From positions 186,001 through 250,000 of the forward strand of contig JAQGBZ010000006.1 of assembly GCA_034687125.1 (NCBI GenBank): DNA of 64,000 bases, read 5' to 3'. Shown here one piece after another: positions 1-64,000 of this stretch (positions are counted from its first letter, which is position 1; each line of letters begins with the position of its first letter). Origin of the DNA: Neelides folsomi. Lineage: Eukaryota; Arthropoda; Collembola; Neelipleona; Neelidae. Both the position numbers and the translations under genes were made by a program. Under the pieces are notes generated by a model. The model ran no database searches. It was not told the DNA's origin and saw only the letters and a program-made list of their open reading frames with translations.

Positions 1-674
1 TCATTCCCAATGAAGCTGGGGAAGCGAGAAGTAACGTCTTGGCATTTGAACTTAAAAATCATAATCCAGTTGAAGAACCGCGTCCCATTATCAATAATTA
101 TTATGAAAATCGATCATTAGAGATTGAAGGCATGGGAGAAGTCAAAGGGACATTCGTTCCTAAAATTCCACTTAATTCCAATGAACAAGAAAAACCTGAA
201 CGAAGACTCAAAAGGTCAAAATTTTTCGATCCAAGTGAGCTCTTCAAAAATATAGAAAAAATGGAATATAAGGAAATTGATCAAATTAAAAAAATCGAAG
301 AAGAAAAGCCAATTCTAATTAAAGACGAAAATCCAGCCCAATTAGAAAACGAGGATTCAACGCCGTTAGACGAGAACTCAACACAGTTAAAAGACGAAAA
401 TTCAACACAATTTAAAGACGAGAATTTGACAGAGTTAAAAGACGAGAATGCAATGCAAACACAGATAGAAAACAAAAGACTTACGCCAATTGAAGACAAC
501 AACTCCAACCAAGTAGAATACGAGAAGACAGTACAGATGGAAAACAAAGAAAAAGAAAGCAAATATTCCATTGCAAGCAAATTCGAAAGAGAAATACTAA
601 AATTAAAGAAAGAAAGCGCACACAAATTATTTTTACAAGAATTCGACGAAGAAGCAATTCCCAATTTAAAATAA
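1..674 (+). CDS. C-terminal exon of an Ig (I-set) domain protein, partial
   Basis: The reading frame is open from the left edge, so this is the last coding exon of a gene that begins outside the window. The first residues (IPNEAGEARSNVLAFEL) look like the final F-G strands of an I-set immunoglobulin domain as found in titin, kettin and related muscle proteins. After that comes a hydrophilic tail of about 190 residues rich in Glu, Lys and Asn. The middle of the tail (about 295-480 nt) is a degenerate repeat built around LKDEN, ending in Thr-Gln or similar. The stop is TAA at 672-674. No ATG is needed inside the exon because it is a continuation. The Ig assignment rests on one motif; muscle-type function is inferred. 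Confidence 0.6.
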   Translation, partial: IPNEAGEARSNVLAFELKNHNPVEEPRPIINNYYENRSLEIEGMGEVKGTFVPKIPLNSNEQEKPERRLKRSKFFDPSELFKNIEKMEYKEIDQIKKIEEEKPILIKDENPAQLENEDSTPLDENSTQLKDENSTQFKDENLTELKDENAMQTQIENKRLTPIEDNNSNQVEYEKTVQMENKEKESKYSIASKFEREILKLKKESAHKLFLQEFDEEAIPNLK

Positions 675-2352
675 ATTTTCTACACAAAACTCAAAATTAA
701 ACAAGTTCAATCTATCCAAACTTACTTTGTTCCCCAATATTATATAAATAATTTAATACTCAACAATGCAACAATAACTCTGAACTCAAATGCTAAAAAA
801 AAGTTGTAGACAAATAAAACTTAACTGTTTCTGTATAAAATAAATATTTGCACTCACTGAAGTAATTGCAGTATTAATTTCATATAATTTTGTTCTTTTG
901 GCATTTTGCATATCTGTATATTTATACCGCAGCAATTGCTTTCATAACTTTCACGCTATGCTTTCCCTTTATTTGAAAGCAACATTTAATTTGAGGTTAG
1001 CAGAAGGAATTAGCAAAAAAAATCCACAATTAAGCAAGCAAGGACAAGTCTGTAAAGAATAATAAAAAAATATGGATTAAAATCAAGAAAATACTTTATG
1101 TAAGAATTTAAAAATATTATTTTTTCATCTCTTTGATATTTATTTTTCATCTTTATTCATTACATGTCATGATGTCATCATTGGGATAATAGACTAGCCA
1201 CACAAATATTTTGCAACCATTAAGTTAATATAGGAAAGGTAAACCATTTGGAGATACTTACAGTTAAAGTTAGATTAAAACTTTTTATTTTATAACATTG
1301 AATTGGAACGTTTATAGTGAATTCTTAGTGCACCATTTATAATATTAGAGATTCTTGTTATAGTATTAAGTAATTAACCACATTTATTAATAATGTATTT
1401 TTTACTTTTAACAATTAACTACTCTATAATATTTGCGTTTTAACATACTTCACGATTCATTATTATTATTATATCTGTATATAATACTATTGGTATCTGT
1501 ATTTAAGTGACCCTCAATCCTCCTTTACTTTCATTGTCAATTAATACATTTAGAATGTGATTAATACGTATTTAACTTGGACTAGAATTTTTACATGGTA
1601 GGATACATAGGTCATTGGTTATTTTATTAGGTAATTCATGATATTACTTATAATTATGTTTTATATATTTAGAACGTATTATACATAGTACCTTACAATA
1701 AATAACACATTCTTGTACAATTTTATATACTTACGTGTTGCACCGATTTGCAGCTCAAATAATATTAAATAATAATTTAATAAGCTTTATATCTTTTAAG
1801 TTGTGCATTTTTGAATAAGGTCATTAACGAAATCAGATTTATATTTTAACAAAAAATGCTCACGGTAAATAATCTTTCATTAAAATAATGGTTTTTGGGA
1901 ATAAGGTTGACGCTAACAAAACTACTAACAATTTGGTTCCTTCAACACAAATGTAATAATATAAAAAGTTAATAAAGAGCAAAGTAGACGAGCTAAATCT
2001 TCCACAAAGAAACACAATGAAATGACATATTCATCCAATAAGAATTATCTATAAATAATCTATAAATCCATTTGTATATCTATGAAGAGGAATATTTGTA
2101 AATTAAAAAGAATGAAATTGTTACATTTAAATTATAATATTAGGTAATAATATGTAGGAATTGTCTTAAAATGAATGAATAAAATATGTAGTTATGTAGA
2201 TTTTTAAACCACTACGAATCTCCCATGTTCTTTGTTTTAAAAGTAACTCTAAAGAAGATTATAATTATACTTTTTAATGAATAACTTAATATAGCACGAG
2301 TTAAAGATAAAGACAAGTCTCTTAGTTCCAAAGGGTATTTTAGAATAATGGA
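675..2352. other. Tail-to-tail intergenic region, AT-rich
   Basis: Between the stop codons of the plus-strand Ig-protein gene and the minus-strand F-BAR gene. It should contain both 3' UTRs. Apart from the poly(A) hexamers I see no ORF, RNA gene or clear repeat in it. Confidence 0.6.
813..844 (+). terminator. Candidate poly(A) signals of the Ig-protein gene
   Basis: Two AATAAA hexamers lie at 813-818 and 839-844, about 140-170 bases after the stop at 674. Either could direct 3' end formation. In AT-rich DNA such hexamers also arise by chance. Confidence 0.4.
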
Positions 2353-5300
2353 TTAAACTTCTTGAAGGTACTTTAGGGGACAAACCCCTTGTTTGTTCTC
2401 ACCATTGCGGATCGTCACCATTCCATCTAACTCTTCTCCAACTTGAATCACGATCTAGAATTAAAACAAATTATGCTCAGTTTTAATTAAAAATTGCCAT
2501 TAAATCAAATTAAATTTAACATTTAAGTGAATTGAAAGTTAACCTGGTCCCTTAAAAGCTTGAGCCCATTCTCAGCACCATCCGTTACTTGTAGGTTATG
2601 AGTTACTTGGAGCGGTTTTTCTCCTGGATGCAACTTCGTGACATATTTTGAAGGAAAATAGCCCACAAGACCCAAACATTTCCCTTGCCACCAGTCAGGA
2701 TCAGTAGTATCCGTTACGGTAACTTTGTTTCCGGCCCTGTTGATTTTAATTACATTAAAAATATAGAAATTGAACAGTGAGTCAATTCTACAAAATAAAA
2801 AGTTATAATTGAAAATTGTGTAATGTGTAATTATTTGCTTACTTAAGATCAAGCTCGTCAGGATGACGGGCTTTGAACATGTAGAGAACAACATAGAGGT
2901 TCGTAGGAAGGAGTCGATGAGGTTTCTAAACACATAAGAGTTAGAAAATGAATAAAAATTAAAAATCCGAAATTCGGATAATTATATCTTTATCTTACAG
3001 GAGAAGGACAAGGTGATGTGGATGCGGAGCTAAGAGACTTGTCATTCTCGTCAGGCAGCTCAACGGAACTCATCCGTACGTTGCGAGCGCTGAGGAGCGC
3101 TCTTCGATTGTGCACCGGACTTGAAGGCGCTAGAAACACATTAGAAATTAAATTAAACACCATTTGTTATATAATTTCATTTGCTGCTCTCAAAAGTGGA
3201 ATTAGATTAAAGCCAGAAATCATGTTAATAGTGAAATAAGCTGAACACGTTACGTGCTGTCTCGTAATTAAAGAATTTAAACATATTTGATGATGTTTAG
3301 CATGTTTAAATTTTCATTAAATGGATTTAAATACCAATAATAATATACAGACACAATAAAATATTTTTACATAATTTTGATATTAGTTATAAGAACATTT
3401 TTGTACTACCTTGCTATTATTAAATGTTTTAATAGGCATATGTTACTAATTGGCGTTTATACAAAATAGTGTCAATAAAGTGGTACGTGAAATATGCAAT
3501 AAAATCTTATGCTCATTTTATCAAAGTAAATATCTAAAAGTAAACTGTAAAGTTTGAAGCAAAAGTTATAGAAAGCAACAAACAGCAAAATCAACGATCT
3601 AGTCTTCTTGACTAGTGAATTTGGAATTTATATTTATACAGATATTGATACTGAGGATAGGAATATAAAATATAAATACACATAGTGGTTCTTATATAAT
3701 TTATAATGATTAGATCTACCTAAGTGAACCAATGCCAAAATGTTTGGCAATTGGTAAATAGAACTATTTAATTAAAAATACTGCATGTGTGCATGTAGTG
3801 AGCAACGAAGAGAAAACTTGTCATGGAGTATACCAAAAAAGCTGGCAGAGGCGGCGGGCCTAAGCATTTCAGCCGAGTTTCGGAGGTTTCCCGCAGACCC
3901 ACCGCCCATCCTCATTCTCCTTCCTCTCCTTTCTCCGTCCTCATCATCACCAATTGAGTCTGCCCAGCAACAAAATTTTCCTCAATCTACCCTTAATTGT
4001 CTTTAAAATTTTCTAAGCTTCATACATATAAAAGTGTGGAATCTCTGAATAGGAACAATAAATCAACAGGGAATACACACAACAATTTCCGTTCATGCGG
4101 CAATCCATTCACAGCTTCCAATTTACATGTCTTTGGGAGGAAAAAGCATATACAAATATAGACACATATACAAAATACATAAATATATATATATATATTT
4201 CTATCAAAACTACTCCAAGAATTTAAAGCTGGGATATATAAAAAAGATCAATATTTATGTATAATTTATTCGACCATTGATCAAATGTAAAGCATGCATT
4301 TTAAATGCGGAGCGACAGGCTTTATAGGTTTATTATATGAATTCCCTTATTAAAATTCTAAAGACCCGTATTTATCAATAAATAATAGTTCATTAAGGAA
4401 GCGCACAAGCAAACCATTTTATAGTAAGTTAAAGTTCCACAGAAGACGATACAGTGCCGAAGTTTCTCATAAAGTTATCATTAATTCTCAATTAATTTCT
4501 TCTTAATTGCTAATACGAACGATGTGCAAAAGTATATAATCAATAATCATAAATATTTCTTCTCGAATTCAACTTTTTACAATAGAACATCTCAATTCAA
4601 TCAATCCTTAATGGCAATCAGAATCATAATAAAATAGATTAAATGAAAATACATAGGTAATAAGAAACGTGTTGAAATTCAAACAGATTCAACAGAATAG
4701 TTAGATTCGTATGGGGGGTAATGAATGCATTTTAAATGCAATAGTGTGGACGTGAATTTGTGTTTAAATGATTCAAAAATGATGAGGACGTAAGGGAGAA
4801 TGATAGTTGAATAATGGAAGACGAGGAAAGTTACATTGTGAATGCGAAGTAGATTGGCTTCCAACCGCGGCGTATCGCCTTCTCTGTGCGTGTTCGGTCG
4901 ACTCGGGGGAATCGAGAGAGAAGCTCTTCATCCGAAGATCCAATTTACGGCGCCGAGGACTATGCGGAGCTATCATCACACCCAAACACACCTCAAAATA
5001 ACTCACAAAAAAGGTAAAACTCATCCCAAAACATCAGAAGCCCAGATGTTAAGATTAGTAGTAAATACATATAAAAATATTTAAATAATGTTATAGTTGT
5101 TATTCAAAAGTTTAAAGGACCGTTAAATAAAACGGCATTTTGAAAATCAATTAAGTTAATTAACTAAACTCAGCTACGTTATTATTCTGCAAACGTTTGC
5201 CTATTCAGAATATTCTATAGCGTCTTAAAGTCTAATTCCAAACAACAACTAAAACATAATATAAATTCTTAAATAATGTGTGTAATGTGTCTGTAGATAT

Positions 5301-8300
5301 TTATAAAATGGACCATCAATCTCAATCTTTCCCACCACCAAAATCCCAAACCTCATGAATTAATGTCGTGAATTAATATCACCAAATTTCAAATTCAATT
5401 GCTTGCACAATTACTTGCACGCTCATTGTCACTCATTCTGTTGATTACTCATTTCTATTAAATGAACGCTCTATCTCTTTAAACTAAAAAAGCTATAAGA
5501 GCTATTGAAACATCATTTATACGCAGAGACATTAATTGCTTTAATGTGAGTAGGCATTAGGTCTGGTTAATACGGATAAATTAACAAAAACAACATCGCC
5601 CAATTTTGATACCAAAAATTTATAATAAAATTGAATTTAAAAACGAAACGTAATAAAATGTACTTAAAAAATAATTAACTGTTATAATGATATCTGAAAT
5701 TAATAATCATAAAAAATTATAATAAAATAATTAAAAAATAATTTGAACAAAATTGGACAAGTGTTGAAAGAAAAGGGAAAATTAGTAAATTATACTTGGG
5801 ATAAAAAGGAGAGATAGTTTGAAGATCAAGTCGAAAAGAAAACAAGAAGAACAAATATATAAAAAGGCAATTATACTTTGAGTGGTTGGAAGGGAAATGG
5901 CTCTTGAGGGTTGAAGTGGAAACATAGGAGGTGGCGGGGTGGCATCGCAGTCGGCGGATACACTCTTCCTACTCACATAGCTGTCCCGCCTCAGTCCGCC
6001 TTTCTTCCCCGGGAAAAAACTCCTCAATCCTACCCAGTGAGCCCCATTAGTAGAAATAATGAATCCATCCTTCTCGTCCTTACTAAACTTTTTCCTTCCT
6101 CCCATATTAATTTACGTCTAACAAGAGTTTTTACCAGAGGATGAGCTTTGGGCAGATATGATCTGTTGAGCTACGGAGCCTGGAGTTGAAGACCCACCAG
6201 ATCCAAGCCCAGCCACGTTCACTGATGGGTTGGAACGACGAGAAGAAGAAGGAACCGGCTCGCCTTGTAATGTCCCTGATGATCCATGAAACCCATTCCC
6301 AGGTTTCTTCAAATCTGTGGCTTGTTTCAAAACTTGGTAAATCAAGTCAGGTTCGTCTCCTTCTATAATAAAATAGGATTAGTTAATTAAGCCCATTGTA
6401 AATAAAGAGACCAAATGGACAGCAATTCTTTGTTTAAATACTCTGAGCAAGTTGAGCAAGGGCTTCTTCATCTGGTGGTTCAGTGAGTTGGGAAAGACGG
6501 GTTTCCAGTTCAGATGTGGATTTTTGTCGTCGGAGGAGTCGCGTCTTTGGTTGGCATTTCCCCACTTTCTCTTGGCAATCAGCATGAACGTTGATCTTGC
6601 AAAGTCGGCACCTCACACCTTGTCTTGTATGGCCTTCACAAATAATAAATGCTTGTTTATTTTTATCATTTTTCACAATTCGAAATATAAACCTTCAATC
6701 CTTTACAATAATACTCAACTTTGATCATCACTAAATATAAATATTTTATTATTAACATCTTTAATCATTATTTTCCTATTATTAAAATCTTTTAAGTGTA
6801 TCATTATTTTCCTATTTATTAAAAACTTTAATGATTATTTTATATTAACTAACATTTTATATTTATCATCTTTAGGAAAAATATAATTCATTAATGTTTT
6901 TATTGTTCTATCGGATAATATCTTTGAACATTTTTTGACATCGTAGGAATTTTTTATAGGAAATTTGTATATAAAGTCACTCAAATACACTTTGAGTAAT
7001 GGTGAAAAAGGGAGTCGTGAATCATTCCCTAACCTAAAAGCTTGATAACTGGATTCTTTGGTCTTCTCATTGTAAATTCAGATTCGAATGACAGAATGAA
7101 AACGAGATCAGAATAAAAATGATGTAAAGAGGAAATATCGATTAGATCTCATTCAGAAAAACCTCAAAGATCTTCATTTTCATTTGGTATGCAATACTTA
7201 AATATATTGCTTATAAACACCCAGACACCCAGTATATTTATACAGTATAAACTATATAATACCAATAAGAACTGGAAGTTTTTCAACAATCGTTTTTCTC
7301 TTGTTATCAAACTTTTTTGTCATGAAAAGAAGTTTTGACAAGTCTATTATATTTCAAAGAAAAGAATGAAGTTGGATAGATAATATTAAAGAAATGAACG
7401 AAATGAACGAAGGTGAAAAAAAAATGACAATTTTGGTCATTCCCTCCGGACATTTGTTATTAACATCCTTAGTATTTCCTGTGCACAATTCTCATCTTCA
7501 CATATCAAATATCATCAGATCAAATATCACTAATACAAATATCACAAGATCATGATACACAATGGTGATCAATTCCATATAAAATCATATAATAACAATT
7601 TATATCTCTTCACTAACATTAAGTAATATTAAGCGAAGGAAACTTGTTAACTATTTTATGGTTAAAAATATGTAATAAGTATAATTATGTCATTTAAAAT
7701 GAATGCTTACCTCTGAGAATTTGGGAGCATATATCACAAGGAGTCACCTTTTTGTATGTATACTCTTGAAATATATGATTTTCAATGATCTGGAAAGGCT
7801 CGTTGTTTTTTGATTCTTTATCTTTCCCATTTTTCCTACAATTATGAGTTATCAATATCATCAGTATATATTCCCAAATCAAAGTTGGGAAATGAAATGT
7901 ATTTAATTTTGTATTAAAATACTTTGAATTTGATTTTTAACGAATTGATAGACCGATAGACAATTTGCAAAGTTATTTTCATATACCGCAGGCAAATGCG
8001 CTAATCTTGCACAGCATACGCATATTACTCATACCCTAAGTACCATACGCCAATACTCTTAAAAATTCCAGTTGCAGATACAGTACTACAGTAGTGCTAC
8101 ATAATTGATGCAAAATAGTATTTAACTATTGTGTCATTAATATATTACGCGAGCTTATTGCGTGAAAATCTGAGCGATATTGTAAGTGTACGTGTGCTTT
8201 ATACAAAATACAGTTAACCCATTTAACAACAATTAGACAAAGATCGTTTGGTAAACATTAAATTTCAAGTTGATCAAATTCTACACATTTAATTTTAATA

Positions 8301-11300
8301 AATTCCAGGAATCCGCAATATAAAATGAATTTAAATGAAAAATTGAAATAATACCTGCCCAATTCTACTTTGAGTGCATGTGCCAGAAGAATTTTAAAAA
8401 GGAGTAAAAAAGCTGTTCACGTGCCACGGAAAAAGATAAAATTGATCGTTCATTAATCCATTCACAAGAAGGCAAGTCACAGTTAATCTCTTTTTATCCC
8501 CGCCCCAATTAGATCGAGATTGATGTTTTAAACAAAGTGAGAGATTATATATAGCGATTTAAGTGATTATAGTAAATAGTATAATTTTTTTTAAAGATTG
8601 TGTAATGTGTTTTAAATAAAGAAGCAATTCAATATTTACAATCAAGCAGATGAAGATACATTAGATATTAAAGCGAATTAAAAGCATAAAGTTTACGTGT
8701 TTCACATGAAAGAATATAACAATAGAGTGACAAATTTTATAGGGCTAACATAAAAAATTACCTGACTATTTAATTTCCATTTAAAAATTTTAAAGTGTAA
8801 AAAATGTGTTTGCCATTATATTTCAATACCTCATCATCATAATGGCCGTGACGGCGAAGAGCATTTGGTTCTGACTTTTTCGAATCTCCGTAAGAAGCGG
8901 CCAATTGGTTAGAATAGAAAGTTGATTATTAATTAATGGTAAAACACTCAAAGACACACAGGGTGACAAATGGGTAAATGACATTATACAAATACAGAGA
9001 TGTGATAATAATAATCTAATTTTTACCAGCATAGTAGTAATACAAAAATCTTATTTGCACAAAATAACAATTGCACACCCTTTAATTACTAATACTTGTA
9101 GAGAAATATAAACGCTTTTTACAAACTGTTTAAAACCTATTGTTCTCAAACTATCTTCAGTGAATAAATCCAGCTCTACTATCTGTATTTATTTGTTTTA
9201 AATTTTAAAAAACTGACGATGAGCACTATAATAAGTACAGGTACATTGTACATTGCTAAAAATGTGATGAAGAATTTATCTAATGCGTATGTGTAAAATG
9301 ATTGATTGGTTTCAAAATCTCAATCAAGCGAATATAAAAATTGATTTCGGCAATGTTATAAAAAACGTTAGTTCAAAGACTATAAAACCATGCATTATCA
9401 TGATAGGCCGGCAATCAAAATATTGTACCATTAGTTATCTAATAATTTAAAAACTCGGCTGACTGGTCTTGATTAGCAATTGTAAATCCCAATATTTGTA
9501 TAATACAACTACAATTCAATACAACTATTTGAAGTAAAGTATTTGAATTTATAGCCATTTAGAAAACTAACGAGTCCACTAAAAGTTAAAATCCATCAAA
9601 AGTTCAAACAAAGTTTCAAAAAACAAAGCTTGTAATTAAATCAGACACTAATGAATTAATCAAAAGTGTCTGAAACTCATACGGGTACTAACTTGTCCAT
9701 ATTTGCATCTTTCGGAGTAGGAGTTGAAGGTCCGGATCCTGCCGGGGGTTTTAGGCTTCTAAAAGCCTTGAGCCATTTGCTCTTCATTCCCGTTCCTCCG
9801 GCTCCAGCACCAACAGCAGCCGACATTTTCCGATCTCCTTTCGATGGAGTTAAGTCAATCACGCTGCCCATGGCGTCGTTCCTTGCTCCGCTTTGACCTC
9901 CAAACAGTTCCCGCTATCAAAAAAGAAGAAGATGAGTAAAATTTCTGAGCCGTTCATAATGACTATTGAAGATTCCCTAGAAAATTATAAAAGTAGAGAT
10001 GAAAAAACTTTGTGGGATTTAGTGAGAAACAAAAAAGACTGGAAATGGAAAATGAAATCAATTTAAGTCATTCGAAGTCTCGTAATAAGAATTCAAACTT
10101 TGAGAGAGGAGGAAATTAACAAGTTTAATAATGATAAAAGTCGTGTTTCCTTAATGCAATTAAGAGAAAGCCGTCTGGTGTATAATAAATAATGTATTTC
10201 AAACCTTGCGACCCAAATCTCAAAGTTAATTGAATCAAACCAAGGACCAGACCAACTTTCCCAATTACAATTCGAATACATGAATGAGTTTTTAATACCT
10301 GGGCCTTGAGCGAAGCCATATGAAGAAGAGCAGCTCTCAGATCAAACTTCTTCATGCTGATCTCTTCCTGAAGTTCATTTGCCTTGTTAAACAAGTTCGA
10401 ATCCACGCTCCTAAAATTAATCAACAATTAGCAATTCAGCAATAAGCTTTAATACCAATAATCATAATCTCTAATATTTAGCATTAACCTCGTTATATAA
10501 ATTTATAAAACAGTGATGAGAAAATTATAAACTCTATAATAACATTATAAATTTAAAGATAATATTGCTTTAAATACTTAATTTCAACATTGTGGCTTTA
10601 TTTAAAATAAAGGCCAGAGGGGAAATTAAAACCATAATTTTGATAAATTTTGAATTAAACCTAATTAAATCCTTTTCAATAGACCTTAATAAGGATTATT
10701 AAGTTGAAGCTTAAGGTTCTCAAAATTTGAAGTCTTCCCACACAAGAGCTTAAAATTGAAATTCTGGGAAAATCCACAATGCTTATTAAATATAAAAGGA
10801 TTAATAATTCAGCTAATAAAGGTTAAATTATTTAGCACAATGAAGTGAAAGACAATTGATAAAAGGCATTATTAAATGCCAAGAGTGAAATCCTGAAATC
10901 CTGATTTGATTTCAAAGAGAAAAATGGCCTCTATAAAATCTCCCATTCCCAACACAAGCACAATGGGATTTCTCATTACTCTGAACTATAAAAGCTTTTC
11001 TATTATTTAAAGGATTGAAGTGGGAATGAGTGGAATAGTGAAATTGAGCCCTTTGAACTCCTGCGATACTTCCAATGGTCAATATTTGAGTACAAAAAGG
11101 AATCCAATTATTCCATTTGTGTGTTTCCAAGATCTAGTAGGGCTTTGGGAGTTTAACATCACTCCCACTCCTAAATCCAATTACCCGATATATCAATTAT
11201 CGGGTTTTAATTACTCCCCTGACATAAAAGGGGGCCAGCGACGATGAGGCGAATTTAATGAGTGAGAGATGAAAGGGAGGAAGTCAAGAAGCTGCCCACA

Positions 11301-14300
11301 ATTATTAACAACACTCAACAATGGGCAGGAGTGGTTTGTAAAGGATCACACCGGGGCCTCATATTTCCCTTTGAACTTCTATTTATTAACCTTCCCAGTC
11401 CTCTTATTCTCAAACTGTACACGAGAGCATAAATCCCAACCAACCTTTGCTGCATTCGAAGGAGAGTTTCAAGGGAGTCGTGAATTTGGCGGATTTCTCC
11501 CTCTAGAGCTAACATTTCTTTCTTCACATTATCCTGACGAGTTCTTGTAGAAGATGCCGTAAGGCGGTCGTGGACAACCTCATCCTTCAACAGCACCATA
11601 TCCTTACAAAAACAACCTCAATTTTAAAACCTTACAATTTCCCAAATAAATAGTAAAATCTCTTGTTTAGAATTTTAAATCATATTTCATGTCTCGAGTA
11701 ACAATTCGTCGTTATTGAGAAAATATGTAGGAGTAAAGAATGGTAAATTATAAATTTATAAATATTGAAATATCTCTACCTGCGGTCCACCCTCTCCATC
11801 ATTCAAATTTACTGGGAGCGTGAAAGCGTGCCGCTGGTTTGGCGGGGCCGGGACGAGCAGAGAACGAGCAAATTCCCTCAAGTCGCCAATTCCGCTCACA
11901 GCTCTGCAGACGGACACAAGGGCCTCGTACCGCCTCGTCGTCTCGGAAGTCTAAAAAGGAAACCTCATGAATCTTAATTGAACCAACAGTTCGGGTAGGA
12001 AAACGGGAATCTCTCTTTCCCGTCCCCATAAATCCCTTCCTTCATTTACTCTTGAAGTAGGTTGAGCACACGGCTCTTTTCACCTCCACAAATTATTTTC
12101 TACCATAGAAGAGAAATACAAAAAACCACTATGGAGAAAATGGCCAACAAGAATCATTAGATTCCCCGACAGAATAAATCTCAACATGAATTAACTGGGA
12201 AATAAACTATAAAACCTTTACCATAAGGGAATTCGTTAAAAGTAAACTTCCAAAATAATTTAAACTTCATCATTGAACAGATACCTAACATGTTCATGTT
12301 TAAAAGTAGTTTACTCCAAAAATGTTTTGCACACCCTTGAAAAATAAAGATCTCTCGCCAATTAAAAACTAAACTTTTTTAATTGCCAATTTTATCAGTT
12401 CATTATATTGGATTGACCTTGTTAGATCACTTTTCTCCATTTTTCTCTAATTTTTACTTTCTCATTTTATTTCGTCTAATACCATGAACTAGAAATCATC
12501 CAATTTCTAAATATCAGGACAGAATAGAATATTGTATGGCTTCTGAACTTTAACTTTAAGCTAAAGTGGAATTTAATTAGCCATCAGATTTAACTTATTT
12601 TAAATGAATATTTATACAATTTTTTTGAAAGTTTGCTCTGCCCTTGATATAAAACTTTATTTTGCAATAAGATTAAACTTGAAAAAAGTTTGATGAAAAA
12701 TGGCTTTTTAACATTTAATATATTCAGTTAGAAATATTGTTTTTCAAGTTATACCTTTACTTTTGCGCTATTCTCAAAGTAAAAGAAAATTGAATTAAAG
12801 TTTAGAGCAATAACACAAAATATAGTATAATTTAATCGGAACATCTCCTCTGAATCTATTTTTGATAGAATTACAATAAAAATTCGATGCATGATAGAAG
12901 TTACAATTACATAAGTTTAGTCATTGCATTAATTAACAAAGCACATTTCTAAAATTTAAGACAGGACTAAAACAAACTTATGGACGAGAAATTAACAAAA
13001 AATATTACAATAAACGGATTAAATAAAAAAGGAATTGATAAATATAAAAAGTAATATAACTTTACGTGTACCTTATTTTATGGTAACGCCATTAGCACAC
13101 GAAAATATAATCGTACAATGTAATTATATTGATAATAATAATTAGGGATAGATAAAGATAGTATGTAAAGTACAAGTTATCTTATTAATATACCGTATAC
13201 TCTACAATAGGATTGCGAGTTCACTTCAAGAAAATTCTAGAGAATTTTAATGGAACATTTTTCTTTGCAATAATAATGGCCAATTATTTTTCTCATGAAA
13301 ATAGTTAAGTTTGCATAAAGGGATAAAAGTATGATAAAATACAATACAGGCTTATTAACTTCGTAAAAAAGTATGTACATAATAAAGGTACCGTAAGTAA
13401 TGTATTCTATTTATATAACTAAAAATAAAACATACAGATCGCGTATTGTACTACGTGAATGTATAATATTAAAAAAGGAATTTTGTTATTTAAACGGCTA
13501 ATGAGAGAAATGTAAATAATCCTTTTCTGTTCCAATTAAAAAACAATGAAATATGATATTACTCGAAGTGAACTTAACTTCTATGAAAGCAATTATTAAC
13601 TCGAGTACTAACAATGATAATTATAAATTGTTTAGAATTCCATTCAACATAAATTCCATTCAACATTCAAATTTTCTAATATTTTATCCGAAAGGATAAT
13701 GGTGAAAGTATTTCTTTACAATGTTCCGAACTCGATACCATTTTTCGCCATTATCGCATATTCTGTCGCAGTTGGATATCAAATACCATCGCACTAGGAT
13801 ATTTTACACATTGAATTATTTTCAAAAAGAACATGATAGCATTGACTATTATTTATCACATAGTGTGCATTATTTTATAAAAACTCATCATTTTTATTTG
13901 ATTCAAGCTGGAAGTAAGTCAAAAGATAAAATAATTATCACAAGATTCTTTGGAAGATGTATCAGTAATACCGAAATGGTTTTCTAAATTAAAAAGTGTC
14001 TATGATGAAACTAAAGAATTTTTCACTATCCAAATTCAATAAAATTTTACGCACATATTGTAAATATTAAATATAACTTTATATGAGCAGTGAATTGTAA
14101 AACTAGATTCTAACGCAGACACGGGTTATAAAAAATTCAAAAATAGGTCTCGTGAAGGTAAGGTGAATGAATAATGCAAATAGAATGATCTACTTGATCG
14201 ATGAGCTTTCTAGAGAAAGAGATAGAATGGAGTTAGCTGATGAACCAATTGGCAAAGTGGGCCAAATGTCGGCTCCGTGGCCCCTTGGGATTCGCATGAG

Positions 14301-17300
14301 AAGTTTGGGGATTCCTACACCTCAAGAACACGTCGGTCTACTCAATTACCTTCTATTCACTCTTCTTGATACACATCCCTTTCTCCTTCTATCCCGATCT
14401 CTACACCTCTTTACTTGATACAAAGTAAATTGGGAATAGTATTTATATTTTTTTCGGAACAGGAAAAGAATTTTAAAGCAAAGACAAGTCTTTGAACTGA
14501 GAAAAGACTGTTTCTTTCATTACGACTAAAGAAGACCTAATTCATTGCCGGCGTTAGTTGAGTCAACAAAGCAAAGAAAATTTTAAGCTCTCTATATAAA
14601 GAAAATGTTCTTTTGAGAATTATATTGGTAAGAACTGTTTGGTACATATAAGATTTCCATTTCATGATTCGATTCCAATGTTTAGTTTATCCTTAAACAG
14701 ACCTCTTTCCCTTTGATATGAAAAGAGGAGAGAATAAATAAAAATGGTAAAAGCTGGTTTAATTCATATTATGTGCTCTTTTTATATAAAATATCATATA
14801 AATGTAAAAAAGGAGAAATGGAAGAGGTGAATGAAAAGAAAGATGTCAATTCCGTGTTCCACTGAGAAAGGTCGGATAAGAAATGAAAGGAGGAGAGTTA
14901 CTTACTTACTTTTTTTTCTTCATTCCTCTTGAGAATCGATATACGTTGGGAGATAAAAAAGATGGTGAGGCCAATCAAGTGGAATTTGAGAAATGGTAAT
15001 CATGAAAAGAAAATGTCTCCTAAGGCATTCCATCTTGCCCGAATCCGGTTCAATTCCCCGTAAACAAATATAAATACAAAAGGGTTTGGTCAAACTCTGA
15101 CTAACGACGTCAAGAGAAAATTGCGATATGAACAAAAGACTTTTCCTTCCAGCCATACAATAAATAAATTGTCAAAAATATAGATTCAAACAATACTAAA
15201 TGATTCCCGTCCTACAATGACGAAGGAAGGAAGGATCGAGAGTAATAAGTTGAATTCTTACATTATTATGGACCCATTCCGTGACCCACCCACTCACTTT
15301 CTTCAGTTAACCCACGTATTATCTAATTGCAATAAATTGGAAGCAATCAAACATGATTACGAGCAAACTCACGCCTACGACCCAACTTTCTCACATGCAT
15401 TTATTATTTGCCTTATCATCTCCACTTGCCCTCTTTACTTAAATGTCAATTGAATGTTGAAATACAGTTAATGAGTTTCCTGGTTTATCATTTTAACTCT
15501 TGCAATTTGACATGGTGAAAGGTTATATGGCCATAAACACAATTTCATATTATTTACGAATTATTTTTCTCTAGAATATTTTTATTGTCCAAATGCATGA
15601 ACTATGAACTAAAGTTGTATAATAAATCATTTTTATTGAAATGATTTCAAAAGAAATAAACCTGCCCATTGTATACAACTGACTGAATGTGAATACAACA
15701 GCGAATGATTCTATCTTAACACAAACAAATCATGTTCGTATTCTTTAATTTAAAAACTGGATCAAAAGGTAATTCTTGATCGAACTTGATAAACCAATTT
15801 ATGATTGCTCAAATCTTTTGAATTAACAAGGCAATCTCATTATTAAAGGACAAAGCACTGTGACTGTGAGCGTGGATTGACATGAGATTGGAATTGCATT
15901 TTTTATCTCAAAGGCGAGACCCCGTAATAGAATTTTCCAATATACTTAACTACTAATACATATTATAGAATTTAAGGTTGAGAGCTTATAAGCACATCCA
16001 ACCCCTATCTTGAACGAATTTAAAAAGCGAATTCAATTTTCCTTTTCTCCTTACTACAAAGAGGAAAAGGTTCTTAAAGGCGTATTCCGGAGGGTGCATA
16101 TGACCGAAAAAATAATAATAAAAGAAATGGAAAGTTCTTTCTCCGCCCTGTGTGTGCTCTCTGCTCATTGAGCGTGTGTTTAAGGTCAAAGGAATAATGT
16201 TGTTTAGGGAAAGGATGGGGCAGGGGAGATAGGCCAATGTTCTTCTTGTACGTATATTTAGTATTGTATATGAGGGAAGTCAGTGGCTTGGCGGTCCGTG
16301 ACATAATTTAATGATTAACTTTGTTCCCTCCATGCTGTGTCTCGTAAACAGTCTTGAGTGGCTCTAGGAGGAATCTCTTCCTGAGTGAATCTCTCTCCCG
16401 AGACCACAATCGAGAAAAAGGAGGAACTGCCCAAACTCCTTCGGCTTATGCTATCATTCATCTAAAGGGTGAACAGAGAGTATTATGAAGACTCACGCGA
16501 CTTGAGACGATTTCCGCTCCATGAAGAACCGACTCCGACACGACGTTGCAGAGATCCACGTAGATCTCCTCCAACTCCTACAATAAATATACGTACATAT
16601 AGTTGATAATTAATTAATTTTTCTTGTCCCAATTTCATGTCAAGGGATTGAAACTCTTGAAACTTTACAAAGTTTTCTATCCGATTAAATGTCGTGATCC
16701 TAACCAACCATGTTATTTATTATGCATGAAATCTCTCAATAAATGTCCTTTAACTCCCACGTTCTACCTTTCAGGATCGAAGTGAAATTTGAACTTATTC
16801 CTCAGTTTACGGAATTCTTGAAAAATTGAGAAGCTTTATAAATATCTGCTTTAATACTTTAGTAAACTTAATACTTTATAAATATCTAGCCATATGGTGT
16901 GGAACATTTTATATCAATAAATTATGATGCAATAAAATAAGGTAATAAATCTATGTAATATAAGAGCATGTAGGAATTCAAAAAATAATTTGATCCTTTG
17001 AAATCTATTCTTTGAATTTTCCTTGCGTGTTCATGTTGAAACTTAATAAATGAAAATACTAAAAGAAATTATCCGTATATCAAACATAAGTATTTATTAT
17101 ATAAATAAATACATATTATGTACCTATCTGTAGTTTATATTTTATGTAAGAGAAAGAGTTGTGTCTGATATTTTTCAGACCAAACAAATTTCTATATACG
17201 TACATAACATAAGAATCGCGAGGATAAATAAGCAAAAGGTCTACTTTTGAATTTACTTGTTCCAGGAATTGAATTGATGAAAACAAAGCAAATGTAAAAT

Positions 17301-20300
17301 GGCAATAATTTCTCCTGGTGGAAATATTTGATTTGTATAATATACTGTATTTTGTATAATACAGTTTGATAATGTAAATACATTATGTATAATATTTATA
17401 GTAGATATTATACATTATATACCACCGACTTTTAGAATCTGTAAGCAAAAGCAATACTACTAAAATGTTTTGTATAGGTGCGAATTCAACCTGTCAGCGT
17501 TTTAGAAAAATTTAGTTGATTTTCTAAGATTTCATATTTGCACCATTATTGGATTAAGCTGAAAAATATTTTTCTCCATTGGTCCATTCACAATAATTCC
17601 TTTTCTGTGTTACGGGTATTAAATATATTGAGGAAAGTCAGACGATGGAAGACGTCATGAAATAAGTGGCTTAAAATGTTAGAATTTCACACATGGTGAC
17701 TAGTAAGGTCTAAGACACAGTAATACTCTTGTCTCTGTCTCTGCACGAGGGAATCAGTTTTTATTAGACCAAAGTTCCAGGAGAATTAATCTTTATATAT
17801 ATCTTTCTAAAAGACCCAGAAAAAGTATGAATACTTTCATATATTTCATGTATATAAACAGTGAAATAAAACCAATGTATGAGACATGAGAAAGAAACCT
17901 TCTCTATGTCAAAGGAAACCTCTGAACTTTTACTCAATTTCTCCTAGGGAAAAATTTTTTTAGGAGTGAATGATAATTCCATGAGTAGGATCATTTCAAC
18001 TTTCCTGGTCCTTTTATCATATAAGAAGGGAGATAAATTGGACTGGGTTTTGTTGTTTGACCTCTTTACCTGGAGAAGATTTGGGAGCGTCTCGCCGTTG
18101 TATTCCTTTAGCATAGCATTCGTAGCCCGGAGTTGTTGAACATACGCGTTGTGCTTCTCAAAGTAGATTGCTAAACTTGAGTTGGTTCCTTGTTCCGAGT
18201 GGTGACTGCAAGCCTCGCAATATTCTCTGTAGCTCTGTGAGAGATAAAATAAACATTGTCTAAAGTTAAGAACCCAAGTTATGAGTCAATTTAGAAACAA
18301 GTAGAAACAAAGCCTTTCTTTCAACATGTGGTGATGGCATTTTATTATATTAAAATAAACTAAATTGATCATTTGGATCTTGTAAAATTGATTTACTATT
18401 TTTAATATAAAATAAACCTACCTACTTATGGTATGTATGTACAGGGTGGGCCATAAGTTGCTTACTTTTTTAAATAAACAATCGTATAAAAAAGAAAGCA
18501 ATTTATGGCCCTCTCTGTACAGGTATACTGTAAACCTTAAAATTTCAATTGTCGTTATATTCCATATTATAAATAATTTTTAAATTGTACAAGATAAATT
18601 TCTTTTGAAATATACAAAATGGATTTTCAATTATAAAGATAAAAAAGTAAATAAATTCCGTTATATTGAACTATTTAAGTCAAAAATAAGAAATTACAAT
18701 GAAAAATTAAAAAAAGAGATTAAGTAGGAACATTAATCATTGAGCAATCAGTGAGATTATTTTGCATGAACGCAATAAGTTTTCATATGTTAAATATTAG
18801 CGAGGACGGATTGTAAGGAGCGTGAGTAATTTGTGCCTCAGTTGAGAAATGGGGTTAAATCCTCTCCTTAGCCCATAAAAGAATAGAAGAATGTAGGAGA
18901 GAAAACATGGAAAAATGATTAAGGAGGACTATGAGAACAATGGGGCTTCTCTCCGGGTTCTTTTCTTCATAAACATTACTTTCTAGGTGGAAAGGAAGCT
19001 CCCGTGAGCAACTCGTGGCTTCGACCCTTAATGTTAATCCCAATTCAAAAACCTCGTTTCTCTCATCGATCTCCACTTTACTCTTTTATGAAAAGATATG
19101 AGAAATAGTTTACATTATCACAAAGATCAATATTTGACTTCCTTCTACAGGGAGGGACATAAGTATCTTTCATTTTTTAATCAGCTTGTATCTCTTTTAA
19201 TCTTTAACCAATTTTTCTAACATTTGGTAATGGTAATGCTTATATATTATATAATATATTCAGTAATATTATTTTGTCACTTGAGCTCCAGCTTCGAGGC
19301 AGCGTTGCAAACGCAAACAAACGACAGCTTCACATCCACGTTTGCACATAGCAACCTGAGCTTCTGCAAACGCTTCGACTATTCCAGCCTGATTTCATCA
19401 AGTGTTGATGGAATCTTGGCGTAAACCTTACTTTTGACAAAACCCCATAAAAGGAAGTCCAAGAGAGTGAGATCTGGAGAGCGTGGAGGACATGGAAAAG
19501 CGCCTCGTCGGGCCCGGTCTTATCCATCGTGTTACAAACTTTGCGCTTTCTCAAAGAAAAGTAGCTGTCGTTTATTTATGCTTTGACCAAAACAGTTTAG
19601 TTTGCTTAATTGTTGATGGATATATTTAATACAAATCGCCGATGTTTAAAGATTTTTATCTTTAATCACATTAAAATGGTTGCCCATTAAAAAAAGAAAG
19701 ATACTTATGGTCCTCCCTGTATATTATGTTTAAGAAACTCTAATTTACAAATTGAACAACCAGATTTCGATTTCTCTCTCCAGGCTGTTTACACTTCTAC
19801 CATATCATTGTTGTTGAAGGCTCATTATTAATTTAGATATTTCTGAGTTGGATTTAATCCCTTACGTTGGAAAGAGACGCCTCGGCTTTTACGAGCAGTG
19901 TCTCGAAATTCTCCCGATGCGCAAATATTTTTCGGGATTGAATCTTGCGGCAAAAGGTTTTCTCCAATAATGGTCTCGCCACCTGCAACAAATTTATCAT
20001 TTTTTAGTTATAATGCTCTTCCTTTTATCCTCTTGATTCCTCTAAATGTAAGTTTCAATGGAGGGATGTGGATACATTTAAGCTAGATATATTATATGTC
20101 TTAAAAGTAAATTAAATGAAACTAAAATTTTCAAATGCATATAATTATAAAATAGAAATGAAGACTTTACAGGCATGTCGTTGACACACTCTTCGTTATC
20201 AATAAATAAAGAGTTGCATTAAAGTTTTTAAACCATTAAATTTTTCCAAGAACATCATGCAAGATTTTGCAGTCATCGTTTCCGTTTCGGTTATTAATAA

Positions 20301-23300
20301 TACATGGGCACTCATTTAATTAAAAATCTGTCGCAGACTCACAGACTACATTTTAGAGAATAATTTTCCTCAGCTTTCGAGATGAAAAGTACTAGGAAAT
20401 TGGTCATAAAAATAGATTGCTCACATTGACGCAACCAACAAGTACTTGATATACACTTGATATTTACTATGTTTACTTCTTGCGCTATGATTCAGCTTAG
20501 AAAGTTTACCATAAATATGCAAAATGATAAAATATCATTCCAAATAATATAATGTAGGTTTCAACTCTATACTTTTCATATCTGAAATATGTACCATAGG
20601 TATTACCGGGTGTGTAATGTACGAATAGAAGATTTGAATGTTTATTCAATTTATTTAAAAGTTATATTGCAGGGTGTTAAAAACAAATTAAATTGAAAAA
20701 TATTACTTTAGAAAAAATTTTACCGAAAATCGTACTGAAGAAATAAGTTTTAAATAAATGTATATAGAAAATAATGTAAAAAGAAAGCACTTGTTTGAAT
20801 AGAATTGCGAAGCCTCTTACAAAAGTGAAGCAATATAAGTACGTTTAAGTATTGTATTACATAACAAGCCTAGGTATGTGCTCTATGTACAATTTATTAC
20901 ATACATTTATTTATATCAAAACAGGTATAAATATTGGGTATAAAGGTAAATGGTATAATAGATGCTCACCTGGCGGCCGAGAGAGCCGGAGATATCGGAA
21001 TGAGCCTGTGAGTCGATTTCCACTTCCTGAAGCAACGTCTCCCACACTTGGAACAAGCTACTGCTGCATGGAGCTCTGCAATAACAACAAACCCAAATCA
21101 CCACAAATCAACACAAAAACTATTTCTCTTCCACCTATCTTTCCCTCTAATCCATGCTACAAGAGTTTCACTCTTGGTCAGGTCAAATTAAACTGAATTT
21201 ACCGAGTTTACCTATTTATCAATATAAATAAATCAATTTTATCCTGTTGCATTTCAATCTCAAATGGTCTTAAAAATAAAACATACCAAATATAAGTAAA
21301 TATAACAATATAATTAATAGTAAAATATAATTTTGAATAGATAATAATGCTGATCGATCAACACAAAATCTGATAAATAATTATAATTTATAAATTATCT
21401 AGATAATTATTTTTATATTTAATCGACTCTATTACATATTTATACTTATTTAATGCCTAATGCCTGTTTGTTTGAATTGTTATCGGAATCTCAAAATAAT
21501 ATTGTCAAGAATCTATATTCCATATAACATCGATTTTCCAGTTATCGACGATCCATACCACTTGTTAGCACACACTCATTGGCTAACGCTGGTATTACCT
21601 AAATTCAATAATTTATTTTAATGCAGTGATAACTTTCTAAGTAAGATAAATACAGTAAAAATTTAATCAATAAAAACTAAAATGTTTCCTTTTACATCTT
21701 TTGACATGACATAATGAAATTGTGGAAAAACAAAATGGGTAATAAAAGGGATATTCCATCAAAATTACAAGTTCTCTTGGCCAAGAACGGATAGTAAAAA
21801 TGATTAATGTGAAGAATTATAAAGAGGCTATTAAACGTAAAGGGGAAAGAGCGGAAAGTTTGAGCAGAATTTCAACATCCTTTTGGTCTACAACTTATTG
21901 TAATTGACTCATTGAGTCCATTAAAACCCTTTTATAACCCTATCTTACATTTCTTGGTCCTGGCAAATGTTGAAATATAAGGGATGTTGCAAATGAGTTG
22001 GTATGTGTAACTTAGGCATGTAAAGACATCACATCATCATTCGTCTTACTTTCATAAATTGTAAAAAACATTGGAGAATGTACAATCTAATGTACGAGTT
22101 CATAATAGTGTTAGTCGATCTCGAGTACACAGGTTTCACTTTTTTCAAAAAAAAAATGATGAGTTATGAGAAGAGGAGAGTGATGATGACGCTGCTGTGA
22201 GAATCTCTCTCTCTCTTAAAACGAGTCCCACGTGTTTGTTTAGAAAAGTGCCTGACCCGATTCCCGCCCCTTCCATTAGTCCCATCGCTCGTAACTTAAT
22301 ATCCATTATCACTACAGAAAAACCAGATTTTTCTGCCCCTACCAACACAAAATAAATCCCTCAAAAGTCACAAATGCATCTGGTTTCATCCCTAAACCCA
22401 ATAATTAAATAACCTTTAATAAAATAAAATAATATTTGTTAATGAACCGGAACTTTTTATCAAATCGCATCGTCAACTCTTTATCGAATCAAAGAGAAAG
22501 TAGGTGAAAGTTTCCAATGTAAATATTGATAATAATACTGTACAATATTCTCCTGGATAATACTACATATTTATATTAAATATATTCTCATACGTACTGA
22601 TATATATTGCTGATTCTGATAGATATGTTAGTATCAAGGTAGTGATATTTATTACAAACCTCTCTTTGCGTAATTCCGAGTTTCTCTTCCTAAAGTTCTC
22701 GACGAGGAGTTGTAGGTCGACAGAGTGCTGCTCATGAAGTTGGGACAGCTGCTGCGTGAAGTCCGAGACTGCATAGGACATAAACTAATTAATTAGTCAC
22801 CTCTAACAAAATGAGGGCAGTGTGGCTCAGCATTTTGAATTGGGAAACTGAAAGGAATCTTCTCCATTATTAAGAGCCCACCTCGAGCGAGAATGGATTC
22901 CTCCCAAAAAAGTAATAACACGGTGATTCCATTCTACAGCCCCGCAAAAACTTTTTCCGCCTCTTTCCCAGACTTTTTCCTCTTCTCTACTACTATTTTA
23001 TATTAAGAGTGGGAAGTTTCTTATAAGCTCCCCACAGATACTTCATTTTTTTCCTCACTCAAAATCTCTCACTCAGTCACTCAATCTCACGAGTCAGCTA
23101 AATCTCTTCATTTTTACCAAATATCCCGAGGAGGTAGAAGAAGTTTGACAATTTCAAGGTTTAATACCGAGATAAGTCATGTTGTATGTAATGCTCAAAA
23201 TGTTTGCTCAATAATTCACCATCGAGTGCAAACACCTAAAATGAGGGCAAATATCGACTTTGCAAAAATTTTTATTTAGTAAAAAAAATATAAAAAATGT

Positions 23301-26300
23301 TTATGAATTTTTAACCTTTTAACACATTAACCATTTTACAACATTTAAACATTTACAAGTCAAATTCCCTTTTTATATATGCCGCAGCATGAGGGTTAGT
23401 AGCAGAAGGATTTTAAGTTTCATTCATTGTTTCAAAATGAAATATGCAGATTCGCATCTGTTTGGAGCGGAACTTATAAAACATGTGGAGTGGAAGCCAA
23501 CAAAGTATGAACCATCACCCATGCGAATGAAATTAAAGATGCAAAATAAGAAACGACCCTTTGGTGAAATGTGGGTGTCGTTGAATTGAACTTGACCCGG
23601 ATGGGGGGGGGGGTTTGATAGGAATAGTCTCTTTTTTTCTTGGCTCCTGGGCTCGTTGGGGCAGGCAGAGTGGCGGGCCAAGTGGGCACAGAAATACACT
23701 CAGCTACCACTAATGATCCCAGGACGATTGCCAAATCTGCATCCCCTTAATTGTACACAAATTGTTCTATTCCGCAAAATGAGACATTTGAACACACAAA
23801 TACAAACATCTACAGATTGCGGGTTAATAAGGATGAGTGAGGGCAATAAGTATTTGTTATGTTGGAGAATAACGAGACCAACAAAACATTTTACAACTTT
23901 TAGAACTCTTAAACCTGGGAGTTTAAGTGTCCATAATCCTTATCAAACAATTTGTTCAATTCTCTCACAAAATTTTAATTTCGTTTTCCCTACTAGAAAG
24001 CCTGATTATAATATAAAATTTGAATTGAGTTTCGTACCAAGTTTCGGGTAATAAAAATTGTGATGAGATAAGAGATGAAATGGAGGGTTTGTGTGGGAAT
24101 TAGGAATTTCCTCGGCTGAGTAGCCAATTTCTCTCTTCTCTTCGACACTCAACTCATCTCCGCTTACTCCTTACTTATTTACTCCTATGTACCATATGAA
24201 TGTCTCATTTGCAAGAGAGAGAGAGAGAGAGAAGATACGGAATTTTAATATAATTCATATTCTCATCTACCAACAGTTTAAAATATAATTTTGTTTTCTC
24301 AAATGGCTTCTCATTTTTTTTTCATCTGAAGAGAAGGTTGGGAAGGAGGCGAGGAAGGGTGTAAGGAATTGGCAAGTTGAACCAAAGTCGTGGATTGCAA
24401 ACCTCCAATCCCCCGCTTCCCGTCAACTCGTAATTGAAACAAAATGAACATTTCTCCACTCTGGACAGCTTTGTCATACATCTGACACTCAAAGTACAAT
24501 TATCTAGTCGAGAGGAAATCAATGAATTTGCTTAACTTTTCAAGACCTGTCATCTCATCCTCTTGCGGATGTCCAAATTTAGCTGTTTATATTATTCAAT
24601 ATTTATTCCAATTTTGCCCTTTGAGAGGAATATTGTGTTTATTGTAATAAATATTAATATCCTATAAGAAAGATATCCCAAAGGCTAGAGATCATTATAT
24701 AAGCACATATAACATATTTTCCTAGACACGTCATTATGACAGGTCTATTATCTCCAACAAAGATGCATTGTAAATTATAAATGTAATATTCAATTATGCA
24801 TCATTGTCCTCCTTTTCAATCACGCATGATGTTAAAGTGTGGATATGTATCTGTAATATAATTTATATTAATGGATCCTATCTAAACTAAGCAGAACTAA
24901 AGAACTCAAACTCAAAACATTGGAATTCATAAGGGAAGTTTGATGTAAATTGGCTCATAATATGAACATACTACTTTCCACTTCATTTACTACTCAAAGT
25001 TCGAAATTCGGCTATTTGTCTTTTGAATATAATTTTTCCCTTCGGATTTTAAATACTTAAGTACACATAACCCATATGTAAGTTAGTATGCAAGTAGAGT
25101 AAGTTAGCAGTACGTTAATGGTCATGAATATAATACTTATGCAATTGAGCAATTTTATGATGTATTCATTCCATGCATTGGGAAATTGAATTTGTTTAAA
25201 TCTCCCTTGAGGCTCCCAGTCAACCAAATTGGGAGTGATCGATAGAAGAGTTTGAAGGATGAGAAAGCATTGAATGTACGCAATAATTCCACTTTTTCTT
25301 TAGCGGACTAAAGAGAAAGAGAGGCGAGTGAATGTCAAAGGGGAATCTCGAGAGGAAATTGTAAGAGGACAAATGGAGATGGATGCTCTTAGCATAAAAT
25401 TCCCTGTCTATACACCTTCCTTACCTTATTTCATCTTGTTCTGTATTTGGTAACAAATGGTGGATAATATACTTTAATGGTACTTGGATATTACATGTAG
25501 GATACTAAAAGGTCACATCTCAACTACTCAATTGATATACATTTTGAGTGAGAGGAAATTGAGGAAAGGTAAGGGAAATTTCTTTTGAGTTCCGCCTTTT
25601 AAAGTACAAGGATAGGAACTAGAATCGGATGAATGATTAATCAGGAGATGAGAGAAAGAAGGTGGAAGTCACTCGGGACTCGGCCTACTTACCCACACTC
25701 ACTACTTTCCTATATCAATTCCGATATATTGTAATTTATAATAGATAATACAGACTGAATGTAAGAATTAACCATCATACTTCACTGGTTTTTACACTCT
25801 TGTTGAATACATAAATATCTGCTCGCATGCATACTTATTCATAAAACAGACAAAGTTCACTGTCTTAATGCATAAACGTTTCTTTGAGGTCTTTGTCATC
25901 TTAAATCCTTTCAATAATTAAAACAATAATGTTTACGAGTTTTTAAAATATGGTTTGTCAGGGTTTACAGTTTTTTAAATCTTGAGAAACAAAAAGCTTT
26001 CTATGAAACATAAAAACTTGTCACAATTTAACCAATTTTATATAGAGGATTTATTTTGAATGTTATAATTTTAATGAAATTGGATAATTTCCTAAATTGT
26101 GGGACATCACGACATTTATAAAACATTTGATGCAATTTGTGAAATCACAATAGGTAATAATACAGATACATGTTGTATTAGTTGGTGGGTTTGACCTACA
26201 AAGGTAGAGCATAAATTTGAAATGAGTCTAAATGAAACGTCCGGCCTCCGGACAGAATTAGAGAACAAGGAGCACGCTAACCACTAAATGCTAACTCGTG

Positions 26301-29300
26301 ATAATTAAATCAAGGGAAACTTCGTGTTAAATTGGTCTATGAGATTGCTTGTTTTATTTATGGACTCTGTGGTGCCTATTTCATTTTGAATCCAACTCCT
26401 CGCTCTGCACCTGACCTTTTGAAGTTGAATGAAGTCAATGTTTAGAATTTTTAACCTCGATAAAGCCAAATTTTCCAAAATGTGCTTTAACCATCAAAGT
26501 ATTGAGTTTAAGTATTGAATAAAACTGTTAAATGTATTTTGGAACCTTCATGAATGAGGAAACTGAAGATTGGGGAAAGTTTTTAAAATAAATAATCATG
26601 AACTCTCGGTTCATATTGCAATATACCTTAAGATGTTATTTAAAAATAATATTATTCATGCATTTCATGTTATTGAACTCAATTCAGAGGAGTTATAGAA
26701 CGTAGCTTATTAAAAATTGACCTTAAATATTCAAATATTAAAAATGAAAAGTTATCTTTAAGTAGAAGGATGTAATATGCCAGTAAATGTAATAGGAGCG
26801 GAAGGATGTAAATGATAAATGGGGATTTCCAAGTCAAAAAAACTTTTAGCAAAAAAGTGATATTTGAGTAAGTAAGGTGTGTTTTGAGATTGAGAAATGA
26901 AAATAGAAATGGGTCTAGGTGGCACATTTGCCCTTCTCCTCATAAACCAGGAAAACGGCTGAGAAATGAACATTTCCCTCTCCACGAGTGTGTCTTGAAC
27001 CGATAGGATCTTAACCTCACAAGACCAGATGTGAACTTTTAGAGGTCCATGCCACAAACCAAGAGCAGACTAAAAAAACTCCTCCCTTTAATCCTCCACT
27101 CTCATTCTTCATTATATTAAAAATTGAAATAGGATTATGCATCAATTTTTAATCTTCTCTAATTAAAATTAAACTAGAGCCCAAAGATTAGGATTTAACC
27201 TAAGCGATGGTGATAGCAATTTAAGGAATGACGCTCTTCAAAAGTTCTTTCATTTACTAGAGAATGAGAGGTAAAATGAGATATAAAAAGAGAGGGAGAG
27301 ATTAAAATTTAATCAAAGGGAAGGATGAAGAATAAAGGATTTTAACTATTCAATTGAGAGCCTTCTAATGTACTACATACTCCAATAGCTTTGAAAGTTA
27401 TATCATGAAAGCAACAGCGAGGGGCTCTGCCGTGAAGAAGATTTCAAGACGAAGGAATCTCAGAGCCGAAGCTCAGAGCGAATATTTTTAGATCCCAAAA
27501 CTCATCGTCAACTAACGAGCAGAATAAGGAACAAAACATTGGGAGCCGGAGAAAGGGAAAAAACGGGAGTTTAAAGCTGTCTAACCCTTTCCCCTTCTTC
27601 CAGAGTGTTCCAGAAGGCAAAAGGATGTTTGGATCTGGGAGGAGGAAGGAGGCTGGAAAACGCTGTTAAAGAACCATCGGGGCAGGAAATATGAGGATTG
27701 AACCGACAATGAAATATCCATACTGCTCCTCCCTGAATAAAAATTAGAATATGAATGTGAGTTCCGGAATTGGAGGAATTGGGGCAAGGAGATTGGAGTG
27801 GATCCCTTGGAATCTCAATTCCCCATCTACTCTCGTGTAATTGAGCCATTTTCCTTTTTAAATAAATCCTTCCACCTTCCGATCAATCCAAAACTCAACA
27901 TCTCACCAGTTGACAGTAAAGCCTCGTTCCGGTTTCATAAGAACTTTGGAATTTATTAATTAAATTTACATTCACTCAACTTCCATTTCCGAACTGGGGA
28001 ATCTAACCGTGTAAAAGACTCTTCAATCATCCACTTGAGACCTAACGTCCTGAATGTGAGAGAAATCTTGTTATGACACACTTATTAAACCTTCGCCCCC
28101 GCCATTCGGTTTGATGAATAAAATATTCATCCATCTGATTCAAATTCGATTAAGATCTCATCTTCTTATGGGGAGACACGTCCAAACTTTGAACTATCTG
28201 TACTATTGAAAATATTAAAGTGTCCTACTAAAGTTCCTGAATTAGACCACCAGTGCCAAATACATTTCCAAACACTCTTGATAGATTGCCCTAACAAGGC
28301 ATGACAATGACGCCTGACGTTTTACATTAAATAGGTGGAAATGAGAATTTTGGCTTGAAAGGTCTGCTACTTAAAAACTCGAAGATTGATTAAACTTTAC
28401 TAAAGAGGAGGAAAAAATAGTTATAAGAGGAATATCATTTTGCTTTTACAAGTAAAGTAGAGGACCATTCAGTAAAAAAAACACTTCAGGCTGAAAATCA
28501 TTTGGTCACATTTTTGTTAGAAAAACAAGCACAGATAAATTGAGTTTGGAATGCTTTAACTGACCATGACAAGGACAATTTAATAGAGAGAAAGTTTTAT
28601 GTGGAATAGGTAATCAAATTAACAAATAAAAATCATACTTCATACAACATTCATAAATCCTGATTTCAATTTCTGGCATTCAAAATATTTTTTATATTAA
28701 ATTTTCTCCAATAACGGAATATTTACTGATCTAAATGCTTCCATGTCTGTGCGCTTAGTAATAAAATTAGATCGAGGTATAAACATGAAACTATCCTGTC
28801 CTGTTCTATGCTATGATGTAATACTATGTTACTTACAATAGTTTATGTAGGTAGTATACCATATTGAAATGTTTCCTACCTGTGCTTGTAGGTACATTAC
28901 ATTACATATCTTAATGTTAGAAAGAGTCTTGAATTCTTAGAACTCAGAACTGGAGTGTAAATTATTTATTTAACTGAGAACCCTTAAATCCTTTTAAGCA
29001 CTTTAGCCTACAGATAAAGATAAATGCATAACTTCCTTCTTCATTCATTTTTAAAAACCGTTAGCATTTTATATTATTAGCTACCTAAAAGCAAATACTA
29101 CTAATCAACTTCGAAATACATTAAATACGCAATCGCTAAAACTATTAAACAAAATTATTCCAATAACCGGTGGTATGCAATTTTTTAAGATAAACGAAAT
29201 ATTCATGTACAGAAGTACAGATATATTTAGGTTAAAGTGTTAAATCAAGAGTAATAAATAGACGAGGACGAGGGTTAAACCTACAGACAAAACCTAATTT

Positions 29301-32300
29301 CGACTAATTTGTGTAATGTCCTTGATAGAAATTTTTATTTTTACCACTTGACATTAATAGAACTTCCACAAGGAAAATGATTGCAAGTCACATACATTGA
29401 ATAGACAGGTTATATCAAGTGTCAACTATGGAACAATTGAATGTACAAATGAGTATCATCCCTCAACAAATGAAAATAATAGAGCTCATTAAATTCACAC
29501 GTGCGTCATACAATATACAGTGTACACTGATGAGAAAGTCAATGCGTCAATTTTAAATATTTAATGCTAATGGTAGTAGTTTCTCTAATGAAAGCCAAAT
29601 TAATATGTTGTTCTGCACTTATTCCTCTCTTACTGAATCAATATAATATACGCATTTACTTTAAAAAGTAATACATAAATCATAGAGTACATGTTTTGCA
29701 TATACATATTCATTACCAATATTATCTTATAACTGATATCCATTTTTTAAATTGTCTAATTAATTATTCAATTGCAGTTGTATTGAATAAAAGCTGTTAT
29801 TAAAAATAAAATAAATAATTTAAATAAATTGCCCTACAATACAAATGATTTTATCTTCAAAATCCTCAAGCTACATAGAGCCTATGATCATGAAGTACAT
29901 GTAGACAGTGTAGTCAGACATTAACATTAAGATACGAAATAATAAATACAAAATATTCAACCTTCCTTAACTTATGCATATTTTGTATTGCTAAATTATT
30001 AATAAATTCAAGACGAGAACATTAAATGTCTGAAGAAATTCTCGTTTCCTTCATTTGAATATTTAATATTTTTATACTTTGGGGAAAGAAATGCCCCCCT
30101 TGCCACACACTCGAAAAGAAAGGAACAATAATCATAACGATGTTAAGCACATGGACCTACCCGGAAAATATGGAGTGTAAAGAAAATGAATATTTGCCGA
30201 GTTAATACAAAGTAAATATTATGTGAAGCATAGCCCTGGAAGTGGAACCCAGTTTGATGATGAGACGGTGAGTGAATTATTAACTACCTTCTACTCCTAT
30301 GTTAATACTCACAGGAGGATGACTGTTGAGTGAGAGAGAAAGCGAGATGAATGTTGGGAAATTTACAAATTTCTCATAAACACTATAAACCCAGTACATT
30401 TGTGTACAGTACATACAATACTTACATTTAGTATAATAGTATCTACTATGTACAGTACTTGTAAATGTTTATATACAATAATAGACTAGTTCTGTATTTA
30501 TTTAATGAATCTCATCATATACTGCTTGGGTTGGTTATTAAGGTAATAAGTTAGTATGTGAAAATACACACATATTACATAAACATGTATACAGATGTCT
30601 CGGGGTTTTCTCAGGAGGAGAGAAATGCAATTTCTTCATTAGCTCCTCCAACTCAAGGGAAGAACAATAAAGTAATTGGGGAGGGAGTTGTACATAGATG
30701 GATTTCTTTAGAAGAATGGGGTCATCCATGAACTACATATTTAATCCCTTTTGAAAAGGACAAGAGGTTCTTGTGCGACAATGATCGAATTCTCACTCCA
30801 AGACCCTAATGGCTTCATGAATACTTTAAATACAGGCGGAGAAATAAGTCTTCATTGGCAAATTCATCTCTCTCTCGACATCTTCCCAAAGCTACTTTCA
30901 ATTTACATTCTATATTTTCCTCTCTCTCTCTCTCTCTCCTCAGCTTCAGCTTCCCCTCATTACGATGTGAAAACGGAGAAAGTCACATGTTCAGAAGAGA
31001 TAACTATTCAACCTAATGAATTTTAATGCTCCGAGGGACTTGACAACATCCATTTAAATGTTACGGTCCTAATGAATATTCAGTTAGGAATTTAAAATCT
31101 TTTCCTTCCCTTTACAACAATTCCAGTACATTTTTCTCACACACTTTACCTAAATATTGTGAAACATAAAACCTTTAATGGTCCTGAAGGAATAATAGGA
31201 GAAAATGCTCTCTAATCCTGATCCAATCCAAGGAGTTTTTAAAAGAGAATTGACATGTTGATCAATATATGGAAAGTTGGAATAATATGGAACTTTTGCC
31301 AAAACTGGTCATTACCCGTCGTTTTTTCATTTTAGAACAAATATTTAAGGATTCTGGAGTTGAAAGGAAAGGCTTGAAATTATCAATTTCATTCATGTAA
31401 AAAGAAAGAGAGGAAATTCTCAGCTTGCGTATTTTTCGCTTGTTTAAGTCAACAAGATTCCCATCCGCGACTCTCTCGTCAAATAAGTAAATAAGACATC
31501 GTGGTTGGGTGATGTTCAGCTTTGATGTTTACGTGCATGGGATGTTTGACTTAAAAACGTGATCAGGATGCTCAAAGCCGGAAGGCTTAACCCATTTTTA
31601 CAAAACCCAGACATAATTTTAAAGACCATCTTTCTTGAGTAAAATAAAGCTTTTATATAATTAATTTTACCTTTCCTTGAGAGCCTGAAGACACAAAAGG
31701 AGAAGAAAATAGATTAAAAGTTCGGACAAGAAAGTTTCTCAATTTTCTTCTCATTGCTTCTTTCAGAATATCGAATCACTCGACCTCCTTTCACATAAAT
31801 AATTTCAAGGCATTCAAGAGGCTACGTAACGGTTTAAAGAAGGGATCAGACATTCCCGCCTCAAACTATACTTCCGGATCCTCGACTCAATTAATTCAAA
31901 ACTAACAACTTCTTTACACAATTACGGTTTTGAATGTCAGTCAGTAATGAAGGTTTGCACGAGGAGGATAAGAACCCATAAATACTAATTACGAATTTAA
32001 CTCGATTATTTTATTCCCTTCCTTCGCTCAACCCATAATTCATTGATCTTTGGAATGAGATTAAGATGTTTGCCAAAGACCCCTTTGATTTTAATGAGGA
32101 GAATTAACCTAGGAAAAAATGCACTTATGCTCTCACTCAATTTAATTACATCTTTTTAAATGATCAAAGCGTCTGTGAAGACACTGATACTTATAAAAAA
32201 ACTGAATTAATTTTCCAATTCAGTTTCCCAATTAAAAATATATGCTTTTTTTTATGAGAAAGAGATTTTCTTACCAATTCTGACGAGTTTGAAAGATAGA

Positions 32301-32938
32301 CCATTCTGTCCCTTGAGACTCTCGTTGAGGGTGGGATGAGCAAGTTCTTTGATTGAGTTAGCTTCAATGGTCGGCCCAGTGAGGTGATTTCCTCCTGCGG
32401 CTGCCATTCCTCCCTGTGGACACGGACTGACACTCCGATTCTTCACGAATGTGAAACCCCCGTTGGAGTTGGTAGAAGTTGTTGACGGAGGAGTTGGAGT
32501 AGGCGTGAGACCTCCGAGTGTTTGATACGGAGTAGCTGGTGTAGCAGGTGATGGACTTGTTCCCTCCTCGTCAGAAAATAATTTCAATTTCCGTAGTGTA
32601 ATCTGAAGCCCAGTTGTGTTCTTTCCTCTAAAATGAATAAAGTCGTCGTCTCCCTCTTGATCCTCCTCCTCGTGAATTGGGACAAAGGCTGGACGCGGAG
32701 GTTTGGGATTCAACACCGGGTGGGTTTTTCTTGTAAGGAATCCTTTGAAGGACGATGATCTCTTCACTTCCTTATTCCGTGGAGGCGGAACTGGGGAAGG
32801 AGGAATCGGAGGAAGAAACAATTGCGGATCGGACAAATGTCGAAGAAGGGGGCCCGGACAACTGTTTCCTCTATCGACGGCGGGATTCTCTTCGAGTAAC
32901 AGCTGAAAAAGATCGTCGGCCGGGTATATTACGTACAT
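2353..32938 (-). CDS. F-BAR, C1 and tandem SH3 domain protein (Stac-like C-terminus), 20 exons, 1123 aa
   Basis: Exons, 5' to 3': 32938-32275, 22768-22660, 21075-20970, 19982-19866, 18234-18070, 16577-16497, 11950-11780, 11602-11445, 10410-10299, 9913-9693, 7835-7711, 6633-6442, 6362-6135, 6029-5877, 4969-4835, 3959-3834, 3129-2999, 2925-2843, 2736-2544, 2454-2353. All phases match. Residues 1-221 are disordered and Pro/Ser-rich. Residues 222-561 are a helical F-BAR-type region (HRENFETLLVKAE, HNAYVQQLRATNAM). A C1 zinc domain at about 654-702 has the H-x12-C-x2-C pattern, an RQGVRC core and H-x2-C. A Ser-rich linker follows, then SH3-1 at about 1008-1064 (LYMFKARHPDELDL, DWWQGK, GYFPSKYV) and a weaker SH3-2 to the end (GVCPLKYL). 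C1-SH3-SH3 is the order of Stac proteins, which bind L-type calcium channels; F-BAR domains bind curved membranes. An in-frame TGA precedes the ATG. Function is inferred: a membrane scaffold. Confidence 0.85.
2843..2925 (-). other. Exon 18 of the F-BAR/SH3 gene: first half of SH3-1
   Basis: Its acceptor is TTTAG at 2926-2930 and its donor is GTAAGC after 2843. It encodes the RT-loop half of the first SH3 domain, including the acidic ELDL segment. The domain is finished by exon 19 (2736-2544), which carries the WW pair and the FPSKYV strand. Confidence 0.8.
6442..7835 (-). other. C1 zinc-binding domain split over two exons of the F-BAR gene
   Basis: Exon 11 (7835-7711) ends after the first Cys pair, within the codon for a Gly. 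Exon 12 (6633-6442) supplies RQGVRCRLC, the internal His, and the last two Cys. Spacing is H-x12-C-x2-C-x13-C-x2-C-x4-H-x2-C-x6-C, one residue shorter at the end than the usual x7. The QG pair typical of folded C1 domains is kept. Whether it binds diacylglycerol cannot be told from the sequence. Confidence 0.8.
11951..16496. other. Intron 6 of the F-BAR gene, 4.5 kb
   Basis: Lies between the exons at 16577-16497 and 11950-11780. Several open frames of 70-90 codons occur, for example at 13721-13987 plus and 15217-15453 plus, but none has protein-like composition or a fitting splice context. I see no RNA gene or transposon in it. Confidence 0.5.
18442..18517. mobile_element. 76-bp mariner-type miniature inverted-repeat element
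   Basis: Starts with CAGGGTGGGCCATAAGTTGC and ends with the imperfect inverse, reading CAGAGAGGGCCATAAATTGC on the other strand. TA dinucleotides flank both ends (18440-18441 and 18518-18519), the target duplication of Tc1/mariner elements. Almost the whole element is the two inverted repeats, so the transcript could fold into one hairpin. Its ends match those of the larger element at 19148-19719. It sits in the intron between F-BAR gene exons 4 and 5. Confidence 0.85.
19148..19719 (-). mobile_element. Internally deleted mariner-type transposon with transposase remnant
   Basis: Left end CAGGGAGGGACATAAGTATC and right end, inverted, CAGGGAGGACCATAAGTATC; TA flanks at 19146-19147 and 19720-19721. 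The minus strand of 19270-19520 still carries the C-terminal part of a mariner transposase. One frame shows LSWTSFYGVLSKVRFTP and another, one base off, the SPDLTPLDFFLWG-like block that holds the last catalytic Asp. The frame is broken and the 5' part of the gene is missing, so this copy cannot encode an active enzyme. It lies in the same F-BAR intron as the 76-bp element. Confidence 0.85.
24214..24233. repeat. GA microsatellite
   Basis: About ten AG dinucleotides in F-BAR intron 1. A similar CT tract of 19 bases is at 30920-30938 and a shorter one at 22204-22216. Confidence 0.9.
26188..26300 (-). repeat. Possible tRNA-derived SINE fragment
   Basis: On the minus strand the sequence TAGTGGTTAGCGTGCTC resembles a tRNA A box, followed about 80 bases later by GGTCAAACCC, close to a B box. 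The spacing is longer than in a functional tRNA and there is no cloverleaf. A perfect small hairpin, GTCCGG-CCT-CCGGAC (26239-26253), lies between. Only one copy was noticed in the window. Confidence 0.3.
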
Positions 32939-34459
32939 TGACCCTCTCCCGCCAACTCATTCCTCGGCCAAGATCCAATACCCGTTATAAGCCACACGTT
33001 CACCACGTCTCAAACCTCCTGAGAACATGAAAGAAACTTGTAAATATGACGCAAACTTCTATTTTGGTAAAAACAATGATATCAATGATACAGAGATTCA
33101 ATTCTGCCATTTAAAGAAAGTGAGACATAACAATACAACATAATATGTACATTGTATTTTAGTTAAATAAGCACTAATTGATAATTTTAAACATTGCTTT
33201 ACCACATTTACGATTATTCTCCATTATTAATTGAATCATCTACTAAAAGCAATTCTACTAATAGCGTCTGAAAAAATTTTGATTAAATAAGTTATTATTT
33301 CTCTTGCCATTTCTAATAAGTATAAATTTCATTTTCTAACCTCAAGGCCGGATTCACCTGCAATTCCCCAAAGAGGATGATTTGGGATTTTTCACAATAC
33401 TGACTTTGGTTCTACAGATAATTCCAACAGGCAACTCATCTCTCTTTAAATCCTACTACACAGTATTCTTAGAATTGAAGGGGAAACTCTGACTGAACGT
33501 ATCCAAATATAAATGTAGATTGAAGAACATGAAGAGTCAACAGCCGTTAAATTCAATCTCAACTCCTTTCAATTCCTCTCTTTCAATTTCAATACTAACT
33601 TTAAGTATTAACGGAGGGAGAAGGAAAGATGATACAATAACGGATAGAAAAAAATTTAATTGTTCAAGTCACGAGCAAGAGTCAATAAATGAGAGAGGAA
33701 TTAGATGAACTGAAATACGTGATTTGAGCTAAAAGTTTCTTGGCCCTCCTTCCACAAAACCCGGGAAGCGACTGGTCCGCCTTTCGGTCTGTTTCGCTCA
33801 TATGAAGTCGGGAGAGCGGAGAGCCAGAAGACTCTCACAAGAAGCTCTCAACGGTCCTTTGTTACACCTACCCAAAACCACTATTTTAAGAAGGATGGGA
33901 TGAGACGCTCAACCATCGCCAGAACACACTTCTTCGCCTACAAAAAGAAAATACAAAAAGAGAAAATTAAATATCTATTCTCATCTGGGGCTCATTCGCA
34001 AACGAGCAATGAAACATCTCTCTTCATTCAATACTTTAACTTTACTCTCCTCAAAGTGAAAAAAACTTTGATTTTCACTTTCGACGCCAATAAAAGGATG
34101 AAAGAAGACGAAATACGTCTGTAATTTGGATTGACCGTGGAGTTGAAAATCCTCTTACCGAATTTGTCAATCCGATTTTTACTTCACAACCAATTCAAAA
34201 GTTGAAAAGAGAACTCCGACGAATGTTCTTAAAACGAAATGCAAGATTTCGACATGAACAAGGTAAAATACTAAACTCTCATTCTAAAAGAATCTTTTTT
34301 CTTTGTTTTATTGAGAAAACGATACTAACATGAATCATTTACAGCATTCAAAACTATTAAACTTCTAAAAGGATTTGGGGAAGTTCAGCAAACCTATTCT
34401 AAATGTAATGCAAAGTGAAATGAATTAGAATGGCATTGTAAAAAAACTTCTAAATTCAT
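32939..34459. other. Region upstream of the F-BAR gene
   Basis: Covers the 5' side of the minus-strand F-BAR gene and the 3' side of the minus-strand gene at 34460-35617. Patches at 32939-33010 and 33740-33900 are richer in G and C than the surroundings and could be promoter or 5' UTR sequence. No coding exon is recognisable. Confidence 0.4.
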
Positions 34460-35617
34460 TTAACACTTGTTTATTAAATTTTTTATATCTTCTTCAGAAG
34501 TGAATCGACCTCGATTGTCTCTAAATATTTCAAAATCAGATTCGCTTGTTTGAAACTCTCGGTTGAAAAAATCTTCATCATCAGAAAAACTATCTTCATC
34601 CTCGCCTCCATCCTGACTTTCCTTCTGTGACATGAGTGCCCCAAGGTCTATGTTAGTCTTATGATCACACGTGTCATCCGTGTCACAAGGTGTCATGAAT
34701 TCCGCAAGGGAGATAAGATGCCTTTGGATCGCTCCGACGCTTACCATCTGTTCATCGAGGACTTCAAAGTTTTTCACAACTCCCAACCAGTCTTTTTCTA
34801 TTCTGCTCATTTCATGGATAAATCTCCCAACTTTATCCGTTTGGTCACGAGTGATGAAGGTCTCTGAGGGAAAATCTCCTTGATTAAAATGGTCCTCAAT
34901 CTCATCCATGACATTTTTCTTCAGCTCCATTGCAGAAATCGTGGGCTCAACTTTGAATTTAATGTCTTTACGAATGATTGCAAGTTCGCTAACGGCCTCA
35001 GCAAGTGTCTCCTTCATTTGATTATTATGACTCACATGCTCCTGGTTCGACGCCTTAAAGGGCAAAATAAAGATGATTGATGATCGATATTATAATAGAA
35101 AAGTATGAATAGACCAATTCAGTAAAATTGCAAAAATGAAATTATTCAAAGGCTTAAAACCCATTATAAAAACAAAAAATACCATGATGGTCTTGCAATT
35201 CTTTTCAAGTTTAGAAATTTTTTCCCGTGATGCTACCAACATATTCCAGTACATGGTACATTTCCTAAATAATTAAAATTAATAAATCGTCGAATAATAG
35301 TCATACCTTATTTTCAAAATTTTTGCGAAAAAATACAAGCATGAATTTTCTCTAGGACAAGGACAAGGCTGCGTAACAGGTCTTTTGATTTTTGGAATCT
35401 CGAGTCTCTCAAGCGATTTCGCGTCGTTGTGCACATTTTGGCAAGTTTCGAGTCGAGGCCCAGCAGAGATCGGACGAGGGATGAAAGATCTTCTCAGGAA
35501 CGGATGCGGTCCTTTATTCTCAACATGCTGAGGTGGATCTGGTACACGGAACCTTGTAGCATACCGTTCCTTCATGTTTTTCTCACTTTGACGCTCTCCC
35601 ACACCCATATGGCTCAT
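34460..35617 (-). CDS. Uncharacterised coiled-coil-like protein, 3 exons, 328 aa
   Basis: Exons 35617-35307, 35264-35183 and 35053-34460; phases 2 and 0 match across both introns. The ATG at 35617 is preceded in frame by TAG. The N-terminus is basic and Pro-rich (FRVPDPPQHVENKGPHP). The second exon and the start of the third are predicted helical (SREKISKLEKNC, ETLAEAVSELAIIRKDI). The C-terminus is very acidic with a Ser/Asp/Glu stretch (EDEDSFSDDEDFF) and ends NLINKC. No signal peptide or membrane segment is seen. I do not recognise a family; a coiled-coil structural or ciliary protein is only a guess. Confidence 0.65.
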
Positions 35618-37704
35618 TTCTTCCTACTTTAATTCCTAAATAAATTAAACAATAAAAATAATTTTAAAATTAATCCATTCGACGTATTATAATAAACCCG
35701 TTACTCGAGTGACTTTGTAAATGATGAAAATATGCATCACTGCCGTCGATGTGAAGAAATATGGATCATCAATAAAAAACCACAATTGTAAATATTATTA
35801 TTTATTATACTTTTCATTAATTAATATATATATATTTAAACTAGTGAGTGTTTAAGGAGGCGGGTCCTCCCATATGGAACAATTTACTTCACAATGGTTC
35901 AGACTTCCACATTTCAAAAAAAACTTCCAGGGAAAGAAGGCTAGCTGAAGATGAAGAGAGATGATAGACAGATAGATTCGCGAAACATTCAGAGTACATG
36001 GAAATAAAATTATTCATTCCAACCCTCCATTTTGACTCTCACTTCTATAACCGAAAGCCTCCACAAGGAAAATAAAATTTAATTCCCTCCATTCTCAGTC
36101 CGCTTTGTCCGATCCTAAACAACCCCCATACCCCTCCCTTCAATTCCTTGCCCACCAAAATGTTAAATAAATGCATCTGGGGAAGGGGGGGCACTTTTAC
36201 AAATATTATATTTCTCTCCACACGGCGGGATTTCACATTGACATTACACCTCACCTACACGTATGTATTTTTATTACCTTCCTTTAAGGATTGAAAATTA
36301 GTTCCTTAAATATGTACAAAATATCAAGTTTACAAGAGAGGGGATTCTTAAATCATTTCAGGAATACATTTGTATCATTAATTATTAGAAAAAACTCACC
36401 CTTTTACTCTTCAAGATAAGTGAAAATGAATAAGAGGAATAATTTAATTAACAACGTGAATTTCCGACTAGAAATTCTAATTTACAATTTTGTTTTATAT
36501 GCTTAATTGTTAGTTATATCATATGACCCAACTTATACACACAAGAATTCAAGAATTATTGACCTTTAGAAATAAAAACCCAAGAGGTCAAAAAACTTGA
36601 AAATTATTCAACATTGTACTCAATTAATTTATATAATCTTATCCTTAGTTAATATTATTTCCACTTTTCTTCATTTTGTTTTTTTATGTAATTCGTTACA
36701 TTTTGAGACTTTTTTTTAATAATTTGAAACCTTTACATTCTGGTCCCTCCACACTCTCCTCCTTCATACAAAGATCCTTTCACATTCAGTCGGTGCCTTT
36801 TAATTGAGATTTACCGTATTGCTTTACAATTCTGACCTTCACTATAAAAACTACCGTGAATATAAAAAGGGTATTTTAACATTTATTGTGAAAAAGGTTT
36901 TTTAAGCTTCTATTTTTTAATCCATTAGTTTAAATGTAAAAAATTGAGTTGCTTATAGTTTAAGGCACCTCAGCTCCTTTCCCTCTCCTTCTTTGACATA
37001 ACATGATTCAAAAAATTAATCGTGAAGATGATTTAAATTCTATCTCCTCGAAATAAATAAATCATATCTTTTGACCATTTCAGAAACATGAAAGTTAATA
37101 AAAAAAGAACCCATAATAATTCATAATGATTTCCCCGTTTGAACACACACTCAAGTATACATTAAAATGATAGCGCATAAATTCATTCTAACGTTACGTT
37201 ACGTTTTTCTAACCTAAATTCATCTAACTCTTAAATGTTTTAGTTTCGATCTATTATAATAAACTAAACCAAATTATAAAATTATAAAAAATTGATTTCT
37301 TTTTAAACAAAACGGTTCCTTATATATATATACATGATCCCCACACAAATCTTACAAATATATTTACAATTTAATTGTAGGTACTATGTATGTTTGTGGA
37401 AACTAACATCTAATAAAACCAGATACGACGTTTAAAAAATTAATGTGTTAAGACACTAATTAAATTAAACGAACAGTAATGAGTTCGTTGACATGATCAA
37501 TGATCAACAAAATGGAACAATTATTACAATTTTCTTCAATAATGGTTCCACGTACAAAAAATAATATAAAAATTGGTGATCGTAAAAAATAATAATGAAA
37601 ATAAATTGGTACGGGAAAAACTGGATGGTGGCTGGGAGTGTCCAGTGAAGACTTGGTTTTTGTAGTTAACATAATTTGATCACGGAAGTATTAGGGCCTG
37701 CTTC
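35618..37704. other. Intergenic region between the unknown gene and FoxN
   Basis: Must hold the promoter of the minus-strand unknown gene (near 35640-35900) and the 3' UTR of FoxN. There are AT microsatellite tracts near 35820 and 37321, and a short ACGTT repeat near 37191. No coding exon seen. Confidence 0.5.
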
Positions 37705-40700
37705 CTACTTCACCGGGGTTCGTCGGATAATGAGAGGAGTCGTCGAAGGAGAAAAGCTAAGCGTGTATGTACCGCCTCCGCCCCCAGTTGGGTGACACAA
37801 GTAATTCCCTTGAACTGATGTGATTGTCCCAAACTCAAGGCCATCCTCACTCACAAGCGTCGTTGATTTGTGAATCTTTTGGTCATGGGGTCTCTGTAAA
37901 ATATAAAATTAATTTTTAATCAAAATGCAAGAAATATAGTAAATCGAAGAAATTAATGAAAGATTGATATCAACTTACATTGAGGGCAGCGTGGACTTGT
38001 GCAGCAGTGGGAGCTGACCCGGACGATGTGACGACATAAGTTTCTGTTCCGGTAAGGGAGTCGGATGAGATGCCTCTTGAACGGCGTGATGCCAATTGTG
38101 CCGCAGAGAGCCCAAGGGGTGTTGCAGGTTCGGAAAAGTCTTCTTCTTCGTCTTCATCAGAAGCAGCGTTTCCACTGTAATCCCTTTTCAATTCTCCACG
38201 CTCAATCATTTCAAGGTTTTCTATTAAAATTAAAATTGATTAGTTTTTCATAATAGATAAAAATCATTTATAAAATGGCAAATTCTAAAAAAAATAGCTT
38301 TATTATCGTATTATAAACTCACCAGGGTCAGACATGGCTCTCCTAATGGCAAGGGGATCCTTCCTTGACCATTTTTGAACCTCTTCGTCCATTTTATGAA
38401 TCTTTGCTGGGTTAAGGGCCCAAAGACAACCTTTCCTCGCTCCATTTCCAGGCTTTTCAATCTTCTCAAAACATTTGTTTAGGCTCAGATTGTGCCTTAC
38501 ACTGTTCTTCCATCCACTTGGAGCAGTTTTGAAGTACGGAAAGTGATCACTATAAAAAACAAATGAATATTAGCACTTTTTTATCATTTTATGTATCCCA
38601 CCCATTGTCGTTAAGTCAGTTAGTCAGACAATTGAGGAAATTGGATAATAAAACGAATTAAAAAAATATAGTTACTTACCACATGAACTTGTAGATTTCG
38701 GAAACAGGAAGAGATCCAGTCTTCGAGTTCTTGAGAGACATGGCGATGAGACAAGAATAGGAAAACGCAGGTTTCGGGTAAATCTTGCCATCGATATGGG
38801 GCTGAGGTTCGTGCTTTTGTTTCCTCTTCTTTGGAGGTGGGCCTTCGACAATGGGGATTGGTCGTGGATGTTGGATATTGATAAATTCGGGTTCTTCTAC
38901 CGGGTCATATTCCGGTTCTGTCGTTGGGGAAGGTGACCTCGAAGCTCCATCAGAGGTACTTGGAACAATCCACGTTTGTAGCCCATTTCCTATCAATTCA
39001 CTCTCGCTCCCATCTTCGTCCTCATCTTCCGTTCCAAGAGAGTCTGCGTCACCGATTTCGCTCCCACTTGCACAAGAGGCTGAAGCGGAAGAACTCACCG
39101 ACACTGGGATGATGCTTGATGGATCAACCTTTTAAATAAAAACAATTTTATCAATTATTGATATTTCACTATCATTATATGAATTCGTTAAAATTATTCG
39201 CAGGCAAAAAAATGATGCAATAATTAATAAAATTTAGATATCTTTATTAATTCCAATATTGACCTCATCATCACCAATTTCTTCCAAGTCAAAACCGGTA
39301 TAAGCATTTCTTTTAATATTCGTCTCTTGAATACTTGTATCATAATACTCATCCTCATTCTCAACTTCCTCAACATCACTATCCCCTGTCAATCCTGGTG
39401 GAAATTTCCTTACGAACCAAGGCCGTATAAACCGCTCCGCAATAATGAACTCATGCTCATCGTCCAAATTAACTTCATTTACAACGCCCGCCTCTTCCAA
39501 TTCGAACTCATCCTCCTCACCCTCACTATCCTCAACCACAAAGCACTCAACATCCCCGTCCTTTGTCGCACATCGACTCATTTTAATATTTTAAAATGTC
39601 TCAAAGTTTCAATAAAATAGAATTCTAAAAAGTAGTTCTAAAATCTACGCATAGCGTATATCTTCCAAAACTTCCAATATATGACGAAATTGAATTTATC
39701 ACGTTCTCAGAACGTCGTATCGTTCTGTAATCTGTACGAAAACACCAAGACAAAAGATAACAACGAGCACCGAACCCTGCACAATTTCCCTCCAAAAATT
39801 CTTTTAACAAATCTTCCTTTTTCAGCCCAGCGTCTTCACCGCCCCAAGTCGAAACTTCTTAATTGAACAAACCTCCCTCAATATGAGAGATAGCGAACCA
39901 TGCAGATCCGATCTATAGATGAGAAGAGCAAGGGAGAAGGAGAGAAAGAGTAAAATCGTTGGCTAGCGTCGAGGGTGGTGGCGCTTGGGAGCTCAAGGGC
40001 AAACCAAACTTCCCCCATCTACTTTATATACGTCAAGTTACGAGAAATTTTTAGCCGTGCGAGACATGAAAAACAAGGGGAATAGACATGAAGCATAGAA
40101 CATAAGCCATAGCCATAAGCCATGAATGCATGGGTATATAATTCAGTATAGGTATAGGATCTATAAGGCTGGCTCATTGGCTCATTGTCCGCGCAGCTTG
40201 TATGCACTGTGCCTGTGTCTGTGGCTGAATGACCCTTTTTAATTATTATTTATCATTATCACTCGTTCGCCATAGGTCAATTAACATGTTTACTGCATTA
40301 ATTCTTTAGATTCTATTGCAATTTGCCAGATTTTTAATGCTATTTCGGTAATATCTTTCCTAACTATTGGGGCAAAAGGTAAAAGCCGCCAAACAAAGGC
40401 CTCTTTTCGACACTTTTATCCTAACCTATCCTAACTAACCTTCCCTAAATAACTAACCCAAATATATGAAAATATACCATTGATGGGACAAATTTCTTGT
40501 AAATATACTTCCATCTGTTTTATATCATGCCATGTCTTATCTATTGGGACTACTTATTTTATACTTATTCCTAATTTAAGTTAATTTCTCAAACGCCTAA
40601 ACCGTTTTATTTTAAAATTAAATTATTCTGGTGTAAGAAACTTATATGATAAAACAGTTCATTAACTTTTTAACTATTTTCGTATTTCGCTTTATAAGAT

Positions 40701-41156
40701 AAATACACAATATGCTAAATGGAAAAGCATAAGAAATAAAGATATGGCCCAGGTTGAGATTAGATATTTTAAATGAAAAGTAAATGAACGATTACTTACA
40801 AGGACTCCAAAGTGTTCTTCGAGGTTCATCATGGCAGGGAATCCGATTGTGTTCCCCACAGCTCCCCTTTTCTTCCCTTGACTCTGAGGGGCAGCTGTTT
40901 TGGCGGCCGTCGACTTCTCGTTCAGGTTCCCCAGTAGGGAGAAACCTAGGCCGAAGGGGTCCCCCAACATCCCGTCCAATTTAATGTCGAATTCATCAAA
41001 GCCTTCTTCGGTGATCAAGGGCCCGGCGAGTTCGTGCATGAAATCGGGGTTGTTAGCCGCCGCAATAATCCTCTCCATCTCGCTCTTGAGGTCACATTCG
41101 ATCAAGTCTTGGAAGGACATGTCAAAGTCCCCTCCGCACCCGTACATCAAGTCCAT
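37705..41156 (-). CDS. FoxN4: Forkhead transcription factor, FoxN1/4 subfamily (jumeau-like), 487 aa
   Basis: Exons 41156-40800, 39128-38680, 38549-38323, 38220-37979 and 37893-37705; all phases match and the stop is TAG. Residues 1-119 are an acidic N-terminal segment ([20 protein letters not shown]). Residues 120-230 are Ser/Asp/Glu-rich, ending in a basic KKRKQK. The forkhead DNA-binding domain spans about 237-332 with [19 protein letters not shown], helix 3 [18 protein letters not shown] and the [12 protein letters not shown] wing. SLPVSEIY and the YPKP start are typical of FoxN1/4 rather than FoxN2/3. The C-terminus has an acidic patch and Gly/Thr-rich end. It acts in the nucleus as a sequence-specific regulator; invertebrate relatives act in neural and blood cell development. 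FoxN1 versus FoxN4 cannot be separated, so the symbol is for the group. Confidence 0.85.
39234..39581 (-). CDS. Small acidic ORF nested in FoxN intron 1, 115 aa
   Basis: A true ATG at 39581 opens 115 codons ending in TAA at 39234, with no splice acceptor just before the ATG. The protein is strongly acidic ([30 protein letters not shown]) with one central non-acidic block, [20 protein letters not shown], that looks structured. It lies wholly inside the first FoxN intron, on the same strand, so it needs its own promoter, perhaps the more GC-rich stretch at 39690-40000, or it is an alternative FoxN first/last exon. The stop is followed on the minus strand by AATTAATTAT-type sequence. I do not recognise the family. 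Coding-like composition supports a real protein but expression is unproven. Confidence 0.5.
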   Translation of the reverse strand: MSRCATKDGDVECFVVEDSEGEEDEFELEEAGVVNEVNLDDEHEFIIAERFIRPWFVRKFPPGLTGDSDVEEVENEDEYYDTSIQETNIKRNAYTGFDLEEIGDDEVNIGINKDI

Positions 41157-42981
41157 TTTCGTCTAAAAGAATGAATTTAATAAATCACCCAGTCATACCA
41201 TTCATTCCATTCATTCAAAACATATCTAAATACACTCTCTGATTGTGAAAGTTCTAAGTCCTTGACTAAGGGTACGAAAGTTGAAGCGGATTTTATAGAA
41301 TAATTGAGGATTTTGTTTTAATTAGATTTAGTTAGGAATTGATTTTATATATCAGTGATAAATAATTAAATACTATTTTATACAAATGACAAATAGTCAT
41401 CAAAGTCGATTGTATAAATAAAATCAGTCAATAAGAAAAAAAATTATTTATAGTTGTTATTTTTTTTATTTCATAAGGGTCAATAATTGCATAAATATCA
41501 CAATACGTTTGTAAGATGATAGTATTAGATTGTAAATATTATGAAGTGTACGTTTTGTATCATATGCCTCAACTTGCCACTATTATTGAGGATTAGATTA
41601 GTCTTATATAGAAGTCTATGAAGAATATCGAATATGTATGGCTCCCTCCTTTGTTCTGCATTGGCCGCCTCTCAAATATTTTGGAGGGACCGCGGCGCGG
41701 GAGAAATTTTTCCGCCAAACCTCTCCCGACAATCTAATTTTTTGGCACTAAACGATTCCAGGAAAAATTCCGCATCGAAAGTACCCTGGGTCAAAGGTCG
41801 GCGGAGTAAAAAGGGTGTAGAAAACCGGCGGGGAAAACCGGCGAGTAACCCGAGAAGAGGATATTCTGAAGGCCTTTTCTTTTCCCACGTCACCCCTTCT
41901 CCTCCACTCAAAACCCGGGTGACAATGGTCAAGGGAGGGTTGGGAAGTGGAGAAATAAATAATCCAAGACTGACATACCTTTTTCCGGGTCAGGGGATAT
42001 TTGCCGGGGCGGGGAGTGTCGGCTGGTCGGCGGATAGGTCGGGGAGCTCAGTGTGTGTGTTATTCCTCTATTCCCTGCCAACAGTCCTCTGGCCGCTACA
42101 ACTCGGAATTCGTTCCCTCGTTGTAGTGGAAAGGGATAGACCAACCATGGCGCCCAGCCCCATCTCCATACCTTCTCCTCTAAATATTGGAAATTCAACA
42201 GTAATTAGAAGACCCATCCTACAGCTCCCATCCATGGTTCAAAATAAAGCCCATCATCTCCTCTTCGTCATTGTGTAAAAAGTGAGACCGGCGGGGACAG
42301 GGTTCCGGCGGGAGCCGGGTGGGAAATCGGGGACTTGTTGAGAAGGGCAGGATAGGAAGGGTCCAGTTATGCTCGTAGGGGGAGGAACCATTCGGGTGTC
42401 TGGACAAGGAGACGAGGCGCAGGATATATGCTATATAAATCCAACCTTCACCCTTCTCTTCTTCGTCCAGCTTCAAGACAGCTCCCCCTCCCTTCAATGA
42501 CATGTATTTGGAGAACAAAAGAAAAACATCCAGAGGAAAATTAACAAATTATGCAAAATAATTAACCTTTTTTCTTCTTGAACTTCTTTTGGTTGTAAAA
42601 TGATTGGAATGAATGTGGATATGATGGCACTTATACAATTTATAAGAATTCCTAACATTTTAATTGACTTTCTTAAATATAAATAAAAGTGGTAAAAATA
42701 TGGAATGCTTTTTTGATAAAATGAACTAAAATTTAAAGTTGCGAGTAAATAAATAAATACGGGCATTAATAAATGCTTAATTTTGGTCATTCTATTTGCT
42801 TTTGAACTTCATTTTGTAGGTAAACCTATTGAAATTAATTGATATTAAATATCAATTATTTTACCATAAGATGAAGATAGTTGATAATGTCGATTGTCGA
42901 TGCTTATAATTTATAACTAGTAATTCGTGATTGCCTTTGGTCCGAGCGATTGAAGAGATTTGTGGGTTTTACATTTTCTTA
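41157..42981. promoter_or_regulatory. GC-rich region upstream of FoxN, likely promoter/CpG-type island
   Basis: From about 41640 to 42480 the sequence is far richer in G, C and CpG than the rest of the window. It repeats the motif CCGGCGGG or close variants (near 41830, 42290, 42305). It lies 0.5-1.3 kb upstream of the FoxN ATG and downstream of the aminoacylase-1 stop. A 214-codon plus-strand frame (41634-42278) crosses it but looks like a by-product of the high GC. The part 42500-42981 is AT-rich and holds the 3' flank of aminoacylase-1. Confidence 0.45.
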
Positions 42982-45435
42982 TTAATGCTTTGGAACATTA
43001 AAAATGTTTGCCAGGATCTTCTCGTAAATCTCAATGCCTTTTAGGAACACATTTTCATTTAGAAACTCGTCATGATCATGGAGGAGAATTGGAGTGTTGT
43101 TCATCGGTGAGAAGCCGAGAGCTGGAATTCCGACCTGCCTCAAATAACGAATATCCGTTGCAGCTGGGAATATCAGCTCATTCAAAACACAGCCCCTAAA
43201 TTAAATGAAGCAATTATCGTAAATGATATTGAAACACACCTCTCGTAAATAATATCCGTCCGTTCCGGCAGGAAATATAAGGAGGTTGTACTTTAAACCT
43301 CTGAGGATGTACATCGTAGACGATAAACGAATAAACATAAATATTAGTTTTGATTAACCTAGCTAGGTAATAAGTTAACAATTATATTATACATGTATAT
43401 CAAAGACAGCTTATAAAATTCTAATTACATCTCGTCGCAAGTTTTTTTGAAGGTTATCCACCAGGGATTGGAATCGTCCAGTTTTGTCGGTTCTGTGACA
43501 TTCGTTTTTTGAATAAAAGTATATGTCACACCAGAACCAGCATTAGATATAATTGACTCAAGTTTTTTGTGGAAATCTTCATGATTCCACATTGGAGTGA
43601 TTCGAATGTCAAAGACAACGGAAAGCTCTGAAGGAACAACATTTGGTTGACATCCACCCTAAATACAAGAAAATAACAATAAAGACAACAATAGGCTTAA
43701 TGGGTAATAAAAGTAATAATAAATAGTTAATTATCTTTCAATGTTTTAAAATTAAATTTTTTTAAATGAATATATGATATTTTGATATTTAATATTTTAG
43801 AAATTTAATATTTTAGAAATTGCTTTCACAAGCATATTTGCAAACACAAGTGATACCTCAAGCATGGTTAAGTTAATTGTTGTCACATCTCCAAGATTCA
43901 ATTTAGGATCAGATTCAAGACGCGCTTTTTCAGAAGCTCGAATTTCCATCATACTATTCAAAACTTTGTGAATCTTCTCAGCTGCTGTATTATTGTGAAG
44001 CAAAGAGCCATGGCCAGTTTGACCTGTTGCAGTCACCTTTATCTCTACAATAAATAAATTCGAATTAATGTTGTAAAATAGCCTTACTAACGTATATGTT
44101 CCTCATGTCCATTATATTTATTAATAACTTCTTCATTCTCTCATCCTTTGCATGTTTCGCCTTAAATATAGTATTTAGTCATTCATAAAAGAAATCATCA
44201 ATTATGCTTATTGATAAAGATGTGATAAAGATTGTTTATAAAGATTACTTACGCCAAATCGCCCTTTCTCCATAAAAGACATCAAAGGAAGAAGCGGGGT
44301 TTGCAATACCTTCATCAAGGGCAAATCCAATATTTAAATCTTCAAATGCCTTAGTTTTGATGAATGGACAAACACCTTTGTAACCTCCAACCTCTTCATC
44401 TATTTAAGAAATATTCATAAACATAAATAACACAATTCCCAATTTGTGAATTTATTTATTTTGTATTTAAAATAATGGTCAATTTAATTATTACATACCT
44501 GGTGCAAAAGCGACATGGACAGTTCTAAGAGGCGAAAACCCTTGGGCTTTAAGTCTTTTGATTGCTTCCAAATATTGAACTCCAACACATTTCATGTCCT
44601 GAGACCCTCTTGCAAAAATGTTACCCTTTTCGTCCTTATAAGCTGAAAATGGATCACGAGTCCATCGACTCTGTTTTATACGAATAATAAATCAAATTGT
44701 AAAAACGCTTCTACTCCTACACAAAGTCAAATCCATCGATGTCAAATGACAAAACAATTTTAAACAAATATACAAACAAGCAAAACATGTAAATTGTTAA
44801 TGGCATTGTCAAAATCTTACATAATCAACAGGAACGACATCGAGATGACAATAGAGGAAGACAGACGAAAGAGTTGGATCGCGACCCGCCCATGTCAGCC
44901 ATGTAACAAACAATGCCGGAGGCTCGAGATGATGGATGTTGAATTCCAATCCAATATCTTTTCCTTGTTCTTTGATCCATTCGATACAGCCATCTGAGCA
45001 AATACAAATTATTTTTGTGAAGAATGTCTTAATTCTCTTAATTATTAACAAGAATATCAAAATATGTCTCATATGTTTGACAATGTTAGCTTATCTTATA
45101 TGCATATGCCGTAGCATATATGCATTTATTCATGTTGCATCATGCATCTATATACAACTGATTGATATCCAAATGACAGGCACCATTTTATAACTAATTA
45201 ACTTCCATATAATTTCTTAGTAAAAATGGATTGACCATAAGTAGATAAAAGTAAATATTTAATCAAAATATGTTAAAAGTTATGTAAAGTGAAAATGAAA
45301 TTGATAGGATTAAATCTATAGCCAATAAGTAAAAGTGAAAATGGATATTTCAACTTTCATACCATAATCGGGATCCGGATGATTGGACTTGATTTTCAGA
45401 AAGTTTCTGAAATTGGTGACTGCCGGGTCTTCCAT
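42982..45435 (-). CDS. ACY1: Aminoacylase-1 (N-acyl-L-amino-acid amidohydrolase, M20 family), 398 aa
   Basis: Exons 45435-45363, 44993-44821, 44670-44499, 44399-44253, 44044-43857, 43658-43429 and 43195-42982; phases all match. It removes acyl groups from N-acetylated amino acids in the cytosol. The dinuclear zinc ligands and catalytic residues of the M20 family are all present: CHLDVVPV (His74, Asp76), [10 protein letters not shown] (Asp107), DEEVGG (Glu141/Glu142), LDEGIANP (Glu169), and LLHDHDE near residue 367. The dimerisation domain includes [10 protein letters not shown] and DDSNPWW. Length is close to the 408 residues of the human enzyme, so it appears complete. It is head-to-head with cereblon. 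Two of its introns carry diverged copies of its own coding sequence. Confidence 0.93.
43201..43300 (-). pseudogene. Duplicate (alternative or relict) terminal exon of aminoacylase-1
   Basis: In the last intron, 43237-43284 encodes [16 protein letters not shown], matching [16 protein letters not shown] of the true last exon (43132-43179) at 11 of 16 residues; 29 of 48 bases agree, with most changes at third positions. A CAG acceptor at 43303-43301 would join exon 6 in the correct phase and read on to TAA at 43201. The product would lack the catalytic LLHDHDE end. It is therefore either an alternative terminal exon giving an inactive form or a relic of exon duplication. Confidence 0.65.
44099..44145 (-). 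pseudogene. Possible relic of the aminoacylase-1 exon 5 coding sequence
   Basis: In the intron upstream of exon 5, the minus strand reads [14 protein letters not shown], in register with [14 protein letters not shown] of exon 5: 5 of 14 identical and 6 more conservative. The 47 bases align without gaps at 27 positions. No acceptor allows it in frame, so if homologous it is a dead copy. Weaker than the duplicate in the last intron. Confidence 0.35.
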
Positions 45436-46151
45436 TGAAGGTGGTGAAGATAATTAAATGGGCAATTAAGATTTTCCTATCGATAAATCTGGTCGAGGCA
45501 GTGGAGGAATGTCTGGGCAGAATGCGGACGCTTGGGAGAGAAAGAACGGATGAGAATGAAGTTTCAGCCTCGTGCCCAGAGTTCGCTACAAAGTGGCCGA
45601 CTCTCTTCCATCCCTCCTTCTACGTCTCATTTCATCTCTACACCTGTGACCAGTTAACTCAACTTTAACTCACCATTTAAATATATTGGAGATCCAATTG
45701 ACAACCCACAACATACAAACAACCCTCCAAAATTAAATACACGCTGTCAACAGAGTTATCAAGTCAGTTAAAGGACCAAAAAGAGCTGAAACAAGAGGAG
45801 TCTGCAGACGGGTAAAGAAAGACTTTCACTTGCTAAGCACGTGCTCAATTTACATTCTTGATTCCCATTATAAATTCATATTATTGGATAGTTGTGGATT
45901 TTAATTGAGATCTACTTGAATTCATTCATTGATGGTTAAAATTGAAGCTTTTCAATTAATTGGAATTGGCACGTGTATTCATTTTAGAAGTTTTTAGAAA
46001 GAATCGGCTGACAGCTGAGCTGGGGCTTTGAGATATTTGGTGAAAGCATAGCTTGCTTGTAATCTTTAATTTATTATTTTTTTGATCCAAAGGTTATGTT
46101 TAATGTATAATGTTTAATTGTGATAATTGTCTATTTTATTAAGGTCTCGTC
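45436..46151. promoter_or_regulatory. Shared promoter region of aminoacylase-1 and cereblon
   Basis: The two start codons are 716 bases apart and face away from each other, so both promoters must lie here unless 5' UTR introns extend them. An AG at the end of TTTATTAAG near 46141 could be a splice acceptor for a non-coding first exon of cereblon. No TATA box stands out. Confidence 0.5.
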
Positions 46152-48958
46152 ATGATGGATTCTGAATCTGATGAAAGCGACAATAATTTGGAACATGAGG
46201 AATTCGAGGCTGGTAACATCCCTGCACTTTTGCCTGCAGTCGACGATCGGAACGAGTTTGTGATTCAAGGGCTGAACATTGGACATGTTGCTCAACCCGA
46301 TGTAGTATTTGTCGACAGTGACGACGACGATTTGGATGAACAACTTGATTCGAATTCCGAAAACAATGATGACAATGATGGCAATGTTTCCTCTGCAGAT
46401 GATGCTTCAGGCCTTTCAGGTATGTTATAATAAATGATTATTCATTAAACTATCCTAACATTATTTGTAATAATCTTGCTCGTAATCGTAATTTAGAATA
46501 GACAAAATTAAATAAATAAGATATATCGTAAATTGCTTTCCATTACAATTTAATAATCGGCTAGCGTAAGTAAATTGTCATTCTAATGGTGTATTTCTTT
46601 TTGCTGTTTTGTCTTTAATTGCTGACTCAGAAGAAGCAATGTAAATTCTACTTGACTTCTATCAGTACTGCAGTAAATATTATTCCTTTGTCTTTAACCT
46701 AAATAAAAATAACCATTAAACAATGGATCGAATCTTATCATGGGTCCGTAACGCTCGATTAAGGCGGAACAATCTTGCTCGCTATGATCAAAGTACACTT
46801 CATTAATATGCTGAATAAGTATGAATTAATTTCATTATGTTTGTAATAGGAGAGAATGAAGAAGACGAGAGTGACGCCAGTGGAGATCAAAGTCCGCATC
46901 AAATTCCCAATTTTGATCGACAGCTCCCTACGCGACATACAGTAACTCACACTATTATGAATGGATTTTGCATTATTGATGTTTTTCAATGTCTTAATAT
47001 TAATTATTCTGTAATAATTTCAGTATCTCGGTGATGGAATGGAACCGTTGACGGGAAGGTCGTTTTACGACGACGATACAATAATTGAAACTCCGATTAT
47101 TGTATTGGACATTATGCTCGTTCCTGGTCAAACTCTTCCCCTTTCTGAATTTCACTATGCTCGAATCGGTGCTCTTAAGCGATGTATAAACAGTGATAAA
47201 ATGTTTGGAACTGTTAAAAATCCGTAAGTATATTTTCCAAATTATCCTTTCTGATCACATTTTGAGATACAATTTCATTTAAATGGGGTTCTGTATATTT
47301 CTATCATCAGTTTCATGAGAATACTTTTTTTTGTAGATATAGGGAATTCGAACATAGAGAAATTGCTGCAGCTGAAGCGATACATGGTCTTAATATCGTC
47401 ACTCCAGGCATGATTGGAACGATGGCAGAAATTTACGAATATTCGGAAGAAGGTGAAATTCCAATTGTCGGTGGTTTCAATTTTCCTCCAACCTTTTCAA
47501 TAAAAGCGAAAGGAAGGCAAAGATTTGAAGTTTTAAGTGTGAGAAAGCAATTAGATGGGAATTTAGTTGGAACAATCAGAATTCGAGCAGAGAAAAAATT
47601 TCGACATCTTTTGACCCATGTTGAATCTCATGGAACTTCTAGATACATTAACCCAATTCCGCCAATTAAGCCAGGTGTTGTTCATGCTCTAAATCCAGTT
47701 GTTTGGAATGATCTAAATCTTACCAGTGCCATTGAACCAAAGCTCCTCTCGCTTTCACCCCGAGAAGACAAAGTTTTGAATGTTCCTACAAAGCGGAAGA
47801 GAAATCATTACTCGGTTATGACCCAGTGGCCATCATTTGTCTATGATGCATACGACGAAGCCAATTTAGTTAAAAAGGTGCAAAAGAAAGTTACCGAAGA
47901 GTTTAAAACGAAATTGATCAATAATATACCATCGGACCCAACTGAGCTTTCCTTTTGGGTTGCACAAAATTTAACTTTGGGAGATACATACAGGTAAACT
48001 GATAAATTCTTGGATTAAAATTAAAATATTAACATCAATTCATGCATTATCGTTAACAATAGTTGTTCATAAATAATATCAGAAACAAGCCTTTAATTTG
48101 GCTCTTCTGATTTACCGTATTTTATAGAGAGAATATTCTCAAAATTGATTCTACTATTCAAAGACTGATCTATATATTGGAACTACTCGATAAAGTTGTA
48201 AGTATTTATATTAAAAATATAATTTAAGACAAATATTTCAAATGTGTATGTATTGGCATCCATTAATTGAATTTTTTTTATATTGAAGGATCGATTCATT
48301 GACTGTCGACAATGTGGTGAGACAGTGGCCGATCAACAGGACATATTTTGTATGTCTGTCGAAGGACCTCAAGGAACTTATGTCAACCCGGGTGGATTTG
48401 TTCATGAAACACTTACAGTGAAAAGAGCCAAGGAACTCATTACTCAAGGAAGGAACTATTCGACTGAAGCATGTTGGTTCCCCGGGTATGAATTCAATTT
48501 TTAATGCATTCAACAATTAACTTTTACTTTAAAAAATTCCAAATTTTATTCTTACTTTAATTTACATTGTTTTCTTTGTATGGTCGAACTTCACATTCTA
48601 AACTTACAATTAGCGTTTTAGTAAACTGTATTTTAAAAAATAACATAATTATTAGCATTCATCATCGGGTAGAATATAAATACAAGGGATTGGACAGATA
48701 AATTAAACTATAAGATAAAGGACAAAGAATGAGATTAATTTTTAAAACGTTCATTTTAGGTATTCTTGGAAAATTATTATTTGTTGTCGTTGCCACCTTC
48801 ATTTGGGTTGGAAATTTCGATCAGTGGGTCGTTTAAATCCTCCCAAATTCTACGGTCTGACGAGGAAAAACGTGATATTCAAATATCGATTAGATGAAGA
48901 TGGAAAGAAGGTGCCACGAGAGGATCTGTATTATTCAGAATCAAATGATGAGGATTAA
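46152..48958 (+). CDS. CRBN: Cereblon, substrate receptor of CRL4 ubiquitin ligase, 560 aa
   Basis: Exons 46152-46419, 46850-46941, 47024-47223, 47337-47993, 48128-48197, 48289-48485 and 48760-48958; phases match. Residues 1-120 are acidic and low-complexity, longer than in human cereblon (442 aa in all). The Lon-like domain starts at YLGDGMEPLTGRSFYDDD and includes LVPGQTLPL and KGRQRFEVL. The C-terminal CULT domain has zinc ligands Cys435, Cys438, Cys503 and Cys506, and the three Trp of the ligand cage, Trp492, Trp498 and Trp512 (human 380, 386, 400). In known relatives the Lon region docks DDB1 and the CULT domain binds cyclic-imide degrons. Compared with human, His378 is Ala490 and Val388 is Ile500. 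Two in-frame ATG codons start the exon; the first is used here. Confidence 0.95.
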
Positions 48959-49047
48959 GAATACAATTTAGCAAGGAAAGTAAAATCCAGCAAATGAAGA
49001 ATATTCATTCTATTCATAAGTTTAGATCTAATAGTTTAAGTTTAAAA

Positions 49048-49053
49048 AATAAA
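49048..49053 (+). terminator. Candidate poly(A) signal of cereblon
   Basis: AATAAA 90 bases after the cereblon stop codon, a normal distance for cleavage just downstream. Confidence 0.5.
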
Positions 49054-49750
49054 ATATAAATTTTGAATACAGTCTTTATCTACTATATTTATCGAATTTT
49101 AAGATTCTCATTGTTATAATATAAAAAGCTATAGAATATAGAAGAGTATTGTTATTTGAAATTGTAATGTGAAATATTAAATTTGTATTTTTCCCGAGTT
49201 CGTTCGTCTCGATTTCTCAAAATATCCAATTATATTTTATAATAATGAGGTTTTTTTAAATTGTTTGCGCCTCGATAAAAGTAAATATTATATTTCCTAT
49301 TTAATGTTAGCTGTCTAGAGTTCTTAATAATGAGAAAATTATAAAGATCAAATTACATTTTCTTTAATGCTTTCCTATAATGTTTTATGTTACTTTTTCT
49401 CACGATTAGTATTATTCAACTCGAAAATATTTATTGAGTACTAAAGAATAAGTTAAAATATTTTGAAATGGCGAATAGATGTAAGTCGATACGATCGCAA
49501 TCGCAAATATACGTGGAATTAACAAATAGCCATAACATACCAATTTAAATAGGCAAAATTAAACCAATTTAAATACTAATATTATAATTATAATTTAAGT
49601 TTGTATATTCTGTATAATGTCACTGCTATGAAATCAAGTCAAATATAGCTTAATAAAAGTTTAATGGAGCTGAATATAGAAAAATGGACAATAAATATTA
49701 ATGAGCATATTTAAAGCATCAAGTCCTTGATAATGTATTCTTACATCAAA
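49054..49750. other. Tail-to-tail intergenic region, cereblon and ASF1
   Basis: AT-rich, no ORF or repeat of note; carries the 3' flanks of the two convergent genes. Confidence 0.5.
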
Positions 49751-50788
49751 TTAAATAACTTCCATCGGGCAAGAAAGAGAATTCTGATCTTCAGGTTGAA
49801 TAGAAGGAGGTGGCGTGATCTGAACATTGCTCATTCCCGATGACAAAGTCTTTGAAGGAGTATCAGGAAGTGGCGGCTGTCTTGGGGCTTCAAGCAAGCT
49901 TCCAGTAGTGCTGTCAGGTGCGACAAGAGACGATCTCCCGTTCTCGATCCCGTCCCCTTCCATATGCCCTTCCTTCACTTGATTTTCTCCCTTCTCGTCC
50001 CATTCAATCTTAAATCTCGTAACACGGGGCTGAGTTGCCAGAATGTTCCTTGCGAGCTATCGAAATAAAAATAAAATGAATCTCAATTACAATTTAAGGT
50101 TAAAATTATTAACATTTCTTTAAATTACCTTATCGTAAGCTGTCACAGCTGGGGGATTTTCCTTTAATTCGCCTTCTGTATACTCATTGTTGACATAATA
50201 GCCGACTCTGACAAATTCTCGTCCTCGATATGAACAAGTGAGAAGCACGACTGTAACTCCTACAGCGTCAGCTATTGGAATCTTTGATGTGTCTGGTGGA
50301 TCGGCCTAGCATTAATAAAAAAAATCATAAGATCCATCCCACAATTAATAATGCTGCGTGCATATGATTTATCTTTAAATTAAATTAATCCTATTGAGGA
50401 TGATGTAATCGTATAATTTATATTGATCAAATACCTGGAAAACGAACATGTGACGTCCCTCCGGAACCGGACCGACAAAAACCGAATCAAGCGTTTGATC
50501 ATACGCTTCCGATTCAGCAGACCCGACATAAATGATTTTCCACTCGAGATCTGTAATATGATTGAGAATAGTATAATAAGCCATGATTTTATAATTTCAC
50601 TTAAATGAATGTCTGACCCACGCCATAAAATCGCAAAGCCATGAAAAATGGGAATAGTCAATTAAGTTTTAATGCTTACCTTCTTTGAGTTCCTCGATAC
50701 ACTCAAATGTGATCTCAAATTGGAATGGGTTTAAAAAGGCACAGGGGTTGTTGAGAACCACGACATTGGATACGTGAACCTTGGCCAT
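49751..50788 (-). CDS. asf1: Histone H3-H4 chaperone ASF1, 235 aa
   Basis: Exons 50788-50680, 50550-50435, 50305-50129 and 50056-49751; phases match. The N-terminal globular domain is almost unchanged from other animals: [77 protein letters not shown] and VGYYVNNEY. This Ig-like fold binds the H3 dimerisation face and hands H3-H4 to CAF-1 or HIRA. A divergent tail from about residue 160 is acidic at first and then Pro/Ser-rich ([20 protein letters not shown]), where tousled-like kinase sites are usual in relatives. It acts in the nucleus and cytosol. Length is a little above human ASF1A (204). Confidence 0.96.
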
Positions 50789-53261
50789 TTGAGTGACTGT
50801 CGACGTCGAGGACGACGAAAGATGACACAGATCAGAAGAGCGGAAGATGAGAAGTTGTGTGCTTTCGAGGACCGTCGAATCGAGCCGTAGAAAGAAGCCG
50901 AAAGATCCAATCAACGTCTTTGCCGCCTTTCTCACCGCTATACTCAAACTTTTAAATGCCGCTTACGTTCTCCCTCTATAAATTTTAGCGACAAAGGATA
51001 TATGAATATAAGAAGATTTCAGTTTTTAAATTTAATTGTAATTAAGTAATTATTCAGACATGATGAGAAAATAAATTAATATTATGAATATGATGCTGGT
51101 TGGTTCAATGCTATAGGATGTAATTCAAAACCAAAAATGTCAAGTATAGGAAAATCAATAAAGAGCATCTTATATGTATTTTGAACATTAATTTTTTTTA
51201 TTCAGTTTTCGTTGCATTAACTTTCTTAAATATAATTAAGTAACTAAATTATTCATTTTTTTAGTTTTTCATTTAAACATGTATATAATTTATACGTTAC
51301 GTTATACACAACACATGATTTTCTATTGCCTAATGTCCTAATCACTGATCAATGAAAGATTTGCCGAAACCCGCTTCACTTTTGTTTGACGATTAATGCT
51401 AATGCTAATGCTAATCAAAAGCTTAATCAAATAATTTTGCTTTGTAGTTGGCTAATACTCATATTTCTTATTTAAAATATTTTCTGTAATACAGTATGGA
51501 TATAAAACAATACCCAATGGTGCTTTGTCAGTTTTAGCTCGAATTTATTGTTTTTAAATCAATTTCGCCATCTACTCCATCAATTTAATTACCGATTAAA
51601 GGCATTTTAGGAAACTTTGATAATATTAATAAGAGTTAAATAATGAAGTTAACCCAAATTAAATGAAACTTAAAGTGCAATAATAACAATTTCTTTATTG
51701 TAATTTATTATATGATTTATTAAATAATTATATTTATGACTTTTAAATAAAATAACTTATTTTGGAATCCATTTACATTTTTTTATTTAAATAGACCATT
51801 CTTCATCTTTCTGCATTTCTCATAATTTAATGCTCCCTTCATAGCTGTACTTTTTTTATCTTTTGGGGGAGTTATTTATTTAATCGAACTGGACCTTTAC
51901 GAAATACTTCAACATCTTTTTGACTAATATGAACAAGTAAAAAGTTGAGACAAATATCGAAGAGTTTAAATTGAATATAAAGGCAAAGTATATAATATTA
52001 AATTCATATATAATATTATCATTTATATAAAAGAATTAAAAAGACACTTGTATTTTTAATAACCGCTCGAACAATATATAGAAAAGTCTCTTTATAACAA
52101 TACAGGATAAATAATTGAACATTATTTAATAATGTATTTTTCCTCAAGGACCATGTGCACTATGCACACGAGACGATTAAATGCAATTTTTTTTAAAAGC
52201 ATAGCTCAAATTTTTTCCCTAAATATTCTGCTTGAGTTGTTTGGATCTTTTATTAAATATTTCATTTTATAATATTTAATGATTTATTATACTTTTATGC
52301 ATGTAATGTATCATATATAGTAATAACTCTTTCTGGATCAGACACGCGTCTCCAGAATTGAAAATTCAGTTCTTTTCCGTCATTTCGGGGATACCGAGAA
52401 TGAGCTTCAACAATAAATCTAAAATATATACACATCAAGGATCGTATCGTATTTGTATTGTTTAATTAATGTAATTATTAATAATAGAACCTGGAAATAA
52501 TATTATGTTACAAGTACAATTCCACTAACATCTAAAATTACAAACTAATTAACAGTGTGTCTGTGATGTGCAGGCGAACTAAATGCCCTTTTTAACATTT
52601 ATTAATTAGGAAGGTAATTTTTGATGAAATATACTTTCTCTTTTATATCAAGGCACCATTTTAGTTTTAAAATTTCTCTCGTCATTCAAACATTTTTCTT
52701 GCGTTTATCGAAACTCTGTTATTAATGATTTACGTATAATATTTATCTGTCTGATCGAAATGTTCTAATTTTGGTCCAATCATATGTTTAATACACCCAT
52801 CCAAACTCCAACCACACCGCTAGCAATTTCCAAATCATCCAAAACCATGTTTGAGATAAAGAACGAATCGTTAAAATAATTCGCTCATAATTAACTCATT
52901 ATATGTCTTTCCTTTTGTATTTATTAAATTCAAATATTCAAATCAATTTAATTTAAAACTTTTAATCTTGCAAAAACTAAAATTTTTTTTTAAAAACTCC
53001 AAAACGGACCACAACCGCGATCCAAACTAAAAGGAAAGAGCCGCGAAGGGAATTAAATAATTAAACCTATTTCAATTAAAATCTATAATCTGCATAAACA
53101 TGACTTAAGAATTTGACATAAAACTTGAAAGAAACAATGTCTTAAAAGATGGTTGTTAAACGAATGAAATAAAAATTAAATTATGAGACATAAATTGACA
53201 AAAAAATTAGCTTAATAAAATTTTGGAATACTTTCCGCCTCTTGCCCGTGTGTGACATTGG
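50789..53261. other. Intergenic region, 2.5 kb, AT-rich
   Basis: Upstream of ASF1 and downstream of the probable MED26 gene, both on the minus strand. The first 200 bases should hold the ASF1 promoter. A triple GCTAAT run is at about 51398-51416. No exon, RNA gene or transposon ends were seen. Confidence 0.5.
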
Positions 53262-55480
53262 TCAGAAGTCGATGACAGTATAGGGAAAGATATGAAGTTC
53301 CTCACTGACTCTCACCATCTCATGCCACTCACGGAAGACTCCATCCATATCATAGTTCCCATTAAGTCCTTCTATGTGCTCCTCATGGAGTCGATCCACG
53401 GCCTCGGGAGGAACTTCAACAATCACTTTTTCCTCTTCTTTCTCCTCTTCCACCTGGTCAATTTCCATCAGAGTGACCGGAGACTTCCAACTGATTGCAA
53501 TCTGCTCAACAATGTTAGGTTTCTCTTCTGCTACGACTTCAGGTTCCAGAGGAGAGGTTGGATCTAGCGACTGGTAAAGAGACTCAGGTTGTAGCAATTC
53601 CTCCACTTCCTCTTCCTCCTCTTCCTCAGAATCCGAGTCGCCCCAGTCGATCAGACTCTTGGTTTTCTCCTTCTTAACTCTCGGCCTTTTCCGGACTATT
53701 GTTGTGGAGAAGAGGGAGGTCGGGACAGGGGTGAATGGGATTGTCCCGGTGTTCGGTTCAACTGCATTCATATTTCCCAATAATATTGAGCTTTTATTCT
53801 CAAGTGGGGCTGAAGGATGTTGGACATTTGGATTGTAAATCGACATTTTCCCTTCACCTCCGAGTGGTTCTTCCTCGGATCGCCAGAACCCGTCAAAATT
53901 TTTAAAGTTCTCCAGCGTGGATGCATCAATTGGTGGGAGTCTCGCGAGGATGTCCAGCTCACTCGCCCAAGCACGGCTCTCCCTCTCACTCTTCTCCCCA
54001 AGAGGAGGTTTGGAAGGAAGGACATTGCTGGGCTCCTTTTCCCTTAGAGCCTTTGTATGTTTGTGCCCTCCTTCTCCGTCCAACTCGTCCTCACCAGCCC
54101 TTTCCTCCCCGTTGGTTGCGATAGGAGTGTTGGGGTGAGGGGGAATTGGTCGCTTGCGCGGTCTCCCGCGACTCCTCGGCGGTGGGAGTTCGACAGGAAG
54201 GACCGAGGGAGACGGTGGGGGAGGATGACTTAAGGCTTCTGACGCTTCCTTCTCCATCTTTGACCGAAGTTCCTTTTGGGTTTTGAAGTAGGAGTCAATC
54301 ATCTCCGTTCGGATTAGCTTGTCCTCAGAGTCGAGAGAAGCATCTTGAGCGACGGACAGCCGAGCCATTTTCTCGCGACTCGGGGTGACCACATTTGTCT
54401 TCTCTGAGAAAGAGGATTGGACTTTGGGGGGTAAGGAACCGAAACGGCCTTCAGCCTTTGCTTTCGCAATCTGCTTCCGGAGCAGGTCAGCTAATAAACC
54501 AACAAATTAATATTGAATTGTTGAATATAATTCCGAAAATTATACACATTCAATTTAAAAAACATTCATTTATCAAATAACAAATAATCAACTAACGTTA
54601 AACAAATAATTTTATTTTGAAATTGTGTTAACTATTTATAATTTATTACTATTTATAATTTATTAACATTAAATGTTAGTGCCAATTGCCAATTCATTAT
54701 AAATTCTATTGCATAAATATTTTAGATAATTGTTTTTCAAATGATAATGGAAATAGACGTGTAATGTAAGTGTCAATCACCTTCAGCATATGTATCATTT
54801 GATTCTCTCCTCCGTCTCTTTCTTGGTTTCGGAGGAGTGACGGCTTTTGGCGGTGGTTCAGGGACAGGACAGCCACCATGACCACTCGTTGCCGAGTTTT
54901 CCCCAGGCTGAAATGTCGTGACAAGACAGATTGGTCAAAAAGAGAAGCAGACAGAAGAAAGAAGTAGGAGACAGTTCATAATCCCAAATTTCCCACCTGA
55001 TCATCGTTGGTGGGGTTTAGGCGCTCAGCCTCGTTCTCGTCCCCGTCGGCGGTGGGTTCTTCGCCCAACTCGGCATCATTTCCCCCGATCCCTTCGACCT
55101 ATAAAAAACCTCATTAAAATCTCTTTACTCCCTTCTACTCTCAATTAGCCAAAAATCTCCGGTGAAAAATCAGCCCGAGCTGTTGGGGGGTTGTCTCGTG
55201 AGGGTGTGCAGGAGTGGAAGAGTGTATGGAGGCGGCCTTTACAGCGCCCTAACTGGGTCAAGGGTCGGGGCGTCGGGTCGAGGGGTGGGTCAGGGCTTAC
55301 GGGGTGGTCGGGCGGGGTGCCATTGAGGACGGCGGGTATGTGGGTGAGCGGGGGCCGCTGCATTCGGGCGGCCGGTGCCAGGGTCCCAACTCCCTCGCCC
55401 TCCCTCTCCTGATGGCGGACTTGGACTGGGGAGGCGAGAGGCGGCTCTGCATCTCGCACCCACGGATACGCTGACACACA
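53262..55480 (-). CDS. MED26: Probable Mediator complex subunit 26, 5' end not identified
   Basis: Exons 55480-55301, 55098-54997, 54907-54781 and 54490-53262; phases 0, 0 and 1 match and give 545 codons, all open. The C-terminus (DRLHEEHIEGLNGNYDMDG, EWHE, ELHIFPYTVIDF) resembles from memory the conserved MED26 C-terminal domain (NG...DWT...LNILPYV), which docks the protein on the Mediator core. The middle has basic nuclear-type stretches (PRKRRRR, SRGRPRKRP), an acidic run with seven Glu (SEEEEEEEVEE) and DILARLPPID. In other species MED26 begins with a TFIIS N-terminal helical domain; none is visible upstream, where ISCA1 begins on the other strand. The first exon listed is GC-rich and the least certain. 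The start codon is unknown. Confidence 0.55.
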
Positions 55481-55818
55481 CTGAGAAATCACACTAGGAA
55501 AGATTTCCGTCCTCGCCGGCCCCCACCCGACCCATGCGCAGGAAATCCCTTCCACACCCCTCCACGCACCCTCACCACACTCACCACCCCGCCCACCCCT
55601 CCACCCTTCCACCCCTCAACCCCTAAACATTCCCCTGAGTGCAAATCACAAGATCCTGGCTCGTACAAACACCGATGCCGGGAACCACGAGATTCTCGAA
55701 CGAATATTATCTCTATCTATCTTTCTATCTCGATCACTTGAATCTTCATTGAAATTGAAGATTATTCGCTGAGATCTGATCTGTGATCAGACTCTTTAAA
55801 TTGGAGAGCTAAAGATTA
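55481..55818. promoter_or_regulatory. Region between probable MED26 and ISCA1, likely bidirectional promoter
   Basis: 338 bases separate the first MED26 exon found from the ISCA1 ATG. The side next to MED26 (55490-55630) is a C-rich, pyrimidine-biased tract on the plus strand with repeated CCACCCC/CCACCC; the ISCA1 side is AT-rich. Missing 5' UTR or N-terminal sequence of MED26 may also be here. Confidence 0.4.
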
Positions 55819-56545
55819 ATGTGGAGTACCGTATTTAAAAGATGTTGGAGCAGCAATGTCATTGGGAATGCTACTGTCAGGACAGTCAAAGGCAAACGTC
55901 TGATTCCGACTAGAGCTGCACTGACTCTGGTAAATTTGACTAAAATTCAAACGAATAATTATAATACATGATGAAATGATAAATATTTAAATGAATTATA
56001 CGATAATGATCAAGTTTTAATTTACTTTCATAGACACCTTCAGCAGTTGGAAGAATTAAAAAGCTTTTAGACGGAAAGACTGAATATGTAAGTGGAAAGA
56101 CTTGACGTTGACATTACTGACAAAGTTTAGTTGTATGAAAAGGAGGGATTTAAATAAGTTAAGTAAAATGATAATTTGTTAAAACCAGGTTGGATTAAAA
56201 ATCGGTGTGAGAACGAGAGGATGCAACGGGCTGAGTTATACTTTAGAATACGCTAGTAAAAAGACCCCGATGGATGAAGTAGTTGTGCAAGATGGTATAT
56301 TAATTAATTTAAACATTTTTATTATTATGTGTTAAATTATTTTATATGGCTTTACTGTATTTAATATTTCTAAAGTTTAATTAATTTTGATTTTAGGCGT
56401 TACGGTTTTAATTGATCAAAAGGCTCAATTAACTTTACTTGGTACAGAGATGGATTTCGTCGAGTCTGATCTCTCAACTGAATTCGTCTTCAACAATCCT
56501 AACATCAAAGGGACATGTGGATGTGGAGAATCTTTCTCTATTTAA
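55819..56545 (+). CDS. ISCA1: Mitochondrial iron-sulfur cluster assembly protein ISCA1, 139 aa
   Basis: Exons 55819-55929, 56035-56088, 56189-56294 and 56397-56545; phases match, stop TAA. The A-type carrier helps make [4Fe-4S] clusters for mitochondrial enzymes together with ISCA2 and IBA57. The N-terminus (MWSTVFKRCWSS) is short, basic and hydroxylated without acidic residues, as in a mitochondrial targeting peptide. The core has GVRTRGCNGLSYTLEY with the first ligand Cys and FVFNNPNIKGTCGCGESF with the CxC pair, the three conserved Cys of the family. Length is close to human ISCA1 (129). The ATG chosen is the first in the exon and gives the expected presequence. Confidence 0.95.
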
Positions 56546-56708
56546 TTACATGCATATGTATCGCCAAAAGTCATCGAGTCATCACAAATAAGCAAAACAT
56601 AGTCAATATTATAAAACATGTAAACTTTATTCTGTAAATTACAAGACGTATTTTATAACTACTCTATTGTTATCCTTCATTCATACAATGTTTAAGATTG
56701 TTAAAGAT

Positions 56709-56714
56709 AATAAA
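56709..56714 (+). terminator. Candidate poly(A) signal of ISCA1
   Basis: AATAAA about 160 bases after the ISCA1 stop. Chance occurrence in AT-rich DNA is possible. Confidence 0.35.
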
Positions 56715-57038
56715 AAATTACACTAATAAAAAAATAAAAGAGTAAATCTACATGTTTTTTGGGTTAATTTAACATAAATTATAAACCATTTTTATACCTT
56801 TAACTTGCTCACCATTTTAATAAAAAAATTTAACATTGCCTGGATTTTATCCTTGAAACTACATATTTTTTTATCTTCGTTAATAATAAATTAATCTAAA
56901 CTATAATATTTATAAATATTTGAATTTTTGAATTTTAAAAATTAATTATATTTACTATACATCATCTCACCAAAGTATGTAAATGTATTTAATAAATTAT
57001 AGTGTGAATTATAACCTGAATAATATAAATATAAAAAG

Positions 57039-60000
57039 TTAATCCTCTCCGAATTCGTCGACTTCTTCGTGTCCTTCATCTTCATCTACAAAAGAAATAT
57101 TTAAAAATTAGTTTTAATTCCTTTATTTATTAATTTGTTGATTTTACCAATTGCTTGCTTCTTTCTTGTGTATGCTCTTTTGGCTAATGGTGGTGGGTTA
57201 TCGGATTCTCCATGCATGAGGGAATTCCTGTACGAATACAATGGCTGCCAATGGGCTCCTTGACTTGATGGCGTAGCTGACCCAACACGTTGGTCAAGAT
57301 ATTGCAACACGACTCGTTTGTCTTGCTTGAGAAGTTTATTGGTAAATTCTGAGAGAATTTCGAGGAAAGCGAGGTTCGGCGGAGGACCAGTTGGATCATT
57401 GGGATTTTCAAGTGGATTTACTGAAAAGAGAATTCCTTCTCTGTGAAGAGCAGTAATTGCATCTCGATTCCGAACAGCGTCGAGTCCAAATGAGAGGGCA
57501 AATCTCTTAGCCAAATCCTATGTAAAATATACATTGTGTTATAAAATTTTATTTATTAAACTTTACAAATAGTTCGTATAAATAATAAGTTATTTGTCAA
57601 TTAATTAAAAATACCAAGTTTTAGTAAATTATTTAAATTCATACCTTGAGAGCAATGAAATCGTCTTGCTGCCGATCCACCATCCAATTGCTGACTTTGG
57701 GCAAATCGTTGTACAAAGTAGTAAGGCTTACTACCATGGTCAATGCACAATTGACTTTATTGATCTCTCTCGCCTTCCCAAGTGTTGCTTTGATTATGTC
57801 TCCGTAATCATTGTAATTCTATAAGAAGGAATATTATTTTGCAATACTTACAACTTACATGGATGGAATTTTTAACATTAGTCTAGCTTTATTAAAAGAT
57901 GGTTTTAATTTAACCATATTGAATTTTTTTTTATTTACCTTCACATAGTATTTGAAGACATCGGAGGCTGCACTCGTTGGCATTACGTTGTACACAACTA
58001 GTTTGCAAAACTGAGCCAAAAAGCTTCTCATTTTATGCAACACTTCGATTTTGGCATGCTCGTCTGGATCATCGGCTAAAAATATTATAAAATAAGAATT
58101 AATAAATTGATCGTCTTAAATTTATAAATTATAACAGAAGTGTTCATTGTAATTAAAAAAAATTTTACCATCTCTGTCGTCTGAAAAAACATTCGCTTGC
58201 ATGAAATTATTGAGGAGTCTTTGCAATTCGAGAGTAGGATTAAAAACAAGAGTTTCCATCCATTTTTGAGTTGCGAGTTGCTCGCAGAAAACAATCAGAG
58301 CATCGCATATTGATGTGTATGCCTCCTCTTGGAAATTTCCTTCGTGGGAAAGCCTGGAACCAGCGGCGAGAATCGTCTTCATAGCGTCCATATAATCATG
58401 AAGCTTCCTTCGAAGTCTTGGAACATCGTCTGTCCCAATCACACCAGCATCACCCTTTTCTTGAATGTTTTTCAGATCCCAGAGAAGTGTGAAATAACAT
58501 GCAGAAATTGCACTTTTTACAGCCTACACATGAAATTAAATTAGGTCAAGTTTAAATACAATTTGTGATCAAATCGATGAATTAAATATTATTTGTAATT
58601 GAGATTAAATTTACATCAGGATGATAAGTTGGTTGTCCGCCTTCACAAGTAGTTTTGATAATTCTGAATAATTTATCCCAAATATCTGACTTGTCAAATG
58701 AATGACATCCAGCAAAAATGGAGATTTTTCTCAAGTTCATCGTGAGGTTGTATACTTCGTCTTCATCTGGTTCAGTATCCTTATTTATAAAAATTGTGTT
58801 AATTAACATAAAATTATTTGTATTTTGCGTTAGAATTAAAAATTAAGTTTATTACTTCTTCGCAAGCAGATTCTTCAAATGCGTCAATCGCGTCCGTAAC
58901 TTTATTCCAGATGGAATCGAGAACATTCATCAATGCAACTTCAGTTCGACTTGATTTCCTGGCATCATCACAACAGATCACTTCAAGTGTTTTTGCAGCC
59001 ATTTCCAGTACTTCTGTTTCTGTGTGAAGTTCAGCAATTTCTCTGATAAGTTCAAGAAGTTGCTCAAGTGCCTTTTCTTGTCTTGAAGTCGTATAAATTT
59101 CCAGGTCGAAGAATTGAGGCAAAGCGAGCAAATTAATCACCTAAAAATAATGAAGTGTTATTATTTAAAATTGTAAATAATTGCCATCAGTAAATTAATT
59201 ATAATTAATTAAAAGGTCAATTTACCTTCTCAGAATCAGCCCTGTATTTTTTGAGAAGTTGAGGAAGTGATGGAATAAAATGTTCAGTAAGTCGCAATTT
59301 GTCGTCCGACACTTGTTTGAGTTCTTTAGCTGAGAGAATCTTCCTTGTTGGTCCACGACCAATTGGAGGTTCCCCAGACGCACATTGCTTCACTGCACAA
59401 ACCATAATTTCAATCAAGCTTGTCTCTTGCTTGTTATCCAAAGCTTCTTCATTTGGCCCAGGTTCTTCAAGGAGCAAATCCGTCATCGTCTCCCAATCCT
59501 TCATCATGGGATTTGATTCGATGAGCGAATCGACCAAATAGGCTCCATGTTCATGGAGTTCAGATTCAATGAAAAATTGAACAAGATCTCTAATAAGAGG
59601 AGCATTCGCTTGCCGTTGTTTTCCTCTCCTCGTCTTCACCTGAAAATAATTTAATTAATTAATTAATTGTAAATTATGAAGCAGAAAGCAGATAGTTAAA
59701 TAAATTAGTCTTATAAACAATTAAATTAAACTTACATTTTCAACTAAACTTTCATCAACAACAAAAAGTCGCTCATTTAAAAATTCCCCAGCCGCTTGGG
59801 CCACTGCACGATGACTTGAATATACGAGCTCGTACACAAGTTCACAGTCCTTATCGTTCAAAATCTCCCTATGGTATTTATGAATGGAAATAACAAGCTT
59901 CACAGCCTGCACAGCAACATCATACTCTTTGTCCAAAGTCATGGCCACAATGCGATCCTTGAACTTGGAAGTGAAAAGCTCCAACTTCCCTTTCAGCTCT

Positions 60001-61708
60001 TCGGTGGAATAAAGGGGTTGCAGTGCTTGGAGACATTTCAATCGCACTTCCCCAACTTTGTCGTGAAGGGTCCACCCAATGTATTTTAAATACGAGTCAT
60101 CGAGGAAATTGGAATGAAACTTCTTCATCCAAACCCCAATCTCGCTCATACAAATGGATCTGATTTCGGGCAAGGTGTCTCGGTAGCGATGGACGAAAAC
60201 AGATTTGAACATGTAAGTCAACATATTTTTGATCTCGTCCATGTTCTCTTCCAATTCTTGCCGTTTGGTCAAGAGAAGTTCAAGTCTTTCAGATGCTCGC
60301 TTTGCTCCACCTTTCTGTCTTTCGGCATCGTACTGTCGTTGAGTGTTGTCGTGGTTGATGGAAACGGTCAAGGCGACATCAACTAAAGCAGTCATCAACT
60401 TCATTGCTAAAAATAATTAATCAATGATTACTATTTCTGTTAGCATAAATTATTTTATTTTAACAATAAAATGTTTAAAAAATTAATTGAGTGTATCATA
60501 CCTGCAAGAGTAGCTGTATGGCGAAATGCTCGAACTTGCGAATCAGAAAGACCAGTAAGAAGAGAAATTACATTGTCCATGAGATACTGGTCGTAGATGA
60601 TCGAATATTGGCATTGTTTCACGAGAGTTTGGACAAAGTCGCAAAAATTCCCTCGGAATTTCTTCCATTGCTGACCACTCATCACTAGAGGATATTCACC
60701 ACTTTCCTAAAAGTTAAATCAATTTATTTGTGAAATTAATTGAGTTAATTAATTAAATAAAGTTAACTTTGAATTCTATTTATAAGTAAGCTTATTTACC
60801 TCGTCGAACTCTTCTGTCATCTTTCTAATTATATGCGGATGTTCCATAGTCTTTTGCATTTCGGGTGAAATTCTTCCTTTGCATCCAGAGGCACTCACAA
60901 AGAATTGGATGAGTCGAAGAAGGGTCAAGTCTTTATTCAGCTTATAATCTTCAATCCAATCGTCCACAAGTTGCTAAAATAATTTGACATTTAAATTATA
61001 TACGATGATGAATTTTTTATATTATAGAAATAATTCGTTTTTGTGTAAAAAAATTTACCTGAATTGGCCGATTAGAAATAATTGCTTGATAGATCGAATC
61101 GTCTTCATCTCCAGTAGCTTCAGTTGTTGCTGCTTTTCGTCCACGGCCTCGACCTCCTCCCCTTTTAGGAGGAGAAGAATGAATTGAATCTTCAGGCGAA
61201 CTTGCTCGTCCTCCTCCACGACCTTTAATTTTATAATTTTACAACATTATTTAAACTTTACAAGATATATTGAGATAGATAAGATAAATAATTGCGATCA
61301 TATAAATTACCTCTCCCTCTTGGGATTCTTCCACCACGACCTCGTCCTCTTCCACGGGACGTTGACGGAGTCGGAAGAGGATCGCTCAAATAAGAACTGT
61401 TAAATGAGTGCGGCTGGAAAGTTGGATCAAATGAAGCAACAGTTGTGGGCTCAGCATCATATTCATTGAACACATCATTCCTAAATTGATAATAATATAA
61501 AACTTCATTGAATCCTAATATTAATTAACAGAAATACCTTTATAATAATTAAAATATAAAAAACTAATCAAGAAACATACTCGCTGAATAAAGTGTCATT
61601 CCCTTCATTTCCAGATTCTTCCGGTTGATTCGGCGTCATCGGATTATCGTATTCTGGAGGAGGATCGTCCATTCGGATCCTCTTCCCTCCCGTTCTTCGG
61701 AGCATCAT
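57039..61708 (-). CDS. STAG: Cohesin subunit SA (STAG/stromalin), 1152 aa, 14 exons
   Basis: Exons 61708-61581, 61480-61311, 61222-61059, 60973-60800, 60706-60502, 60406-59736, 59639-59226, 59140-58856, 58779-58615, 58523-58169, 58075-57939, 57818-57645, 57517-57148 and 57085-57039; all phases match. The protein is a HEAT-repeat scaffold that binds the RAD21 kleisin and helps cohesin entrap DNA. The N-terminus (about 55-125) is RG/RGG-rich ([18 protein letters not shown]) before DDWIEDYK. Highly conserved blocks are [37 protein letters not shown] and the stromalin domain at about 352-437 ([52 protein letters not shown]). The acidic C-terminus ends VDEFGED. It is about 80-100 residues shorter than human SA1/SA2. 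Whether other STAG copies exist in the genome is unknown. Confidence 0.96.
59651..59668. repeat. AATT tandem repeat in a STAG intron
   Basis: Four to five units of TTAA/AATT directly upstream of STAG exon 7 on the minus strand, in the short intron between exons 6 and 7. Confidence 0.8.
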
Positions 61709-64000
61709 CTAAATATAAATAAATGACAATTAATTAAATCCGTCTTTGTTATATTTAAAAATTAAAAAGTGAAATTCTGGGAAATGAATAAAAGGGCGGC
61801 GTTCGAGAAATTCAGTGTTCGGAAATTGTAATTTTGAATGAAGGATTGGGTCACGGAAGTTCACTGACCTTGAGGGCTGTTAATCCTCAATTACCCAATT
61901 GTAATTAACTTTCTTCGGCTACCACTTTCTTCGCGAGCCAAAATTGAGCCAAATGAGTTTGAAAAAGATAGAAAGAAAGTGAGAGAGAAATGACGCTTCA
62001 CCGCGGTTAAGCGGACAATTTAGAAATTGAAAGACTTCCCTCTGCCCGGCTGATGTTAGATGGCGAACACAACACATTTATTTTCATCTGCTTCTTTATG
62101 CATGAACTTTGTATTGGCATTGCCGGTTAGGATTTTACTACAAATATAAATAAGAGAAAAGTTGGCAAATTAATTTAATTAAACGGTACTGTTTTTATTG
62201 CATTTAATTAGTTTGTTTCAATTATCATAAATGAATTCAATAGATATCTGGTGAGGCTTAAATAAAAGAGTTATTGGGTTTAGGTTTGGATTGTTTATAA
62301 TTTTTAAGATTAATTTTTACATATTTTTATTTAACTGGGATATTTAAGTAAAGATTATTAGAAATATGTTAATGGTAATAATATCGGGGTTAAAATGTAA
62401 ATTTTGTGGTGTTCTTGAAAGGCTTCTGTATATTCTGAAGTTATTGAAGAGCTAATTTATATAACTTTTCTGTGATAAGATTTATTTCATGATTTATGTA
62501 ATGAATATAGTTAATGGAGTAGCATTGTATTTTTATGGTCCTCGTACTGAAGAGCATTATTTATTGGGGAATTCGATGAGGAGAACAAAAGAGTTAATTG
62601 ATGGTTGGAATGGGAGTCGAAATTGCGTTTAGGAAATAAATTAATAAAAGAGATTTTGTAGAGCTGAAAGGCTGTCGATGATCGTAAAGTAGATTTGTTC
62701 CATGGGAGAGAATGATAAATAATAACAAAGGGTTCCTGTTCCATCTTCCTTATTCCCTGATAATAATAAGAGAGTGTAATGAAGGAGAGTGAGGTTGTTG
62801 GAGTGAGGAGTTTCTCCGGTGGTGGTTATTGATGCGAAGGGTTGCCGGAATAGCAGGAATACCCGACCCTTGGGTTCAGACGCAGGCTCAAATACAGACC
62901 ATCCACACCACCCCTACAAACAAATGAAGCCCGGAACCTGAGTCTCGCCGAAGGGAAGCGGATTCCCTTCCCAGTATCAGACAAACAACACGGTCACAAA
63001 CATCCCCTCTCTCCCGTTCTCCTACCGCTCTCCGACTCATTCTCTTTCACAACTTCACAACTCCACAAGGAAAGAATAATTCCCCTCTTGAGCCTTCAAC
63101 GTCAATGGGATTTTACAATTCATAACCTTTTATACTCATAAACACAATAAATTAAATAGATCGGTAATTTTTAATCCATATAAGATTGTTATTTAACAAT
63201 AACAATGTGAAGTTCAATTAAAATGTAAGTGATCAGGAAAAGATTCTTTAGCCGATATTTGGACATTCCTTCACCATCGAACCTCTAATTTGCAAAGTAA
63301 GTTCAATCTTATCTACAAATTCTTGAATTAGCTAAATCTTATTTATTTAACTAAAAATAAATAAAATGTTTAAGATTTTCACAAATTATAATGTTGATAA
63401 ATATTCTATTTTTTATTATTAACAAAATTATTAAATATTTACGAAATATGTTAATATACAAAGTACAGTAATTTCTAATTTCTAATATTTAATTCATAAT
63501 TAATTAATCATGCCGGTTTTATGTCATCACTGCAGAATCAGTTCTATATAAGTACATAACATAGCTAAAATGAAATGAATGAATGTTATACATACTTAGC
63601 AGGATTATGTATCTTGAATGCATAAAATAATAGATATTGTTTTGTAGAGCAATGTTTAAATCGTCTGAATATAAATTATTCGCACAATGTTCATCCTACA
63701 AATTAAGTAATTAAGTGAGCACTTTCAAATAATTAAAGAGAAAAACGCGAGGTTGTCCCTTGAGGATAACCTGCACAAATGATATTAGGAGCGAAGAAAG
63801 GGAGCTGTGAGTTTCTCACTTCTTCCTCCTCCATTCAAAGTTAAAATTTAAAGGGACGGGGACGAAGACTTTCTTGAGGAAAGGGATGATTAGAAATGAT
63901 AGTTTTTTCCTCTTCTGTTGAAAATTTTACAAGCTTTCCCGAATCTCCTCTTTTGGAGAATTGTTCAAACTTTTCCAGTCTCTACTATGCGGAGGGGAAT
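61709..64000. other. Upstream region of STAG, no gene recognised
   Basis: The STAG promoter probably lies in 61750-62060, where C/T-rich and CG-containing patches occur (TTCACCGCGGTTAAGCGG near 62000). Another GC-richer patch at 62800-63060 could be the 5' side of a gene outside the window. The rest is AT-rich. No coding exon or RNA gene was recognised on either strand. Confidence 0.45.

Follow-up and report, generated by a model that had tools for sequence, protein, structure and literature searches.

An exon-like, diverged copy of the last-exon start in the last intron of the aminoacylase-1 gene of Neelides folsomi

The aminoacylase-1 gene and its window

The window analyzed here, meaning the whole 64,000-nt stretch of DNA, comes from the assembly of Neelides folsomi (75.1 Mb, 840 contigs). 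It carries an aminoacylase-1 gene with the following layout:

42982..45435, minus strand: aminoacylase-1 gene, 7 coding exons, spliced translation of 398 aa
45435-45363, 44993-44821, 44670-44499 and 44399-44253, minus strand: exons 1-4
44044-43857, 43658-43429 and 43195-42982, minus strand: exons 5-7
43428-43196, minus strand: last intron of the gene, 233 nt

The 398-residue protein scores 545.6 bits against TIGR01880 (curated cut-off 338.6), which places it within aminoacylase-1. It matches the Pfam domains M20 and M20_dimer as well as human aminoacylase-1 (PDB 1q7l), with 52% identity to the human pieces in that structure, and His74, Asp107, Glu142, Glu169 and His367 are the counterparts of the human metal ligands as listed in PMC13058870.

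Also on the minus strand, at about 57104-60973, lies a gene for the cohesin subunit SA (STAG), with SCD, STAG and HEAT_SCC3-SA domains and close to human SA-1/SA-2, in which we read nine introns of 76-127 nt. An open reading frame at 38679-39131 (minus strand) encodes the beginning of a forkhead domain (Pfam PF00250, ORF residues 120-150; 28.9 bits, cut-off 27), and a 414-aa open frame at 53265-54506 (minus strand) marginally matches the Med26 C-terminal model (25.6 bits, cut-off 25). No Rfam matches were found in the 64,000-nt window.

Homology and codon pattern of the intronic copy

The last intron and the last exon contain four segments on which the analysis turns:

43300-43240, minus strand: copy A, exon-like and 61 nt long, entered in phase 2 and left in phase 0, in the last intron
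43196..43239, minus strand: spacer between A and B, 44 nt, shorter than all 15 introns read (76-369 nt)
43195-43135, minus strand: segment B, aligned in register with A and forming the opening 61 nt of the last exon
42982..43134, minus strand: segment C, the remainder of the last exon, carrying LLHDHDE and the stop codon

An earlier note had reported a 16-residue stretch in the last intron with 11/16 residues identical to the true exon, and our count from the translations gives the same figure. The diverged copy of the last-exon start that it described is real, but it was described as a read-through terminal exon only; the unit proves to be the 61 nt of A, ending at a GT donor. In protein register the alignment of A with B is gapless, both segments entering in phase 2 after exon 6 and both reaching phase 0, and 12 of the 20 residues are identical. 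Nucleotide identity is 33/61 inside the segments, compared with 7/30 just before and 6/30 just after them. Comparison of the translated 233-nt intron with the protein gave a best six-frame score of 57, which none of 2000 dinucleotide shuffles equaled (maximum 49) and which lies above the maximum of 50 among 305 further pieces of 233 nt taken from elsewhere in the window, outside the gene. The homology is thus confirmed: A is a genuine copy of the last-exon start.

The starts of A and B are 105 nt apart, and the distance from the end of A to an internal CAG of the last exon is also 105 nt. At the point where the homology ends, the sequence is GAG|GTGTGT in A and CAG|GTCGGA at the matching site of the last exon. 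The region before A has no detectable homology to the region before B (1102 of 2000 shuffles were as good), a result that is expected at this age, yet is no help to a 105-nt unit. A DNA repeat finder pairs 43138-43158 with 43239-43259 at a spacing of 101 (16/21 bases); the spacing in protein register is 105. A pair of compensating 4-nt indels turning Ile-Arg into Gly-Tyr could explain that shift, but was no better than chance (109/300 random-base controls as good), and allowing gaps improved the A/B alignment only when gap costs were set low.

The divergence between A and B bears the marks of selection on the encoded protein. The 20 codons comprise 3 identical, 9 synonymous and 8 nonsynonymous pairs, and the 27 base differences are distributed over codon positions 1, 2 and 3 as 6, 7 and 14, giving pS of 0.83 (beyond correction) against pN of 0.33. 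When the 27 differences were placed randomly, at least 12 identical residues were retained in 0/20000 trials, and when A was neutral and B limited to synonymous change, the observed pattern appeared in no more than 8 of 4000 runs for any of the seven divergences simulated. Removal of three disputable codons (possible indels) left 17, with 3 identical, 8 synonymous and 6 nonsynonymous. The claim of protein-level constraint in the earlier note, for which an excess of synonymous change in an alignment had been named as the test, is borne out by the third-position excess and by the 9 synonymous codons among those of the 12 identical residues. The codon pattern and the rejection of free drift since the duplication show that A was translated, and constrained at the protein level, for most of the time since the two copies parted. 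Long past constraint is no demonstration that A is read today.

With human as the outgroup (21 places), the private changes are 4 in A and 1 in B; this count leaves out the place of Thr347, a change in 1q7l that we take to be engineered. Their direction suggests relaxation in A, but they are few. A scan for relatives found none in viral contigs and, in genome contigs, only distant bacterial M20 enzymes with 21-28% identity (best 80 of 223); these served for the arginine column described below and are too distant for dN/dS.

Constraint on A need not have been exerted at its present site. A could be a fragment of a diverged aminoacylase-1 paralogue, introduced when tandem genes underwent unequal crossing-over or conversion, with the divergence accumulating between whole genes. 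We consider such an origin improbable. It would, as we infer, explain the constraint without alternative splicing, and also why there is a donor in A and none in B. However, a search with the full protein, the last exon and the A-C peptide found no second aminoacylase-1 locus in the 75 Mb assembly, and the donor paralogue must therefore have vanished or be unassembled. The gene is apparently single-copy, a status that is strong but not absolute because this search was a loose first look. M20 regions on C57 and C34 and short M20 loci on C186, C438, C3 and C626 were rejected as the source of A: they gave weak short matches to the protein or none, the last exon (residues 329-398) was reached by none of them, and they are taken for other M20 or related enzymes.

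Reading frames, splice sites and Arg344

Joining exon 6 to A and A to C produces an in-frame sequence of 398 residues in which LLHDHDE is kept. Joining A to B leads to a stop after five further residues, and a retained A-B stretch runs to a stop whose last base is 43201, giving a truncated end. The splice sites in question are as follows:

43301..43303, minus strand: CAG acceptor of A, score -3.6, below all 15 reference acceptors
43234..43239, minus strand: GTGTGT donor of A, score 5.3, above 4/15 reference donors
43135..43137, minus strand: internal CAG before GTC, candidate acceptor for an A-to-C splice, score -0.7; 105-nt intron

Scores were computed with small matrices built from 15 introns of the window (76-369 nt), six from the aminoacylase-1 gene and nine from the cohesin gene; the cohesin introns had a single candidate in 6/9 cases, and the best-scored candidate was used for the other 3. 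The donor score of A is reached by only 1 of the 54 GTs inside ACY1 exons and by 6% of all GTs in the window, although the donor reads GTG where the reference donors read GTA in 15/15. The would-be donor of B (CAG|GTCGGA) scores -1.4, below all 15 donors. On the acceptor side, the score of A is matched by 14/53 AGs inside ACY1 exons and by 30% of all window AGs; by general rules its acceptor stretch, CATCCTCAG, looks ordinary. The internal acceptor of C stands above only one of the 15 true acceptors (-1.0), and its score is reached by 5/53 ACY1-exonic AGs and 18% of all window AGs. An A-C intron would measure 105 nt, inside the range of the 15 introns, and an A-B intron 44 nt, below it. Only two branch-site-like CTRAY motifs occur in 43428-43130, at 43173 and 43344 (minus strand): the first lies inside B, ∼40 nt before the internal acceptor of C, and the second ∼40 nt before the acceptor of A. 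A CTGAT in B, ∼38 nt upstream of the internal acceptor of C, is a possible branch site. The evidence on present-day splicing of A is therefore mixed.

These frames bear on the isoform that the earlier note had proposed, a short terminal exon dropping LLHDHDE. In such a transcript exon 6 would join A, the following 44 nt would be retained, and the protein would end before LLHDHDE. The frame and the stop are present as described, with the CAG at 43303-43301 in phase with a junction 43429 to 43300 and the last base of the stop at 43201. We nevertheless regard this isoform as very unlikely, since the similarity to the last exon stops at the donor of A, neither AATAAA nor ATTAAA occurs in the stretch from A to the stop at 43201 (the sole match in 43240-42600 is at 42664), and the product would be without the metal-binding His, listed as H373 of human aminoacylase-1 in PMC13058870. 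These findings do not favor the proposal, and it had overlooked the in-frame splice from A to C.

The protein spliced through A would differ from the B form at nine residues, including Arg344 to Tyr. Against TIGR01880 the A form scores 537.9 and the B form 545.6, so that the nine changes cost 7.7 bits; some DapE-type models prefer A, as NF006399 does (123.5 for the A form against 114.0 for the B form). Introduced singly on the C-terminal piece, the changes alter the score by +1.1 to -2.4 bits, with the exception of Arg344 to Tyr, which costs 4.3 bits. The C-terminal piece of the A form scores 116.2 bits, above all four controls with changes at nine random positions (102.8-115.3). Random residues at the nine positions of A itself gave 112.5 to 118.8 bits. 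The changes in A thus sit at tolerant positions, but selection for these particular residues is not demonstrable, since 1/5 of the own-position controls (118.8) beats A.

The column of Arg344 holds Arg in 77/80 bacterial M20 relatives (best 80 of 223), a count over all 80 open reading frames picked by similarity, which replaces a motif-based count of 66/80 whose motif partly contains the Arg. In those 77 relatives the Arg stands 20 residues before the conserved His. HiDapE has the same spacing between the Arg329 and His349 listed in PMC13058870; a table there pairs Arg329 with aminoacylase-1 'R348', and the R348A variant of aminoacylase-1 is described as hydrolytically inactive, R348 being suspected to bind substrate. 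In its text, however, a single sentence names R276 as the counterpart of Arg329. The same table places Lys at the Arg329/R348 position in bacterial aminoacylases, so that the Arg is not fixed in all active enzymes. Counting from His373, the human residue is 350, and we therefore take 'R348' to be porcine numbering. Arg344 probably corresponds to the position at which the Ala variant lacks activity (R348A; PMC13058870). We found no literature on aminoacylase R353C.

Proposed alternative segments, a possible lost exon pair and known systems

Two readings account for most of these observations. The one we favor, tentatively and at somewhat less than an even chance, is that A is an old alternative to the 61 nt that open the last exon, and would give a full-length alternative form by splicing. 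The other, nearly as likely, is that A is a stranded relic; of the proposed uses of A, the truncated isoform is the least probable.

As a relic, A would once have formed a pair of alternative exons with B, until the intron between B and C, at LRx|VG, was lost and A, now partnerless, drifted for a brief time. This history is a serious possibility, with a probability approaching that of the reading we favor. B is without a usable donor, the acceptors for A and at the internal C site are weak, Arg344 is lost in A, and private changes are more numerous in A than in B. Moreover, free drift would leave the frame, AG and GT of A intact with a chance of ∼5% once 0.15 to 0.5 substitutions per site had accumulated, the value within this range being set by the assumed indel rate. 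On the other hand, A has no stop, frameshift or lost splice dinucleotide, the time that this history permits for drift is short beside the saturated synonymous divergence, and the loss of an intron is required.

The alternative full-length form that we favor could have arisen through a tandem duplication of a 105-nt unit consisting of 44 nt of intron end and 61 nt of exon and closing with AG|GT. Of the two resulting AG|GT sites, the one in the first copy would become a donor and the one in the second a possible acceptor. From its birth onward, a transcript would hold either A-C or the unsplit B-C in frame and never usefully both, and both products would be full-length aminoacylase-1. In the A form the substrate-binding stretch would be swapped, and an enzyme changed in this way may therefore be expected to bind another substrate or to serve as an inactive dimer partner. 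The complete scenario, in which one duplication carrying AG|GT made the intron and the alternative active-site segments in one step, and an Arg form and a Tyr form (for another substrate, or a dominant regulator of the dimer) coexisted until synonymous saturation, is more specific, and we hold it to be unlikely as a whole.

If A is used, a housekeeping deacylase would alter a substrate contact by splicing, not by gene duplication, and the 105-nt AG|GT geometry would be an example of an intron and an alternative exon with a joint origin. Should A instead be a relic, it would preserve the trace of an exon pair since lost, and would caution that an intronic excess of synonymous change is proof of use in the past but not of use today.

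In its whole protein and its metal ligands, the enzyme is the same as aminoacylase-1, M20A (TIGR01880; human 1q7l). The gene described here carries a further version of the PAATDxRYxR stretch in its last intron, and human aminoacylase-1 is not known to have one. In human ACY1, a phase-2 intron presumably interrupts codon 334, which corresponds to the position of the intron preceding B. PMC10017521 places c.1057 of human ACY1 in exon 14. We found no literature on an aminoacylase with mutually exclusive exons or exon duplication.

Introns can arise by tandem duplication of exon segments that bear AGGT. The present locus resembles such introns in having AG|GT at both copies and an intron of the unit length, 105 nt. 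It differs from them in that both copies kept coding sequence, so that the new intron would hold an alternative exon segment. Within the unit, 61 nt are homologous, and homology over the 44-nt part is not above that of shuffles.

The A/B pair shares adjoining homologous segments of equal length, frame and entry phase with tandem duplicated mutually exclusive exons, as these are described in PMC3228551, PMC9013439 and PMC9741552. Similar length, sequence similarity and compatible splice sites and frame are among the criteria for such exons in PMC3228551; here the lengths are 61 and 61 nt, the similarity is 12/20 residues, and A is flanked by AG and GT with A-C in frame, although its acceptor is weak. 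As in mutually exclusive exons, including both segments breaks the frame. In contrast to them, B forms no exon of its own and has no separate donor but is continuous with C, and a swap would need an acceptor inside the exon. A and B belong with tandem duplicated exons in kind, but lack this one tested feature of mutually exclusive exons.
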